Part shown: positions 1 to 64,000 of the stretch, piece by piece | How the letters are laid out: the number at the start of each line of letters is the position of its first letter | How positions within the stretch are numbered: the first letter of the stretch is position 1 | NCBI GenBank assembly: GCA_947581795.1 | Contig: CANPVS010000005.1 | Span: 24,674-88,673, forward strand | Length of the DNA stretch: 64,000 bases | Source: an uncultured Oscillospiraceae bacterium | Lineage (GTDB): Bacteria; Bacillota; Clostridia; Oscillospirales; Oscillospiraceae | Direction of reading: 5' to 3' | Program-made: the position numbers and the translations under genes | Notes under the pieces: model-generated | The model's input: the letters and a program-made list of their open reading frames with translations, nothing else | The model's database searches: none | Told to the model about the DNA's origin: nothing

Positions 1-57
1 CACCAGGCCCTTTATGTACTCGTTCAGGGCCGTAACGGTGAAGGCCTGCTCATTCAT
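1..57 (-). CDS. xseA: Exodeoxyribonuclease VII large subunit, N-terminal fragment (runs off window)
   Basis: Reverse strand reads MNEQAFTVTALNEYIKGLV, typical XseA N-terminus; overlaps nusB stop, usual nusB-xseA order. Confidence 0.75.
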   Translation of the reverse strand, partial: MNEQAFTVTALNEYIKGLV

Positions 58-535
58 CCCTGTTCTCCGGGGACGTGTCCCCTATCTCGCCGCGATAGAA
101 GCCGCCCAGCACGCCGTTGATGAACGCCACCACGTCGGCGTCCTCATAACCCTTGGCCAGCTCCACCGCCTCATCCATGGCGGCCGCCGGCGGCACGTCG
201 GGCATATAGAGGATCTCGAACATGGCCTGGCGCAGAATGGCGGCGGCGCTGCGGCTGATGCGCTCGGGGCGCCAGCCCTTGGCGTACTTGCCGATGAGCT
301 TGTCCAGCTCCCCGCGGTGCTCCGCCACGCCGCACACGCTCCGGCGGATGAAATCCATGTCCCGCCGGTCAGGTTTTTCGGCGTACAGCTCGTCCTCCCC
401 CGCCAGGGACGCGTAGTGCTCCGGCTCGAAGAAGGCCTCCACGGCCGCCTCCGGCTCCAGGCCGGCACCGGCCACAGAGAAGCCCAGCTGGATAGAGATC
501 TCTCTCGCAGCAGATCTTGTCATAACTGCCTCCAA
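50..535 (-). CDS. nusB: Transcription antitermination factor NusB
   Basis: MTRSAAREISIQLGFS...LRQAMFEILY...AMDEAVELAKGY...FINGVLGGFYR; NusB-like motifs and neighbourhood. Confidence 0.9.
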   Translation of the reverse strand: MEAVMTRSAAREISIQLGFSVAGAGLEPEAAVEAFFEPEHYASLAGEDELYAEKPDRRDMDFIRRSVCGVAEHRGELDKLIGKYAKGWRPERISRSAAAILRQAMFEILYMPDVPPAAAMDEAVELAKGYEDADVVAFINGVLGGFYRGEIGDTSPENRDE

Positions 536-584
536 ATACAGCGCGGAGCCCCGCGACGGGGCTCCGGATGAATCTCAGTTTCGA

Positions 585-944
585 TCACTTGTCGAAGGAA
601 ACGCCCGTGACGTGGACGTTCACCACCGTGTTCATGCCGGTGATGGACTCCACCTCGCTGCACACCACATCCTGTACGTGTACAGCCGTGTCGGTGATGC
701 TGCCGGGAGCGCGGACGACGATGAGGATATCGACGGTGATCTTATCGTCCAGGAAGCGTATCTTCAGACCCTTTCCCGGATTTTTCCGTCCAAAGAGGTC
801 CACGAGCTCCGGCGTGGTGGGGTTGCCGAAACCGGCCACACCCTCCGCCTCGGTCACGGCGGCCGCCGCCATCGCGGCGATCACGTCCTCCGAGATGTTG
901 ACAGAACCCTTCTCGTCCTGCTTGGTGATGTAGTTCTCTGCCAT
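585..944 (-). CDS. Asp23/Gls24 family envelope stress response protein
   Basis: GSVNISEDVIAAMAAAAVTEAEGVAGF motif. Confidence 0.9.
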   Translation of the reverse strand: MAENYITKQDEKGSVNISEDVIAAMAAAAVTEAEGVAGFGNPTTPELVDLFGRKNPGKGLKIRFLDDKITVDILIVVRAPGSITDTAVHVQDVVCSEVESITGMNTVVNVHVTGVSFDK

Positions 945-1017
945 CGCCCGAAACCTCCGTTCACATGGATAGAGGCATTATAACACAATCGTTACAAAAA
1001 GAAAAGGGCCAAATTTA

Positions 1018-1578
1018 TCACTCTGTGACCTCGATGATGTTGAGGGTCTGGGCGGTATAGTCCGTGTTGGAGACTACAGCCTCGGTGATCTGAGCCACCT
1101 GAGTGGCCGTGAGGCCCTCCACCGGCGCGGGCACCGCCACCGTCACGCCCTGATCGGAGGCCAGGACCACGCAGTCGGTGAAGTTCTTGGCCATGAGTTC
1201 GTTCTCCAGGAGGCTCTCCTGCAGGTTCCAGGCAGCCATGGTGTTGATCTGGCGCATGGACTCGTCGATGACCTCCTGGGAGGAGTCCTCGGCGGAGCAT
1301 GCCTGCTCCAGCAGCTTCAGCGCCTCGTCCCGGGAGGACTGACGGGTGAGCCGGGCCTCGTCGAAATAGGCGTTCACCGCCACCGCGCCGGTATCCGCCG
1401 CGGCCGAGGCGGCCTGGTACTCCTCCTGGGCCTGGGCCATGGCCTGGTCCTCCGCCGCCACCATGGCCGGGTCCGCCGTGCCCCAGCGGCTGTTGTACGA
1501 CCAGTTCAGATATACCGCCGCGCCCACGAATACCAGCACCGCGATGACGACGATATTGCGTTTCAGGTTCTTTTTCAA
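1018..1578 (-). CDS. spoIIIAH: Stage III sporulation protein AH-like
   Basis: N-terminal TM, MKKNLKRNIVVIAVLVFVGAAVYLNWSYN; last gene of spoIIIA cluster. Confidence 0.9.
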   Translation of the reverse strand: MKKNLKRNIVVIAVLVFVGAAVYLNWSYNSRWGTADPAMVAAEDQAMAQAQEEYQAASAAADTGAVAVNAYFDEARLTRQSSRDEALKLLEQACSAEDSSQEVIDESMRQINTMAAWNLQESLLENELMAKNFTDCVVLASDQGVTVAVPAPVEGLTATQVAQITEAVVSNTDYTAQTLNIIEVTE

Positions 1579-1928
1579 TGTCCTTCCCTCCAGCTATTGA
1601 TTGATTTGAATATGACGATCTCGTCCGCGCCCAGTCCGGTATAGCACCGGATGGCGTCGGTCACGGCCAGCCGGACGGAGGCGTTGTCCGCCCCCTGGCA
1701 CACCACGGCGGCGCCCCGATCGGAAAGCAGTACCTGTGTCCGCCCCACCCCTTCCATATTCGACAGCAGGGCCTCCAGCCTCGCCTCCTCCGTCGCCTCC
1801 GCGGGAGCATCCTCCCGGTCGCTGCCGCCTGTGGGCCAAAGGAGCAGCGCCAGACCCACCGCCGCTACCAGCAGCACATATCTGTATCGCCCCAGGGCAG
1901 CCGCAAGGGACTTTTTCTCCTCATCCAT
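1575..1928 (-). CDS. spoIIIAG: Stage III sporulation protein AG
   Basis: MDEEKKSLAAALGRYRYVLLVAAVGLALLL...LEALLSNMEGVGRTQVLLS; start trimmed relative to ORF track. Confidence 0.85.
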   Translation of the reverse strand: MDEEKKSLAAALGRYRYVLLVAAVGLALLLWPTGGSDREDAPAEATEEARLEALLSNMEGVGRTQVLLSDRGAAVVCQGADNASVRLAVTDAIRCYTGLGADEIVIFKSINSWREGH

Positions 1929-2391
1929 CGGTCTGCCACTCCTGCCGGTCCGCCGGGATGCCCAGCTCCCCCTCGATGGCCGCGGCCAGGGCTCTGTCAT
2001 AGCCGCCGCTGACCACTACCGTCCAGGGATACCAGACCGTGTCCTCGTTGTCCCACCGGGCGGTGACCGCGGCGTCCTTAACATAGGCGCCCAGGCTCGC
2101 CGCTTTGCTCAGAATATATGCCCGGCATCGGTCCTCTATGTATGTCCTATCCAGCATTTTCTCCTCCTCTTCGGCCTGGGACGTGATCTCCCGGGCCCGC
2201 TGCTCATATTTGGCGATACCCGCCGAGAGGCTCCCAAGGTCCAGCTTCACCACCGGCGCCGCCACCGCCAAGGCGCACATGAGCCCGCACACCAGCCGGG
2301 TTACCTGCTTCACCGCCCCCTTGGGCGTCAGGGCCATGGCCATGGCCGCCAGCACCGACGCGGCGGTCACCCCCGCGATCCACTGCCTCAC
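1921..2391 (-). CDS. spoIIIAF: Stage III sporulation protein AF (GTG start)
   Basis: VRQWIAGVTAASVLAAMAMALTPKGAVKQVTRLVCGLM; position in operon. Confidence 0.85.
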   Translation of the reverse strand: MRQWIAGVTAASVLAAMAMALTPKGAVKQVTRLVCGLMCALAVAAPVVKLDLGSLSAGIAKYEQRAREITSQAEEEEKMLDRTYIEDRCRAYILSKAASLGAYVKDAAVTARWDNEDTVWYPWTVVVSGGYDRALAAAIEGELGIPADRQEWQTDG

Positions 2392-3452
2392 GGTCCTATC
2401 ACCTCCGCCCCGATCACCACGGAGATGAAGAGCATGGTCCCCGCCGTGCCCACCAGTCCCACGGCCATGCCATAGGCCGTGCCGATGTGGCCCAGCAGGG
2501 CGGCAAGTCTTCCCTCCGCAAAGGGCTCCGCCACACAGGCCGCCGCCTTGTAGAGGACATAGTGCAGCCCAAGACTCAGCAGCGGCCCCGCGCACACCCC
2601 CGCCACGACCGCAAGGCCGAACACACCCACCGCGCCCCGGACCAGCGCCGCCCCCGCGAGATAGGTATCCGCCGCGTCCGCCAGGATGGAGCCCACCACC
2701 GGCAGGGCGGCGGATATGGCGCTCTTGACCACGCTGCCTGCCATCTTGTCGGCGGAGCCGGACACCACGCCCGTCACCGTCAGTGTCAGGGTGAACACGG
2801 TGGTCAGGGCCGCTAAAAGCGTGGAGCAGGACCAGCCGATGAGCTTCACCGGCCCGCCCAGCGCCCCGGAGGGCAGCGCCGCCTGGGCAGCGCTGGCCGC
2901 AGCGTAGGCGCAGATCATGGGCAGGACGAACTTGATGCCCACGGTCATGAGCACGTCCATGAACAGCGCCGAGGCGGCGTATTTGGCCGCTGCGGAAGCA
3001 GCCCTTCCTCCCGCGGCGGCGCCGGCGGCGATGGCCGGCAGCAGCGCCTTGGAGAAGTCGGAAAGCTCAAAGAGCGCCGCCTCCGCCTGTCCCAGAAACG
3101 AGCGCATATCTCCCGCGCACACGGCCATAACGGCCAGCGCCCCGCCCAGGAGCACGTATTCCGGCGTCTTTCCGTCGTCGGACAGGGCAGCCGCCACGGA
3201 GCAGAGAAGCGCCACCGCCAGCGCTACCGCCGCGCTGCGGGCGGCCGCCTTGAGCTGGCCGCCCAGGGCATCCACGACCCAGGCCCCTATCTTATGCCAC
3301 AGGCCGCCGCCAGCCGCGTCGTTCACTGTGGCGTCGCCTAAAATCTCCCGGGCCGAGGACGGCAGCGCCTCCTCCACCGTCCCCGCGTCCGCCGCAAAGG
3401 CGGGTATGGGCGCCAGGAGGAGAAATATGAGAATGACCGTCAAAGCTCTCAT
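2388..3452 (-). CDS. spoIIIAE: Stage III sporulation protein AE
   Basis: Signal peptide plus multi-TM protein, MRALTVILIFLLLAPIPAFAADAG; position in operon. Confidence 0.9.
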   Translation of the reverse strand: MRALTVILIFLLLAPIPAFAADAGTVEEALPSSAREILGDATVNDAAGGGLWHKIGAWVVDALGGQLKAAARSAAVALAVALLCSVAAALSDDGKTPEYVLLGGALAVMAVCAGDMRSFLGQAEAALFELSDFSKALLPAIAAGAAAGGRAASAAAKYAASALFMDVLMTVGIKFVLPMICAYAAASAAQAALPSGALGGPVKLIGWSCSTLLAALTTVFTLTLTVTGVVSGSADKMAGSVVKSAISAALPVVGSILADAADTYLAGAALVRGAVGVFGLAVVAGVCAGPLLSLGLHYVLYKAAACVAEPFAEGRLAALLGHIGTAYGMAVGLVGTAGTMLFISVVIGAEVIGP

Positions 3453-3835
3453 GTTAGTTCGTTTATCATCAGCAGCAGCGACCGTATGAGCGGCAGAGCC
3501 GCCCCCATGGCGCAGGCCGCGCCGCACAGCTCCACCGCCGAGGCGATGGCCCCCTGCCCCGCGTCCTTACAGAGGTCCGCCGCCAGGCGTGTCACCGCCC
3601 CTATCCCCACGCATTTCAATACCGGCCCCACCACGGCGGGGCTCAGCCCCGTCTGGTCCCGGGCCAGAACAACGATCTCCCGCAGCTCCGAGAAAAGCTC
3701 CACGGCGATGCCCGCCGCCGCGAGGCTCACCGCGATGCTGAGGCACAGCCCCAGCTCCGGGGCGTTCTTTTTCAGCAGCAGCGCCGTCACCGCCCCCGTG
3801 AGCCCCAGAGCGGCGGCCTTCATCAGCAGCGTCAT
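3449..3835 (-). CDS. spoIIIAD: Stage III sporulation protein AD
   Basis: MTLLMKAAALGLTGAVTALLLKKNAPELGLCLSIAVSLAAAG. Confidence 0.9.
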   Translation of the reverse strand: MTLLMKAAALGLTGAVTALLLKKNAPELGLCLSIAVSLAAAGIAVELFSELREIVVLARDQTGLSPAVVGPVLKCVGIGAVTRLAADLCKDAGQGAIASAVELCGAACAMGAALPLIRSLLLMINELT

Positions 3836-4035
3836 AGCTCAAAGAGGGTGCGGATGAGGTCAAAGAGCTCCGCGATGCGCTGGATCAGGATGAACAGCAC
3901 GACGATGAGCCCCGCGATGGTGGTCATCAACGCCTGCTCCTCCCGTCCCGACCGGGTCAGCAGCAGATTGAGCACCGCCACCAATAACCCCACCGCCGCT
4001 ATCTTGAAGATCAGATCTACATCCATATCCCTCAT
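3832..4035 (-). CDS. spoIIIAC: Stage III sporulation protein AC
   Basis: 67 aa two-TM protein, MDVDLIFKIAAVGLLVAVLNLLLTRSGREEQALMTTIAGLIVVL. Confidence 0.92.
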   Translation of the reverse strand: MRDMDVDLIFKIAAVGLLVAVLNLLLTRSGREEQALMTTIAGLIVVLFILIQRIAELFDLIRTLFEL

Positions 4036-4041
4036 CCTTCG

Positions 4042-4539
4042 TCATAGAAGCAGCACCGCTGCCGCCGCCGCGCCCGCGGCAGACAGGCCCACCCAGAGCC
4101 GCCCCTTCCGGCGCGCTTCCTCCCGGGCCTCGTCCCGGGCACGCTCCATGTCCCGGGCGCAGGCCGCCAGCGCCCGCAGCTGCTCCTCCGCGCCGTACCG
4201 GCCCAGCACCCCGCCCAGGGGCGCCAGGAGCTTCCGCTCCGGGGCGGGCAATATCTGCAGCGAAGACCGCCATATCCCTGCCATGTCCCGCTCCTGCCGC
4301 TTATGAAGACCATCGGCCACTTTGCCGCAGAAGGCGCCTGTGTCCCCGTCCGTCTGTTCCGAGAGCTTCTCGAAGAGCGCCGGCAGAGGCGTGCGGAATC
4401 GCTCCAGTTCAAATTCCATCATATCCAGCATCCGGCAAAGCTCTTCCCGCCGCTCCGCCCTGTCCCGCAGGCGCTCCTCCTGCAGGAGTCCCGCCAGCAG
4501 TCCCGCCGCCGTGAGCAGCGCCGCCCCCGCTAGGCGCAT
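4042..4539 (-). CDS. spoIIIAB: Stage III sporulation protein AB
   Basis: MRLAGAALLTAAGLLAGLLQEERLRDRAERREELCRMLDMMEFEL; start trimmed. Confidence 0.88.
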   Translation of the reverse strand: MRLAGAALLTAAGLLAGLLQEERLRDRAERREELCRMLDMMEFELERFRTPLPALFEKLSEQTDGDTGAFCGKVADGLHKRQERDMAGIWRSSLQILPAPERKLLAPLGGVLGRYGAEEQLRALAACARDMERARDEAREEARRKGRLWVGLSAAGAAAAAVLLL

Positions 4540-5408
4540 GGGACCCGCTCCACTGTGTAGGCCCGACGGCCGCCCCGCAGCTCCACCCAAACCCGCCGGC
4601 GGAACACGCCCGCCTCCAGAAGCTCCCGGCACAGCGCCCCGTCACGGGTCCCTCTGCCTCCGTGCATGGTAGCCAGCAGGATGACGCCGGAGCCCGCCGC
4701 CCGCAGCAGCGCCTGGACCTCCCCCGGTTCCGCCGCCTCGTCCATGGCCAGCACCTGGGGATTCATGGCCCGCAGGAGCAGCGCCGCGGCCTGCCCCTTG
4801 GGCGCTCCGGTCAGCACGTCCGTACCCGGCCCCAGGTCGAAGGCGTTCTCTCCGTTCCAGGCCCCCGCGATCTCCCCCCGCTCGTCGGCCACCGCCACCC
4901 GATAGCCGTCCCAGGACAGCCGGCGGATGAGCTCCCTGAGAAGCGTCGTCTTGCCCCCGCCCGGCGGCGAGGATATGAGCGTAGAGCGGACGCCCCCGGC
5001 GGTAAGCGCCTCCCATATGCCGTCGGCACAGCCGGGCACGGCCCGGGGCACCCGTATGGCGAGGGAGGATACCTCCCGCAGGCCTGTCATGCCCGTCCCG
5101 TCCGTCACCGCCGTGCCGCAAAGGCCCACCCGCACACCGCCGGGTGCGGAGAGAAAGCCCCGCCGGATCTGCTCTCCCGCCGCGTGAAGGCTGGAGCCGG
5201 TGGCGGCCTCCAGCACGGCGCGCAGGTCGCTCTCCCCCACTTTCCCGGTGCCCAGGCCATACTCCCGCCCCCCCAGGAGCGCTGTCATCTCCCGGCCCCG
5301 GCGGAGCCGGAACTCCTCGCACCGGTCCCTGTCCTCCTGGGAAAGAGCCAGCGCCGCCCGGGCCAGTCCCGCCGGCAGCAGCGCCGCCGCCGCTGTGAAT
5401 CCATCCAT
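4530..5408 (-). CDS. spoIIIAA: Stage III sporulation protein AA (ATPase)
   Basis: Walker A SPPGGGKTTLLRELIRRLS; first gene of spoIIIA operon. Confidence 0.92.
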   Translation of the reverse strand: MDGFTAAAALLPAGLARAALALSQEDRDRCEEFRLRRGREMTALLGGREYGLGTGKVGESDLRAVLEAATGSSLHAAGEQIRRGFLSAPGGVRVGLCGTAVTDGTGMTGLREVSSLAIRVPRAVPGCADGIWEALTAGGVRSTLISSPPGGGKTTLLRELIRRLSWDGYRVAVADERGEIAGAWNGENAFDLGPGTDVLTGAPKGQAAALLLRAMNPQVLAMDEAAEPGEVQALLRAAGSGVILLATMHGGRGTRDGALCRELLEAGVFRRRVWVELRGGRRAYTVERVPCA

Positions 5409-5430
5409 GCTCCCCGCCTCCTCAGGACAA

Positions 5431-5457
5431 GTCTATTAGCCTGTCCCGGCCGATATG
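5431..5457 (-). promoter_or_regulatory. Possible SigE-type promoter upstream of spoIIIAA
   Basis: Reverse strand ATATCGG-N-GGACAGGCTAATAGAC immediately upstream of spoIIIAA; motif reading only. Confidence 0.35.
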
Positions 5458-5493
5458 CCTTTTCAGTTTTTACACTCTGTTCACATCAACATG

Positions 5494-5522
5494 TTGACAT
5501 TGGATGCCAGGTCTGATAACAT
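5494..5522 (+). promoter_or_regulatory. SigA-type promoter for the ABC exporter pair
   Basis: TTGACA - 17 bp - TAACAT directly upstream of start at 5573. Confidence 0.65.
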
Positions 5523-5572
5523 ATTTTAGCTTATTTAGTATATGTATCTATGGAAAGGAGCCCTTTGACCGG

Positions 5573-7318
5573 ATGCGACAGATCCTGACAGGATATTGGG
5601 GAAAGTACAAAAACTCGCTGATCCTGACGCCCATATTCGTGCTTCTGGAGACAGTGGTGACCCTGGCGCTGCCCACGCTCATGTCCAACATCGTGGACGT
5701 CGGCGTGGCGAATGGAGACAAGAGCTACATCATCGTCTGCGGCCTTTTGATGACGGCTCTGGCCCTGGTGAGCGTCACGGCGGGTTTTATCAGCACATGG
5801 AACGCCTCCCGGGCCGCCAATGGCTTTGGCTCCAATCTGCGCCAGGCCATGTACCGGCATATCCAGGAGTTCTCCTTCGCGGACATCGACAAGTTCTCCA
5901 CGGCCAGCCTCATCACCCGCACCACCAGCGACGTGCGCCAGCTCCAGACAGCCGTGCAGATGATGCTGCGCACCTTCATCCAGGCGCCCTTCCAGCTGCT
6001 GGTGGCCATGACCATCGTCATCACCTACTCCTGGCGTCTGGCCCTCATCTACATGGTGGCGGTGCCCGTGCTGTTCGTCGGCGTCATCACGGTGATGACC
6101 TTTGTGGATAAGCTCTTTATCCTGGTGCAGCAGAAGCTGGACGCCATGAACGCGGACATCCAGGAGAACCTGATCGCCATCCGGGTGGTGAAGGCCTTCG
6201 TCCGCCAGCGGTACGAAAAGGAGAAGTTCAAAAAAGCCAACGACGAGCTCACCCGCTCCAACCTGCGGGCCGTGGGTGTCATCATCGCCATGAGCCCCCT
6301 GGCCACCATCGTGCTGAACGCGATGACCCTGTGCATCTACTGGTTCGGCGGCCGCATGGTGGCCAACGGCACCATCGCCTCCGGCCAGCTTCTCGCGGTC
6401 ATCAGCTACCTCAATCAGATCATGATGAGCGTGATGATGTTCTCCATGGTCCTCATGCAGTACACCCGCTCCCGGGCCTGCGGCAAGCGGGTGGCGGAGG
6501 TTCTGAACGCCCAGCCGGATATCCAGGATAAGCCGGAGGCCAAGCCCCACCCCATCGCCCAGGACCACGGCTCCGTAGAATTTCAGAACGTGTCCTTCCG
6601 CTACTCCCACGCCGGCACCGGCGAGGACGTGCTGAAGAACATCACCTTCTCCGCCCAGCCCGGCCAGACCGTGGCCATCGTGGGCGGCACCGGCTCCGGC
6701 AAATCCAGCCTCGTGAATCTCATCCCCCGGTTCTACGACGTGACCGAGGGGGCAGTGCTGGTGGACGGTACGGACGTGCGGGACTACCGGATAGAGGATC
6801 TGCGGGACGGCATCGGCATGGTGCTGCAAAACAACGTCCTCTTCTCCGGCACCATCCGGGAGAACATCGCCTGGGGCGACGAGAACGCCACAGACGAGCA
6901 GATCATCACCGCCCTCAAAAACGCCCAGGCCTGGGACTTCGTCTCCCAGATGCCCGAGGGGCTGGACACCATGATCCTCCAGGGCGGCACCAATGTCTCC
7001 GGCGGCCAGAAGCAGCGGCTGTGTATCGCCCGGGCCATGCTGAAAAAGCCGGCCATCCTCATCCTGGATGACTCCACCAGCGCGGTGGACTCCGACACGG
7101 AGGGCCGCATCCGGGAAAGCTTTGACCGGGAGCTCAAAAACACCACTGTGTTCATCATCGCCCAGCGCATCTCCTCCGTGGTTGGCGCGGACAAGATCGT
7201 TGTCCTGGACGAGGGCCGGGTGGAGAGCGTGGGCACCCATGACGAGCTCATGGGCTCCAGCCCCATCTATCGGGATATCTACACTTCACAGGTAGAGGAG
7301 GCGCTTTCCAATGGCTAA
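5573..7318 (+). CDS. ABC exporter half-transporter (TMD-NBD), degenerate-site subunit
   Basis: [30 protein letters not shown] (Asp in place of catalytic Glu). Confidence 0.93.
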
Positions 7319-9296
7319 GAAGCAAAGCATTTGGTCCCAGCTGAAAGCGCGCCTGGCCGTGGACAGCGTGGATGTGAACGACGAGAAGATCTATAAGAAC
7401 CTCCACGGCGGCCCCGGCGGCGGCCGGGATTTCCGCAAGCCAAAAGACGCCAAGGGCACCCTTATGCGGGTGCTGGGCTACGCCGGGAAGAACAAGGCCC
7501 TGTTCGTCCTGGTGCTGGTGATGATGCTCATCTCCACCGGCTGCTCTCTCGCGGCCAGCTATTATCTGCGTCCCCTCATCGACGACTACATCGTGCCCCT
7601 CATCACCAGCCCGGAGAAGGACTTTTCCGCCCTGGCGCGGCAGCTTGGCATCCTTGCCAGCATATACCTTGCCAGCGCCGTGGCCACCTACTTCACCTCC
7701 CGCACCTGCATGACCCTGGCCCAGTGGGCCACCAACGCCCTGCGCCGGGACCTGTTCGCCGCGCTGCAGGAGCTTCCCATCACCTTCTTTGACGAGCACA
7801 CCCACGGCGAGCTCATGAGCCGGTTCACCAACGACGCGGACAACGTGCAGATGTGTCTGGAACAGGGCATCGTCCAGTTCCTCTCCGGCATCATCACCTT
7901 CGTGGGCACCGTGGCGCTGATGATCAGCCTGAGCTGGAAGCTGTTCCTCATCACCCTTCTCACCATTGGCCTCTCCTTCCTGCTGGTGAAGGGCGTGGGC
8001 CGGTACTCCCGCATCCTCTTCAAAAAGCAGCAGTCCTCCCTGGGCGCGCTGAACGGCTATATCGAGGAGATGCTGGACGGGCTCAAGGTGGTCAAGGCCT
8101 TCAACTACGAGGACCGGGCCAAGAAGGGCTTCGAGGACCTGAACGACGAGTACCGGGAAAACGCCATCTTCGCCAACTTCCTGGGCTCCATCATCTTCCC
8201 CACCATGAACGCCGTCATGAACGTGTGCTACGCGGTCACCGCCGTACTGGGCGGGTTTATGACCCTGGCAGGTTCCTTCACCATCGGCTCTCTGGGCGTG
8301 TACTTGAACTACATCCGCCAGGTGACCATGCCCATCAACATGATGTCGAACCAGGCCATCAACCTGTTCTCCGCCATCGCCGGCGCGGAGCGCATCTTCG
8401 CGGTCATTGACCACGAGCCGGAGCCGGACGAGGGCAACGTGACACTGGTCACCGTGGACCGGGCCGCGGACGGCACCCTCACCGAGACGGGCCACGGTGA
8501 GCGCACCGGCTTCTGGGCCTGGAAGATCCCCCAGGCCGGCGGCTCCTACGAGTTCCGGGAAGTAAAGGGCGGCGTCCGGCTGGAGAATGTGAACTTCTCC
8601 TATGTACCGGGAAAGCCGGTCCTCAAAGACTTCACCGTCTGGGCGGACCCGGGCCAGAAGATTGCCTTTGTGGGCTCCACCGGCGCGGGCAAGACCACCG
8701 TCACCAACCTCATCAACCGCTTTTACGAGATCGACGGCGGCCGCATCCTCTTTGACGGCATCGACGTGAAGGACATCAAGAAGGCGGGCCTGCGGCGGAG
8801 CCTGGGCATCGTCCTGCAGGACACCAACCTCTTCACCGGCACGGTCATGGACAACATCCGCTACGGCAAGCTGGACGCCACGGATGAGGAGTGCGTCGCC
8901 GCGGCGAAGGCCGCCAACGCCCACGGGTTCATCTCCCGCCTGCCGGACGGGTATCAGACCATGATCACCGGCAACGGCCAGAACCTGTCCCAGGGCCAGC
9001 GGCAGCTTCTCGCCATCGCCCGCACCGCCGTGGCCCGGCACCCGGTGATGATCCTGGACGAGGCCACCAGCTCCATCGATACCCGCACGGAAAAGCTCAT
9101 CGACAAGGGCATGGACGCCCTCATGGAGGGCCGGACCGTGTTCGTTATCGCCCACCGCCTCTCCACTGTCCGCAACGCCAAGGCCATCGTGGTCATCGAG
9201 CACGGCCAGATCGTGGAGCGGGGCAGCCACGAGGACCTTCTGGAACAGAAAGGCCGGTACTACATGCTTTACACCGGCCAGAGCGAGTTGGACTGA
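7311..9296 (+). CDS. ABC exporter half-transporter (TMD-NBD), consensus-site subunit
   Basis: [30 protein letters not shown]; overlaps upstream partner. Confidence 0.93.
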
Positions 9297-9297
9297 T

Positions 9298-9903
9298 ATG
9301 GACTGGATACTGGAAAACGGTATGAATGAGCCTGTCGCAGGCACCCCCGACACCTGGGAAAAGCTCAAAGGCGACTGCGCCGGGTGCATGAACTGCGAGC
9401 TGGGCAGGACACGGACCAACCTGGTCTTCGGCGTGGGCAATGAACACGCCGACGTGATGTTCATCGGCGAGGGCCCCGGCGAACAGGAGGATCTGCAGGG
9501 CGAGCCCTTCGTGGGCCCGGCGGGCAAGCTGCTGGACGTGATGATGGAGATCATCGGCCTGGATCGCTCCCAGGTCTACATCGCCAACATCGTCAAATGC
9601 CGGCCGCCCCGGAACCGGGACCCGCTCCCAGACGAGCAATCTGCCTGCATCGGCTGGCTCCACCGGCAGATCGCCCTGGTGGACCCCAAGATCTTCGTCT
9701 TTCTGGGCCGCATCGCCGCCATGGCGTTCATCAAGCCCGATTTCCGCATCACCAAAGAGCACGGCCAGTGGTTCGACGTGGACGGCCGGAAGTCTATGGC
9801 CATCTACCACCCCTCCGCCCTGCTCCGGGACCCCTCCAAACGGCCGGAGACCTTCGTGGACCTGAAAACGCTGCAGCGGGAGATCAAGGACCTTCATGCT
9901 TGA
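9298..9903 (+). CDS. Uracil-DNA glycosylase (family 4-like)
   Basis: [24 protein letters not shown] and Cys residues at start ([10 protein letters not shown]). Confidence 0.9.
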
Positions 9904-10798
9904 ACTGCACCCTGTGACCCTGGCCGACAAGGCCTGGGTGGACCCCATCGTGCTGGCGGAAGCCTCCCCCAGCGCGGACTACAACTTCGGCAACATCTTC
10001 CTCTGGGACGAGACCTACCGTCAACAGGTAGGCCGCCTGGGAGATCGCATGGTAACGCTGCTCACCTACGGGGACGCCCCCTTTTTCGCCTGGCCCATCG
10101 GCGCCGGTGACGTGGCCCCCGCGCTGGACGAGATGGCCGCCTACGCCGCGGCACACGGCTTTCCTCTGGTGCTCCGGGGCGTGACGGAGGACCACCTGCC
10201 CCTAGTGGAGCGGATTTACGGCACCCGTGCCCAGGTGACGGAGGAGCGGGACCTGTGGGACTACCTCTATGAGGCGGAGAAGCTGGACACGCTGGCGGGC
10301 AAGCATCTGCATTCCAAGCGCAACCACATCCACCGCTTCGAGGAGGAGAACGACTGGCGCTTTGCCCCGCTGACCGACGAGGACATCCCCGCCTGCCGGG
10401 CGCTGCTGGACAAGTGGCTGGCCTCCTGCGGAGAGGATGAGTCCGACGGTGTGGAGGACGAGCACCGGGCCATCTGCCGGGCCTTCGAGTACAGGCCCCC
10501 CCTTGGCCTGGACGGCGGTGTCCTCTGGGCGGGGAACGTCCTCGCGGCCTTCTCCATCGGGGAGCTGGCCGCGCCGGACACCTTCGACGTTCACTTTGAG
10601 AAAGCGGACACAGATATCGACGGCGCCTATCCCATGATCAACCGGGAGTTCGTCCGCTATATACGCTCTGTCCATCCCCAAGTCCGCTGGATCAACCGGG
10701 AGGACGACACGGGCCGGCCCAGCCTGCGCCAGTCCAAGCTCAGCTATCACCCCGACAAAATGGTGAAAAAATATAAGGTGGAGTTAAAAGATGTCTGA
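9896..10798 (+). CDS. Phosphatidylglycerol lysyltransferase C-domain (DUF2156)-like protein
   Basis: KHLHSKRNHIHRFEE...PMINREFVRYI...WINREDDTGRPSLRQSKLSYHPDKMVKKY. Confidence 0.8.
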   Translation: MLELHPVTLADKAWVDPIVLAEASPSADYNFGNIFLWDETYRQQVGRLGDRMVTLLTYGDAPFFAWPIGAGDVAPALDEMAAYAAAHGFPLVLRGVTEDHLPLVERIYGTRAQVTEERDLWDYLYEAEKLDTLAGKHLHSKRNHIHRFEEENDWRFAPLTDEDIPACRALLDKWLASCGEDESDGVEDEHRAICRAFEYRPPLGLDGGVLWAGNVLAAFSIGELAAPDTFDVHFEKADTDIDGAYPMINREFVRYIRSVHPQVRWINREDDTGRPSLRQSKLSYHPDKMVKKYKVELKDV

Positions 10799-11642
10799 TT
10801 TTATCATCCGATCCTGGCGGCAGGAGGACCTGCCCGCGCTGGAAAAGCTGTGGATGGACGCCTTCGGCGACGACGCCAACTACATCCACGCTTTCCGCGG
10901 CAACTTCCTCCAGCCGGATGCCTGCCTGGTGGCGGAGGCGGACGGAAAGCCCGTATCGGCCATGTACATTCTGGACGGCCCCATCCTCTTCCCGCCTGAC
11001 GGCACCTCCCTGTCCACCGCCTACACCTACGCGCTGGCCACTGACCCCGCCTATCGTGGCCGGGGCATCGGCACGGCGGTATACCGAGCCTGCGTGGACG
11101 CGGCGCTTCAGCTGGTGGACGCGGCCTGCGTGCTGCCCTCTGAGAAGGCACTCTACTCCTTTTACGAGAAGGCCAACGGCAGCGTGCCTGTGAGCTGGGC
11201 CCGGGAGGGCGTCTATGACCGGAAGGAGCTGTCTGGCCCCATCCCCCGGGGCGACTTCATCTCCGCCGGGGAATACTACCTGCGGCGCAAATCCCTGCTC
11301 CGGGGCCTGCCCTACGCCGTGGTCACCTCCCGGTTCCTGTCCATGGAAGCCTACCACATGAAGCGCTTCGGCGGCGGGTATATCTCTGTGGACGGGGACA
11401 TCGCCGCCGTAGAAATGGACGGCGACACTTGCCGCGTTATAGAGCTGCTCGCCCCCGAGGGGGACTGGATGGACGTGCTCCGGGCCATTGGCGCGCTGTT
11501 CCCCGCGGAGAAGTACCTGGTCCGCTCGCCGGTGTTCTTCCCCGGGCCTGAGACCGTGCGTCCCTTCATGATGGCCTCTCTGAACCCGGACGCCATCGGA
11601 CAGCCTCCCGCGGACCTGTGGTGGGGCTTCGCCTTTGACTGA
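10791..11642 (+). CDS. GNAT family N-acetyltransferase
   Basis: TYALATDPAYRGRGIGTAVYRA acetyl-CoA binding motif. Confidence 0.85.
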   Translation: MSDFIIRSWRQEDLPALEKLWMDAFGDDANYIHAFRGNFLQPDACLVAEADGKPVSAMYILDGPILFPPDGTSLSTAYTYALATDPAYRGRGIGTAVYRACVDAALQLVDAACVLPSEKALYSFYEKANGSVPVSWAREGVYDRKELSGPIPRGDFISAGEYYLRRKSLLRGLPYAVVTSRFLSMEAYHMKRFGGGYISVDGDIAAVEMDGDTCRVIELLAPEGDWMDVLRAIGALFPAEKYLVRSPVFFPGPETVRPFMMASLNPDAIGQPPADLWWGFAFD

Positions 11643-11711
11643 TATCATCCGTGACCGCCGCGCGCCCCTGTGTCGGCGGTCATTTCACGCTTTGGAAAGG
11701 TCACTCACCCT

Positions 11712-14261
11712 ATGAAGAAACTGGCCATCGGCATACTGGCCCACGTAGACGCGGGCAAGACCACCCTCTCCGAAGGGATGCTCTATTTGGCGGGCAAAAT
11801 CAAGAAGCTGGGCCGGGTGGACCACCGGGACACTTACCTGGATACCCACGACCTGGAGCGCGCCCGGGGCATCACCATCTTCTCCAAACAGGCGGTATTC
11901 ACCGCCGGGGAAACCGAGATCACCCTCCTGGATACCCCCGGTCACGTGGATTTCTCCCCGGAGGCAGAGAGGGTGCTCCAGGTGCTGGATTACGCCATCA
12001 TGGTGGTGAGCGGCACCGGCGGCGTCCAGGCCCACACCGAGACCCTGTGGACCCTTTTGCAGCGCTATAGGGTCCCCACCTTCGTCTTCGTCACCAAGAT
12101 GGACGTGAACGGCACGGACAAGGCCAGGCTCATGGCCGACATCCACGCCCGCCTGGGCGAGAATTGCGTGGATTTCGCCCCGGACAACGCCGGACGTGAC
12201 GAGGCGATCGCCATGCTGGACGAGGCGGCTCTGGATAAGTACATGGACTTCGGCGCTCTCTCCGACGAGGAGATCATCCGCCTTGTCCGGGAGCGGAAGC
12301 TGCACCCCTGCTTTTTCGGCTCCGGGCTGAAGCTGGACGGCGTGGAGGAATTTCTCGCCGCCCTGGAGCGTTATACCGCCGTCCCCGCCTGGCCCGCGCC
12401 CTTCGGGGCCCGGGTTTACAAGATCGGCCGGGACGCCCAGGGAAATCGCCTTACCTACCTGAAGGTCACCGGCGGTACCCTCGCCGTCCGGGCCCCCATC
12501 CGGTATCTGCCCCTGCGGGGCTCGGAGCCGGTGGAGGAAAAAATAAGCCAGATATGCCTCTACTCCGGGGTGAAGTACGACACCGCCGACATGGTGCCCG
12601 CGGGGCAGGTCTGCGCCGTCACAGGACTCACCAAAACCTGGCCGGGCCAGGGTCTTGGCGCGGAGCCGGACGGTGACGAGCCCTACCTCACCCCCGCCAT
12701 GGGCTACCGTATCCGCCTGCCCAAAGGCTGCGACGCCCGGACCATGCTGCCGAAGCTGAAACTGTTGGAGGAGGAAGAGCCTCAGCTGCACATCCTCTGG
12801 CAGGAGACGTTGGGGGAGATACACGTCCAGCTCATGGGCGCGGTGCAGATAGAGATACTGAAGAGCCTCATTAAGGACCGCTTCGACGTGGACGTGGAGA
12901 TCGACGCAGGCCGGGTCCTCTACCGGGAGACCATCGCGAGCACCGTGGAGGGCGTGGGCCATTTTGAGCCCCTGCGCCACTATGCGGAGGTGCATCTGCT
13001 GCTGGAGCCGGGCGAGCCGGGCAGCGGCATCGTGCTGGACACAGTTTGCTCCGAGGATGTGCTGGACCGGAACTGGCAGCGGCTCATCCTCACCCATCTG
13101 GAGGAGAAGCAGCACCTGGGCGTGCTCACCGGCTCCCCCCTCACCGACGTGAAGATCACCCTCCTGGCCGGCCGGGCCCACTTAAAGCACACCGAGGGCG
13201 GCGACTTCCGCCAGGCCACCTACCGGGCCGTGCGCCAGGGGCTCATGCAGGCCGAGAGCGTGCTCTTAGAGCCCTATTACGCCTTCCGCCTCACTGTGCC
13301 CGCCGAGCAGATCGGCCGGGCCATCACCGACGTGCGGGCCATGGGCGGGACCCACGACAGCCCTGTGACCGAGGGAGCGGACATGGTCCTCACCGGGGCC
13401 GCGCCCGTGGCCGCCATGGGCGATTACGCCGCCCAAGTGGCCGCCTATACCGGCGGCCGGGGCCGGTTCTCCTGCCACGTGGAGGGCTATCGTCCCTGCC
13501 ACGACGCCGACGCGGTGATAGAGGCCATTGGCTATGACCCTGAGGCGGACCTGGAAAACACCCCCGACAGCGTCTTCTGCGCCCACGGGGCAGGCTTCAC
13601 GGTGAAGTGGGACAAGGTGCCGGAGTATATGCACCTGGACAGCGGCCTCAAAGACCCGGCAGCCCCCGAAGACCTGGAGCCCACCGTCCAGCGGCAGAAT
13701 CTCAACATTGACGACAAGGAGCTGGAGGCCATCATGCTCCGGGAGTTCGGCCCCATCCGCCGGAAGCAATACGCCGCCCCCCAGATCAACAGCGCCGTGG
13801 GCATCCAGATGCAGGTCCGGAAGGACCACGAGCACATCATCGTGGACGGCTACAACGTGATCTTCGCCTGGGATGAGCTGAAGGCGCTGGCGGCGGAGAG
13901 TTTGGACATGGCCCGGTCCCGGCTTCTGGACATGCTGGCCAACTACCAAGGCTACACCAAGAGCGACCTGGTGGTGGTCTTCGACGCCTACAAGGTCCCC
14001 GGCGGCCAAGGCAGCCGGGTCACTCACGGCAACCTCCGGGTGGCCTACACCAGGGAGGGCGAGACGGCGGACATGTATATCGAGCGGCTGGTGGACGAGA
14101 TCGGCAAGAACGAGACCGTCCGGGTGGTCACCTCCGACCGGATGGTCCAGGTGGGCGCCCTCCGCTCCGGGGTGCTGCGCTGCTCCTCGGGAGAGTTCAA
14201 GACCGAAGTGGAATGGGTCCTGGAGCAGATATCCGACGCGGTGAAAAGGTCGCAGTTTTGA
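11712..14261 (+). CDS. TetM/EF-G-like translation GTPase fused to C-terminal YacP/Rae1-like NYN endoribonuclease domain
   Basis: G1 AHVDAGKTT, RARGITIFS, DTPGHVDFS; C-terminal IIVDGYNVIFAW...VVVFDAYK...ETADMYIERL...VVTSDRMVQ. Confidence 0.88.
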   Translation: MKKLAIGILAHVDAGKTTLSEGMLYLAGKIKKLGRVDHRDTYLDTHDLERARGITIFSKQAVFTAGETEITLLDTPGHVDFSPEAERVLQVLDYAIMVVSGTGGVQAHTETLWTLLQRYRVPTFVFVTKMDVNGTDKARLMADIHARLGENCVDFAPDNAGRDEAIAMLDEAALDKYMDFGALSDEEIIRLVRERKLHPCFFGSGLKLDGVEEFLAALERYTAVPAWPAPFGARVYKIGRDAQGNRLTYLKVTGGTLAVRAPIRYLPLRGSEPVEEKISQICLYSGVKYDTADMVPAGQVCAVTGLTKTWPGQGLGAEPDGDEPYLTPAMGYRIRLPKGCDARTMLPKLKLLEEEEPQLHILWQETLGEIHVQLMGAVQIEILKSLIKDRFDVDVEIDAGRVLYRETIASTVEGVGHFEPLRHYAEVHLLLEPGEPGSGIVLDTVCSEDVLDRNWQRLILTHLEEKQHLGVLTGSPLTDVKITLLAGRAHLKHTEGGDFRQATYRAVRQGLMQAESVLLEPYYAFRLTVPAEQIGRAITDVRAMGGTHDSPVTEGADMVLTGAAPVAAMGDYAAQVAAYTGGRGRFSCHVEGYRPCHDADAVIEAIGYDPEADLENTPDSVFCAHGAGFTVKWDKVPEYMHLDSGLKDPAAPEDLEPTVQRQNLNIDDKELEAIMLREFGPIRRKQYAAPQINSAVGIQMQVRKDHEHIIVDGYNVIFAWDELKALAAESLDMARSRLLDMLANYQGYTKSDLVVVFDAYKVPGGQGSRVTHGNLRVAYTREGETADMYIERLVDEIGKNETVRVVTSDRMVQVGALRSGVLRCSSGEFKTEVEWVLEQISDAVKRSQF

Positions 14262-14281
14262 GATTTACAGCGAGGTGACCC

Positions 14282-15139
14282 ATGCGTATCATCGACACCT
14301 ATTCAGACATCCCCGCGGTCTATGAAAACGGCGCGTTTTCCCTTGACCGCTGGCGGGATTATATCGACGCCGCCATCCCCGGTCTGCGGCCCCTGCTGGA
14401 ATCAGACAAGAATGAAATGTTGGCCGGGGACGGTGTTGACTGGGAGAAGGACTTTCTTCCCGTTTTGAACGCTCTGCCCGAAAAAGCGGACCGCTGCCGG
14501 GCCGCCCACGACTGCTTTCTACGCGTCACAGAAGGGCTGGACACAGCCATCCTGGACAAGTTCGGCAAGGGGCTGGACGTAGATATCTATTTCTATCTTG
14601 GTCTTTGCAACGGCGCCGGCTGGGTCACGTCTCTGAACGGGCGAACGGTCGTCCTGCTGGGGCTGGAAAAGATCGTAGAGCTGGACTGGTGCGGACAGGA
14701 CGATATGCGGGGCCTCATCTGGCACGAACTGGGTCACGTCTACCAGGCCCAGTACGGCGTGCTGGAGCGGAGCTTTGACTGCCCCGCCGACAGGTTTCTC
14801 TGGCAGCTCTTCACCGAGGGCGTCGCCATGGTCTTCGAGCAGACCCTGGCGGAGGACGACGGATACTACCACCAGGACAAAAACGGCTGGAAGGCTTGGT
14901 GCGACGGCCATTTTGAGGCTATCAAGGCAGATTTTCTCCGGGATCTGGATACCATGACCCCTGCCGGCCAGCGCTGGTTCGGCGACTGGGTACGCTATCA
15001 GGGCCACGGGGATGTGGGCTACTTCCTGGGCAGCCGGTTCGTGCGGTATATCCTTTCCCTGTACCCCCTGGACGAGATCATATCCTTTGATATCGGCGAC
15101 GTGAAGCGCCTGTACGACCTATTTATGGACCATGGATAA
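14282..15139 (+). CDS. Uncharacterised putative zinc metallopeptidase (HExxH)
   Basis: LIWHELGHVYQ and downstream FTEGVAMVFE (gluzincin-like). Confidence 0.55.
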   Translation: MRIIDTYSDIPAVYENGAFSLDRWRDYIDAAIPGLRPLLESDKNEMLAGDGVDWEKDFLPVLNALPEKADRCRAAHDCFLRVTEGLDTAILDKFGKGLDVDIYFYLGLCNGAGWVTSLNGRTVVLLGLEKIVELDWCGQDDMRGLIWHELGHVYQAQYGVLERSFDCPADRFLWQLFTEGVAMVFEQTLAEDDGYYHQDKNGWKAWCDGHFEAIKADFLRDLDTMTPAGQRWFGDWVRYQGHGDVGYFLGSRFVRYILSLYPLDEIISFDIGDVKRLYDLFMDHG

Positions 15140-15878
15140 AGATCTGGAAAAGCGTATAGAGGAATTATCCGCCCGGTGCGAGAGGAACAGCGTCGTGACC
15201 TCCACCGGCTTTCTCACTATGGCCGAGCAGATGGAGGTCTCCGCCTGGGCCAATCGGCTGACCGACGTAGCGCTCCACCTGGACGGCGGGGACGAGCTCT
15301 GCGAGCGCAAGTGCGCCTTTTTTCTCCCCTACTGGATGGAGGAAGCGGACTTCGACCCAGCCGAATACATCCACGCCGTGAAAGCCACGGCCTTTTTCGG
15401 CACACCCTCCCACCGGGACTATATGGGCGCGGCGCTGGCTCTGGGCATCCGCCGGGAGTGGATCGGCGACTTCCGGGTGGTGGATGACGCGGCCTATATC
15501 TTCTGTCTGCCCACCGTAGAAAAGCTCCTCACCGACGAGCTTACCCAGGCCGGGCGGGTGAGCCTTAAAACGGCCTCCATCCCCCTCTCGGAGGTGCCAA
15601 AGCCGGAGCGGAAGGTGAAAAAGCTCACCTTCACGGTGAAGAGCCTGCGCCTGGACGCGGTGGCGGGCGGCATGTTCGGCCTGTCCCGCACCGCCGCGTC
15701 GGAGCTCATCCGGGCCGGGGCGGCGACGCTTAACTATGTCCAATGCTTACACGTGGACGCGCCCATCCACGAGGGGGACGTGATCTCCCTCCGGGGCTGG
15801 GGCAAGGGCGCGGTCACCTCCTTGGGCGGCCAGTCGAGAAAAGACAGGACGTTTTTGGAAGCGGAGATATATCTGTGA
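15132..15878 (+). CDS. YlmH-like S4 RNA-binding domain protein
   Basis: SLRLDAVAGGMFGLSRTAASELIRAGAATLNY S4 signature and YlmH-like N-terminal part. Confidence 0.85.
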   Translation: MDKDLEKRIEELSARCERNSVVTSTGFLTMAEQMEVSAWANRLTDVALHLDGGDELCERKCAFFLPYWMEEADFDPAEYIHAVKATAFFGTPSHRDYMGAALALGIRREWIGDFRVVDDAAYIFCLPTVEKLLTDELTQAGRVSLKTASIPLSEVPKPERKVKKLTFTVKSLRLDAVAGGMFGLSRTAASELIRAGAATLNYVQCLHVDAPIHEGDVISLRGWGKGAVTSLGGQSRKDRTFLEAEIYL

Positions 15879-15880
15879 GT

Positions 15881-16010
15881 TCTCTCCCCCAGTCTCGCTT
15901 ACGCTCGACAGCCCCCTCGTCAGAGGGGGCCTATTTTGTGTTGGATATTAAATAAGCCTCCCTCTGACGAGGGAGGTGGCTCCGGCGTGAGCCGGAGACG
16001 GAGGGAGAGA
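15881..16010. repeat. Imperfect ~130 bp inverted-repeat intergenic element (MITE/REP-like)
   Basis: TCTCTCCCCCAGTCTCGCTTACGCTCGACAGCCCCCTCGTCAGAGGGGGC pairs with GCCTCCCTCTGACGAGGGAGGTGGCTCCGGCGTGAGCCGGAGACGGAGGGAGAGA. Confidence 0.8.
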
Positions 16011-16064
16011 TATTTGTCTCTCCTTTTGTTGTATTTTTTTGCTTTTCCCGCGCACAATAGCACC

Positions 16065-17084
16065 ATGGAAACGAAACGAATGGGTAAACAGACCGTCCAC
16101 CTCACTTTGCAGCCCGGCGTGGCCGCGGCGGCGTGCGTGGGCGGCAAGAAAGAGAGCGAGGGCCCTCTGCGCAAATACTTCGACTACCTGAGCGAGGACT
16201 CCCGCTTCGGCGCCAAGAGCTGGGAGAAGGCGGAGAGCGCCATGCTCAAAATGTGCTGGTCCATCGCCTGCGACAAAGCTAAGACAAGCCCCAGCGACGT
16301 GGAATACGTCTTCTCCGGCGACCTTCTCAATCAGTGCGCCGGTTCCGCCTATGCCATGCGGGAGTGCGGTGTGCCCTACTTCGGCCTGTACGGCGCCTGC
16401 TCCACCATGGCGGAGGGGCTTTCCCTGGCCGCCATGATAATCGACGGGGGCTTTTGCTCCACCGCCGCCGCGGCCACCAGCTCCCACTTCTGCTCCGCCG
16501 AGCGGCAATACCGCTTCCCCCTGCAGTACGGCTGCCAGCGGCCGCCCACCAGCCAGTGGACTGTCACCGGCGCGGGGGCACTGATCCTGAAAGCCGACGG
16601 CCCGGCACCCTATGTGACCCACATCACCACCGGCGTGATAACCGACGCGGGCGTGACGGACATGAACAACATGGGCGCGGCCATGGCCCCGGCGGCCTAT
16701 GAGACCTTGAAGGCCCACTTTGCCGACACAGGCCGGGACCCGGATTACTATGACGCCATCGTCACCGGGGACCTGGGCATCGTGGGCTCCCACATCCTGG
16801 CGGACCTGTTCTGGAAAGACGGGGTGGACCTGGGCGTGCGGTATATGGACTGCGGCCGGCTCATCTACTCCTCCAACGGCCAGGACACCCATTCCGGTGG
16901 CTCCGGGTGCGGGTGCTCCGCGTCGGTGCTCTGCGGCCACCTGCTCCACGGGATGCTGGAGCACAACTGGAACCGGCTCCTGTTCGCCGCCACCGGGGCC
17001 ATGATGAGCCCCACCACCAACCAGCAGGGCGAGAGCATCCCCGCCATCTGCCACGCGGTGGCGCTGGAAAACACACGTTGTTGA
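16065..17084 (+). CDS. spoVAD: Stage V sporulation protein AD
   Basis: KMCWSIACDKAKTSPSDVEYVFSGDLLNQCAGSAYAMRECGVPYFGLYGACSTM. Confidence 0.93.
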   Translation: METKRMGKQTVHLTLQPGVAAAACVGGKKESEGPLRKYFDYLSEDSRFGAKSWEKAESAMLKMCWSIACDKAKTSPSDVEYVFSGDLLNQCAGSAYAMRECGVPYFGLYGACSTMAEGLSLAAMIIDGGFCSTAAAATSSHFCSAERQYRFPLQYGCQRPPTSQWTVTGAGALILKADGPAPYVTHITTGVITDAGVTDMNNMGAAMAPAAYETLKAHFADTGRDPDYYDAIVTGDLGIVGSHILADLFWKDGVDLGVRYMDCGRLIYSSNGQDTHSGGSGCGCSASVLCGHLLHGMLEHNWNRLLFAATGAMMSPTTNQQGESIPAICHAVALENTRC

Positions 17085-17100
17085 ATAAGTGGTGACTGAT

Positions 17101-17466
17101 ATGGATTGGATGCAGTTTTTGAGAGCGTTTCTGGTGGGCGGGCTTTTGTGCCTCGTCGGCCAGGCGCTCATCGACCTCACCAAGCTCACCCCCGCCCGCA
17201 TTTTGACCGGCTACGTGGTGGCCGGGGTGATACTGGGGGCCGTTGGGCTCTACCAGCCCCTGGCCGACTGGGCCGGGGCCGGAGCCACGGTACCTCTCAC
17301 CGGGTTCGGTAATCTCCTGGCCCGGGGCGTGAAGGAGGCCGTGGCCCAGCGGGGCGTCCTGGGCGCCTTCACCGGTGGCTTCACCGCCGCGGCGGGCGGT
17401 GTCTGCGCCGCCATCTTCTTCGGCATCCTGGTTGCCTCCCTTTTCAAGAGCAAAGAACGGTATTGA
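17101..17466 (+). CDS. spoVAE: Stage V sporulation protein AE
   Basis: MQFLRAFLVGGLLCLVGQALIDLTKLTPARILTGYVVAGVILG. Confidence 0.92.
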   Translation: MDWMQFLRAFLVGGLLCLVGQALIDLTKLTPARILTGYVVAGVILGAVGLYQPLADWAGAGATVPLTGFGNLLARGVKEAVAQRGVLGAFTGGFTAAAGGVCAAIFFGILVASLFKSKERY

Positions 17467-17470
17467 TGGA

Positions 17471-17497
17471 AAAAGCGCCCCAGTGGGGCGCTTTTCC
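17471..17497 (+). terminator. Rho-independent terminator after spoVAE
   Basis: AAAAGCGCCCC-AGT-GGGGCGCTTTT hairpin with T-rich tail. Confidence 0.85.
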
Positions 17498-17512
17498 TCT
17501 TTCTTTATTTCT

Positions 17513-18361
17513 CTATTCCTCGACCGGTTCCTCTATCGACCGGGCCTCTTCCAGCTCTTCCTGGTCGGACTCCGCCGGCTCCTGCAGATACAGCTCGCCG
17601 TCGTAGGTCCAGTACTCCCCGTGACCGTCCGGCCAGAGGATATATACATGGTCGTCCGTGAAGTCGTAGCCCGCATAGCCGCCGGCTTCCCACAATTCCT
17701 GTTCCCAGTCCCAGAAGGCGTCCACATAGCCGGGCGCGTCGTTTTCCTCCGCCGTCCACACGGTCACGCCGTTGAAGGTGACCTCGTCCACGCCGCCCAC
17801 CGTCTCGTCGGGAACGAAGAACAGGTCTGGCCGCTCTGTGTGACTGGCCGGAATCCTCCAGCTCAGCACCGGATGGCGCAGCTGAAAGGCAACCGTGGTC
17901 TTGCCGTCCTTCTCCACAGTCTCCATGTGGGTCGCCGTCTTGCCGCCGTAGGTGTCGACGTAGTGGATGAAGATCTGCGGGCCCTGGTCCGTGTCGATGC
18001 GGCTGACCTGCTTCACCTCCCACTGGGAGTCCTTCACCGGCACGATGCAGCAATCGCTCAGGGCCGCGACGCCCCCCACGGCAGCGGAGGCCGCCAGCAC
18101 CGCCGCCAGGACGACGGCTATGATCTTCTTTCGCTTCTGCTTTTTCAGCATGTCCCGAAACCGGCTCAGGGTACTCTGCCCGCCCTTGGCGGGCTTGACC
18201 AGCGCCTCGTTCATGGCCTCATACTCCGCCCGGCAGTTCTCGCACCCCATCAGGTGCTCCCCCACCGCCGACCGTGTCTCGGCGCTGACCACATTATCGT
18301 GGTACAGCGGCAGTATGTCCCGCACCACGGCGCAGGGCAGCGTATTTTTATATTCGTTCAT
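17513..18361 (-). CDS. Anti-sigma factor with zinc-finger (zf-HC2-like)
   Basis: HLMGCENCRAEY N-terminal motif, one TM, overlaps upstream sigma gene. Confidence 0.8.
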   Translation of the reverse strand: MNEYKNTLPCAVVRDILPLYHDNVVSAETRSAVGEHLMGCENCRAEYEAMNEALVKPAKGGQSTLSRFRDMLKKQKRKKIIAVVLAAVLAASAAVGGVAALSDCCIVPVKDSQWEVKQVSRIDTDQGPQIFIHYVDTYGGKTATHMETVEKDGKTTVAFQLRHPVLSWRIPASHTERPDLFFVPDETVGGVDEVTFNGVTVWTAEENDAPGYVDAFWDWEQELWEAGGYAGYDFTDDHVYILWPDGHGEYWTYDGELYLQEPAESDQEELEEARSIEEPVEE

Positions 18362-18867
18362 ATCATACCGTCCTTTCGTAACGCGTCCAATATGGCCATT
18401 CTTGCCCGGTGATAGGTGACCCTTGCCCAGCCCTCGGTCTTGCCGAACAGGTCCCCTACCTCGGCGAAGGCAAGCTCCCCGAAGGCCCGCAGGGAGAATA
18501 CCTCCTTGTAGGGCTCGTCCAGCGTGTGCAGCACCCGGTGGACCGCCATGGACATGTCCCGGTCCTCCGCCGCCTGCTCCACTCCGCCGGTCTGGGGCGA
18601 GAGGTCCCAGGAAAGCTCTGTCTCCCGGCCCAGCTTTTTACATCGGTTGAGCCAGAGGTTCTTCGCGATGGCGCAGAGCCATGTGTAAAGGCTGCTCTGG
18701 CCCTCGAAGGAGCCCCGGGCCTTCATGGCCTTCAAAAACGTCTCCTGGGTGACGTCCTGGGCGTCGGCCTCACTGCGGCACAGCGTCAGCGCGTAGCGGT
18801 ACACCGCCTCATACTCGGCGCACAGCGCCTGCTCCGATATATCCGGCGGCCGCTTTTTCCGGCCCAT
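18358..18867 (-). CDS. ECF-type RNA polymerase sigma factor
   Basis: LCRSEADAQDVTQETFLKAMK...LYTWLCAIAKNLWLNRCKK. Confidence 0.9.
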   Translation of the reverse strand: MGRKKRPPDISEQALCAEYEAVYRYALTLCRSEADAQDVTQETFLKAMKARGSFEGQSSLYTWLCAIAKNLWLNRCKKLGRETELSWDLSPQTGGVEQAAEDRDMSMAVHRVLHTLDEPYKEVFSLRAFGELAFAEVGDLFGKTEGWARVTYHRARMAILDALRKDGMI

Positions 18868-18942
18868 GGGCTCACCCCCTTTCCGTACATGTACGCCCGT
18901 TAGACAATCAGGGCAGGATTTCGTTACAGAAAATATGAAAAA

Positions 18943-18973
18943 ACCGCGCTCTTCCTAGTCGGAAAAGCGCGGT
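18943..18973 (-). terminator. Terminator after LCP gene
   Basis: ACCGCGCTCTTCC-TAGTC-GGAAAAGCGCGGT; T-run on minus strand (plus AAAAAA). Confidence 0.75.
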
Positions 18974-18991
18974 GTCATATTCATGTTCAGG

Positions 18992-20062
18992 TCATTCGTC
19001 CACGGGGATGTAGAACAGGTCCGCGATGGTGTCTCTGAGAGCCTCGTCGTCCAGGTAGAAGTACTCGTAATCCTCCACCACGTTCTCGCCCTTCAGCGTC
19101 ACGATGCCCTCCAGTTCATAGTCGGAGAAGGCCTCACTCAGTTCGCCCAGACCGTTTACATCGTAATCTGTGACCAGATAATCCGCCACGGCGTCATAGA
19201 CATCGAAAATAACCGCTTCGTCCTCGTTCAGTTTCTCCCGCAGCTTACTTGCCAGCGCGGTCATATACTCCCCCTGACGGCGCAGACGGGCGGCGTTCAG
19301 CGGGTCGTCCGGCATATACTTTCTGCCCCGCACAAAATTCATAGCGTGTTCCCCCATGAGGGTCACGGTCTGACCCATCTTCAGCGTGTCGTCCACGCCG
19401 GTGAAATCGTCCTCGATCGTCACCGTCACGCCTCCCACCGCATCATTGAGGGCGGGGATACCCCCCATCGCCAGGGAGATGTAGTTATCGATTTGCACGT
19501 TATACAGCATGCGGGAAACAGCCAGAACCGTATTCTCGCAGCTCTCCTCCAGGCCGTCGCCATAGGAGTGGGCGTAGGCGATCTGCTCCGTGGTCAGGCC
19601 GATATAATCGCCCATCGCGCCCAGCATCGGTACGTCGGCCATGGTGTTCCGGTCGATCTGCAGAAGGCGGCAGGTCTTTTTCTCATTATCAAAAACGGCG
19701 AGCACCAGGAAATCGGCCATGGCATCATTCCGGTATCCAAGAGACTGCTTGACCTCCATGTCGTCCACGCCGATCATAAGCAGAGTAGATATGTTCTCGT
19801 TCAGACGGTAGTTTTTTCCGTTGATATTGACGGTCTCGGCCTCCTGGCCCTCATAATCCACCGCCTCCGGCATTTCCGCCGGTGGGAATGTCGCCCCCGG
19901 CTCGGGGGTAGTCTCCTCCGCGTGGGAGACAGTAGACGTGCCGGCGCCCTCCGGCGCCTTCTCGCTCTTTCGTTCGATGACATTGGCCACCATGATCCCG
20001 CCGATGATCAGCGCGATCACCACAATGGCCCCCAGGATGCCCTTCAACGTGGATTTTTTCAC
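18992..20062 (-). CDS. LytR-CpsA-Psr (LCP) family protein
   Basis: ISTLLMIGVDDMEV...LLQIDRNTMADV...AMGGIPALNDAVGGVTVTIEDDF...GEHAMNFVRGRKY. Confidence 0.9.
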   Translation of the reverse strand: MKKSTLKGILGAIVVIALIIGGIMVANVIERKSEKAPEGAGTSTVSHAEETTPEPGATFPPAEMPEAVDYEGQEAETVNINGKNYRLNENISTLLMIGVDDMEVKQSLGYRNDAMADFLVLAVFDNEKKTCRLLQIDRNTMADVPMLGAMGDYIGLTTEQIAYAHSYGDGLEESCENTVLAVSRMLYNVQIDNYISLAMGGIPALNDAVGGVTVTIEDDFTGVDDTLKMGQTVTLMGEHAMNFVRGRKYMPDDPLNAARLRRQGEYMTALASKLREKLNEDEAVIFDVYDAVADYLVTDYDVNGLGELSEAFSDYELEGIVTLKGENVVEDYEYFYLDDEALRDTIADLFYIPVDE

Positions 20063-20098
20063 ATCTCCACCTCCCGGATCGACACCGGTAATAGAATA

Positions 20099-20124
20099 GG
20101 CGCCCGCCCCGAAGGGCGGGCGCC
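20099..20124 (-). promoter_or_regulatory. Strong intergenic stem-loop with UUCG tetraloop between SPQTG gene and LCP gene
   Basis: Minus strand GGCGCCCGCCC-TTCG-GGGCGGGCGCC, perfect 11-bp stem. Confidence 0.7.
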
Positions 20125-20209
20125 CGCGCTTAAAGGGAAATCAATTGGTTTCCTTTTTCCTGCCCCCGGAGGGGCAGGCGCCCGTTTCCGGGCAGCGTCT
20201 GGTCAGGGA

Positions 20210-20824
20210 TCAGGCGCAGTCGTACCCCGTCTGGGGAGAAGTGGGCTCGCTGGAGCTGCCAGTAGAACCGGTGCTGCCAGTGCTGCCGCTCTCGGGCTTC
20301 GGCGTGGGCTTCACGTCGGGAGCCTGAGTGGCCTCCTTCATCAGAAGAACGACCGTGCAGAAGTGCTTGAAGGTGACAACAACGGTGCCGTCAGCATTCT
20401 GCGTGAACTCAGCTTTGTCCCAAGTACCATCCTCAGCCTGATACATGATCGCCGCGACTTCACCGGAATCCTTCTCACGGACGATGGTGACCTGCACGGA
20501 GCCGTCGGGCTGCGTGCCGTCCTTCATGTCGATATCGAAGACTTCCGCAGCAGTGGCGTTCTCAACAGGCGCACCAGCCTCCTTCGCGGCCTTCAGCGCG
20601 TCTTCGGCAACGCTCTGCAGCGTCTCGCCGGCTTCGAGCTTGGGCTCGGAGACCACGACATCGACCTTCTCACCGGTGACCGGGTCGACAGCGTCGCCCA
20701 CAGTAGGCGTCACTTCCGTAACGCCGCCGCTGGGGAGAGTGGGGCTGTTAGGCGCAGCAAACGTGGGCACAGCCAGAGCCAGCACCAGAACAGCGATGGT
20801 CAGGACAGAAATCAACTTTCTCAT
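20210..20824 (-). CDS. Secreted protein ending in truncated sortase signal (SPQTGYDCA)
   Basis: Signal peptide MRKLISVLTIAVLVLALAVPTFAA; C-terminus ...SSSEPTSPQTGYDCA*; no TM tail in any downstream frame. Confidence 0.7.
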   Translation of the reverse strand: MRKLISVLTIAVLVLALAVPTFAAPNSPTLPSGGVTEVTPTVGDAVDPVTGEKVDVVVSEPKLEAGETLQSVAEDALKAAKEAGAPVENATAAEVFDIDMKDGTQPDGSVQVTIVREKDSGEVAAIMYQAEDGTWDKAEFTQNADGTVVVTFKHFCTVVLLMKEATQAPDVKPTPKPESGSTGSTGSTGSSSEPTSPQTGYDCA

Positions 20825-20843
20825 GGGAGTATTCCTCCTTTCT

Positions 20844-21608
20844 TCAAGATTCGCTTCTATTTTCAAGGTCAGACTCCAATGTAGCCATGACCAGGAAGCG
20901 CATATTTGTGCCGGATATGCAGGTAGACAGGATCAGGACCCGGTCCCCGTACACCGGTTTGTTCTCCTCCTCATACTGGGCGCTCAGATCGCGGATGTGG
21001 AACGCGCCCTCGAAGAAATTGTTGTAGTCCTTCTCCTCTGTAAAATCGTGTTTATAGGGGATGAGCTCGTTGGAATAAGGCACGGCGGCGAAGACTTTGT
21101 AGGTCAGCTCCTCCTCTGGGGTGAAAACGGTGATGTCCTTGTGCTCGTCGAAGAACTCCGGATCGGTATACTTCTCCCGAAGGGTACCGAACATATTGCC
21201 GCTCTTCATGTTGTGACCGTACAGGACCATCACCATGTTCTGCGGCTCCTTCACGTCCTTCGGCTCAACTGTGTTCTCCGGATCCTCAGTCTCCTTCTGG
21301 GAAGTAAAGCTCGCCTTGTTATATGTAGCCTGGGAGAAGATAGCCCCGTCCAGGTTTATGTTCCCGTCGCTGTCATGGTGGAGATAGTAATCATCCATGT
21401 CAGGATTCTGAACGATGGGATAATCGATGACCGTGTCCTCGATCTTCAGCCACGCGTATATATCCGGGTTGGTCTTCTGCAGTTCCTCAAAATCGATGGG
21501 GCTCTCGTAAGGCTCCGTCTCGCCCGCCTCTTCAGCGGCAATTGCCTGTATCCCTGCCGGCAGCAGGAACAGCACGCTCAGAATAAGCGATAATACGCGT
21601 CTTTTCAT
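20844..21608 (-). CDS. srtB: Class B sortase
   Basis: DIYAWLKIEDTVIDYPIVQNPDMDDYYLHHDSDG, LYGHNMKSGNMF (His), LILSTCISGTNMRFLVMATL (Cys, Arg). Confidence 0.9.
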   Translation of the reverse strand: MKRRVLSLILSVLFLLPAGIQAIAAEEAGETEPYESPIDFEELQKTNPDIYAWLKIEDTVIDYPIVQNPDMDDYYLHHDSDGNINLDGAIFSQATYNKASFTSQKETEDPENTVEPKDVKEPQNMVMVLYGHNMKSGNMFGTLREKYTDPEFFDEHKDITVFTPEEELTYKVFAAVPYSNELIPYKHDFTEEKDYNNFFEGAFHIRDLSAQYEEENKPVYGDRVLILSTCISGTNMRFLVMATLESDLENRSES

Positions 21609-21628
21609 GTGGGATAACGCCCTCCTAT

Positions 21629-22324
21629 TCACGCGCCGATAAAGTAATCCACATCGGCAAAAAACCGACTCACGGGCTCCCGCCCCAGCTTTTTCTCTAT
21701 GAACTGCACCGCCTCGTCCAGATTGGGTGCGCGGGAGGTCATATTGTGAGCGTCCGAGCCCAAAAACTGTATCTGCCCCTGCCGGAACATCCGCAGGGCG
21801 CGGCGGGCCGTCCACCGGGAGAGAAAGAACTCCCCGTTGCATTGGATGAATGTATTCAGGTCGAAGAAGGCCTCCATGGTCCGCCGGGGCTGGATGTCCA
21901 TATACCGTTCAATATGGGCCGCCACCACCTGCAGGCCGCTGCGTTGGATGGCCTCCACCTCCCGGAGCACCCTGTCTGTCCAGGGGACGAAGGGCATCTC
22001 CAGCAGGAGCAGATCCGTTCCCTCCAGGCACAGCGCGTCCAGATCGTCGGTCGCGCTCATGCCGCTGAAGTAGAGCACCTCCGCGCCCAGCAGCAGCCGG
22101 GGAAAACCATATCTCTCCCCTATCGCCTCGGTCAGTCTATTATAGGCTGTCTGTCGCCGGGCAAGATATTTGGCGATCCCGTTCTGCTCTGCGTAGAAGT
22201 GAGAAGTCGCCGCCACAGTGTCCACGCCATAGGACGCGCTCCGTTTCAGCATGGCGATGGATGTCCGCACATCCTTGCTGCCGTCATCCATGCCCGGCAG
22301 GACGTGCATGTGGAGATCGGTCAT
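21629..22324 (-). CDS. CpsB/YwqE-like PHP-domain tyrosine-protein phosphatase
   Basis: MTDLHMHVLPGMDDGSKDVRTSIAMLKRSASYGVDTVAATSHF. Confidence 0.9.
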   Translation of the reverse strand: MTDLHMHVLPGMDDGSKDVRTSIAMLKRSASYGVDTVAATSHFYAEQNGIAKYLARRQTAYNRLTEAIGERYGFPRLLLGAEVLYFSGMSATDDLDALCLEGTDLLLLEMPFVPWTDRVLREVEAIQRSGLQVVAAHIERYMDIQPRRTMEAFFDLNTFIQCNGEFFLSRWTARRALRMFRQGQIQFLGSDAHNMTSRAPNLDEAVQFIEKKLGREPVSRFFADVDYFIGA

Positions 22325-23100
22325 TTCTGACCGCCGCCGTAATAGTCAGCGGAATAGTAGCCTTTCTTATAATAGCCCTTCTTGTAATACTTCTTCTCTC
22401 CGGCGTGGGCGCCGTTGAACACGAAGCCAAGAACATGGGCCTCCGCCAGGCTGAGCTGGCGCATGGTATCGGCAAGTCCCCCACGGACCGCGTGACCGGA
22501 CCGAACCACCACGATCATACCGTCCACCAGGTGGGAGGCCACAATAGCGTCCGTCACCGCCGTCACAGGCGGCAGGTCGATGATGATGAGATCATATTTC
22601 TCCTTCGCCTTCTTCAAAAAGGCGTCGGTGCGGGCCGAACCCAAAAGCTCAGAGGGGTTGGGCGGGATATCGCCGGCAACAAGAACATCGAAGGAGACTT
22701 CCCTGTCCTGTTCGCTGACTTTATACTCCTGCACCGACAGCGCCACGCTGTCCGTGCCCACCAGTACGTTGGAAAGACCCGGCTTTGCCGCCAGAGCCAG
22801 ACGGCCCGCCATCGTGGGCAGACGCATATCCCCCTCGATGAGAAGGACGCTCCGTCCTGCTTCAGCAAAGGTATAGGCCAGGTTGATGGCCGTGATGCTC
22901 TTGCCCTCACCCCGGATGGAACTGGTGATGCCGACGACATGGGACTCATTGGCGTCGGGGAATGAGAACATCACGTTGGTACGCAGAAGCTTGTAGGCCT
23001 CCGCCGTTGCAAAGTTCATTTTAGGGCCGATCATGTTTCGCCGCTCGGTCATGGTCCTGCTGGCGGCGGACGCCGCGGTCATCTTATCTTTCTTTGCCAT
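22321..23100 (-). CDS. Bacterial tyrosine kinase (CpsD/CapB/YwqD-like)
   Basis: ITSSIRGEGKSITAINLAYTFAEAGRSVLLIEGDMRLP; Tyr cluster KKYYKKGYYKKGYYSADYYGG at C-terminus. Confidence 0.92.
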   Translation of the reverse strand: MAKKDKMTAASAASRTMTERRNMIGPKMNFATAEAYKLLRTNVMFSFPDANESHVVGITSSIRGEGKSITAINLAYTFAEAGRSVLLIEGDMRLPTMAGRLALAAKPGLSNVLVGTDSVALSVQEYKVSEQDREVSFDVLVAGDIPPNPSELLGSARTDAFLKKAKEKYDLIIIDLPPVTAVTDAIVASHLVDGMIVVVRSGHAVRGGLADTMRQLSLAEAHVLGFVFNGAHAGEKKYYKKGYYKKGYYSADYYGGGQK

Positions 23101-23120
23101 CGTCGGTGTTCCTCCCTTCC

Positions 23121-24053
23121 TCAGCTCTTCGGAGGCCGGCTCTGCTCACGCTGGGGCTGAGCGGTCCGCGGCTGCGCGGCGTTCTGAGGCCGGGCAGCCG
23201 GCTGCTGGTGCCTTGCAGGCTGTTGAGGGCGCTGGGGCAGTTCCTTCGTTCTGTTTTGCTCCCGCTTCCTGTTCTCCGCGGGATGCTCCTTACGCTGGCC
23301 GCCGGAACTTCCGCTGGCACGGTAGTAGTGTCCCTTGTTATCGCTGGAAAGCATGTCCGGCACCACAGCCAACAGGGGGATGCCAGGATAGGTCTGGGTC
23401 AGGTAATCCTCCTCGTGGATCTGGTCGTCGAACAGATACCGGAGGATCACGATGGCCGCCGCCAGAACAAAGCCCACCAGCGCACCGATCACGGTGTTGA
23501 GCGTATAGCTGGGCGACGTCCGCTCCGAGGGGATCACCGCATAATCGACAATGCGCACATCGCTGCCGTCCACAATGGACGCGATCCGATCCGGGAGGAT
23601 CTCAGTGATGGTATTGGCGATCTTTTCCGCCTCCTGGGGATCGGGGCTGGTGACGTCGATATCGAAGATCTCCGTGGAGTTGACCGCCTGGGACTCGATC
23701 ATCTCATAGAGCTCTTCATAGTCATACTCCAAATTATCCTTTTCGATAATCTCCTCCAGGGTGGTCCGGCTCTTGAGGATGACGATATAGGTATCCACCA
23801 AGCTCTGGGCCGCCGTCAGTTCTGCCGAGGAGATGCTGAAGGAGGTACTGCCCACGGAAATGCTGGAGTTATTTACGTACATCATTGCCGTTGCCGTATA
23901 CTGCGGGGTGATGAGATAGTATGTGAAAGCAAATGTGGCTATCGCTACCAGAAGCGTGATAGCGATGATAAACTTTGCCTTTTTCAGCAGGACCTGCGCC
24001 AGCTTTAAAAGATCGATCTCGATCTCGTCATTTTCCGGACGGTTTTCGTACAT
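23121..24053 (-). CDS. Wzz/YveK-like chain-length/kinase adaptor with long Q/P/R-rich C-terminal tail
   Basis: Two TMs flanking extracytoplasmic Wzz-type domain (YTATAMMYV..., PSERTSPSYTLNTVIGALVGFVLAAAIVILRYLFDDQI). Confidence 0.87.
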   Translation of the reverse strand: MYENRPENDEIEIDLLKLAQVLLKKAKFIIAITLLVAIATFAFTYYLITPQYTATAMMYVNNSSISVGSTSFSISSAELTAAQSLVDTYIVILKSRTTLEEIIEKDNLEYDYEELYEMIESQAVNSTEIFDIDVTSPDPQEAEKIANTITEILPDRIASIVDGSDVRIVDYAVIPSERTSPSYTLNTVIGALVGFVLAAAIVILRYLFDDQIHEEDYLTQTYPGIPLLAVVPDMLSSDNKGHYYRASGSSGGQRKEHPAENRKREQNRTKELPQRPQQPARHQQPAARPQNAAQPRTAQPQREQSRPPKS

Positions 24054-24412
24054 GTCCTTCTCCTGTCTTTTCTGCATTCAAATCGTATGATATAAATCGT
24101 GTATCGGTCCCTTGCCGGCATACCACGAGATATGTACTGTGCGCGCGGTCAGCATACTATATGTTCAGTCATCTGTACACGCTGACGCTCATGGGTATAC
24201 TTCACCCTTGCCCATACGGCATGCATTATATCACACTATACATGGTATTAGCAAGTGCGACATAACTCCAAAATCATGTTTTTTGAGGTTTTGTGGCTTT
24301 TTTTCCTGCAAAATCATAACATTTTAACCATTTTGTAACATGATTTTATTTATTGGTCTATCGCACAAGTATTTTGATGCAAATAATACTGATAAAATTT
24401 AAAAGAGCCAAC

Positions 24413-24455
24413 AAAAAACACCCTCACTGTTACGCACACAGTAAAGGTGTTTTTT
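24413..24455 (-). terminator. Terminator downstream of DUF3842 gene (possibly bidirectional)
   Basis: AAAAAACACC...ACTGT-TACGCAC-ACAGT...GGTGTTTTTT. Confidence 0.75.
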
Positions 24456-24509
24456 AGAACCGGCCGATTTGCTCTATTGAACATTTATATTCAAAAATCA
24501 ACGAAAAAA

Positions 24510-24950
24510 TTAGTCTCTCATAATCGCCAGGGCCCGGTCCGCCGCCTGGCGGAGGTATTCCTCCAGGCGCAGGTCCTCCGTCCCCGCCACACAGATCCCG
24601 CAGGTGGAGGTAGGAATGAGTATCTTCACCGCCCCGGAGCCAGAGACAGCTACAGCCATGGCGGGAGAGACCTCCCCCATGATGCCGTTGGCCAATATCA
24701 CGCCGATGGGTCCCAAGATGATATCCGCCCGCCCGGCGTTATAGATGACCGCGTTCTCCCCCGTAGCGCCCTGGGCGGCGCCCGCCTTCAACATGGCCGC
24801 CGTGGCGGCCGCGTTGGTGCCCGCAGCCAGAAGCTCCCAACCCGCCGGCATACCCTTCGCCAGCAGCCGGGCAAGCTGGGCGCCGATGCCGCCGCCCTGC
24901 CCGTCCAGGACAAGACAGCGCTTTTTTCTCTCCCCCATAGCGCACCTCAC
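24510..24950 (-). CDS. DUF3842-like conserved protein
   Basis: KRCLVLDGQGGGIGAQLARLL...GPIGVILANGIMGEVSPAMAVAVSGSGAVKILIP. Confidence 0.75.
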   Translation of the reverse strand: MRCAMGERKKRCLVLDGQGGGIGAQLARLLAKGMPAGWELLAAGTNAAATAAMLKAGAAQGATGENAVIYNAGRADIILGPIGVILANGIMGEVSPAMAVAVSGSGAVKILIPTSTCGICVAGTEDLRLEEYLRQAADRALAIMRD

Positions 24951-26251
24951 TTTACCACGCCCTTGACAAAGGGGGCGCGGACCACTTTTTCCGATACGAT
25001 CTCATAGCAGGCGCGAAGCTGTTTCGCCGCCTCCTCTGCGGCGGCTTCGGTCTCAGCAAACACAGTGCCCAATTTCTCTCCGGCGGCCACGGGCTGGCCC
25101 ACCTTCTTGTATAACGCCACGCCTACGCCCAAGTCGATGGTGTCCTCCTTGGAGGCCCGGCCGCCGCCCAGACGCATGCTCACGAGGCCAACGTCCTCCG
25201 CCTGGATGCCCTTGACGTATCCGGCCGCCTCGGCCAGCACATCTTTGCGCACCGGCGCAAGCGGCAGCTTGTCCGGATCGTACACCGCCGCCGGATCGCC
25301 CCCCTGGGCCTTCACGAAGGCCGCGAACTTCTCCAGGGCCGCGCCGCTTTCCACCGCATGCTCCAGCATCTTCTTCGCCGTTTCGTCGTCGGGGGCCACG
25401 CCGCTCTCCCGCAATATCTGGGTCCCCAGCACCAGGCACAGCTCCATGAGCTCGCCCCGGTACTCGCCCCGCAGGGTGGCCAGGGCCTCCCGCACCTCGA
25501 TGGCGTTGCCCACGGTGGCGCCCAGGGGCTCATCCATGTCCGTCACCACGGCCACCACCTTCCGCCCGGCCCAGCGGCCCACGTCCACCAGGGCACGAGC
25601 CAGAGCGAAAGCGTCCTCCTCCGTGTGCATGAACGCGCCGGAGCCGCACTTCACGTCCAGCACGATCACGTCCGCGCCCACCGCCAGCTTCTTGCACAGG
25701 ATGCTGCTCACGATGAGGGGCAGGGACGCCACCGTGGCCGTCACGTCCCGGAGAGCGTAGAGCTTCTTATCCGCCGGACACAGCTCCGCCGTCTGACCGG
25801 CGATGGCAAACCCAACCTCGTTGACCTGCCGGATGAAGGCCTCCTCGCTCATCTCCACGGAGAATCCGGGGAAGCTCTCCAGCTTGTCGATGGTGCCGCC
25901 TGTATGGCCCAGTCCCCGGCCGGACAGCTTCGCCATCTTCACGCCGCAGGCCGCCACCATGGGGCACAGCAGAAGGCTGGTCTTGTCCCCTACGCCGCCG
26001 GTGGAGTGTTTGTCCGCCTTCACGCCGCTGATGCTGGACAAGTCTATCTTATCCCCGGAGTCCAGCATGGCCATGGTGAGCGCATAGGTCTCGTCCCGGT
26101 CCATGCCCCGGAAATAGATGGCCATACACATGGCGCTCATCTGGTAGTCGGGTATCTCGCCCTTAGTGTATCCCTCGATCATCCAGCGGATCTCCTCGCC
26201 GGTGAGGACGCCGCCGTCACGCTTCTTCTGCAATAGGTCTGTCATCCGCAT
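24947..26251 (-). CDS. Pyrimidine-nucleoside (thymidine) phosphorylase
   Basis: KHSTGGVGDKTSLLLCPMVAACGVKMAKLSGRGLGHTGGTIDKLESFPGF. Confidence 0.95.
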   Translation of the reverse strand: MRMTDLLQKKRDGGVLTGEEIRWMIEGYTKGEIPDYQMSAMCMAIYFRGMDRDETYALTMAMLDSGDKIDLSSISGVKADKHSTGGVGDKTSLLLCPMVAACGVKMAKLSGRGLGHTGGTIDKLESFPGFSVEMSEEAFIRQVNEVGFAIAGQTAELCPADKKLYALRDVTATVASLPLIVSSILCKKLAVGADVIVLDVKCGSGAFMHTEEDAFALARALVDVGRWAGRKVVAVVTDMDEPLGATVGNAIEVREALATLRGEYRGELMELCLVLGTQILRESGVAPDDETAKKMLEHAVESGAALEKFAAFVKAQGGDPAAVYDPDKLPLAPVRKDVLAEAAGYVKGIQAEDVGLVSMRLGGGRASKEDTIDLGVGVALYKKVGQPVAAGEKLGTVFAETEAAAEEAAKQLRACYEIVSEKVVRAPFVKGVVK

Positions 26252-26337
26252 AGGGTCCATCTCCTGTCTTTTGTGCATATTGCGCAATAATTTTGTCTGT
26301 TTGGACCCATTATAGCACACATTTTTCCATTTGGCTA

Positions 26338-26703
26338 TCAGAAATAATGGGGCTTGCCCCCCATCCAGAGCACATGCCGCCCCGGTTCCTCTGTCTTGGT
26401 GCTTCCGGACACGTGGGCAGGCTCCGGCGGCCGCTCCTTGTTCACCTCTATAGCCCTCTCGGCGGCATAGCCGGGGCACTTGGGAAAGGTGCGCATCTGG
26501 GCCGGGCTCAAGCGCCTTGTGAGCTTCAGCCGTCCATCCACGGGCTCCGGGACGCCCAGGTAGCCCTCCCTCTCCCCGAAGACCGTGAGCCGCACCACCC
26601 GGCCCACGTCCTCCAAATCCGCCCGCATCACCGTAACGGGCCCCTCCCGCTGAATATCCAGCGCGCCCGTCTCTCTCCCGTCGATGTAGATAGGTACAGT
26701 CAT
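26338..26703 (-). CDS. Hypothetical protein
   Basis: ORF with GGAGGG SD 8 nt before ATG at 26703; no family recognised. Confidence 0.6.
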   Translation of the reverse strand: MTVPIYIDGRETGALDIQREGPVTVMRADLEDVGRVVRLTVFGEREGYLGVPEPVDGRLKLTRRLSPAQMRTFPKCPGYAAERAIEVNKERPPEPAHVSGSTKTEEPGRHVLWMGGKPHYF

Positions 26704-26710
26704 AGCAAAA

Positions 26711-26741
26711 CCCTCCGTCATACGAAGTGTATGACGGAGGG
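26711..26741 (-). promoter_or_regulatory. Perfect 13-bp hairpin covering the SD of the downstream ORF
   Basis: CCCTCCGTCATAC-n5-GTATGACGGAGGG; minus-strand GGAGGG SD lies in 3' arm. Confidence 0.75.
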
Positions 26742-26748
26742 CCGAATT

Positions 26749-27111
26749 TTACGACAGAGACTGATTGAGGCCGAAGCTGACGGCGATAGCGTCGTCCACC
26801 TTGGTCATGGTGGGACCGGACAGCTTTCCCATCCGCTCCCGCAGGCGGGATTTATCCAGAGTGCGTATCTGCTCCAGCAATATCACGCTGTCCCGGGTGA
26901 GGCCGCTGTCGGGGGCCTGTATCTCGATGTGGGTGGGCAGCCGGGCTTTCCCCACCTGGGAGGTGATGGCCGCGGCGATCACCGTGGGGCTGTGGCGGTT
27001 GCCCGTGTCGTTCTGGATGATGAGCACAGGGCGCAGACCGCCCTGCTCCGAACCGACCACGGGGCTGAGATCGGCGTAATAGATGTCTCCGCGTCGAACC
27101 GGATTTGTCAT
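26749..27111 (-). CDS. mazF: MazF/PemK-family endoribonuclease toxin (EndoA/NdoA-like)
   Basis: [46 protein letters not shown]. Confidence 0.95.
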
Positions 27112-27196
27112 GTGAGCACCTTCCGTGAAAGAGTCGCCCGTTACATTCTATGTACGGACACGCTTCTATTCTCCCACGGAAGGGCATATTTTATAC

Positions 27197-28318
27197 TTAC
27201 TGCACGTAGATGCGCGGCACCCGGGGGCTCACGGCGCAGAAAAGCTCATAGTGGATGGTCCCGGCCAGGTCGGCCACGTCTCCCGCGGGCATGACCTTGC
27301 CGAAAACTTCCGCCACGTCGCCGCTCTTCACGTCCGTTCCCGTCACGTCCAGCATGCACATATCCATGCAGATGCGGCCCACCTGACGGACCTTCCGGCC
27401 GCCGATATCCACCGTCAGCTTGTTGGACAGCGCCCGGTGCAGACCGTCGGCATAGCCGATGGGCAGCACGGCGATGCGGCTGGGCTTTTCCACGGTGAAG
27501 GTGCGCCCATAGCTGATGGTGTCCCCCGGCTGGTGATCCTCCACATAGGCCACCCGGCTTTTCAGGCTCATGGCCGGGACAAGCTCCAGGTCACCTTTGT
27601 CGTTCCCAGGATAGACGCCGTAGAGCGCCACGCCGGGCCGGACCATGTCCATATAGGTCTCCGGGAAGGCGATCATGGCCCCGGAGTTGGTGCAGTGGTG
27701 GATCTGGAAGGCCTTGCCGGACTGGGCCTCTATGGCCTGGAAGCCGGCCTTGAACCGCTCCAGCTGGGTCCAGGTGAAGTCCCGCACACCCTCGTCCCCG
27801 TCGGAGACGCAGAAGTGGGTGAACACGCCCTCCGGCTCCAGGTTCGGCAGCTTCATGGCCTCCACCGCGGCCGCCAGGGAATCCTCCCCGTAGGCACGGA
27901 ATCCCGTCCGACCCATACCGGTCTCCAGCTTGAAATGGACCTTCAGGGTGAGGCCTGTTCCCGCCAGCGCCTGGTCCATGGCCTCCGCCGCGGCCAAGCT
28001 CCCCACCGCCTGTGTGACGTCATTTTCCGCCAGGGTCATAGCATACTGGGGCGGCGTGTAGCCCAGGATCAGGATGGGAAGCTTTATCCCTGCCCGGCGA
28101 AGTTCCAATGCCTCGTCCAGGCACGCCACGGCCAGATACTCGCAGCCCAGGCCCGCCAGCAGCCGGGATACCTGCACGGCCCCGTGGCCGTAGGCGTTGG
28201 CCTTCACCACGCCCAGAAAGCGGGTGCCGGGAGCCAGTTTAGCCCGCATGGCCCGGTAGTTGTGCTCAATGGCGCCCAGGTCGATCTCCGCCCACGTTCT
28301 TTTTGTCTCGTCCGTCAT
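27197..28318 (-). CDS. alr: Alanine racemase
   Basis: RTWAEIDLGAIEHNYRAMRAKL...GVVKANAYGHGAVQVSRLL PLP-Lys motif. Confidence 0.95.
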   Translation of the reverse strand: MTDETKRTWAEIDLGAIEHNYRAMRAKLAPGTRFLGVVKANAYGHGAVQVSRLLAGLGCEYLAVACLDEALELRRAGIKLPILILGYTPPQYAMTLAENDVTQAVGSLAAAEAMDQALAGTGLTLKVHFKLETGMGRTGFRAYGEDSLAAAVEAMKLPNLEPEGVFTHFCVSDGDEGVRDFTWTQLERFKAGFQAIEAQSGKAFQIHHCTNSGAMIAFPETYMDMVRPGVALYGVYPGNDKGDLELVPAMSLKSRVAYVEDHQPGDTISYGRTFTVEKPSRIAVLPIGYADGLHRALSNKLTVDIGGRKVRQVGRICMDMCMLDVTGTDVKSGDVAEVFGKVMPAGDVADLAGTIHYELFCAVSPRVPRIYVQ

Positions 28319-28344
28319 ATCTCTTTCTCCTTTGTATCCATAAA

Positions 28345-28905
28345 CTAACTCAAAAGCCAGTCCGTGATATCCATGGTCACCACCGTCCGCCCATCGCAGG
28401 CGATCTCCGCCGCCCGGGGCAGCATGGTATCCCCGTCCAGCCACACCGTGAGTACAGAGCTCTCTCCCACATAGAACCGGGCGGCCATATAGTCCCCGTC
28501 CCACCAGAGAAGCTCCACATAGGCGCTGGCCAGCGCGTCCAGCATCACCGGCACGGCGCTCACCGGCGTGGTCCCCTCCTTGTCGAGAGGTCCGGCGCCC
28601 AATATGACGCCCTCGTAGGAGACGCTCGTCTCGCCCCGCAGGGCCGTGGCCTTCACCCCGGCGATGATATCCGGGGCCAATATCTCGATCTCCGTCTGCT
28701 GCCCGTCGTAGGAGACGGCCAGGGCATACTCCGCAGCCGTGTCGCCATAGTCCGCCGTCATAGCAGCCTGAAAGGTGATGCTTTGGGCCGCCGTCACCGC
28801 CTGGCGCAGACTATCGAATGCTCTTTCCAACCGTGCCTCCCGGCCGCCGCAGCCCGGCAGCAGCAGGAGGGTCATCATCAGTGCGGAAATGACTCGTTTC
28901 CGCAT
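28345..28905 (-). CDS. Putative lipoprotein
   Basis: Lipobox MTLLLLPGCGG. Confidence 0.65.
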   Translation of the reverse strand: MRKRVISALMMTLLLLPGCGGREARLERAFDSLRQAVTAAQSITFQAAMTADYGDTAAEYALAVSYDGQQTEIEILAPDIIAGVKATALRGETSVSYEGVILGAGPLDKEGTTPVSAVPVMLDALASAYVELLWWDGDYMAARFYVGESSVLTVWLDGDTMLPRAAEIACDGRTVVTMDITDWLLS

Positions 28906-28915
28906 GGAACGCTCC

Positions 28916-30433
28916 TTATCTTGTGATCTCCAGTTCCGCCTGAGGCAGGGCGTCGATGATGTCCCCCGCCTGCAGAGCGTATTCGCCCACCTTTTCCGCG
29001 GCGATGTCCCCGGCCCGGGCGTGGAGCCAGCAGGCCGTCACCACCGCCCGCCGGGGCGGGAACTGCCCCAGCAGCGCCCCGATGACGCCCGCCAGCACGT
29101 CCCCCGTGCCGCCGGAGGCCATGCCGGGATTGCCGGCGTCGATGATATAGGCCTTGCCGTCCGGGAAGGCGCAGATGGTCCGGTGGCCTTTGAGGACCAA
29201 GGCGCACTTATGCTCCCCCGCGTAGGCGAGGGCGTCGGTGAGCCGGTCCCCCACGGGACGGCCCAACAGCCGGGCGAATTCCCCCTCGTGGGGCGTGAGC
29301 ACCACGGGTCCCGCCGCCCCGGCCAGAAGCTCCGGCGTCTCCGCGATGGCCCACAGGGCGTCCGCGTCCGCCACTATGGGTCCGCCTGCGGCCCGCAGCA
29401 CCGTCGCCGTCACCGCGGCCGTGTCCTCGTCCCGGCCCAGGCCAGGGCCCACGACGCACACGCCGCAGCCTGCCAATCGCTCCTCCACGGCGGGGATGGC
29501 CTCCCGGGCGAAGCGGCCAGTCTCGCTTCCCGCCGCGGGGAACACCATAGCCTCGTCCAGTTTGCCTGCCTCTATCTCATATATATCCGCCGGGACAGCC
29601 AGATAGACCAGCCCTGCCCCGCCACGCACCGCCGCCCTGGCGCAGAGGGCGGGCGCGCCCGTGTAGCCCACGCTGCCCGCGGCGATGAGGAGCTTTCCAT
29701 AGTCCCCCTTGTGGCTGACGGCGGCGCGCTTCGGAAGCGCCAGGTCCTCCCCATGGATGGCGTAGACGCCGCAGCCGGCCTTCTTCACGATGTCGGCCGG
29801 GAGGCCGATGTCCCGTACCAGCAACTCGCCCGTATATACGCCCCCCGGCTCCACGAAGTGGCCGGGCTTGGCCAGGGAGAAGGTCACGGTCCTGTCTGCC
29901 CGCACCGCCGCGCCCAACACAGCCCCCGTGTCCGCCGACACGCCGCTGGGGATGTCCGCAGATACCACGGGCCGGCCCGCGCCGTTGATGGCCTTCACGG
30001 CGGCGAGAGCCTCCCCCTCCAAGGGGCGCTTCAGGCCGATGCCGAAAATGGCGTCCACCAGAACGCCGGCGGCTTTGAGTTCCGCCGTCAGGCCTTCGTC
30101 CGAGGGATCAAAGTTTTCAAGGGTCCCCCCAGCGGACTGGAGCTCACGCTCCATGCTCCGGGCGTCCTCGGTCATCTTCTCCCGGCTGCCCACCAGAAGG
30201 CACCGCACCGAAAAGCCCATATCCATCAGGATGCGTGCGGCGGCGATACCGTCACCGCCGTTGTTGCCGGGGCCGCAGAAGACCACGGCAGTCTTGTTCC
30301 GTCCGGCCAGCTCCGCCGCGGCCTTGGCCAGGTGGCCCGCCGCGGTCTCCATGAGCTTGAGGGACGGTATGCCCCTGCCGTGGATAGCCGTTTCATCGGC
30401 GGCCTTCATGCGTTTGGCGTCGGACAGTTCCAT
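28916..30433 (-). CDS. nnr: Bifunctional NAD(P)H-hydrate epimerase / ADP-dependent dehydratase
   Basis: VVFCGPGNNGGDGIAAARIL and VLTPHEGEFARL...NPGMASGGTGDVLAGVIGALL. Confidence 0.93.
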   Translation of the reverse strand: MELSDAKRMKAADETAIHGRGIPSLKLMETAAGHLAKAAAELAGRNKTAVVFCGPGNNGGDGIAAARILMDMGFSVRCLLVGSREKMTEDARSMERELQSAGGTLENFDPSDEGLTAELKAAGVLVDAIFGIGLKRPLEGEALAAVKAINGAGRPVVSADIPSGVSADTGAVLGAAVRADRTVTFSLAKPGHFVEPGGVYTGELLVRDIGLPADIVKKAGCGVYAIHGEDLALPKRAAVSHKGDYGKLLIAAGSVGYTGAPALCARAAVRGGAGLVYLAVPADIYEIEAGKLDEAMVFPAAGSETGRFAREAIPAVEERLAGCGVCVVGPGLGRDEDTAAVTATVLRAAGGPIVADADALWAIAETPELLAGAAGPVVLTPHEGEFARLLGRPVGDRLTDALAYAGEHKCALVLKGHRTICAFPDGKAYIIDAGNPGMASGGTGDVLAGVIGALLGQFPPRRAVVTACWLHARAGDIAAEKVGEYALQAGDIIDALPQAELEITR

Positions 30434-30558
30434 GGTCTCGCCCCCTTTTCGGCCCATTATAATATCCCGGCCTGCGTACGTCAATTCAAACCGGTCGACA
30501 GCGTCCTGCGTTGTAATTTATTTTTAATACTTCTGTAACATTTTGTACCTACCAGATA

Positions 30559-30567
30559 TGGTATACT
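30559..30567 (+). promoter_or_regulatory. Extended -10 promoter for ireB
   Basis: TGGTATACT upstream of 30618 start. Confidence 0.45.
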
Positions 30568-30617
30568 ACGGTCATGGGAGAGCACCAAGGATAAAAGACG
30601 CAAGGAGGGATAGGAAC

Positions 30618-30860
30618 ATGGAAGAATCCACCCGTAAATTCAAGGTCGTAGACCACAGCGCGGAGATCCGGGAGATCATGTCCAGCGTCTACAGTTCCCT
30701 GCTGGTGAAGGGCTACAACCCCATCAACCAGATCGTTGGATATATCCTCTCCGAGGACCCCACCTACATCACCAACTACAACAACGCCCGCACCCTGATC
30801 TGCCGGCTTGACCGGGACGATCTGCTGCAGGAGCTCGTCTCGGCGTATCTACAAAAATAA
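30618..30860 (+). CDS. ireB: IreB family regulatory phosphoprotein (UPF0297)
   Basis: TRKFKVVDHSAEIREIMSSVYSSLLVKGYNPINQIVGYILSEDPTYITNYNNAR. Confidence 0.93.
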   Translation: MEESTRKFKVVDHSAEIREIMSSVYSSLLVKGYNPINQIVGYILSEDPTYITNYNNARTLICRLDRDDLLQELVSAYLQK

Positions 30861-30873
30861 ACCTATATACATA

Positions 30874-30907
30874 AAGCGGCGCTGCCAGACAGATGGCAGC
30901 GCCGCTT
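30874..30907 (+). terminator. Hairpin terminator between convergent genes
   Basis: AAGCGGCGCTGCCA-n-TGGCAGCGCCGCTT. Confidence 0.75.
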
Positions 30908-30915
30908 CCTTATGC

Positions 30916-32055
30916 TCATTGATTATCTTTCACAAACTTCTCCAGCCGGTCCATGCCCTCCTTGAGCTCCGCGTCGGAGTAGCAATAGCTCATGCGCATG
31001 TAGCCCTCCGTGCCGAAGAAGACGCCGGGGATCATCCCCACGCCCGCCTCCGCCAGGAGCTTTTTGCAGAAGCTGACGGAGTCCATGCCGTACTGCCCGA
31101 TGGGAATGAAGACGTAGAAAGCTCCTTCCGGCTCCCGGACCTGCCAGCCCATGGCCTTGAGCCGGCCGTACACATAGTCCCGGCGGCGCTTGAAAAGCTG
31201 CCGCACCGGCTCCACATCGCTGGAAAGCGCCACGGCGCAGGCACGCTGGAGAAAGCTGGGCGCGGAGGTGACGCAGTACTGGTGGAACACCTGCAGCCGC
31301 TCCCGCAGCGGCGCGTCGGCCAGGATATAGCCCAGCCGCCAGCCAGTCATGGCGTAGGGCTTGGAAAAGCTCTGCACCACGATGATCCGGTCCCGCATGT
31401 CCTGGTACTCGGAAAAGCTGTGGTACTCCCCGGAGTAGACAAGCTCCCGGTACACGTCGTCGCAGATCACGAAGATGGGCTTGTCCTTCAGGACCTGGTG
31501 TATGGCGTCCAGGGTGGCCTTCGTGTAAATGCAGCCGGTGGGGTTATTGGGGGACGTGAGGATGATGGCCTTGGTCTTTTCCGTGACAGCGGCGGCCAGC
31601 TCCTCTGCGTCTATCTGAAAATCATGCCCCTCCGTGGGCAGAGCCACGGGCACGCCCCGGGCCAGACGGGTGATGGACTCGTACAGGCCAAAAGCGGGCG
31701 TGGGGATGATGACCTCGTCGCCTGGGTTCAGGACCGTGAACAGGGACACGAACAGGCCCTCCGTAGCTCCGTCGGTGAGGATGACCTCCTCGGGGCTGTA
31801 GCAGAGGCCGTGGGCCCGCATTTCATAGTCTGATATGGCCTGCAGGGTCTCCGGATAGCCGTTGCCGGGAGGATAGTGGGTGTCGTTGGCGTCCAGGGCG
31901 GCCTTGGCGGCATCCTTGATGGCCTCGGGCGTATTCAGGTCCGGCTCGCCCAGGGTAAAGCCGACAGCGCCGGGGGTGGCCCGGACCAGATAGGTGAATT
32001 CCCGGATACCGGAAAGGCGCTCGTTTTTCGCGGCGGCGTTGATGGTCAGTTCCAT
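30916..32055 (-). CDS. Class I/II PLP-dependent aminotransferase
   Basis: TSPNNPTGCIYTK, VVQSFSKPYAMTGWRLGYI. Confidence 0.93.
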   Translation of the reverse strand: MELTINAAAKNERLSGIREFTYLVRATPGAVGFTLGEPDLNTPEAIKDAAKAALDANDTHYPPGNGYPETLQAISDYEMRAHGLCYSPEEVILTDGATEGLFVSLFTVLNPGDEVIIPTPAFGLYESITRLARGVPVALPTEGHDFQIDAEELAAAVTEKTKAIILTSPNNPTGCIYTKATLDAIHQVLKDKPIFVICDDVYRELVYSGEYHSFSEYQDMRDRIIVVQSFSKPYAMTGWRLGYILADAPLRERLQVFHQYCVTSAPSFLQRACAVALSSDVEPVRQLFKRRRDYVYGRLKAMGWQVREPEGAFYVFIPIGQYGMDSVSFCKKLLAEAGVGMIPGVFFGTEGYMRMSYCYSDAELKEGMDRLEKFVKDNQ

Positions 32056-32079
32056 GCCAAAAAGCTCCTTGTCGTTACT

Positions 32080-33723
32080 TCATTCGCCCGCCCCGGCGCG
32101 TGTCAAGGTCATATAGGCGTCGATGCTGCCGTTGCAGAACAGTCCGCCGGCGGCGTTCAGTGTGTCCTCATAGCCGGTCCAGGTGTCTTGACGGACGGCC
32201 TGGATATCGCTGTAGTACCCCAGGATGAGATAGGGGCACTCGTCGTAGACGATCTGCTGCAACTGTCCGGCCAGGTCCCGGGCGTCCTCCCGGTCCAAAG
32301 CCGTCTGCAGCCGGCCGAAGGTGGTCGTATAGTTTTCGCTGCTCCAGCCGGTCAGGCTGTCGGCGGAGCCGAAGAACTGCCGCGCGGCCAGCACCGCGTT
32401 ACTGTCGCCCCGCCAGGAGAGCATGCACATGTCCCACTCGTCCTGAGGGCCGCACACGTCCTCCACCGGTCCGTCTGTCACCCGCCGGTCCACCTGCACA
32501 CCCAGGGATGTCAATACCTCGGTGAGGATGGTGGCCGCCGAGGAGGACCAGTCGTCCTCAGAACCAGTATACAGGGTGAGGCTCAGCTTCTCTCTGGTGC
32601 CGATGTGCTCCAGATACCCATCCATGTCCACATCGGAATAGCCCATGGAGTTGAGGATAGCTCTGGCCGCCTCCGGGTTATAGGTGCGCAGGCCGTTCAC
32701 GTTGTAGTGATAGTCCACGCCGGGACTGGACCAGGAGCTTCCGGCCATGGCCGCGTCACCGGCGGACATGGAAACGATCCGCTCCCTGTCCGCGCAGTAC
32801 TCCACCATCTGGCGCAGAGAAGCCTCCTGGAACACGCTGTCCCGGGTGTTGAAGGCCACGGCCCAAATCTGGGAACCCGGCAGGTAGGTCTGCATGATCT
32901 GCATGCCGGGGACGCCTTCCAGAGTGGTGAGCTGCACATCCGTGAGCCCCAGGACGCCGTCCAGCTCCGGTTCCGCGGGGGATATGGCCCGCCCCGCCCC
33001 GGTAGCGGTGGCGTAGTAGATGAATTTGATCCCGCCCACCTTCGGCGCGCCGCCGAAATAGTTGGCCCGGGCGCTGAAGGTCCAGCTGATCTCCTGAGGG
33101 CCCACGTCCACGATCTGACGGACAAAGGGACCGGAGCCCACCATATTCTCATTGTCGAAGCCGGCCATATTGCCCTCGTAGGCGGCCCAGATGTGCTTGG
33201 GCAGGATGGGCACGTCCAGATACTGCATGTCGCCCTTCACATAGGAGGTAGTGATGATGAGCGTGTAGTCGTCCGGGCAGCGCAGGCTGGTGATGCCGTC
33301 AAAGCAGTGGGTATAGGCGGTGTCGCCCCGCATCAGCTCCTCGTAGGTGAACGCCACATCCGCGGAGGTCAGACGCACGCCGTCGGAGAAGGACACGTCC
33401 TTCCGCAGGCGCACCGTCCAGGTGAGCTGGTCGCTGGAAAGGCTCCAGTCCTCCACCAGGCAGTTCACCGGCTCCCCGGCGGCATTCAGGCGCCACAGGG
33501 GATCATAGGCCAACAGGAAAAACTCCTTGCTGATACGGTCGCGGGACAGGAAAGGATTGAGGCTGTCGGGCTGCTCCGTCGTGCCAAGGCGAAAGACCTC
33601 CCCCTCCTGATACTCCGCGGGCCCAGGCGCCTTTTCCCCGCCGCAGCCGGCCAAAAACAGGAGGCCGAAGGCCAGTATGAGCGCGGCCAGCCGCCGCGTT
33701 TTTTTCGCTGTCAGCTCTCTCAC
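32080..33723 (-). CDS. ABC transporter substrate-binding lipoprotein (peptide/nickel SBP_bac_5 type)
   Basis: Lipobox LLFLAGCGG; SLNPFLSRDRISKEF, LTWTVRLRKDVSFSDGVRLTSADVAFTYE. Confidence 0.92.
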   Translation of the reverse strand: MRELTAKKTRRLAALILAFGLLFLAGCGGEKAPGPAEYQEGEVFRLGTTEQPDSLNPFLSRDRISKEFFLLAYDPLWRLNAAGEPVNCLVEDWSLSSDQLTWTVRLRKDVSFSDGVRLTSADVAFTYEELMRGDTAYTHCFDGITSLRCPDDYTLIITTSYVKGDMQYLDVPILPKHIWAAYEGNMAGFDNENMVGSGPFVRQIVDVGPQEISWTFSARANYFGGAPKVGGIKFIYYATATGAGRAISPAEPELDGVLGLTDVQLTTLEGVPGMQIMQTYLPGSQIWAVAFNTRDSVFQEASLRQMVEYCADRERIVSMSAGDAAMAGSSWSSPGVDYHYNVNGLRTYNPEAARAILNSMGYSDVDMDGYLEHIGTREKLSLTLYTGSEDDWSSSAATILTEVLTSLGVQVDRRVTDGPVEDVCGPQDEWDMCMLSWRGDSNAVLAARQFFGSADSLTGWSSENYTTTFGRLQTALDREDARDLAGQLQQIVYDECPYLILGYYSDIQAVRQDTWTGYEDTLNAAGGLFCNGSIDAYMTLTRAGAGE

Positions 33724-33754
33724 GGAGCACCGCCTTTCAAAAGGTCGTTTGCAA

Positions 33755-33782
33755 AAGGGCCGTGGAAAAGCCCACGGCCCTT
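33755..33782 (-). terminator. Terminator after surface protein gene
   Basis: AAGGGCCGTGG-n-CCACGGCCCTT. Confidence 0.65.
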
Positions 33783-33807
33783 GGTCGTTATGCGTTTGCG
33801 CCGTCTG

Positions 33808-36546
33808 TTACCGGCGGCTGCCCTTCTTCTTGGTGAGAAGGATGATCACGATGGCCAGCGCGGCCACCAGGAGCACCAGGATCGCCACATACAGCGCGAT
33901 GGGGGTCTCATCACCGGTCACAGGAGCGGTGGGGCCGGTCTGCGCGGGCGCGGCGGTGGTGCCGGGCACAGGCGTCGCGGTGGGAGCGGCGGTGGCCTGC
34001 GTGGTGGGAGCGGTACCCTCCACCTGTACGCTGACCTCCTTGCTGGTGCCGTCGGTGAAGTTGACACGGAAGGTGTAGCCGCCGTTGCCCCAGGCCTGCC
34101 ACCGGCTGCCGCCGTTGATCATGGCGGGCATCAGCGTGATGGTGCTGCCGTTCAGCTTGTAGTCGGTGTCATAGGTAGCGGTGGTCCAGGAGCTGCCGAA
34201 CTTGATCTCCAGGGTGCTGGGGGTAAGGCCGCTGAAGGTGATGGGCAGTTCATAGGCCCGGTTCCAGGTCTCCCTGCGGGTCTGCTCAGCCGTGGGCTGC
34301 ACGTCCGCGGCACGCACGTCCAGCTTCGTGCTTACCTCATTGTAGGTGGAGCCGTCCGCGTCGTTCAGGAAGGTGAACTTCACGTTATAGGTGGCGGGCT
34401 GCAGGCTGTCCAAGAAGGTCTTCTGGAAGGTAATAGTCTGGCCGTGGTCGCCGTACTGGCCAACGGTGTAGTCGGTGCCGGCTGCCAGGGTATTGGCGGT
34501 GACGCCCTCAGCGCCCACGGAGACCGCGGCGACCTTGGCGTTGGCGAAGTCGAACTTCAGCGGATCGGTGCCGCCGTTCTTCCAGGTGTACATGTCGCTG
34601 CCGCCCTGGAACCCGGGGTCCTTGGGCGCGGCGGCGTTCACGCTCACGATGACGGCGGTATCCTTGTACGTGGTGCCGTCAGCGCCGGGGGTAAAGGTGC
34701 AGGTGAAGTAGCAGGTGCTGCCGACGGTCAGGGTATTCAGATAAGCGGCGGAAAGGGTCACGGTGCTGCCATTGCCGCTGGCGGCGACAGTGTAGCTGCT
34801 CTGGTCAAGAGCCGTGCCGCTCAGAGAAACGCCGTTAACGGTGGCGTTGGTAAATGTGAAGACCAGCGGATCGGTGGCGCCATGAGTCCAGGTGCGGATG
34901 CTCACGTCAGTGAGACCGGGGTCGGCCTCGGTGGACGCGGTCTGAGGATCCTCCACGTAGATGGCGGTGGCGACAGCGCTCTCGGTGATGGTCACAGGAT
35001 CATTCACATTATGGGCCTCGCCGTTGACATCCCAGTGGTCGAAGTGCTTCCCATCGGGAGCGACAAAGGTGCATTCCGCGAAAACGGTACCTTCCTCGAC
35101 GGTGACCTTCACGTCCTCGCCGGTGCCCTCACCGGCCGTATAGGTCAGCTCGATCGCGGGCACAGCCGCGGGCACAGGGATCTCCTCCCACAGAGCGGTA
35201 ATCTGGGTGTCGCCGGTGATGGCGATGGTCTCGCCGGGCATACGGGTCTCGCCGTTGACGCTCCAGCCGATGAAGCTGTAGCCTTCATAGGTGAAGCCGC
35301 ACTCGGGCAGGGTCAGGTCGTTGCCCTCGGTGACCTGGGAGTCATCCATCCAGCCGCCGTTGGCGCCGTTGGGCGCATAGGCCACGGTGTAGACGGCAGG
35401 CACATAGTCCTGATCCCACAGGGCATAGGCGATGGCGTCGCCGCCAATGAAGACGGGATCGCCGGGCTGATAGATGTTGTTCTCCACGTTCCAGCCGGCG
35501 AAGGTATAGCCGGTGTAGGTGAAGCCGCACTCCGGCAGGGTCAGGGGATTGCCCTCGGTGACCTGGGCGGGATCCATCCAGCCGCCGTCAGCCCCATTGG
35601 GGTCGTAGGTCACGGTGTAGACAGGGGCCACATAGGTCTCCGTCCACTGGGCGGTAACAACGGTATCGTTGTAAATGGCGACGGTCTCGCCGGGATTGTA
35701 GTTAGCGCCATCGACGCTCCAGCCGGCGAAATCATACCCATCATAGGTGAAGCCGTTTTCAGGCAGGGTCAGGGAGTTGCCCTCCGTGACCTGGGAGTCG
35801 TCCATCCAGCCGCCGTTGGCGCCGTTGGCGTCATAGGTCACGTTGCACACCGCGGGCTCGTCGATAACTTCAGGCTCGCTCTCCACGGGGCCGGGCGCCA
35901 CGATGACGCCGGGCGCGGGAGCCTCCATGGGCTCCGCCTGGAGATCGCCATAACCGTCCAGGGTCACCTTGGTGATGGGATAGCTGCTGTCCTTGCCCAC
36001 GTTGACCACCTGGGTGACGCCCACATTGGCGGTGACCATGGTCTGCACGCCGTCACTGGCGTCGGTGGTCAGGAACAGGTCGATGCCCGCCATCTTCACC
36101 GCCTCGCCGCCGTCGGCCTTGCCAACCGCGATGACCTTGCCCTCGGCCGCAGAGAGGAGCGAGCCAAGCGTGAGGTCGTCCAGTTCATAGTTCACGCCGA
36201 TGAGGGTGATCTTCTCCCCGTTGGCCTCCAGGGTCATGGGGTCGCCCAGATACAGGATCTCCGGCACATGCTCTTCGGACTGGGGGCCGATGGCACCCGT
36301 GTCAAAGGGACGCGCCTCGTTGAACACGATATCCAGGGCTTTGCTTGTGCCGTTGCCGGTCACATCCAGAATATAGCCGTTGGTGTACTCATTCTTCAGC
36401 GCGGCGATCTGCTCATCGGTGAGCGCGTCGCCGTTCACGGCCAGGATGGTGAGGGCGTCCTCCGCCGCATGCGCGCTGGCCCCAAGGCTCACGAACATGC
36501 ACAGCAGGATGCCGAGCACCACGAGGGTGGTCCAAGTTTTTCTCAT
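33808..36546 (-). CDS. Large cell-surface protein with InlB B-type repeats and C-terminal sorting signal
   Basis: Signal peptide; three GANGGWMD..VTEGN.LTLPE.GFTY.GY.F.GW repeats; APVTGDETPIALYVAILVLLVAALAIVIILLTKKKGSRR. Confidence 0.85.
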   Translation of the reverse strand: MRKTWTTLVVLGILLCMFVSLGASAHAAEDALTILAVNGDALTDEQIAALKNEYTNGYILDVTGNGTSKALDIVFNEARPFDTGAIGPQSEEHVPEILYLGDPMTLEANGEKITLIGVNYELDDLTLGSLLSAAEGKVIAVGKADGGEAVKMAGIDLFLTTDASDGVQTMVTANVGVTQVVNVGKDSSYPITKVTLDGYGDLQAEPMEAPAPGVIVAPGPVESEPEVIDEPAVCNVTYDANGANGGWMDDSQVTEGNSLTLPENGFTYDGYDFAGWSVDGANYNPGETVAIYNDTVVTAQWTETYVAPVYTVTYDPNGADGGWMDPAQVTEGNPLTLPECGFTYTGYTFAGWNVENNIYQPGDPVFIGGDAIAYALWDQDYVPAVYTVAYAPNGANGGWMDDSQVTEGNDLTLPECGFTYEGYSFIGWSVNGETRMPGETIAITGDTQITALWEEIPVPAAVPAIELTYTAGEGTGEDVKVTVEEGTVFAECTFVAPDGKHFDHWDVNGEAHNVNDPVTITESAVATAIYVEDPQTASTEADPGLTDVSIRTWTHGATDPLVFTFTNATVNGVSLSGTALDQSSYTVAASGNGSTVTLSAAYLNTLTVGSTCYFTCTFTPGADGTTYKDTAVIVSVNAAAPKDPGFQGGSDMYTWKNGGTDPLKFDFANAKVAAVSVGAEGVTANTLAAGTDYTVGQYGDHGQTITFQKTFLDSLQPATYNVKFTFLNDADGSTYNEVSTKLDVRAADVQPTAEQTRRETWNRAYELPITFSGLTPSTLEIKFGSSWTTATYDTDYKLNGSTITLMPAMINGGSRWQAWGNGGYTFRVNFTDGTSKEVSVQVEGTAPTTQATAAPTATPVPGTTAAPAQTGPTAPVTGDETPIALYVAILVLLVAALAIVIILLTKKKGSRR
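35180..35851 (-). repeat. Three tandem InlB B-like coding repeats (~71-74 codons each)
   Basis: Repeated VTYDANGANGGWMDDSQVTEGN... units in translated sequence. Confidence 0.8.
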
Positions 36547-36720
36547 AAGGCTGTACCTCCTGAATCCAAGCATTACCGGTCGTGTAATCTTTTTGTTATT
36601 AATTGTTATTTCCGTCTGGATTCAGTTACAATTCTATCATCAATTCTTGCGGATGTCAACGAGAGTTTCTAAATATTTTCTGAAAATATAGAATTTATTA
36701 CCTATTTGTCACGTTTCCCG

Positions 36721-38112
36721 TTACAGGTCCAGGCCGGACAGGGTGTTGACCCACCAGCGCTTATGGACCATGACGGCGCCTGCCACGTCCTTGATGATGA
36801 CGGTGCCGCAGCTGATGGTATAGACCCACAGGATGCCGAGGCCCGTAAAATGGGCCACCGCCCACGCCACGGGCACGTTCACCACCCATGTGAAGCAGCA
36901 GTCGAACAGGAACGTGACCATGGTCTTGCCCCCGGAGCGCATGGTGAAGTAGCAGCCCTGGGCGAAGCAGTCCAGGGGCAGGAAAGCCCCCATGACGCAG
37001 ATGATGTCCCTGGCCAGGGTCCGGACCTGGGGCGTTGTGTTGTAAAAGCGGGGAAACAGCCCCGACACCAGCGCCATGGTCACGCCGATGACCGTGGCGA
37101 CGACCACATCCAAGGCCAGGAGCTTCCGGTCCGTGTCCACGGCCCGCTCCTGCTCCCCTGCCCCCAGCTCCTGGCCCACCACGATGCCGATGGTGGTACC
37201 CAGGCTGAAAGCCACCGCGGTGAACAGGTCGAACAGCACATAGGCGATATTTAATGAAGCCATGACTGTGATGCCCCGGGTGGAGTAGATCTGGTTCAGC
37301 ATGGCCGTGCCCGTGCACCAGAGGGTCTCGTTCAGGGTAAGCGGCAGGCTCCGGCGGGTCATGTCCGCCAGCAGCGTCCGGCTCATGGGGAATCCCTCCA
37401 GCATCTTATGAGTGAAGAGCACCTCTTTTTTATGGGCGTGACTCCAGCCGATGTTGATGGCCGCCTCCACCACACGGGACGTGACCGTGGCGACAGCGGC
37501 GCCACGCACGCCCAGGGCAGGCGCGCCCAGCTTGCCGAAGATGAGGATCCAGTTCAGCACCAGATTCACAGCCACCGCCGCCCAGGACGCCGCCATGGGC
37601 ACAGCGGCGTGGCCCGCCTCCCGCAGCGTGGAGGCGTAGACCGTGGCCACGGCAAAGGGGATCATCTCCCACAGCATGATGCGCAGATAGTCATAGGCGT
37701 AGCCCATGACCTCTTCGGTCGTCCCCGCCTCGCCGGTGATGTAAAAGCCAATGAGCTGCCGGCCGAACAGGCCGAATACCGCCACACAGGCCAGGCACAT
37801 GGCCAGCGCGGTCAGGAACTTATAGCGGAAGGCCGCCTTGAAGCTCCTGGCCTGCCCCGCGCCCCAGTACTGGGCGCAGAAGATGCCCGGGCCGGAGACA
37901 GCGCCGAAAATGACCAGGTTGAAGATGAAGAACAGCTGTCCCACGATGGCCACGCCGCTCATGGAGGCGGTGCCCGTCTGTCCCACCATGATGTTGTCCA
38001 GCAGGTTGACGAAGTTGGTCACCACGTTCTGGAGCATGATGGGCAGCGCCACCGCCATGGCCCGGCGATAGAACCGCCGGTCCCCGATAAACTTGCTGGC
38101 CAAAGCTTTCAT
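36721..38112 (-). CDS. MATE family efflux transporter
   Basis: ALPIMLQNVVTNFVNLLDNIMVGQTGTASMSGVAIVGQ. Confidence 0.93.
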   Translation of the reverse strand: MKALASKFIGDRRFYRRAMAVALPIMLQNVVTNFVNLLDNIMVGQTGTASMSGVAIVGQLFFIFNLVIFGAVSGPGIFCAQYWGAGQARSFKAAFRYKFLTALAMCLACVAVFGLFGRQLIGFYITGEAGTTEEVMGYAYDYLRIMLWEMIPFAVATVYASTLREAGHAAVPMAASWAAVAVNLVLNWILIFGKLGAPALGVRGAAVATVTSRVVEAAINIGWSHAHKKEVLFTHKMLEGFPMSRTLLADMTRRSLPLTLNETLWCTGTAMLNQIYSTRGITVMASLNIAYVLFDLFTAVAFSLGTTIGIVVGQELGAGEQERAVDTDRKLLALDVVVATVIGVTMALVSGLFPRFYNTTPQVRTLARDIICVMGAFLPLDCFAQGCYFTMRSGGKTMVTFLFDCCFTWVVNVPVAWAVAHFTGLGILWVYTISCGTVIIKDVAGAVMVHKRWWVNTLSGLDL

Positions 38113-38304
38113 GGCTGCCTCCTTCCTTCACACACAGCCCGTCATTATACAGGAGCGCCTGTCGCTTGTCAATTTCTCCTTCTCTCCGTCCCGGCGCTTT
38201 TCTTTTTCCCATGCCTGTGATAGAATACCCATAGAATTAAATGTATGTGCGCCGACAGGCGGCGCATACTGAACGCATCAACAAAACGCGAAGCGAGGCC
38301 TTCT

Positions 38305-40110
38305 ATGCACACCATCTTATCGCTCATCCTGGCTTTTCTCGTCGCCTTCTCCGCCGCAGACGGTCTTGACGGTCTGCGGGACACCCTTGCCCTGCGCCGG
38401 GACCGGCTGGCGGCGGCGGGCGACGTGCTCCGCCCTCAGGCCGCCGCCCCGGTCGTGGCCCCGGCGGCCGAGCCGGCCGTGGATGTGGACTGGGAGGACA
38501 TCTCCTACGTCCACTATGACCCCGCCGCCTTTGACGCGGGCGTGGAGGAGCTCGCCGTCCTGGCGGAGGGCGAGGACAGCCAGGCCCTCATCAATCAGTA
38601 TGAGGAGCTGTACGACCAGTTCATCTGCGCCTATACCCTCGCGGAGGTGGCCTATGTCCGCTTCAGCGACGACGTGACGGACCAGTACTGGTCCGACGAG
38701 TCCGTCTACAGCGAGACTCTTGTGGCCGATATGCAGGATGAACTTTTCACCGCCTGCCGCCAGGCGGTCCAGGGTCCCTGTGGGGACGGCTTCCGCGCCC
38801 ATGTGGGCGAGAGCCTCGCGGATATGTTCCAGAACTATGTGCCCATGACGGACCGGGCGTCGGAACTGATGCGCCGGGAGGCGGAGCTGGTGGACGAATA
38901 CTACGAGCGCATGAACGGCGCCGCTGACGTCACCTACGACTACGAGGGCGAGGCCTGGACCACGGACATGATCAACGGCTTCCAGGGCGCTGACCTGGCC
39001 TACCGGGACTATGACGGTTATCTGGAGGTGTTCTACGGCCTGCAGAAGGTCGTCTGCGACCAGGTAGGGCCCCTGTTTGAGGAACTGGTGGACATCCGCG
39101 CGGAGCGGGCGGCCATCGCCGGGTATGAGGATTACGCGGATATGGCCTACGAGCAGCTGTATATGCGGGACTATACCCCAGAAGACGCCCAGATTCTCTG
39201 CGACGCGGTAAAGCCCATCGCCCGGGCTTACTACGACAGCCGTTACTACGCCGACGCCTGGGGCGACACCGGCGACGTGACCCCTCAGATGGATGAGGGG
39301 GCCCTCCTGGACGCGCTGGGCACCTGCGTCGCGGCGCTGGACCCGGAGCTGGAGGCCGACTGGCAATACATGACCGAACACGGCCTGGCCGACATCGGTT
39401 TTTCCGGCGACCGGCTGGAGGCCAGCTACACCACGAACCTCATGCAGTACAACATGCCGGTCATATTCAGCACCCTTTGGGGAGATTTCTTCGACCTGTC
39501 CACCCTCACCCACGAGTTCGGCCACTTCGCCGACATGCTCCGTGAGGCGCAGCCCAGCCCCTTCGTCTCCGGCAGCATCGACCTGCAGGAGATCCCCTCC
39601 ACGGCCATGGAGGCCCTGTGCACCTTCCTTTACGGCGACGTCTACGACACGGGCGCCGACACGGCCCGCTCCTCCGTGCTCTGCGGGCTGGTGGAATCGG
39701 TCATAGACGGCTGCATCTTCGACGAGCTCCAGCGGCGGATATACGCCGACCCGGATATGACCGTGGAGGACATCAGCGCCCTCTATGCGGAGATCAGCGC
39801 CGACTACGGCGTCTATGAGCCCACCGGCACGGACTACTACTGGGTCTACGTGTCCCACAACTTCGACGTGCCTCTCTACTATATCAGCTACGCCGTGTCG
39901 GCCCTGGCCGCCATCCAGATATGGGACGTTGGGCAGACGGACCTGCCCGCCGCCGTGGACCTGTGGAAGGCCGTCACCGCCGCCGATCCCTACAGTGAGC
40001 AGTATATGGCCGTGCTGCCGGAATGCGGGCTGCGGCTGTTCACCGAAGAGGGCGCCGTGGAGGAGATATGCGCCCCCCTTCTGGAGGAGCTGGACCGCCT
40101 GGCCGGCTGA
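38305..40110 (+). CDS. Secreted M3-family oligoendopeptidase-like metallopeptidase
   Basis: N-terminal signal sequence; LTHEFGHFADMLREAQPSPF active-site motif. Confidence 0.85.
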   Translation: MHTILSLILAFLVAFSAADGLDGLRDTLALRRDRLAAAGDVLRPQAAAPVVAPAAEPAVDVDWEDISYVHYDPAAFDAGVEELAVLAEGEDSQALINQYEELYDQFICAYTLAEVAYVRFSDDVTDQYWSDESVYSETLVADMQDELFTACRQAVQGPCGDGFRAHVGESLADMFQNYVPMTDRASELMRREAELVDEYYERMNGAADVTYDYEGEAWTTDMINGFQGADLAYRDYDGYLEVFYGLQKVVCDQVGPLFEELVDIRAERAAIAGYEDYADMAYEQLYMRDYTPEDAQILCDAVKPIARAYYDSRYYADAWGDTGDVTPQMDEGALLDALGTCVAALDPELEADWQYMTEHGLADIGFSGDRLEASYTTNLMQYNMPVIFSTLWGDFFDLSTLTHEFGHFADMLREAQPSPFVSGSIDLQEIPSTAMEALCTFLYGDVYDTGADTARSSVLCGLVESVIDGCIFDELQRRIYADPDMTVEDISALYAEISADYGVYEPTGTDYYWVYVSHNFDVPLYYISYAVSALAAIQIWDVGQTDLPAAVDLWKAVTAADPYSEQYMAVLPECGLRLFTEEGAVEEICAPLLEELDRLAG

Positions 40111-40131
40111 TACCGGGCCAAAACAAGACCA

Positions 40132-40163
40132 AGACCGCCGGAGGCATCTGCCCCCGGCGGTCT
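40132..40163 (+). terminator. Terminator between convergent genes
   Basis: AGACCGCCGG-n-CCGGCGGTCT. Confidence 0.75.
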
Positions 40164-40178
40164 GTTATTCATTTAAGT

Positions 40179-40721
40179 TCAGTCCGCGTCCTTCAGCACG
40201 TCGATGTTCTGGATAAGATAGATGGCCCCGGACACCACCGTCAGCACCACGCACAGCCACATGAGACCGTTGGCGGCGGTGACCAGCATGGGCAGGTCCA
40301 GCGCCCGCAGGACAAGGATGACCACCAGTGACACGTCCTGGACCAGGGTCTTCAGCTTGCCCCAGATGTTGGCGGCCACCACTCTCCCCTGCTCCGCGGC
40401 GGACAGCCGGATACCGGAGACGAGGAACTCCCGGAACAGGATGACCACCAGGGCCACCGGGGGAATGAGCCCCTCGGGGATGAGCACGATCATGACGGAG
40501 TAGTTTAGGATCTTGTCCGCCAGAGGGTCCATGAACTTGCCGAAGTTGGTGACGAGGTGCCGACTGCGGGCGATGCGCCCGTCGGCCATATCGGTCAGGG
40601 AAGCCGCGGCGTACATCACCGCCGCGAGCCACGCCCACACCGGGCCTGTCAGCAGCAGGAACACCACCATCAGCACCGTCATGGCGATGCGGGCCAGGGT
40701 CAGTTTGTTGGGCAGATTCAT
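40179..40721 (-). CDS. pgsA: CDP-diacylglycerol--glycerol-3-phosphate 3-phosphatidyltransferase
   Basis: MNLPNKLTLARI, DMADGRIARSRHLVTNFGKFMDPLADKIL (CDP-alcohol phosphotransferase motif). Confidence 0.93.
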   Translation of the reverse strand: MNLPNKLTLARIAMTVLMVVFLLLTGPVWAWLAAVMYAAASLTDMADGRIARSRHLVTNFGKFMDPLADKILNYSVMIVLIPEGLIPPVALVVILFREFLVSGIRLSAAEQGRVVAANIWGKLKTLVQDVSLVVILVLRALDLPMLVTAANGLMWLCVVLTVVSGAIYLIQNIDVLKDAD

Positions 40722-40845
40722 GATCGCGCCGCTCCTTTTCTTGACCGTTTTCTTTGAAGTAGATTGTAGTAAATGCCGCCCCGATTGTCAACCCCGCCGG
40801 GAATTTCTTCCTTTACAACCGGGCGAAAAACAGTATAATAAGAGT

Positions 40846-41784
40846 ATGGACGAGCCGTATGTGGGCCGCTTCGCGCCCAGCCCCTCCGGGTATATGCACC
40901 TGGGCAACCTTCTGGCCATGCTCCTGGCGTGGCTGGACTGCCGCGCCCATAACGGGCGGCTCATCTTCCGCATGGAGGACCTGGACCCGGTGCGCACACG
41001 GCCGGAATACGCCGCCGCCTTGGCGGAGGACCTGCGCTGGCTGGGTTTGGACTGGGACGAGGGTTACCCCGACCCGGCCTACTGCCAGTCCAACCGGACC
41101 GCCCTCTATGAGGAGGCGTTCCATGCCCTGGAGGAAAAGGGCCTTGTATACCCCTGCTGGTGCAGCCGGGCCCAGCGGCTGGCCGCCGCCAACGCGCCCC
41201 ATCCCGGCGAGGCGGTCCATGACCCCGGCTGCCGCTGCCGTCGTTATACCGTTCAGGAGCGGGCCGCCCTCATGGCCTCCGGTCGGATGCCCGCCTGGAA
41301 GGCGGCCGTGCCGGACGAGACGATCACTATTATTGATGGCCACTACGGCGCCTATACCCAGAACCTGGCCCGGGAGGGCGGGGACTTTATCATCCGCCGG
41401 GCAGATGGGATATACGCCTACCAGCTGGCGGTGAGCGTGGACGACATGCGCATGGGCGTGACCCGGGTAGTCCGGGGCCGGGACCTTCTCTCCTCCGCGC
41501 CCCGGCAGGCATGGCTCATCCGCACCCTTGGCGGCACGCCGCCGGGGTACTGCCACCTGCCCCTTCTCACCGGCAACAGGGAAAAGCTCTCCAAGCGGCT
41601 GGGAAGCCGCAGCACCGAGGCCCTTCGTAAGGAATACGACCCCCGGAAGCTGGTGGGAACGCTGGCCTTCATTGCGGGGCTGCTGCCCGCGCCGGAGCCC
41701 ATCTCCCCCGTTGAGCTCCTGCCTCTCTTCGACTGGAACAACATCCCCACCGGGGACATACCCATAGACGATCTTGACATCTGA
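40846..41784 (+). CDS. gluQ: Glutamyl-Q tRNA(Asp) synthetase-like protein
   Basis: RFAPSPSGYMHLGNLLAMLLAWLDC, KLSKRLG; no anticodon-binding domain; CWC...CRC cysteines. Confidence 0.85.
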   Translation: MDEPYVGRFAPSPSGYMHLGNLLAMLLAWLDCRAHNGRLIFRMEDLDPVRTRPEYAAALAEDLRWLGLDWDEGYPDPAYCQSNRTALYEEAFHALEEKGLVYPCWCSRAQRLAAANAPHPGEAVHDPGCRCRRYTVQERAALMASGRMPAWKAAVPDETITIIDGHYGAYTQNLAREGGDFIIRRADGIYAYQLAVSVDDMRMGVTRVVRGRDLLSSAPRQAWLIRTLGGTPPGYCHLPLLTGNREKLSKRLGSRSTEALRKEYDPRKLVGTLAFIAGLLPAPEPISPVELLPLFDWNNIPTGDIPIDDLDI

Positions 41785-41811
41785 CGCCCACTGGGCGAAA
41801 AGGAGGAAGCC

Positions 41812-43092
41812 ATGGCCCCATCCACCCTCTCCCAGCGCCTCGCATCCGGCGCGCTGGACGAAAAGCTCACCTATCTCTACGGCCCCAAGCGCCTTGCCCG
41901 GGAACGGGACCGCTACGCCTACGTGCTGGAGCGGTTCGACACCGCCTTCGGCCGCCCGGCGGAGGCCTTCTTCACCGCCCCCGGCCGCACAGAGCTGGGC
42001 GGCAACCACACCGACCACCAGCACGGCCGGGTCCTGGCCGCCGGGGTGGATATGGACATCCTGGCCGCCGCGGTCCCCACCGGGTCCGGCAAGGTCCGGT
42101 TCCTGTCCGAGGGCTACTCCATGGTGGAGATAAGCCTATCGGAGCTGGACCCGGTACCCGGGGAGCGCAATACCACCGCCGCCCTTCTGCGGGGCGTGGC
42201 CGCCCGGTTCGACCAACTGGGCTGCGACCTCTCCGGCGCGGGCTTCGACGCCTACGCCGTGTCGGACGTGCCCGGCGGCAGCGGTCTCTCCTCCTCCGCC
42301 GCCTTTGAGGTGCTGGCGGGCAACATCTTCAACGACCTGTATTTCAACAACAAGTGCACTCCCGTGGAGCTGGCCCAGATCGGCCAGTACGCGGAGAACT
42401 TCTTCTTCGGCAAGCCCTGCGGCCTCATGGACCAGACCGCCTCCTCCGTGGGCGGCGTGGTGGCCATCGACTTCAAGGACCCGGCCCACCCTGTGGTGGA
42501 GCAGATCGACCTGGACCTCCACAAGGCGGGCTACGCCCTGTGCATTCTGGATTCCCGGGCGGGCCACGAGGACCTGACGGCGGAGTACGCCGCCATCACC
42601 GACGAGCTGAAGACCGTGAGCCGCCACTTCGGCAAGGAAGTCCTGCGGGAGGTATCCGAGGAGGAGTTCTCCTCCGCCATCCCCGCTCTGCGCAAAGAGG
42701 CCGGCGACCGGGCGGTGCTCCGGTCCATGCACTACTTCGACGAGAACGAACGGGCCCACGCCCAGGCCGAGGCTCTGAAGGCCGGGGATTTTGATGGCTT
42801 TTTGAAGCTGGCCTCCGCCTCCGGCCGGTCCTCCGCCCTCTATCTGCAAAACGTGGTGCCCACGGGCCAGACCGCCAACCAGGAGCTGATGCTCACCATC
42901 GCCCTGGCCAGCCACATTCTGAACGGCCGGGGCGCGGTCCGCGTCCACGGCGGCGGCTTCGGCGGCACGGCACAGGCCTTCGTGCCCCTGGACATGGCGG
43001 ACCAGTTCAAGGCCCGCATAGAGGCGGTCCTGGGCGAGGGCGCCTGCCACATCCTGAACGTCCGCCCGGTGGGCGGCATGAAGCTCTCGTAA
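41812..43092 (+). CDS. galK: Galactokinase
   Basis: FFTAPGRTELGGNHTDHQHG, DVPGGSGLSSSAAFEVLAG. Confidence 0.94.
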   Translation: MAPSTLSQRLASGALDEKLTYLYGPKRLARERDRYAYVLERFDTAFGRPAEAFFTAPGRTELGGNHTDHQHGRVLAAGVDMDILAAAVPTGSGKVRFLSEGYSMVEISLSELDPVPGERNTTAALLRGVAARFDQLGCDLSGAGFDAYAVSDVPGGSGLSSSAAFEVLAGNIFNDLYFNNKCTPVELAQIGQYAENFFFGKPCGLMDQTASSVGGVVAIDFKDPAHPVVEQIDLDLHKAGYALCILDSRAGHEDLTAEYAAITDELKTVSRHFGKEVLREVSEEEFSSAIPALRKEAGDRAVLRSMHYFDENERAHAQAEALKAGDFDGFLKLASASGRSSALYLQNVVPTGQTANQELMLTIALASHILNGRGAVRVHGGGFGGTAQAFVPLDMADQFKARIEAVLGEGACHILNVRPVGGMKLS

Positions 43093-43104
43093 GGAGGCGG
43101 TACC

Positions 43105-44592
43105 ATGATAGACACCTATATCGCGGAGCTCGTCCGCTATGGCATGGAGAAGGCCCTCATCGCCCCCACGGACATGACCTGGGCCGCCAACCGGCTGCTG
43201 GAGGCTTTGAAGCTGGACCGCTGGTCCGCCCCGGAGCCGGGGGAGCACCGGCCTTTGGAAGATATCCTGAAGGATATTCTGGACTGGTCGGTGGAAAACG
43301 GCCGCATCGAGGACGGTGTGGCCAGCCGGGACCTGTTCGACACCGAGCTCATGGGCCGGCTCACCCCCCGCCCCAGCGATGTGATCAGCGCGTTCCAGGC
43401 CCGCTATGCCAGAAGCCCCCAGGCCGCCACAGACTGGTACTATGACTTCTCCCAGAACACGGACTATATCCGCCGCTACCGTATCGCCAGGGACATGAAG
43501 TGGGTCACGCCCACGGAATACGGCGACATCGATATCACCATCAACCTCTCCAAACCGGAGAAGGACCCCCGGGCCATCGCCGCGGCGAAGAACGCTCCCC
43601 AGAACGCCTACCCCGCCTGCCAGCTCTGCGCCTCCAACGAGGGCTACGCCGGAAGGCTGGACCACCCCGCCCGGCAGAATCACCGCATTATCCCCCTCAC
43701 CCTGGACGGCCAGGACTGGTTCTTCCAGTACTCCCCCTACGTCTACTACAACGAGCACTGTATCGTCCTCAATTCCCGCCACATCCCCATGAAGATCGAC
43801 CGGTCCACCTTCCGGCGGCAGATGGACTTTCTGAAGCTCTTCCCCCACTATTTCCTGGGCAGCAACGCGGACCTGCCCATCGTGGGCGGCTCCATCCTGA
43901 GCCACGACCACTTCCAGGGCGGCCGCTACACCTTCGCCATGGCGAAGGCGCCCATTGAGACCCCCGTCTCCTTCCCCGGCTATGACGACGTGGAGGCGGG
44001 CCTGGTGAAGTGGCCCATGAGCGTGATTCGCATCCGCACTGCCGACCCGGACCGGCTGGTGGACCTGGCGGACAAAATACTGCTCGCCTGGCGGGGCTAC
44101 AGCGACCCGTCGGCGGGCATCCTGGCCGAGACGGAGGGCGAGCCCCACAACACCATCACCCCCATCGCCCGCATGCGGGAGGGGAAGTTCGAGCTGGATC
44201 TGGTGCTCCGGAACAACCGGACCACGGAAGAGTATCCCTTAGGGCTCTTCCACCCCCACCAGGAGCTGCACCACATCAAGAAGGAGAACATCGGCCTCAT
44301 CGAGGTGATGGGCCTGGCCGTCCTCCCCGCCCGGCTGAAGACAGAGCTGGCCGCGCTGGCGGACAAGCTGGTCACGGGCGGCGACATCCGTGGAGACGAG
44401 ACTCTCGCCAAGCACGCCGACTGGGCCGAGGACTTGCAAAAGAGATACACCTTCAACGCCGAGAACGCCCTGCCCATATTGCAGGACGAGGTGGGAAAGG
44501 TGTTCGCGAAGGTCCTGGAGCACGCGGGCGTCTACAAGCGCACGCCCGAGGGCCAGGCGGCCTTCCTCCGCTTCGTCGAGATCGTGAAATAA
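43105..44592 (+). CDS. galT: UDP-glucose--hexose-1-phosphate uridylyltransferase
   Basis: SPYVYYNEHCIVLNSRHIPMKI, GGSILSHDHFQGGRY. Confidence 0.94.
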   Translation: MIDTYIAELVRYGMEKALIAPTDMTWAANRLLEALKLDRWSAPEPGEHRPLEDILKDILDWSVENGRIEDGVASRDLFDTELMGRLTPRPSDVISAFQARYARSPQAATDWYYDFSQNTDYIRRYRIARDMKWVTPTEYGDIDITINLSKPEKDPRAIAAAKNAPQNAYPACQLCASNEGYAGRLDHPARQNHRIIPLTLDGQDWFFQYSPYVYYNEHCIVLNSRHIPMKIDRSTFRRQMDFLKLFPHYFLGSNADLPIVGGSILSHDHFQGGRYTFAMAKAPIETPVSFPGYDDVEAGLVKWPMSVIRIRTADPDRLVDLADKILLAWRGYSDPSAGILAETEGEPHNTITPIARMREGKFELDLVLRNNRTTEEYPLGLFHPHQELHHIKKENIGLIEVMGLAVLPARLKTELAALADKLVTGGDIRGDETLAKHADWAEDLQKRYTFNAENALPILQDEVGKVFAKVLEHAGVYKRTPEGQAAFLRFVEIVK

Positions 44593-44605
44593 CCGCATAC
44601 TGTGA

Positions 44606-44640
44606 GAGGGCTCCCCGTTTTTGGGAGCCCTCCTTTTTCT
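44606..44640 (+). terminator. Rho-independent terminator after galT
   Basis: GAGGGCTCCC-n-GGGAGCCCTC followed by CTTTTTCTTTT. Confidence 0.85.
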
Positions 44641-44641
44641 T

Positions 44642-46348
44642 TTATTCCACCTTTTCCACGCTCTTCGCCAGGGCCAGCACCGCGTCCCGGTCCGCGGCCG
44701 GGCTTTGTCTCAGGTCGTTGATGCTCACGCCAAAGAGCAGATCCGTGTCCTCATTGTACCAATACACGGCACCGTAGTCCGGCAGCAACACCATCGCCGC
44801 TGGGTGCCCCTGGACGGTCTCGTCGGTGACCTCCCCGTCCGGGAACTTCTCCTCCATCCAATTGCGGATGGCTGGGACGTAGCCCGCCGGCTCCGTGGGC
44901 GAGTCCGTGATGCGGTAGTAGACGAGCGTATCCACCTCGCTCTCGGCAGGGGTATAACTGCCGCCGCAGGACAGCGCCTCGCCCTCCAGACCGATCCGAT
45001 CCGGATCCAGGGGTTCCTGGCGTCCCAAGAGCCCGTCGGCATAGGTCTCAGGGAGCGTGCTGAAGGCATATCGGCCCAACTGGGCGATAACGTCGGCGCT
45101 CTGCGCCTGCCTCTCCGCCGCCGCCGCGGTAATGGCCTCATTCCGGGCGTTTTCCCGCTCCTGCAGCGCCATCAACGCATCGGCCGTCTCTGGGTGGGCC
45201 GTGCCGTCGAACCGCGCCGCCAGGATCGCAAAGTCGACGCTGTCCGCGACGGTCTCCAGGTCCTCTCTCGTGATGGCAGGCGGAAGGTTCTCCCGCTTGT
45301 TCCGGACATAGCCGTCATAATACTCCTGCCACGCGGCCTCCTGCTCGGCCTCAGTCAGGTCCGGCTCGTTTTGCAGAATGTTCTCCATAATGAACGCTTT
45401 ATGCTCCTCGTCCAGGCTTGGGTCCGTGGCCGGGTCGTAGCTGGGGGCGCTGCCCGCGTTCACGCCCAGCTCCATATAGGCGCCGGCGCTCTCCGTCATG
45501 ATCTCCGCGCTGTTGGGGGCCATGTACAGGTCCACCGTCTCGCCGCTGACGGTGGTATACTGCCAGGCCTCCCCGTCCCCGGACAGCTCCGCGAAGCCGG
45601 AGATGGTGGCAAAAGAGCCCTTGGCGTTGACGAACATGCTCATGTCCACCCGGCGGTCCCCGGACAGAAGCTCCTGAAACTCCGCCTTGAAGCTGCCGTC
45701 GTCGTAGATATACCCGCCCACGTCATAGTTTGGGGCGATAGGGTCGATGGAATCATCGAAGAAGGGCTCCGTGCCCAAGGCTTCATAGAGGTCCTTCGAC
45801 TGATAATAGACCGCCATGTCCTGGTGGAGCGTCAGGCCGTACTTCTCCACAATGGCATCCAATGCGTCCGCCTGGTCCTGGAAGCTGGCGCCATAGAGCA
45901 GGGCGTAGTTGTCCGGCGTCTCGTGCCAGGAGTCGTCCACGCCCCGCGCCTGCCAGGGATCGTTCTCCATGGTCCTTTCCAGCCAGCCGCGCTGCCACGC
46001 CTCCCACTCGGTGTAGGCCTGGTACTCCGGCGTGCCCTGGTAGCCCGTCAGGGATATCCGCGTCGTGGGCCGCTCCGCCGCCTCTTCATCCGTCTCAAGC
46101 TCAAAGGGCTGTTCGATGACGTACTTGTCGATGAACATCTCATACACCGCGTAGGCGGTCACACCCAGGGCGGCGATGAGCGCCGCCGCGACCAGGCCCG
46201 TCCGGACCATCCGGCCCAGTCTCCGGGGCCTTCTCGCCCGGTCCAGTCCCTCGCGGACTATGGCAAGCACGTTGTCCGTGCCGATGGGGCTCCCCTCCAG
46301 AGGCAGGTCCCCCGGGCAGGTGCCGTCAAACAATTCAAACCAGTCCAT
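44642..46348 (-). CDS. Membrane protein with large extracytoplasmic domain, putative anti-sigma partner
   Basis: ~50 aa cytoplasmic N-term, single TM (TGLVAAALIAALGVTAYAVYEMF), ~490 aa outside; overlaps sigma gene. Confidence 0.6.
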   Translation of the reverse strand: MDWFELFDGTCPGDLPLEGSPIGTDNVLAIVREGLDRARRPRRLGRMVRTGLVAAALIAALGVTAYAVYEMFIDKYVIEQPFELETDEEAAERPTTRISLTGYQGTPEYQAYTEWEAWQRGWLERTMENDPWQARGVDDSWHETPDNYALLYGASFQDQADALDAIVEKYGLTLHQDMAVYYQSKDLYEALGTEPFFDDSIDPIAPNYDVGGYIYDDGSFKAEFQELLSGDRRVDMSMFVNAKGSFATISGFAELSGDGEAWQYTTVSGETVDLYMAPNSAEIMTESAGAYMELGVNAGSAPSYDPATDPSLDEEHKAFIMENILQNEPDLTEAEQEAAWQEYYDGYVRNKRENLPPAITREDLETVADSVDFAILAARFDGTAHPETADALMALQERENARNEAITAAAAERQAQSADVIAQLGRYAFSTLPETYADGLLGRQEPLDPDRIGLEGEALSCGGSYTPAESEVDTLVYYRITDSPTEPAGYVPAIRNWMEEKFPDGEVTDETVQGHPAAMVLLPDYGAVYWYNEDTDLLFGVSINDLRQSPAADRDAVLALAKSVEKVE

Positions 46349-46884
46349 TACCGTTCTCCTTTCGTCAGCTGCGTTTTGATGACATCCCGTCCCCGTTTCA
46401 GCCGCTGGCGGACAGCGTCCGCCGTCATGCCCAGCTTTTCGCCGATGTCCGGGGCGCTTTGGCAGAGGTAGTACCGGCGGAGGAATATCTCCCGGTCCGG
46501 CTCGCCCAAAGCGTCCACCGCGGCGAGGAGCGCCTTTCGCTCCTCCCTTTCCAGCACGCCGCTCTCCGGGCCCTCCACGGCCCCGTCCAGCTCGTCGTAT
46601 TCAAGCTCCGGCAGCGCGGACGCCCGGCGCAGCCTGTCGATGGCGCGGGTCCGGGCGATGGCGCCCAGGTAGCCCCGCACGGCGCCCTCCCGGACCTTTT
46701 CCCGGCTGCGCCACAACGTGAGGAACACGTCCGCCGCGACCTCCTCCCCGTCCTGCACGGAGAGGCGACCGCCGATGACGGCCCATACCACCGCACCCAC
46801 ATAGGGCGTATACCTTTTTACGAACCACTCCAGGGCCCGCTCGTCGCCCCGCTTCAGCCGTTCCAGTGCCTTTGTCTCATCCAA
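46348..46884 (-). CDS. ECF-type RNA polymerase sigma factor
   Basis: RLKRGDERALEWFVKRYTPYVGAVVWAV...DREIFLRRYYLCQSAPDIGEKLGMTADAVRQRLKRGRD. Confidence 0.9.
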   Translation of the reverse strand: MDETKALERLKRGDERALEWFVKRYTPYVGAVVWAVIGGRLSVQDGEEVAADVFLTLWRSREKVREGAVRGYLGAIARTRAIDRLRRASALPELEYDELDGAVEGPESGVLEREERKALLAAVDALGEPDREIFLRRYYLCQSAPDIGEKLGMTADAVRQRLKRGRDVIKTQLTKGER

Positions 46885-46953
46885 TTTCCTCCGCCTCCTT
46901 CAGCGCGCTCACTACGAATAACGCGCGTTCTGTCCCCGCCGTGACAAGAAAAA

Positions 46954-46979
46954 AGGAGAGCCCGGCAAAGGGCTCTCCT
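46954..46979 (-). terminator. Terminator downstream of coaD operon
   Basis: AGGAGAGCCC-n-GGGCTCTCCT; T-run on minus strand. Confidence 0.75.
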
Positions 46980-47000
46980 GATATTCAGATAAAGGCAGAC

Positions 47001-47501
47001 TTACTGTTCCCGCTGCTGGGTGGGAGCGCTGCTCACGCCCACGGAGGCGCTGCGGAACTTGGCGCGGGTCTTGCGCACGATCTCCAAAGCCTGGTTCATA
47101 GACTCCTCGGCATTCTGCATGGACTCGTTCAAATACTCGTTGGCGGCCTTTCGCAGTTCCCGGGACTTGTTGTCGGCGGTGGCGATCATCTCCTCCGCCC
47201 GGGCCTTGGCGGCGCGGACGACCTCCTGCTCCTCCACCATCTTCCGGGCCCGCTCCTCCGCCATCTTGCGGACGGATTCGGCCTCCTTCTTGGCGTTGCG
47301 GATAAACTCGTCGCGGGCAGACACAAGGCGTTTGGCCTCCGCCATCTCGGCGGGCAGCTGGGCCTTGATCTCCTCGATCAGGTCCAGGGCCTTCTCCCGG
47401 TCCACAAGGCACTTGTCGTTGCCCAGAGGGACGCCCCAGGCCTCTGAGATCATGGTGTACAGCATTTCGATCAGCTCAAGGATGCCCTGATTCTCGTTCA
47501 T
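47001..47501 (-). CDS. Coiled-coil conserved protein cotranscribed with coaD
   Basis: Long Ala/Glu/Lys-rich helix (LVSARDEFIRNAKKEAESVRKMAEERARKMVEEQE). Confidence 0.7.
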   Translation of the reverse strand: MNENQGILELIEMLYTMISEAWGVPLGNDKCLVDREKALDLIEEIKAQLPAEMAEAKRLVSARDEFIRNAKKEAESVRKMAEERARKMVEEQEVVRAAKARAEEMIATADNKSRELRKAANEYLNESMQNAEESMNQALEIVRKTRAKFRSASVGVSSAPTQQREQ

Positions 47502-47995
47502 TTCTCTGTCTGCCTCCTGATTTTTGTTTTCTCTACGATATCCGCTATGATCTCCTTCGGCACCAGCTCGGACAGGTCCGCCCCGTAGGCGGCCATCTCC
47601 TTCACCACAGTGGAGCTGAGGAAGGTGTATTTTTCGCTGGACGTCAGAAACAGCGTGTCCAGGCTCGGGTTCATCTTCTTGTTCACCAGGGCGATCTGAA
47701 ACTCATAGTCGAAGTCCGACACCGCCCGCAGGCCCTTCACGATCACGGCGCCCTCGAACTGCTTGGCGTACTCCGCCAGGAGCACGTCCGTGGTGGACAC
47801 CTCCACGTTCCCGAACCGCTTGGTGGACCGGCGGACCATGTCCATCCGCTCCTCGATGGTGAACATGGGCGTCTTAGCCCGGTTTTTCATCACGCAGACG
47901 ATCACCCTGTCAAATATCTTCGCCGCCCGGCGGACGATGTTCAGGTGCCCCAGGGTGATGGGGTCGAAGCTGCCGGGGATGATGGCAGTGGTCAT
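47498..47995 (-). CDS. coaD: Phosphopantetheine adenylyltransferase
   Basis: AIIPGSFDPITLGHLNIVRRAAKIFDRVIV. Confidence 0.95.
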   Translation of the reverse strand: MTTAIIPGSFDPITLGHLNIVRRAAKIFDRVIVCVMKNRAKTPMFTIEERMDMVRRSTKRFGNVEVSTTDVLLAEYAKQFEGAVIVKGLRAVSDFDYEFQIALVNKKMNPSLDTLFLTSSEKYTFLSSTVVKEMAAYGADLSELVPKEIIADIVEKTKIRRQTEK

Positions 47996-48531
47996 GTGGC
48001 CTGTCTCCTGTAGGTGGTCAGGGAGATCTTCCCGTAATGATAGGTCCGGCCCCGCTCATAGAGGGCGGGAGCGGCGGGCATGGGCTCGTCCTGCATACTC
48101 TCGACCAGTATTATACCACCATCGTTCAAGATGTCAAATCCAAATACTTTTTGCAGAACCTTGTCGTAAAGCCCCTCGTGATAGGGCGGGTCCAGCAGGA
48201 CTAGGTCGAATTTTCCGCAGTTTTCCAGATACGTCAGCGCGTCCGCCCGGATGACCGGGGCCTGCATATGGCAGATCTCCAGATTCTTCCGCACCAGCGC
48301 CAGAGACGCGGGGCTCTGGTCCACGAACACGCACTCCCTGGCCCCCCGGCTCAACGCCTCGATGCCCAGCTGGCCCGTCCCGGCGAACAGGTCCAGCACC
48401 CGGCGGCCGGGCACGTCGAACTGGACGATGCTGAAAATGGCCTCCTTCACCATGTCGGTGGTGGGCCGGACGGACATATCCCGGGGCTCCATGAGCCTGC
48501 GGCCCCGGGCCGTGCCTGTGATCACGCGCAT
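47992..48531 (-). CDS. rsmD: 16S rRNA (guanine(966)-N(2))-methyltransferase RsmD
   Basis: MRVITGTARGRRL, DLFAGTGQLGIEALSRGA, LVLLDPPYHEG. Confidence 0.94.
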   Translation of the reverse strand: MRVITGTARGRRLMEPRDMSVRPTTDMVKEAIFSIVQFDVPGRRVLDLFAGTGQLGIEALSRGARECVFVDQSPASLALVRKNLEICHMQAPVIRADALTYLENCGKFDLVLLDPPYHEGLYDKVLQKVFGFDILNDGGIILVESMQDEPMPAAPALYERGRTYHYGKISLTTYRRQAT

Positions 48532-50351
48532 TATTCGCTCTCCTTGGTGTGAAAGTGGTCGTATACCGCCTGGGCGGCGTCCCTGGGAAGGACGTTCTGC
48601 AGCTCCTCCAGACTGGCCGCGCCCACGGCCTTCACGCTCTTGAACCGTTTCAAAAGCGCCGCCCGGCGCTTGGGGCCCACGCCCTCTATCTCCTCCAGGG
48701 AGGAGCCGATGGCCTTTTTCCGCAGGGTCTTGTGGTAGGTGATGGCGAAGCGGTGGGTCTCCTCCTGGATGCTGCCGATGAGGGCGAACACCGCGGGACT
48801 GGCGGAGATGCCGATCTCCCGCCCGTCTGGGGTGGTGAGGGCCCTGGTGCGGTGCCGGTCGTCCTTCACCATGCCGAACACGGGGATATCGGGGTACCCC
48901 TGCTCGGCCATGGCCTGGACCGCCATGGCCACCTGGCCCACGCCGCCGTCAATAAGCAGCACGTCGGGCAGTGGGGAGAACTTCTCATCCCCGTCTTTAT
49001 AGTGGGCCAGCCTGCGGCTCACCGCCTCGTGCATGCTGGCGAAGTCATCCTGGTGCTCCACGGTCTTCATCTTGAACTTCCGGTACTGGCTGCGGGCGGG
49101 CTTGCCGTCCACGAACACCACCATGGAAGCCACGATGCCGAAGTCCCCGGTGTTGGAGATGTCGAAGGACTCCATCCGGTGGATGGGTTCGGTCAGGTCC
49201 AGCATCTTCTGCAGCCACTCCATGGTCTTGACCCGGCGCTCCGCCTCGCTCTCGGCCCGGAGGCTCTCCTCCCGGGCGTTGCGGGCCGCGGCCTCCAGGA
49301 GCTCCCGCTTGACGCCCCGCTGGGGGGTGAGGAGCTCCACCTTGTGCCCCGCCGTCTCCGTGAGGAACCGGGCCAGGGGCTCGGCGTCCTCCATCTCCAC
49401 GGGGAGCAGTATCTGCCGGGGCCACGCGCCCCGGCGGGTATAGTATTGCCGGACCAGGGCAGACACCGCCGCGGCGTCGTCCTCCAAAGGCTCCGGCATC
49501 TGCTCCAGGTCTTTCCCCGCCAAGTCCCCCTCGGCGTAGTGGAGCACTACGAAACTCGTTCGCGCAGAGCGGTTGAAGCCCACCGCATCCACGTCCGCCC
49601 GTGCGGCCTTCAGCACCGTCTGGCGGTTGCTGATCTCCTTTACGGCGTTGAGCCGGTCCCGCAGCTCTGCTGCCTTTTCAAAGCGCAGCTCCTCCGAGGC
49701 CTGGAGCATCTCCTGCTCCAGCTGTCCCATGAGCTCCTTTGCCCCGCCGGACAAGATCTGCACCGCCTGGTCTATCCGGGCCCGGTACTCCGCCTGGTCC
49801 GGCTCCCCCCGGCACCAGCCCTCGCACAGGCCCATGTGGTGGTTGAGGCAGGGCCGGTCCCTCCCGATATCCCGGGGGAAGGCCTTTCCGCAGGTGGGCA
49901 GTTTGAGGGCCTTTGCCAGGGCGTTCAAAATGCTGTGGCTCACGCCCCGGCCGCCGTAGGGGCCGAAGTACCTGGCCCCATCTTCCGCCATCCGGCCTAC
50001 GATGGAAAAGCTCGGGTACTCCTCCCGCAGGTCCAGGCGCAGATAGGGGTAGGTCTTGTCGTCCCGGAGGAGGATGTTGTAGTGGGGCTTATGGCGTTTG
50101 ATGAGGCTGTTTTCCAGCATCAGCGCCTCGAACTCCGAGGCCGCCACGATGACGGAGAAGTCGTCCACATGGCTGACCATGGCCGCCACCTTGGGCAGAT
50201 GTTCGCCCCGGAAGTAGCTGGTCACCCGGTTCTTGAGGGCCTTGGCCTTGCCCACATAGATGACCTCCCCGGCGGCGTTTTGCATGATGTAAACGCCGGG
50301 GAGCAGCGGCAGCTTATTGGCTTTTTCCCGTAGCTGGGCGATCTTGTCCAT
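48531..50351 (-). CDS. uvrC: Excinuclease ABC subunit C
   Basis: LPLLPGVYIMQNAAGEVIYVGKAKALKNRVTSYF; GIY-YIG domain. Confidence 0.96.
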   Translation of the reverse strand: MDKIAQLREKANKLPLLPGVYIMQNAAGEVIYVGKAKALKNRVTSYFRGEHLPKVAAMVSHVDDFSVIVAASEFEALMLENSLIKRHKPHYNILLRDDKTYPYLRLDLREEYPSFSIVGRMAEDGARYFGPYGGRGVSHSILNALAKALKLPTCGKAFPRDIGRDRPCLNHHMGLCEGWCRGEPDQAEYRARIDQAVQILSGGAKELMGQLEQEMLQASEELRFEKAAELRDRLNAVKEISNRQTVLKAARADVDAVGFNRSARTSFVVLHYAEGDLAGKDLEQMPEPLEDDAAAVSALVRQYYTRRGAWPRQILLPVEMEDAEPLARFLTETAGHKVELLTPQRGVKRELLEAAARNAREESLRAESEAERRVKTMEWLQKMLDLTEPIHRMESFDISNTGDFGIVASMVVFVDGKPARSQYRKFKMKTVEHQDDFASMHEAVSRRLAHYKDGDEKFSPLPDVLLIDGGVGQVAMAVQAMAEQGYPDIPVFGMVKDDRHRTRALTTPDGREIGISASPAVFALIGSIQEETHRFAITYHKTLRKKAIGSSLEEIEGVGPKRRAALLKRFKSVKAVGAASLEELQNVLPRDAAQAVYDHFHTKESE

Positions 50352-50371
50352 AGTCACCAAAAACAGCAAGA

Positions 50372-50396
50372 AAGGGTGTGCATTCCACACACCCTT
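50372..50396 (-). terminator. Terminator after HPr gene
   Basis: AAGGGTGTG-n-CACACCCTT. Confidence 0.65.
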
Positions 50397-50414
50397 CTTC
50401 CCGCTGATAGAAAA

Positions 50415-50678
50415 TTACTCGGCAAACTCTTTGTCGATGAGGTCGGTGAGCGTCTCCACCGCTTCGTTCTCATCGGGGCCATCGGCGATGATGTTGACCG
50501 TCGTGCCCTTGACGATGCCCAGGGACAGGACGCCCAGCAGGCTCTTCGCGTTCACGCGGCGGTCCTCCTTCTCAATCCAGATGACGCTCTTGAACTCATT
50601 GGCCTTCTGGATGAAGAAGGTAGCGGGCCGGGCGTGCAGGCCGACCTGGTTGTTGATGGTAACTTCACGATTGATCAT
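50415..50678 (-). CDS. HPr-family phosphocarrier protein
   Basis: QVGLHARPATFF (His site), NAKSLLGVLSLGI (Ser site). Confidence 0.93.
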   Translation of the reverse strand: MINREVTINNQVGLHARPATFFIQKANEFKSVIWIEKEDRRVNAKSLLGVLSLGIVKGTTVNIIADGPDENEAVETLTDLIDKEFAE

Positions 50679-50811
50679 GGGAGTACACCTATCCTTTACA
50701 GCAGATGTTTATTATACTGTAGCAAAAAACTACCCATTTCGCAAATGTTTTAGCGCCGTTTTTCAATAGTTTGGAGGATTGCACAGTTGGCATTAATCTG
50801 GAAGAATCTTT

Positions 50812-53184
50812 TTATTTCAGTTCCACAACTGTTACGCCTGTCTCCCCCTCGCCGTAGCGGCCCAAGCGGAAGTTCTTCACATAGCGGCTGCGTTTGAGTA
50901 TCTGCTGTACCGCCGAGCGCAGAGCGCCGGTCCCCTTGCCGTGGATGATGGTGACGGTCTCCAGCCGTGCCGCCGAGGCCGCGTCCAGGTACCGCTCCAC
51001 CGCCAGCTCCGCCTCGTCGGCCATCATGCCACGGATGTCCAGTTCCCGGGCCACCGACGCCGTGCGCAGGGCACGGCCAGCCGCGGCGGACACGGATATC
51101 TTCTGCTTGCCCGGCTTCTCCACCAGGTTGACCTCCTCCGGCGGGACGGTCAGCTTCATGGCCCCCGCCTGCAGAGACAGGGTGCCGTTGCCGTTCACCG
51201 CCAGCACCTCCGCCTGCCGGCCGGTGGAGAGAAGCTCCACCGTGTCCCCCGCCGCGATGGGCCGGGACGGGTCCTTCTTCCGGGGCTGGGTGATCTCCTC
51301 CCGGCTGCGGACGGCGTCCTCCGCCAGGTTCAGCTTCCGGCGCAGGTCCGCCCGGGCCTCGTTGATCTTCTGGTGGTCCAGCTCCTCCAGGCCCATGGCC
51401 CGCTCCCGGTCGATCTGGCGGTAGGCCTCGTCGGCGGCGGCCCGGGCCTCCTTGATGATGCGCTCCGCGTCCCGGCGGGCCTTCTGCTCCGCCTTCTCCA
51501 GGCGCACCTCCAGCTCCCGGCGCATGCGCTCGGCCTTGGCGGCGTCCTCCTGGGCGGCCCGGTTGGCCCGCTCCCGCTCCTCGGTCTCACGCTCCATGGC
51601 CAGGCGCTGCTCTTCCAGCCGCTCGATGGTCCGCTCAAAGTCCGTGCTCCCGGCGTCGATGCGCCGGCCCGCGTCCTCGATGATGCTCTCGGGAAGCCCA
51701 AGCCTGCGGCTGATGGCGAAGGCGTTGGACTTGCCGGGGATGCCCACCAGCAAGCGGTAAGTAGGCCGCAGGGAGTTCACGTCGAACTCGCAGGAGGCGT
51801 TCACTACGCCCTTGGTGTTGGTGGCGTAGACCTTCAGCTCCGCGTAGTGTGTGGTGGCAGCCACGCTGGCCCCCGCCTCCCGGGCGTACTCCAAAATGGA
51901 GATGGCCAGGGCCGCGCCCTCCGTGGGGTCCGTGCCCGCGCCCACCTCATCCAGCAGGACCAGGCAGCCCGGGCCGCACTCCTTCAGTATCTCCACGATA
52001 TTCACCATGTGGCTGGAGAAGGTGGACAAAGACTGCTCGATGGACTGCTCGTCGCCGATGTCCGCCAGTATCTTCTCCACCACCGGTACGGCGCTGCCGT
52101 CCCCGGCGGGGATGTGCAGGCCGCAGCCCGCCATGGCGCACATGAGACCCAGGGTCTTCAGCGTTACGGTCTTGCCGCCGGTGTTGGGGCCGGTGATGAC
52201 CATGGTGTCATAGTCCCCGCCCAAGGTGAGGTCTATCGGCACCGCCGTATCCCGGGGCAGCAGCGGATGCCGGGCCTTCTTCAAAATGAGCTCGCTGTCC
52301 GTGAGGATGGGCTCGCCGCAGTTGAGGTCATAGCTCAGTTCCGCCTTGGCGAAGATCAGGTCCAGCTCCGTGAGAACGGTGTAGTTCAGGTCGATGCCGC
52401 TCCGGGCCCCGGCGCACTCGGCGGACAGCTCCATGAGGATGCGCTCGATCTCCGCCTTTTCTCTGGCGCCCAGCTCCCGCAGCTCGTTGTTGGCCTTCAC
52501 CACGCCCATGGGCTCCACAAAGAGGGTCATGCCGCTGCCGGACACGTCGTGCACCAGGCCCGGCAAGTCCCCCTTCTTCTCCGCCCGCACAGGCACCACG
52601 AACCGGCCGCCCCGCTGAGTGATGATGGGCTCCTGCAGCACCTTCGCGTAGCTGGGGGCGGTGATGATCTTCTGCAGGGCGTCCCGGGCCCGGGCGGATG
52701 CCGCCCGCATCTTCCGGCGGATGTCGGCCAGCTCGGGACTGGCAGCATCAGCGATCTCCTCCTCGCCAGTGATGGCGGTGGTGATCTTCTCCTCCAAAAA
52801 CCGGTTGGAGGTCACGGCGGTAAACAGCCGCTTCAGGCTCCCGCAGTCGCCACGGCCGGAGGCATAGGAGCTGGCCGCCCGGGCGCAGAACAGCACCCCG
52901 GCGATGTCCAGAAGCTCCCTCGTATTGAGCATACCGCCCATGTCGGCCCGGGCCAAAGCCGGGCGCACGTCTTTAAGGCCGGAGAAAGAGGGGCTTCCCT
53001 TGGTCTCCACCATGGTCTTGGCGTCGGTGGTCTCGGCCTGGCGCTCCCTGACCCGGTTTTTGTCCCCCGTGGGCCGCAGGGCTCTTGCCAGGTCCTTCGC
53101 CCCGTCGGAGGCGCACTTGGCCGCCAGCAGCTCCAATACCGCCGGCAGTTCGATGGTCTGTAAAGATTTTTCGTATAGGCTCAT
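50812..53184 (-). CDS. mutS2: Endonuclease MutS2
   Basis: VITGPNTGGKTVTLKTLGL, DEVGAGTDPTEGAALA, C-terminal Smr domain LDIRGMMADEAELAVERYLD. Confidence 0.95.
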   Translation of the reverse strand: MSLYEKSLQTIELPAVLELLAAKCASDGAKDLARALRPTGDKNRVRERQAETTDAKTMVETKGSPSFSGLKDVRPALARADMGGMLNTRELLDIAGVLFCARAASSYASGRGDCGSLKRLFTAVTSNRFLEEKITTAITGEEEIADAASPELADIRRKMRAASARARDALQKIITAPSYAKVLQEPIITQRGGRFVVPVRAEKKGDLPGLVHDVSGSGMTLFVEPMGVVKANNELRELGAREKAEIERILMELSAECAGARSGIDLNYTVLTELDLIFAKAELSYDLNCGEPILTDSELILKKARHPLLPRDTAVPIDLTLGGDYDTMVITGPNTGGKTVTLKTLGLMCAMAGCGLHIPAGDGSAVPVVEKILADIGDEQSIEQSLSTFSSHMVNIVEILKECGPGCLVLLDEVGAGTDPTEGAALAISILEYAREAGASVAATTHYAELKVYATNTKGVVNASCEFDVNSLRPTYRLLVGIPGKSNAFAISRRLGLPESIIEDAGRRIDAGSTDFERTIERLEEQRLAMERETEERERANRAAQEDAAKAERMRRELEVRLEKAEQKARRDAERIIKEARAAADEAYRQIDRERAMGLEELDHQKINEARADLRRKLNLAEDAVRSREEITQPRKKDPSRPIAAGDTVELLSTGRQAEVLAVNGNGTLSLQAGAMKLTVPPEEVNLVEKPGKQKISVSAAAGRALRTASVARELDIRGMMADEAELAVERYLDAASAARLETVTIIHGKGTGALRSAVQQILKRSRYVKNFRLGRYGEGETGVTVVELK

Positions 53185-53924
53185 TTTACACTCTTCCAAT
53201 AATCCAGGGAGTAAAAACTCCTGTCCAGCTGGACCCGGGCGAACAGCTCCGCCGCCCGTCCCAGGCGCTCCATGGAGTCGTCCGGGATGGCGAAGGAGAA
53301 CTCCTTTTTAGGGGGCGCGGCGATGATGTGCCGCATGGCGGCCAGGGACTCCCTGTCCAGGGCCACGGACGGCCCCTCCGCGCCGGGAGCGCACCCCGCG
53401 CAGTGGACCATCCCCGAGGCGGGCGAGAACATGGGCCCGTCCATATCCACTTTTCCGCACACGCCGCAGGCCTCCGCCTCCGGCTGAAAGCCCTCCAGGC
53501 TCAGCAGCCGCAGCTCGAACACCGCCTTCACGTGCTCCGGCGTGTAGATGCCACGGCTCAGAGCGTACAGGGCGTTCAGCGCCAACTGCAGGGCCGGGCG
53601 GGCCAGCTGTTCCTCAGGGCAGACCGTGTCCAGAAGCTCGGCGAAATAGGCCCCCAGGGCCAGCTGAGAGAGGTCCTCCCGCAGCCCCAGAAATTGCTCC
53701 AGGGTGGAGGCCTCGTCCGCCGTCCACTTGCCCCGGTTGCCGAACAGGGTGAACTCCGCCCAGCACAGGTCCTGGCTGGCGGCGGCCATTTTGCTGCCCT
53801 TTCGCAGCGCGCCCCGGGCCTTTACGGTGATCTTGCCCTGGTCCTCTGTGAGCAGAGTCAGGATGCGGTCGGCCTCCTTATAGCGCACCGCCCGCAGCAC
53901 AAGACCCCTCGTCGTCAAAAACAT
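53181..53924 (-). CDS. recO: DNA repair protein RecO
   Basis: TTRGLVLRAVRYKEADRILTLLTEDQGKITVKARGALR; CGVCG..C..C zinc motif. Confidence 0.93.
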   Translation of the reverse strand: MFLTTRGLVLRAVRYKEADRILTLLTEDQGKITVKARGALRKGSKMAAASQDLCWAEFTLFGNRGKWTADEASTLEQFLGLREDLSQLALGAYFAELLDTVCPEEQLARPALQLALNALYALSRGIYTPEHVKAVFELRLLSLEGFQPEAEACGVCGKVDMDGPMFSPASGMVHCAGCAPGAEGPSVALDRESLAAMRHIIAAPPKKEFSFAIPDDSMERLGRAAELFARVQLDRSFYSLDYWKSVK

Positions 53925-53942
53925 TCTATGTACCCTGCCCCG

Positions 53943-54029
53943 TCACCGGCGCTCCATGCGCCGGTACAGTATCCAGCACATGGGGTCGCCCGTATCCAAA
54001 AATATCTGCCACAGCAGTTCGCTTTTCAT
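53943..54029 (-). CDS. yqzL: YqzL-family micro-protein (28 aa), absent from supplied ORF track
   Basis: Minus strand MKSELLWQIFLDTGDPMCWILYRRMERR* between recO and era. Confidence 0.7.
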   Translation of the reverse strand: MKSELLWQIFLDTGDPMCWILYRRMERR

Positions 54030-54076
54030 AGAGGATCACCCCGTGGCCTTAGTGTGCCACGGGACGGCCACTTGTA

Positions 54077-54982
54077 TCACTGGTCGGTGAATCCAAAATT
54101 TCTCAGCAGCGCGTCGGAATCCCGCCAGTTCTCCTTCACCTTCACCCAGGTCTGCAAAAACACTTTCGTGCCCATGAACGCCTCAATGTCGTGACGGGCC
54201 AGCTCGCCGATGCGTTTGAGCATGGCGCCGTGCTTGCCGATGATGATGCCCTTGTGGCTCTGCTTTTCGCAGTAGATGGTCACATCCAGGTCGATGATGT
54301 CGCTGCCGTCGTCCCGCTCGGCGAACTTGGTCACCACCACGGCGGTACCGTGTGGGATCTCCTTGTCCAGGCACAGCAGCAGCTTCTCCCGGACGATCTC
54401 GGCGCATATCTGCTTCTCCGGCTGGTCGCTGATCACGTCGTCGGGGAACAGCGCAGGGCCTTCCACCGCGAATTTGTCAAGCTCCGCCAGCAGTTCCTCC
54501 ACGCCCTCGCCTGTCTGGGCGCTGATGGGCACCACGGCGGCGAAGTCATATTCCGCGCTGTAGGCCGCAATGACGGGCAGGAGCGAGCGCTTGTCCTCCA
54601 CCGCGTCCACCTTGTTGATGGCCAGTACCGCGGGCACGTTCGTTTCCTTTATCCGGGCGATGAGCTTTTTCTCAATGTCCCCCACCTGGGCCACCGGCTC
54701 CGCCATGAGCACCACCGCGTCCACGTCCGCCACGCTCTGGCGGACCACGTCGTCCATGTAATTGCCCAGCTTCGTCCGGGCCCGGTGGAATCCCGGGGTG
54801 TCGGCAAAGACGAACTGGGTCTCGCCCCGGCTGGCCACCGCCAGGATGCGGGTGCGGGTGGTCTGGGGCTTGGGGGACACGATGGCGATCTTCTCCCCCA
54901 CCAGGGCGTTGGTGAGCGTGCTCTTGCCCACGTTGGGCCGGCCGCAGATAGTGATCATTGCGGTTTTAGTTATCATGCTCAT
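54077..54982 (-). CDS. era: GTPase Era
   Basis: ITICGRPNVGKSTLTNALVGEKIAIVSPKPQTTRTRI; KH domain. Confidence 0.96.
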   Translation of the reverse strand: MSMITKTAMITICGRPNVGKSTLTNALVGEKIAIVSPKPQTTRTRILAVASRGETQFVFADTPGFHRARTKLGNYMDDVVRQSVADVDAVVLMAEPVAQVGDIEKKLIARIKETNVPAVLAINKVDAVEDKRSLLPVIAAYSAEYDFAAVVPISAQTGEGVEELLAELDKFAVEGPALFPDDVISDQPEKQICAEIVREKLLLCLDKEIPHGTAVVVTKFAERDDGSDIIDLDVTIYCEKQSHKGIIIGKHGAMLKRIGELARHDIEAFMGTKVFLQTWVKVKENWRDSDALLRNFGFTDQ

Positions 54983-55449
54983 TCCTCCGTCGCCGTATCC
55001 GGCTCCAGTTCGGCCATGATGGCCTTCTCCCGGGCGCGCATGGCCTTTTTCATGGGTCCCTCGTCCACGTGGTCGTAGCCCAGCAGATGCAGCACGCTGT
55101 GGACGGTGAGGTAGCTGATCTCATGGTCCGCCCCGTGGCCGAACTGAGCCCCCTGCTCCTCCGCCCGGGACAGGTTCAGCACCATATCCCCCAGCAGGAG
55201 CCGCCCCGTCTCCGGGTCGGTATCCCCCATGGGGAAGCTCAGTACATCCGTGGGCTTGTCCACGTCCCGGAACTCCTTGTTGACCGCGTGGATGCCCTCG
55301 TCGTCGGTAAGCAGCACGGACAGTTCGCAAGGCTCCTCCACGCCCTCAGCCTTCAGCACCGCCTGGGCGGCGGTCTTGATGCGCCGGCGCAGCTCGGGCG
55401 GACACTTCGTTCCCCGCTCGCACCGGAGCGACAGCTTCAGCTTGTCCAT
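54979..55449 (-). CDS. ybeY: rRNA maturation RNase YbeY
   Basis: TDVLSFPMGDTDPETG, YLTVHSVLHLLGYDHVDEG. Confidence 0.95.
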   Translation of the reverse strand: MDKLKLSLRCERGTKCPPELRRRIKTAAQAVLKAEGVEEPCELSVLLTDDEGIHAVNKEFRDVDKPTDVLSFPMGDTDPETGRLLLGDMVLNLSRAEEQGAQFGHGADHEISYLTVHSVLHLLGYDHVDEGPMKKAMRAREKAIMAELEPDTATEE

Positions 55450-56456
55450 CAGCGGCGTCCTCCGTTGTTCTTATATTTGGGCTTGTAGGTCTTTACGGGC
55501 GGCTCGTCCTTGGCGTGGCGCTCGTAGGCCTCGATGATACGCTGGACGATGACGTGGCGCACCACGTCCGCGCCGGTGAGGCGGCAGATGGCGATGTCCT
55601 CCACGCCCTCCAGCACCCGCATGGCCTCTTTAAGGCCCGACACCTTGTCCGCGGGCAGGTCGATCTGCGTCACATCGCCTGTGATGACCGCCGTGGAGCC
55701 AAAACCCAGGCGGGTCAGGAACATCTTCATCTGCTCCCGGCTGGTGTTTTGGGCCTCGTCCAAGATGATGAAGCTGTCGTCCAGCGTCCGGCCGCGCATG
55801 TAGGCCAGGGGCGCCACCTCAATGTCCCCCCGCTCCAGGTATTTGTTATAGGTCTCCGCCCCCAGCATGTCGAAAAGGGCGTCATATAAAGGCCGCAGGT
55901 ATGGGTCCACCTTGCTCTGCAGGTCGCCGGGCAGAAAGCCCAGCCGCTCCCCGGCCTCCACCGCCGGTCGGGTCAGCACGATGCGGTTGACCCGCTTCTC
56001 CCGGAAGGCCGCCACCGCACAGGCCACGGCCAGGTACGTCTTGCCCGTGCCGGCGGGACCCACCCCCAGGGTGACGGTGTTATTCTTAATGGCGTCCACG
56101 TATGTCTTCTGACCGATGGTCTTGGGCTTGACCGGCCGGCCCTTGGCGGTGACGCATATGACGCCCCGGGCCAGGTCGCCTATCTTGTCCTCCTGGCCAG
56201 CCAGGACCATCTTGATGATATAGCGCACGTTCTGGCTGTCGATGGCCTCGCCCCGGGCCGCAAGGGATAGCAGGCCGTCGATGGCCTTCTCCGCGTGCAT
56301 CACGTTCTCCGCCTCGCCGGCGATCTTCAGATTCTCGTCCCGGTTGGTGATGGTCACGCCCAGTTCCGTCTCGATGATGCGCAGATTCTGGTCGAAGGAG
56401 CCGAATACGCTTATCACGTTCTCCATCCTATCGATCTGCATTACCTTCTCTGTCAT
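55449..56456 (-). CDS. PhoH family ATPase
   Basis: LGVGPAGTGKTYLAVACAV, SFIILDEAQNTSREQMKMFLTRLGFGSTAVITGD. Confidence 0.95.
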   Translation of the reverse strand: MTEKVMQIDRMENVISVFGSFDQNLRIIETELGVTITNRDENLKIAGEAENVMHAEKAIDGLLSLAARGEAIDSQNVRYIIKMVLAGQEDKIGDLARGVICVTAKGRPVKPKTIGQKTYVDAIKNNTVTLGVGPAGTGKTYLAVACAVAAFREKRVNRIVLTRPAVEAGERLGFLPGDLQSKVDPYLRPLYDALFDMLGAETYNKYLERGDIEVAPLAYMRGRTLDDSFIILDEAQNTSREQMKMFLTRLGFGSTAVITGDVTQIDLPADKVSGLKEAMRVLEGVEDIAICRLTGADVVRHVIVQRIIEAYERHAKDEPPVKTYKPKYKNNGGRR

Positions 56457-57677
56457 TCAAGGAACCTCTGTCTGTGGTATTTTCGCCTGGATCTCCGCCA
56501 GGTCATCGTCTGTCAGCGGTGCGGACACGCCGATCTGCTCCCGGCACTCCGCCCGCAGTGTCACATAGAGCGCCCCGTCCTCCGAAGAGGCGGAAAACCG
56601 GCTGGACAGCACTTCGCCGTCCTCCCCCAGCTGGCCCGTGAGCGTCTCCATGAGCTGGTCCTCCAGCTCCGCCCGGAGTTCAGGTCCCGCCGCCTCATGA
56701 GTATCATAAGGCACGTAGGTGGTCTTCACCAGCGTCACGGGCAGGGCAAACAGTCCCTTCCGCGCCAGGGTATACTCTTTTATGATTTTATCACAACCTG
56801 CGGGGCAAATACTACTGTCTTTGTAAAAATTTATCCGGGTTTTTCCCAGAATCAGGGCCCATCGGATGCGTTCATGGCCCGAATAGGTCTTTTCCAGGGG
56901 CCGGGCGGCGGTCTTGGCCGTGAGCTCGTACCATGTCCGGGCCGTAACCTCGCCCACAGCGCGGGCGGGCCCCTGGACGCCAATGCGGCCGGTGACATAC
57001 CCGCCGATCAGCTTCTCTCCCGGCAGGACCGCCTTGGTGGGCTCCGTGAGGGCGGTGCCCTGGAAGGCATCCACGTGCTCTACGAGCCCCGCCTTCACCG
57101 CCACGATGTCCGCATAGGCGGTCTCCGGGACGATGGGCGGGTGGGTATACCTCTCCCGTATGATGACCCTGGCGTGGCTGCCCCGCATGGTGACGGTCAT
57201 CCACCGGATATCAGGCACCCGCAGGATGACCCCGTTCCGCACCCCGTCCTGGCTCATGGCTGGCCAGAAGGCGCCGATGTCCACCCCGCACTCCTGCAGC
57301 GCCTGGCGGATGACCCCCTCCGGGACGGTCTCATTCCCCTCGATGTCGATCTCCCAGATAAACGCGCTGCCCACGAACAGCACCGCCAGGATGAGCGCCG
57401 CGCCTATCAGGAGAAAGTACCGCCGGCGCAGTTTGGCTGCCAGGGCCGGCAGCCCGTGGCGTCCCGTGACCGTTCCCTCGCAGCCCAGGGAAGCAGCCAA
57501 TGGCTGGACCAGCTTCGCCGCCCGCCAGGGTATCTCCACCGTGAGGGAGAAGTCCACGGGCGGCGCGGCGCCCCAGAAGGGGATGCCCCGCTCCGCCAGG
57601 GCGCACAGAAACTTCTCCGGGGCGGCGCCGGTGACCCGGGCGGTGACCCAGCCTGTGAAGTACCGCGCGCCGTTCAT
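56457..57677 (-). CDS. yqfD: Sporulation protein YqfD
   Basis: IDIEGNETVPEGVIRQALQECGVDIGAFWP...IRWMTVTMRGSHARVIIRERY. Confidence 0.9.
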   Translation of the reverse strand: MNGARYFTGWVTARVTGAAPEKFLCALAERGIPFWGAAPPVDFSLTVEIPWRAAKLVQPLAASLGCEGTVTGRHGLPALAAKLRRRYFLLIGAALILAVLFVGSAFIWEIDIEGNETVPEGVIRQALQECGVDIGAFWPAMSQDGVRNGVILRVPDIRWMTVTMRGSHARVIIRERYTHPPIVPETAYADIVAVKAGLVEHVDAFQGTALTEPTKAVLPGEKLIGGYVTGRIGVQGPARAVGEVTARTWYELTAKTAARPLEKTYSGHERIRWALILGKTRINFYKDSSICPAGCDKIIKEYTLARKGLFALPVTLVKTTYVPYDTHEAAGPELRAELEDQLMETLTGQLGEDGEVLSSRFSASSEDGALYVTLRAECREQIGVSAPLTDDDLAEIQAKIPQTEVP

Positions 57678-57949
57678 TCCAGCTCCACCGCCCACAGGCG
57701 GCCGGACACCACCATCTCCCGCCGGTTCATGGCCACCAGCCCCAAATGCTCCCCCTTTATGAGGATGCGGCATCCGGGCCCGGCGGCGGCGATGCGGTCC
57801 GCGGCGTATTCCAAAAGGCCTCTGTGGCCTTCCACCAGCACCCGCCCGTCGCCGGAAATGGTGATCCGGGGCGCGGGCACCGCCGCCTCGGCGGGGATAT
57901 CCAGCCGGGAGAGCATCCTGCGTGTGAGCTTCGTCTTTTCCAAAATCAT
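57674..57949 (-). CDS. yqfC: Sporulation protein YqfC
   Basis: PRITISGDGRVLVEGHRGLLEYAADRI; start chosen at MILEKTK giving usual ~92 aa size. Confidence 0.8.
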   Translation of the reverse strand: MILEKTKLTRRMLSRLDIPAEAAVPAPRITISGDGRVLVEGHRGLLEYAADRIAAAGPGCRILIKGEHLGLVAMNRREMVVSGRLWAVELE

Positions 57950-58011
57950 CACCCGAAGGATTTTATGCCGGGCCGGTTCAAAAAAGGACTTAGCGCTCAT
58001 ATGCTCTGACC

Positions 58012-58932
58012 ATGAAAAAGTTCTTGCCACTTCTCCCGGTCTTGGCGGCGGGCGGGGCGCTGCTGGTCCTGTCGCGGGAGGCGGCCGCCGGGGCGAGGCA
58101 GGCTCTCGCCGTCTGCGCCGCCACGCTCATCCCCTCGCTTCTGCCCTTCTTCTCCTTGGCGAATATGCTCTCCGCCCTGGGGCTTCCGGAGCTCTTAGCC
58201 GGCAGTCTCGGAAAGGGCCTGGGCAGGCTCTTCCGGGTCTCCCCCGCCGGGGCCCAGGCGTTCATGCTGGGCCTGTCCGGCGGCTATCCGCTGGGGGCGT
58301 CTGTAACGGCGGACCTGCGCCGCAGCGGGCGGGTGAGCCGGGACGAGGCGGAAAGGCTGGCCGCCTTTTGCAACAACTCCGGCCCCGGCTTCATCCTGGG
58401 CGCGGCTGGGGCCGTGTTCCAGCGCCCCGCAGCGGGGTTTCTCCTCTATATCACTCACGCGCTGGGAGCCGTGACGGTGGGGCTTCTCTTCCGGGGCCAT
58501 GGCGCGCCCATCGAAGGCGAGACGGCCATCTCCCCCGCTGCGCCGGTCCCCTTTTCCAGGGCTCTGCCCACAGCGGTCACGAAGGCGGTGGGCTCCACGC
58601 TGGCCGTGTGCGGCTATGTGGTGCTCTTCGGCGCCATCGTTGGCATGCTCACGCCCTTCCTCGCCCTGCCCCCCCTCATGCGGGCGCTGCTCACCGGCTT
58701 TTTGGAGCTGGGCGGCGGCATTGCCGCTTTCCAGGGTCTCACGCCCACGCCGCTGCATCTGGCCTGCGCGGCGTTGGTGCTGGGCTGGGGCGGTCTTTCC
58801 GTCCACTGCCAGACCATGGGCGTGCTGGCGGACACGGATATAAGCTGCGCCCGGCACCTTGCGGGCCGGGCGCTGTGCGGCGTCTCCGCCGCGGTATACA
58901 CTTATTTGGGCGCGCTGCTGCTGTTTCAGTAG
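58012..58932 (+). CDS. ylbJ: YlbJ-like sporulation integral membrane protein
   Basis: LIPSLLPFFSLANML, GLSGGYPLGASVTADLRRSGRVSRDEAERLAAFCNNSGPGFILGAAG. Confidence 0.87.
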   Translation: MKKFLPLLPVLAAGGALLVLSREAAAGARQALAVCAATLIPSLLPFFSLANMLSALGLPELLAGSLGKGLGRLFRVSPAGAQAFMLGLSGGYPLGASVTADLRRSGRVSRDEAERLAAFCNNSGPGFILGAAGAVFQRPAAGFLLYITHALGAVTVGLLFRGHGAPIEGETAISPAAPVPFSRALPTAVTKAVGSTLAVCGYVVLFGAIVGMLTPFLALPPLMRALLTGFLELGGGIAAFQGLTPTPLHLACAALVLGWGGLSVHCQTMGVLADTDISCARHLAGRALCGVSAAVYTYLGALLLFQ

Positions 58933-60269
58933 GGGAACTTGAGGACCGCGCCGCCGCTTTCCACGTCATACTCGGCGCCCAGGATGGTCTTCAGGTCCTC
59001 TATGCCCTGTTTGGCCGCCTCATAGGACCCGGAGGACAGCGGTCCTCCCTGGCCCTGCTCGTACATGCCGATGGCCTCCCGGGCGTCCACCACCCGGTAG
59101 CGGAAGGGGCTTCCGGAATAGCCGTCATAGTCGTCGGTGTCCACCATGAACAGCGGCGTCTCCCGCACGGAGCTGATCCACACCTCATTGCTCTCCGTGT
59201 CCCGGCTGAGCTCTATATCCACCACCGCGGAGATATTGGTGTAGTTGTCGTTGAAGCAGCTCATGAGGTTGGACAGGCTGTAGCAGGCCACGCAGTTGGC
59301 CTTAGTGCCGTCGGCGCGCTCCACCACCTGCACCTGGATGGGCTGGGGCACTTTCACGCCCCCGCCAATGAGGATGTCCACGCCGCTTTCAAAGAGATGG
59401 TCGGCAAGCTCCGTCTGCTGGGCGCGGGGCTCGGTGTAATACTGGGCGCTGTCCCACCAGTACACGAAACACACCACGATGTCCGCCCCCGCGTCCTTCA
59501 CGGCGGCGATGTCACCGTCGATCTTGGCGTAGTCGATGGTCTCCTTCTCTGTCATATAGTCGGAGGTGAGCAAGTCGATGCACCAGGGATTATCCGCTAC
59601 GGATACGGGCTGGGCCCCTGTGCCGGCCGTGCCATAGGTGTAGCTTAAAAAGGCGATCTTCATGCCGTTCTTCTCGGCCATGGCCAGCTGGCGGCTGCCC
59701 TCGGTGCTGTAGGCGCCCAGAACGCCGAGGCCTGTGTTGCGAAGAGCGTCTACCGTCTCCACGAGACCCGTGAGCCCCCGGTCCAGCAGATGGTCCGTGG
59801 CCGCGTTCACCAGGTCGAAGCCCGCGCCTTTGAGGCCGTCCGCCACGGCCCGGGGCATCTGGTACGCCTCATAGGTGCCGGAGCTGGTGAGGGTGCTCAC
59901 CAGTGTGCAGGCGGCCAGGTCCGCCCCCTCCACCGCGGCGCGCACGCCGCTGAGTTCATCGGTAAAGTCATAGGTGGTGACGCCGTCCGCGGTCCGCTGG
60001 GCCTCGTTGGCAAGGCCCGACTGGCCGATGATGTCCCCGGCGAAGGCCAGGGTGACGCTCTGGGTGTTCCGGTCAGGCTCCGCCGTGGGGGCGGGCGTGG
60101 CCGTGGGCTCCGGCGTGGGCGTCACGGAAAGCGCCGCCTCCGCCTCCTCGATGGCCTTGTTCTGTTTCACATTGGCCCGGTAGTTGAAGACGATGAGGAG
60201 CGCCAGCCCCACCAGGAGCAATATCAGCATCACATACATGACGCCGGTGCCAAATCCGTTTTTCTTCAC
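58926..60269 (-). CDS. CapA family protein (membrane-anchored)
   Basis: VTLAFAGDIIGQSG, FDLVNAATDHLLDRGLTGLVETVDAL, DIVVCFVYWW. Confidence 0.9.
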   Translation of the reverse strand: MKKNGFGTGVMYVMLILLLVGLALLIVFNYRANVKQNKAIEEAEAALSVTPTPEPTATPAPTAEPDRNTQSVTLAFAGDIIGQSGLANEAQRTADGVTTYDFTDELSGVRAAVEGADLAACTLVSTLTSSGTYEAYQMPRAVADGLKGAGFDLVNAATDHLLDRGLTGLVETVDALRNTGLGVLGAYSTEGSRQLAMAEKNGMKIAFLSYTYGTAGTGAQPVSVADNPWCIDLLTSDYMTEKETIDYAKIDGDIAAVKDAGADIVVCFVYWWDSAQYYTEPRAQQTELADHLFESGVDILIGGGVKVPQPIQVQVVERADGTKANCVACYSLSNLMSCFNDNYTNISAVVDIELSRDTESNEVWISSVRETPLFMVDTDDYDGYSGSPFRYRVVDAREAIGMYEQGQGGPLSSGSYEAAKQGIEDLKTILGAEYDVESGGAVLKFPY

Positions 60270-60368
60270 GTGCTCACCTCGCTGTGGTCGGTTGTCATAA
60301 CAACATAATAATAACGCAATTTATGAAAAAAGGAAAGCTTTTTCTCATAATTCAGCGGAATGCTCGTC

Positions 60369-60473
60369 AAAATAGCCCTGAAGATGTCAAACGCCCGCAA
60401 GCGGTCGTTCTCCATCGGTCAGAGCTATTTTTCCTCTTCCCCATGAAACCCGCTTCGCTGGGCTTTCATGGGG
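60369..60473. repeat. Nested palindromic intergenic element
   Basis: AAAATAGCCCTGA/TCAGAGCTATTTTT inverted repeat followed by CCCCATGAAACCC...GGGCTTTCATGGGG. Confidence 0.55.
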
Positions 60474-60497
60474 ACCCCGTAGAAACTTTATATATTG

Positions 60498-62180
60498 TTA
60501 CAGCCGGTCGAAGCGCATCAGCATGGCGCAGACCTCCGCCCGGGTGGCGGAAGCGGACGGCTTCAGCGTCCCGTCGGCGTTGCCGTTGACCACGCCCTTG
60601 TTCACGGCCCAGATCAAGGCGTTTTTGGCATAGGACTGGACCTTCGACCCATCGGAGAAGCGGCTGAGATTTCCGCTGACGGAGGGACTCCCCGCCAGGC
60701 GGTAAAGCATGGCGGCCAGCTGCTCCCGGGTAATGTTGCTGCCTGGGGAGAAGGTGGTGTCTGAAGTACCGTTGACCACGTCGTTGGAAGAGGCCCAGTT
60801 CACCGCGTCCTTATAATAATCCTGGGTCAGGTCGCTGAACACCGACGCCGTAGCCGGGACGGAGGGCTCGCCCTCCAGCCGGTAGAGCATAGTGACCACC
60901 TGGCCCCGGGTGGCGGTGGCGTTGGGGGCGAAGCTGGTGTTGGTCTGACCCTTCACGATGCCCGCCTCATAGGCCGCCAGTACGTCGGAATAATACCAGC
61001 TGGAGGAGGACACGTCCTTGAAGGGATTGGTGGGCTTAGGGGTCGCGGTGGGCTTGGGGGTTGCCGTAGGCTTCGCCTGCTGCTGAGCGGGGGGCGGCAG
61101 CTTCCCGCTGGGGTCGAACCAGAAGTCCAGGTCCACGTCGCCGGCGATACCTGCCACGGGCCCATAGCCGCACTGCCAGAACTCATAGGCGCCGGCATAG
61201 TCGGTCTTGGTGGCCCAGTGGGCCAGCCAGAGCCTGCCCATCTGCGCCCGGTACAGGTCCTTGTTCAACGTGCTGGGGTTGGAGTAGACCATGCTCTCGT
61301 AGCCCGCCGCCTCCACAGTCTTGCAGAAGGCGTTGCACACGTCGGTGCCCTCCTGGCGGGAGAGCTTGCCGCTGTAAAGCCGGCCGCCCGCGTACTCGAA
61401 GTCGAATACCAGCGGCAGGTCGATGGCATAGCCCTTGATGTGGTCCATCAGGTACTGGGCCTCCTCCTCGGCCTCCTCCTCGGAGATGGCCTGGGAGAAT
61501 ATGTACGCGCCCACCTGCAGCCCCGCCGCCTTGGCGGCGGTCAGGTTGCGGACGTAGTACTTATCGGTCATGAGCTCGCCGGAGCCGGTGGTCCGGTAGC
61601 CCACGCGGATGATGGCGAACTCCACGCCGCTGGCGGCTACCTGGTTCCAGTCGATGTTGGCGCCCTGGTAGACGGACACGTCTATGCCCCTGTGCAGCGT
61701 CTCATAGGACTGCAGCGTCCGGGGGACAAAGTCGTCGAAGGTCTTGCTGGTCACAGCGGCCAGCTGGATGCCCGCGTTGGCGCTGCGGTGGGCCTCCACG
61801 TAATAGACGGGGTCCTCCGGGTCATAGTCCTCGCTCTGGGTCACCTGGGGCTCCTCCTCAGGCTCCTCCTGGGGCTCCTCCGCCACGGGGGCCTCGGGCT
61901 CCCAGGCGGGCTCCTCAGTGGTGTCAGGCTGGGACTCCTCCGGCACGGCCGGGGCGGGCTGCTCGGGCTCCTCCGGCACGACAGGCGCGGGCGCCGCAGG
62001 GGCGGGCGCCTCCGGCGCCGGGGCCTCGGGCTCCACGGGAGGCAGTTCCTCGGGGGCAGCGATCTCCTCCTCCGGGAACGGCTCCTCCGCGGCCATTGCC
62101 CCGGGCGTCATGCCCAGCGCCATGGCCAGCACCAGCAGTAAGATCAGTAAAGTCCTCTTTGCAGTGGAAATTTTACTCAT
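60498..62180 (-). CDS. Secreted GH25 muramidase with three C-terminal SLH domains
   Basis: GIDVSVYQGANIDWNQVAASGVEFAIIRVGYR; three SLH motifs (NPFKDVSSSSWYYSDV..., YYKDAVNWASSNDVVNGTSDTTFSPG..., YAKNALIWAVNKGVVNGNADGTLKP). Confidence 0.93.
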   Translation of the reverse strand: MSKISTAKRTLLILLLVLAMALGMTPGAMAAEEPFPEEEIAAPEELPPVEPEAPAPEAPAPAAPAPVVPEEPEQPAPAVPEESQPDTTEEPAWEPEAPVAEEPQEEPEEEPQVTQSEDYDPEDPVYYVEAHRSANAGIQLAAVTSKTFDDFVPRTLQSYETLHRGIDVSVYQGANIDWNQVAASGVEFAIIRVGYRTTGSGELMTDKYYVRNLTAAKAAGLQVGAYIFSQAISEEEAEEEAQYLMDHIKGYAIDLPLVFDFEYAGGRLYSGKLSRQEGTDVCNAFCKTVEAAGYESMVYSNPSTLNKDLYRAQMGRLWLAHWATKTDYAGAYEFWQCGYGPVAGIAGDVDLDFWFDPSGKLPPPAQQQAKPTATPKPTATPKPTNPFKDVSSSSWYYSDVLAAYEAGIVKGQTNTSFAPNATATRGQVVTMLYRLEGEPSVPATASVFSDLTQDYYKDAVNWASSNDVVNGTSDTTFSPGSNITREQLAAMLYRLAGSPSVSGNLSRFSDGSKVQSYAKNALIWAVNKGVVNGNADGTLKPSASATRAEVCAMLMRFDRL

Positions 62181-62336
62181 TCTGTAACCTCTCGGTAAAC
62201 TATGTAACAAAAGTTACGAACACTATAGCACATATTTCCCTCAAATACAACCCTTTTTCTGCCGGAAAAACCTTCCAGCAGCCGAAAATCCGGAAAAAGC
62301 CGCGCATTTTCCCCTCTTCTGTGTTACAATGGCCCC

Positions 62337-63947
62337 ATGGAAAACGAGCTTACGAAAAACGCCATATTCGACTGCGCCGTGGACGGCTTCACCTCCCAGG
62401 GCGCCGGCGTCTGCCGGCTCGGCGGCCGTGCGGTGTTCGTGCCTCTGGCCCTGCCGGGCGAGCGGTGGCGGGTGCGCATCGTGAAGGTGACGAAGACGGC
62501 GGTATACGGCCGGGGTGAGGCCATATTGGCGCCCTCCCCCTATCGCCGGGACCCGGGCTGTCCCGCCTTCGGGAAGTGCGGCGGCTGCGACTGCCTGCAC
62601 ATGGACTACGAGCTGGAAAAGCGGCTGAAGCTGGACCGGGTCAACGACGCCTTGCGCCGCATCGGCGGCCTTGACCTGCACTGCGAGACCATCCTTGGCG
62701 CGGACAGCGTGGAAGGCTACCGCAACAAGGCCATCTATAACTTTGGCCCCGGTCCCGTGTGCGGTTTTTATCGGGCCCGGAGCCACGAGGTCATCCAAAG
62801 CCCCCGGTGCCTTCTCCAGCCGGAGTGCTTCGACCGGGCCGCGGCCGCGCTGCTGGGCTGGATGAAGGCCGCTGGCATACCGGCTTATGACGAAGCCACC
62901 GGCGGGGGACTCATCCGGCACCTGTTCCTGCGCCGGACGAGCTCCCACTTTGCCGCCTGCATCGTGTCGGCGGGAGACGTGCCCGTGGGCGCGGCGGATG
63001 CCCTGCGCCGGGCGTGTCCCGAGCTCACCGGCGTGCTGGCCTGCCGCAACCCGGACCCGGGCAATGTGGTTCTGAACGGCGATATCCGCCTCCTCTGGGG
63101 GCAGGACACCGTGGAGGAGACCCTCTGCGGCGCACGCCTCGCCCTCTCCCCCCTGGCCTTCTTCCAGGTGAACACCGCCCAGGCGGAGAAGCTCTACACT
63201 CTCGCAGGCGAGTACGCCGAGCCCGCCGGAAAGACGGTGCTGGACCTCTACTGCGGCGCGGGCTCCATCGGCCTCGCCGTGGCCCGGGACGCCGCCCGCC
63301 TCATTGGCAGCGACATCGTCCCCGCCGCGGTGGAGAACGCGAAGGCCAACGCCCGGCGAAACGGCGTCACGAACGCGGAGTATATCTGCGGCGACGCGAA
63401 AGACGTGGCCGCGAAACTGGCCGCCCAGGGCCTCCGCCCGGACGTGATCATCACCGACCCGCCCCGCAAGGGCATGGACGAGGCCGTGCTCCAGGCTATC
63501 GCGGACATGGGCCCTGCCCGGCTCGTGTACGTCTCCTGCGACCCGGCCACGTTGGCAAGGGACCTGAAGCGGCTGACGGCCCTGGACTATGCCCCGGAGC
63601 GCTGCGCCGCCGTGGACCTGTTCCCCAGGACCTGTCATGTGGAGACGGTATGCTTATTGTCCAAACTCAATGTCAAGCAGCATATCGAAGTTGAACTCAC
63701 CATGGACGAGATGGATTTGACCGCTGCCGAGAAGAAAGCCAGCTATGAGGAAATCAAGGAGTATGTGCTGGAGAAATTCGGAATGAAGGTCAGCCACTTG
63801 TATATTGCACAAGTGAAGCGGAAGTGCGGGATTATCGAGCGGGAGAATTATAATAAGCCCAAGTCAGAGAGCGCCAAGCAGCCCCAATGCCCGCCGGAGA
63901 AAGAAGCGGCGATTCGGGCGGCACTGGAGTATTTTAGAATGATATAA
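62337..63947 (+). CDS. rlmD: 23S rRNA (uracil-5-)-methyltransferase RlmD/RumA with C-terminal extension
   Basis: TRAM-like N-term, CPAFGKCGGCDCLHM, VLDLYCGAGSIGLA, YVSCDPATLARDL; extra ~90 aa tail after LLSKL. Confidence 0.9.
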   Translation: MENELTKNAIFDCAVDGFTSQGAGVCRLGGRAVFVPLALPGERWRVRIVKVTKTAVYGRGEAILAPSPYRRDPGCPAFGKCGGCDCLHMDYELEKRLKLDRVNDALRRIGGLDLHCETILGADSVEGYRNKAIYNFGPGPVCGFYRARSHEVIQSPRCLLQPECFDRAAAALLGWMKAAGIPAYDEATGGGLIRHLFLRRTSSHFAACIVSAGDVPVGAADALRRACPELTGVLACRNPDPGNVVLNGDIRLLWGQDTVEETLCGARLALSPLAFFQVNTAQAEKLYTLAGEYAEPAGKTVLDLYCGAGSIGLAVARDAARLIGSDIVPAAVENAKANARRNGVTNAEYICGDAKDVAAKLAAQGLRPDVIITDPPRKGMDEAVLQAIADMGPARLVYVSCDPATLARDLKRLTALDYAPERCAAVDLFPRTCHVETVCLLSKLNVKQHIEVELTMDEMDLTAAEKKASYEEIKEYVLEKFGMKVSHLYIAQVKRKCGIIERENYNKPKSESAKQPQCPPEKEAAIRAALEYFRMI

Positions 63948-63958
63948 TGAAATTACAA

Positions 63959-63999
63959 GAGCCGGTGATTTGTGATTTTGCTCACGGAATCACCGGCTC
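63959..63999 (+). terminator. Hairpin after rlmD, at window edge
   Basis: GAGCCGGTGATT-n-AATCACCGGCTC, perfect 12-bp stem; T-tract would be outside the window. Confidence 0.65.
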
Positions 64000-64000
64000 C

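Follow-up and report, generated by a model that had tools for sequence, protein, structure and literature searches.

The window, a stretch of 64,000 nt from a gut-type clostridial genome, encodes a single protein in which an EF-G/TetM-like ribosome GTPase is joined to a Rae1-type nuclease (Table 1). The GTPase half represents a separate subfamily, which also occurs unfused, and the evidence well supports that the fusion takes the place of standalone Rae1 in many related bacteria. We propose that the protein may be an A-site endoribonuclease of the Rae1 type, linked by a tether to a GTPase of its own, the two acting in sequence and handing the ribosome over to tmRNA or RqcH/YlmH, a reading to which we assign about an even chance. 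Coordinates given below are positions in the window, and residues follow the numbering of the 849-aa fusion.

Organization of the fusion gene

The fusion is encoded by one unbroken frame, whose ATG at 11712 is preceded by GGAAAGG and whose start site is the same in homologues. The first-pass annotation, made from the sequence alone, had placed a GTPase and an NYN domain in one frame, and this is confirmed by Pfam domains at both ends of the 849-aa uninterrupted frame: GTP_EFTU (E-value 1.2e-45), EFG_III (3.1e-5; 24.4 bits, slightly under the curated cut-off of 27 bits), EFG_IV (2.2e-17) and EFG_C (6.4e-15) are followed by NYN_YacP (PF05991; 8.3e-43, 146.7 bits against a cut-off of 24.6). The same architecture is seen again in full-length frames of scores of genomes, which rules out an assembly artefact.

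Some copies depart from this layout. In L113:7783-10453 and L065 (G469), a frameshift apparently separates the GTPase/helix part of the fusion from the NYN domain, which may represent sequencing error, decay or a programmed frameshift. In the closed genome G427 (L066), the open frame of the fusion has 618 aa and lacks the N-terminal GTPase part; the locus also includes a type I restriction methylase-like frame, and this copy is possibly interrupted.

Table 1. Features of the fusion gene and of the two genes downstream of it in the window.
Feature	Position	Strand	Residues	Basis and remarks
Fusion gene: GTPase, subfamily extension, tether and NYN nuclease	11712..14261	+	849 aa	
GTP_EFTU domain	11712..12377	+	4-222	Pfam; AHVDAGKTT, RARGITIF, DTPGHVDF, TKMD
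EF-G domains III, IV and V	12693..13505	+	328-598	Pfam
Domain IV tip, AHLKHTEGGDF	13176..13208	+	489-499	K492 aligned with TetO P509
Subfamily extension, NTPDSVFCxHGAGFxVxW...YMH	13506..13634	+	~599-641	Alignment, model
Tether, variable, low-confidence	13635..13829	+	~642-706	Model, homologue comparison; short helix 668-679
NYN_YacP (Rae1-type) nuclease domain	13836..14252	+	709-847	D712, D758, D787, D809
Gene between fusion and ylmH	14282..15139	+		Frame, no Pfam match; HExxH-like motif WHELGH (IWHELGHVYQ)
YlmH-like protein	15132..15878	+		PF17774; second gene downstream of fusion

An AlphaFold2 model built from a 20-sequence alignment (mean pLDDT 80.6, pTM 0.61) presents an EF-G-like body, which matches EF-G structures in Foldseek (E-values to 2e-51), a small extension placed with confidence as far as residue 641 or so, and the NYN domain at residues 707-848. 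The tether between the last two is of low confidence, most of it having pLDDT values under 50, and includes a single short helix. The position of the NYN domain relative to the body is not reliable in this model, and the low pTM is expected, since the NYN is a tethered domain. The tether region, measured from the extension motif to DGYN, has 78-188 residues in 95 homologues, a length that would be sufficient for the GTPase and then the NYN domain to act one after the other.

The nuclease domain

Rae1 acts in the ribosomal A site (PMC12320835, PMC10100781). The NYN domain of the fusion matches the B. subtilis YacP/Rae1 structures 5mq8/5mq9 at 2.9e-23, and Rae1 residues D7, D53, D81 and D104 all have an aligned Asp in it. 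D7 and D81, which we take to be the catalytic residues of Rae1, correspond to D712 and D787. Conservation was scored on an alignment of 164 NYN domains. All of them have Asp at the D7- and D81-equivalent positions, without exception among 132 fused and 31 standalone relatives, and the positions of D53 and D104 show full or almost full conservation (1.00 for the fused as well as the standalone group). A degenerate NYN domain is ruled out by these invariant acidic residues, and nuclease competence, as predicted from sequence, is well supported. The complete Rae1/YacP-type NYN domain described in the first-pass annotation is thus intact, and the HMM search proposed there for the C-terminal part returned NYN_YacP.

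Distribution of fused and standalone Rae1

The earlier reading would have been contradicted by a full standalone Rae1 covering the function, the fused domain being inactive, and the genome does not show this. In the window's genome (assembly 84% complete) the single NYN_YacP is the fused one, with its domain intact, and no separate standalone Rae1 was found. A sample of the order comprised 245 genomes, 88 with NYN_YacP, and in 87 of these the NYN lies in a fused frame, with the GTPase-extension profile A1 also present. The 88th is G101, where the fusion is cut by a contig edge; its reading as a standalone Rae1 was rejected, as the 160-aa frame starts inside linker-like sequence and runs off the locus edge. 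Another 11 genomes of the order present the GTPase without any NYN.

The class sample included 393 Clostridia genomes, with state counts tallied by hand. Frame lengths are bimodal (about 170-216 versus about 850-950 aa): about 136 genomes have the fusion, about 114 have standalone Rae1 (accompanied in about 23 genomes by an unfused GTPase encoded separately), seven have the GTPase without NYN, and the remaining genomes have neither. Fused and standalone NYN are nearly mutually exclusive across Clostridia. If the states were independent, about 40 genomes with both would be expected, against one seen, a contrast that is inflated by genome relatedness. Second NYN matches in G361, G412, G444, G595, G190 and G227 were discarded as short and partial, several being under the family cut-off. 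Only in G515 (L064, L075) were the two forms seen together, a fusion of 883 aa and a complete standalone Rae1 of 174 aa, and this genome offers a natural setting in which to study how they might share the work. The two halves are not strictly dependent on each other, because the GTPase occurs without NYN or beside a separate Rae1.

Evolution of the two halves

In the gene trees, many forks of which are weakly resolved, all 42 sampled fused NYN domains and three standalone ones form one clade (support 100), which excludes the remaining 28 standalone domains, that of B. subtilis Rae1 among them. Three families (f41, f42 and f66) are mixed, part of their species having the old standalone type and part the fusion, a pattern consistent with displacement of Rae1 by the fusion. 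In the GTPase tree, 18 unfused members form a clade of their own (support 99). Other unfused members, from G220, the L. salivarius plasmid pMP118, Bifidobacterium polysaccharolyticum (L145) and a viral contig, are scattered inside the fused group and look like secondary losses of the NYN domain. The extension (NTPDSVFCxHGAGF) is shared by fused and unfused members, and TetO and EF-G lack it; as the unfused proteins have it and end just after, it is part of the GTPase and not a fusion linker.

Two of the unfused proteins deserve description. The L. salivarius UCC118 GTPase (L057:5986-7920) is carried by the megaplasmid pMP118, where it adjoins an rpsN copy; it is annotated as tetracycline resistance and occurs on many L. 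salivarius megaplasmids. The protein of the actinobacterium B. polysaccharolyticum (L145:2529-4550) is 66% identical to that of the window from domain IV to the extension, and was probably acquired by transfer, without the NYN domain.

These distributions bear on the main rival to the proposed tethered nuclease, namely that the linkage is physical only: an ordinary Rae1 and an independent anti-stalling or back-translocation GTPase would be co-localised and co-expressed, with no GTP gating. This explanation stays alive because other Clostridia encode unfused GTPase and standalone Rae1 separately, in genes that are not neighbours, and because GTPase-only genomes exist; the long, variable tether and the apparent secondary NYN losses (G220, L. 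salivarius, Bifidobacterium) also agree with it. On the other hand, the replacement of Rae1 across Clostridia suggests that the joined form matters, and the NYN tree has few state changes and a long retention of the fusion. We regard linkage without gating as rather unlikely, while giving it serious weight.

The GTPase subfamily and the tetracycline label

The GTPase motifs are intact, including the catalytic PGH motif (DTPGHVDF), and the window's genome encodes EF-G separately, together with an EF-G-like protein. The first-pass annotation had described a full TetM-like body. The EF-G/TetM-like domains and motifs stand; the label itself is loose, since identity is about 29% to TetO and about 50% to unfused members of the same subfamily, and tet_protect is the best NCBIfam model yet scores 394.7 bits against a cut-off of 775, about half. 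Nearly all fused and unfused members have the domain IV tip AHxKHTxGGDFR, whereas TetO has YYSPVSTPADFR, and K492 of the window aligns exactly with TetO P509. In TetM, proline 509 lies in the tetracycline site (PMC8161019). In the alignment column of the EF-G tip His, the subfamily also has a His (AH / FH). A TETRACYCLINE protein was rejected by sequence, on account of K492 for P509 and of the tet_protect score. Relatives are annotated in databases as 'TetM/TetW/TetO/TetS family', and 'tetracycline resistance' is probably a mislabel, because the tetracycline-displacing Pro509 is K492. The earlier idea of a role at drug-bound ribosomes or in antibiotic response is not supported: Pro509 is not conserved, and fused and unfused members share another tip signature.

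The same evidence weighs on the suggestion of Atkinson et al. (2015, PMC4342817) that such proteins are tetracycline-type ribosome protection proteins, in which the NYN domain adds an RNase step to resistance. The overall Tet-like architecture, the family names of relatives and the choice of tet_protect as best model speak for it; the half-cut-off score, the lysine and the different tip, the spread over whole families and the displacement of Rae1 by the fusion speak against it, and we hold it to be improbable. The possibility of a recent mobile resistance gene was rejected, as fused plasmid and phage matches are few (two of each at at least 80% coverage). Two records from human faeces named 'Bacteriophage sp.' (MT835563.1 and MT835514.1) have near-full-length fusions and may be mislabelled bacterial contigs.

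A function in stable-RNA (rRNA or tRNA) processing or surveillance on the ribosome, or as a stress or abortive-infection effector, rather than as an mRNA A-site nuclease, would agree with relatives in two IMG/VR contigs and two 'phage' records and with the first proposal for NYN domains, rRNA/tRNA maturation (as cited in a passage of PMC4342817), and is quite unlikely given that the solved relative is YacP/Rae1 (2.9e-23), that the protein is nearly always single copy per genome and that viral matches are few.

Genomic neighbourhood

The unmatched co-directional gene begins about 20 bp beyond the end of the fusion in the window and is in turn overlapped by ylmH. In 18 related loci ylmH is the next gene after the fusion, in the same orientation and in many cases overlapping it, and together with the window these represent 13 lineages under 75% identity, with fusions as low as 48% identical. 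No other neighbour in those loci is clearly as conserved as ylmH. The linkage is seen in the window's subclade only; as an order-wide feature it was rejected, since most genomes of the order carry ylmH elsewhere. YlmH acts in ribosome-associated quality control (RQC) in B. subtilis (PMC11317155), and YlmH, RqcH and tmRNA are all present in the window's genome. The linkage is a hint of a role in RQC and not proof of it. Sporulation genes of the SpoVAD and SpoVAC/SpoVAEB types are also near the fusion (16029-17463), which suggests a spore-forming lineage.

Proposed mechanism and significance

We infer ribosome docking, A-site cleavage, a role of GTP and hand-over as follows. The GTPase body, in the GTP state, would dock at the factor site of a ribosome with a persistently empty A site, where domain IV, with its AHxKHTEGGDFR tip, would probe or clear the decoding centre. 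Once GTP is hydrolysed the body would back out, and the NYN domain, kept close by the flexible tether, would enter the A site and then cut the mRNA. The cut would yield a non-stop ribosome, to be taken up by tmRNA or RqcH/YlmH quality control. EF-G and Tet proteins put domain IV in the A site, and any delivery would have to be sequential, because domain IV and the NYN domain should clash there. Standalone Rae1 functions in B. subtilis without a fused GTPase, which counts against the tethered-nuclease reading, as do the GTPases that lack an NYN partner or sit beside a separate Rae1 and the restriction of ylmH adjacency to one subclade.

GTP-driven delivery of the nuclease may be the function of the fusion. 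Stated more generally, a translational GTPase might deliver a dedicated mRNA endonuclease to stalled ribosomes, timed by GTP and upstream of tmRNA and RqcH/YlmH, and might as such have displaced free Rae1 in much of Clostridia; we put this forward tentatively, at somewhat less than an even chance. If GTP-timed delivery is true, the unfused GTPase would be a partner or a competitor of free Rae1 elsewhere. Such a system would link mRNA cleavage with RQC in bacteria and would assign a role to a GTPase subfamily that is widespread and currently annotated as tetracycline resistance, a label that may inflate resistance-gene counts. About a third of the sampled Clostridia genomes have the fusion in place of free Rae1, and as a natural fusion it is a ready tool for asking whether a GTPase gates A-site mRNA cleavage.

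Comparison with known systems

The Tet-NYN architecture was noted in ten Clostridiales species in a short passage with a resistance hypothesis (Atkinson et al. 2015, PMC4342817), a report that predates the characterisation of Rae1. The first-pass annotation was therefore right to suspect that fusions of this kind had been recorded with no function described. A literature search, which reached few subscription papers, found no functional study of the fusion; within its reach there was likewise no description of the unfused subfamily, of the distinct tip, of the link to ylmH or of Rae1 being displaced. The Tet-NYN proteins of that report have the same domain architecture as the window's fusion, with no structural difference.

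TetM and TetO share with the fusion the EF-G-like domain order and the GTPase motifs; they differ in having P509 and in lacking both the conserved extension of about 40 aa and the NYN domain, and the fusion, unlike them, is spread broadly across whole families. EF-G has the fold in common with it (Foldseek), at only about 25% identity. Closer is LSL_RS10690 of L. salivarius pMP118 ('translation factor GTPase family protein'), with 50% identity over residues 1-643, which has the tip-motif core and the extension as in the fusion, and neither tether nor NYN domain. Rae1/YacP of B. subtilis has in common with the fusion the full NYN_YacP domain, D7/D53/D81/D104 and the single copy per genome. It is a standalone protein of about 170 aa, whereas the NYN domain of the fusion is the C-terminal domain on a GTPase of about 640 aa (849 aa in total), and the fused NYN domains sit in a separate clade.

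Follow-up and report, generated by a model that had tools for sequence, protein, structure and literature searches.

The window analysed here, a 64-kb stretch of the genome of a gut bacterium of the Oscillospiraceae (2.29 Mb, 62 contigs, 84% complete), carries six genes on the minus strand between positions 18992 and 24053. In transcription order, they encode a Wzz-like adaptor, a BY-kinase, a CpsB phosphatase, a class B sortase, a secreted SPQTG protein and an LCP protein (Table 1). These genes and their order had been given in an earlier note on this DNA and were borne out by the matches to Pfam and TIGR profiles and by comparisons with PDB chains.

Table 1. Features of the six-gene cassette, with their positions in the window.
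Feature	Position	Strand	Supporting data
Putative operon promoter	24225..24254	-	TTGCTA - 18 nt - TATAAT, extended -10 TG; consensus 10/12
Wzz/CpsC-type adaptor	23121..24053	-	PF02706 (58.6 bits), PF13807
BY-kinase, CpsD type	22321..23100	-	TIGR01007 (161 bits, cut-off 108)
CpsB/YwqE-type PHP tyrosine phosphatase	21629..22324	-	PF19567 (130 bits); PDB YwqE/CpsB
Class B sortase	20844..21608	-	PF04203; best PDB chains all SrtB (E 8e-33)
Secreted SPQTG protein, Ser/Thr/Gly linker	20210..20824	-	C-terminus SPQTGYDCA
Conserved structured RNA, SPQTG-LCP gap	20089..20212	-	Closed multi-branch structure and GC-rich hairpin (20125-20098)
LCP-family glycopolymer transferase, N-terminal TM	18992..20062	-	PF03816 (71.5 bits, cut-off 24.6)
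Strong intrinsic terminator-like site 3' of LCP	18943..18973	-	13-pair stem followed by a T run

The first three proteins show the features of a CpsBCD-type trio, namely a Wzz adaptor, a separate BY-kinase with Walker motifs and a tyrosine cluster, and a PHP phosphatase. The adaptor starts at the ATG at 24053, which is preceded by a ribosome-binding site (GGAGAAGG). The kinase, which matched the CapB/Wzc kinase in the PDB comparison, presents the Walker A (GEGKS), A' (IEGDMR) and B (IIIDLPP) motifs and eight tyrosines among its last 32 residues, and it should be located in the cytoplasm since it has no signal peptide. The metal-binding motifs HMHVLPGMDDG and GSDAHN are present in the phosphatase. 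In the alignment, the sortase keeps the catalytic residues His132, Cys230 (TC) and Arg237; its score against TIGR03064 is 121.5 bits, under the cut-off of 153.75. The homologues of the LCP protein in the PDB are LCP/TagT/TagV proteins, and its LytR_cpsA_psr domain was confirmed behind the N-terminal transmembrane segment.

The successive junctions measure 20 bp, a 4 bp overlap, 20 bp, 19 bp and 147 bp. The short gaps described in the earlier note are thus found among the first five genes (≤20 bp) and not before the LCP gene. This last gap folds strongly and includes a terminator-like hairpin, so that LCP may to some extent be uncoupled from the other five genes. All six genes are under purifying selection, with dN/dS values of 0.08-0.34. 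The synonymous divergence between the window and its relative L157 was very uneven (Wzz 0.76, LCP 0.43, sortase 0.18, SPQTG 0.05), which suggests either that recombination has occurred or that codon use in the SPQTG gene is strongly constrained.

Conservation, glycan neighbours and origin of the cassette

In 15 genomes, counting that of the window, the six genes share their order and strand. The loci counted were the window, L157, L158, L159, L160, L162, L163, L164, L168, L064, L041, L042, L062, L059, L061 and L072; the same-assembly pairs L037/L157, L038/L158, L040/L162 and L042/L065 were counted once and several loci interrupted by contig ends were left out. All the comparisons are with MAGs or other genome assemblies, with the relatives' genes taken from a simple composition-based caller and homology. 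Their sources include rabbit gut and rumen MAGs, and the closest relative found is a rabbit-gut MAG (G230, locus L037 = L157). The six-gene set is widespread in Oscillospiraceae, and the neighbourhood check proposed in the earlier note excludes an insertion of the sortase and SPQTG genes in one strain only.

Some loci depart from this arrangement. L060 is devoid of CpsB, and in L043 and L044 the LCP gene is on the opposite strand, which indicates that LCP is separable. The Ruminococcus cassettes have neither the sortase gene nor the PxTG motif but retain a membrane-tailed homologue. Despite wide divergence, the place between CpsB (or SrtB) and LCP is always taken by a small protein, and this is so in the sortase-less cassettes as well.

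The earlier note had also pointed out the absence of glycan genes, and none were found across the whole 64-kb window with a homology panel that could miss remote families. Neighbouring glycan genes were likewise absent from the DNA fetched around L157, L162, L062, L059, L061, L072 and Ruminococcus L045-L055, according to the panel and to seven gene lists that were read. A single relocation in the window lineage was considered as the source of the glycan-free state and then abandoned, since this state recurs in these loci beyond L157. In other relatives, the cassette is accompanied by sugar genes. In L158, L190, L159 and L160, LCP is followed by genes for a UDP-sugar dehydrogenase, an epimerase, a priming glycosyltransferase and other glycosyltransferases, and in L042/L065 by a different set (priming glycosyltransferase, oxidoreductase and aminotransferase). 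Sugar genes, among them one for a priming glycosyltransferase, lie a few kb downstream in L064. In L164 a priming glycosyltransferase was the only such gene, and L041 has only a gene beside LCP read as UDP-GlcNAc 2-epimerase.

The window genome has glycan clusters elsewhere. The one on contig C6 contains two priming transferases, GalE, Glf, GT2 genes, Wzx and a candidate Wzy without a Pfam match, and others are located on C1 and C4. If the trio acts on the polymers of these clusters, it can do so only in trans. A single BY-kinase was found in this 84%-complete assembly, from which further ones may be absent, and the other match was weak (E 3e-4). A priming glycosyltransferase was found in 11 of 14 genomes picked around cassettes mostly without adjoining glycan genes, and none was detected in the other three.

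Regarding the origin of the window copy, G210 and G232 present a phosphorylase gene and DUF3842, then kinase-like and transporter-like genes, and then a sigma/anti-sigma pair, and in G217, G221 and G218 the phosphorylase gene is directly followed by sigma. The window and G230 have the six genes between DUF3842 and sigma. Compared with the cassette-less site of those five genomes, this is most simply explained by the insertion of the module as a block at the DUF3842-sigma site in the window/G230 lineage. The ECF sigma factor and zinc-finger anti-sigma pair (17513-18867, minus strand), located directly after the LCP terminator, is an older neighbour of the insertion site and lies outside the cassette. 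Also in the window, positions 11712-14261 (plus strand) encode a Tet(M)-like translational GTPase that seems to be a fusion protein, its C-terminal part resembling a YacP/NYN nuclease domain.

G230 holds a second cassette (L160), which leads a glycan cluster, and further Wzz-kinase copies (L056/L191), next to which a tyrosine recombinase and helicases are encoded. Such a recombinase was observed together with helicase-associated-domain proteins both by the Wzz-kinase genes of L191 (G230:C96) and where the capsule cluster of the window genome begins (L093, C6:50.7-53.9 kb), and a link of these neighbours with rearrangement or phase variation of capsule loci is possible.

Sortase, SPQTG protein and structured RNA in the window clade

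Sortases are as a rule membrane-bound, and their substrates normally need a retention tail. The sortase of the window has neither a transmembrane anchor nor a Pro-rich linker and begins with a short, cleavable-looking signal peptide. In most relatives, the N-terminal part of the sortase comprises 56-114 residues with a transmembrane segment and a Pro-rich linker, whereas in the window, L157, L158 and L161 it is reduced to 33-40 residues that include a short hydrophobic core and an AxA site, the motif from which alone the cleavage is predicted. These four anchor-less sortases form one clade (support 100/99 in a tree of 189 columns). The L061 sortase shows a lipobox-like start.

The SPQTG protein carries a PxTG-type motif (SPQTG) after its linker, but its sorting signal is incomplete, as the protein ends in SPQTGYDCA followed by the stop codon, without hydrophobic domain or charged tail. 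It stops 2-4 residues past SPQTG in the window, L157, L158, L161 and L190, the last of which contributes this end only and not a sortase to the comparison. No hydrophobic stretch was found downstream of the stop codon in any of the frames, all of which were inspected. The restoration of the tail by UGA read-through, a frameshift or a SECIS element was rejected, given the lack of a hydrophobic downstream frame and the differences between species in the frames after the stop. SPQTGY is unchanged in the clade although the surrounding linker can hardly be aligned. Hence, the clade formed by the window and three other genomes seems to have lost the membrane tail of the substrate and the transmembrane-plus-linker N-terminus of the sortase, both apparently together.

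A sortase from C. difficile takes (S/P)PXTG substrates (van Leeuwen 2014, cited in PMC13121745). The window sortase would be of the same SPxTG-recognising kind, but it differs in lacking a transmembrane anchor, just as its putative substrate lacks a membrane tail. A search of the available literature on anchor-less sortases or tail-less substrates found nothing relevant, which is not proof of absence. What is new here is a clade with a tail-less SPQTG protein, a sortase with a cleavable-looking signal peptide and a conserved structured RNA.

A genome scan for [ST][PA]QTG near the C-terminus gave no further SPQTG-type SrtB substrates with a sorting signal. On the other hand, a pilin-like operon of the same genome (L097, C15:53-60 kb) encodes a large secreted protein, an LPQTG protein with a full sorting signal and two other sortases, so classical sorting is present in this genome. 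In L162:10561-11292 (= L040), the sorting signal of the SPQTG orthologue looks frameshifted, which could reflect either a faulty assembly or an independent loss.

The AlphaFold model of the SPQTG protein had a mean pLDDT of 51. In some orthologue precursors, the mature part has just 19 or 46 residues, which points to a linker or acceptor rather than an enzyme; the orthology of these very short proteins is based on position and motif.

The gap between the SPQTG and LCP genes contains an RNA element of about 125 nt (folding z -5.0), with two-sided changes at five pairs among the only four sequences in which covariation was assessed. Its covariance model gave five matches with E < 1e-42 in 35 genomes of the genus, all of them at anchor-less cassette loci. 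The remaining matches were weak (E about 1e-7 to 1e-3, the best of them 8e-7) and were judged to be GC-rich noise. Rfam scans assigned no family to the element, and their low-score matches were judged to be due to chance. The hairpin is terminator-like, with a good T run only in L161/L190. As a guess, this RNA could play a role in the ratio of carrier to LCP.

The loss of anchors from both sortase and substrate, together with the insertion at a site where relatives have no cassette, could also mean that the window copy is a decaying remnant, the head of a capsule locus severed from its glycan genes and on its way to being lost. This is quite improbable. The six frames are intact and the catalytic residues are retained, and the low dN/dS values and the constancy of SPQTGY within an otherwise divergent linker indicate that the genes of the anchor-less clade are not decaying. 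Furthermore, G210 and G222 are equally tail-less with their glycan genes still attached.

Possible role in capsule assembly

The established role of the Wzz/kinase/phosphatase trio is the control of polymer length, and the streptococcal CpsBCD genes head one capsule operon with glycan genes. The window shares with the streptococcal CpsB-CpsC-CpsD system the Wzz-like adaptor, the separate BY-kinase, the PHP phosphatase and LCP; its genes, in contrast, stand alone and add SrtB and an SPQTG protein.

The combination of srtB, LCP and BY-kinase/phosphatase genes is also that of the Mediterraneibacter gnavus cluster, so a sortase B in a capsule module is already known. According to that study (Nat Commun 2026; PMC13121745), srtB4 adjoins LCP (RGna_12035/12040) near a BY-kinase/phosphatase pair (phosphatase RGna_12055), this block is conserved while the sugar genes vary, and capsule presentation is lost in the srtB4, the LCP and the phosphatase mutant alike. 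The same study leaves open why a polysaccharide coat needs a sortase. The likeness is one of gene content. The M. gnavus block belongs to a member of the Lachnospiraceae and, unlike that of the window, is joined to sugar and glycosyltransferase genes; a tail-less substrate or an anchor-less sortase is not mentioned in the text accessible (PMC13121745). The compact envelope module proposed in the earlier note stands insofar as the cassette is a conserved, often glycan-free unit and a similar gene set serves one envelope process, capsule presentation, in M. gnavus. Its being distinct from the polysaccharide machinery is unsupported, as in several relatives the cassette is directly followed by capsule genes, and glycan clusters exist at other sites of the window genome.

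With the M. gnavus mutant phenotypes, a joint capsule role is the best reading. The six genes are probably a stand-alone module for regulation, assembly and attachment of a Wzx/Wzy-type capsule pathway, serving distant glycan clusters in trans. From the families to which they belong, Wzz, the BY-kinase and CpsB would set polymer length and export, and LCP would transfer the lipid-linked polymer. The SPQTG protein, small and secreted, would be joined to the wall by SrtB and be needed there to hold or accept the polymer. This proposal is supported by the gene order kept in 15 genomes, the distant glycan clusters and single BY-kinase of the window genome, the capsule genes directly following the same cassette in several relatives, the second, glycan-linked cassette of G230, the priming transferase in 11/14 genomes and the dN/dS values. 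It is weakened by the incompleteness of the assembly with regard to other BY-kinases, the missing retention tail of the SPQTG protein, the separability of LCP and the three genomes without a priming glycosyltransferase.

The attachment step may find an analogue in Actinomyces oris, where LcpA loads glycan onto the sortase-anchored GspA and lcpA lies immediately 3' of gspA (PMC6381275), as LCP directly follows the SPQTG gene here. The A. oris system differs in its housekeeping SrtA, the full sorting signal of GspA, its phylum and in that a BY-kinase trio is not described (PMC6381275). By analogy, LCP could load the polymer onto the SPQTG protein and SrtB could fix this protein to the wall, a scheme that we consider plausible at somewhat less than an even chance. 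A sortase-anchored acceptor or holder is favoured by the A. oris gene order, the short mature orthologues and the joint loss of sortase and motif in Ruminococcus.

Alternatively, LCP could attach the polymer straight to peptidoglycan. SrtB and the SPQTG protein would then form a surface-protein system of their own, linked to the capsule genes but distinct from them, and its loss would disturb the capsule only indirectly. Direct attachment is the usual role of LCP proteins. It is cited for S. aureus in PMC13121745. The opposite orientation of LCP in L043 and L044 and the hairpin that sets it apart in the window agree with two systems. Nevertheless, the small protein is kept next to LCP even where the sortase is missing, and loss of srtB4 abolishes capsule presentation in M. 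gnavus (PMC13121745). This alternative seems rather unlikely.

The earlier note had suggested that tyrosine phosphorylation could control protein sorting or LCP-mediated attachment, with the kinase/phosphatase pair acting on SrtB or LCP. The close spacing of the genes and their conserved adjacency are in line with it. However, the kinase should be cytoplasmic, the sortase has a signal peptide and acts outside, and the C-terminal tyrosine cluster of the kinase fits the usual autophosphorylation model. Such control is highly improbable.

Returning to the capsule module, a more specific and decidedly speculative version for the window clade is that both the class B sortase and the tail-less SPQTG carrier are released and that the sortase attaches the carrier, loaded with polymer by LCP, to the wall, with the RNA tuning LCP relative to the carrier; we consider it unlikely as a whole. 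If true, the capsule would be anchored by a protein and put together outside the membrane, with no classical sorting signal involved. A sortase-anchored protein acceptor that holds the capsule would also be a testable answer to the sortase question raised in M. gnavus. Moreover, with its motif and active site retained, the window clade challenges the rule of membrane-bound sortases and hydrophobic-tailed substrates.
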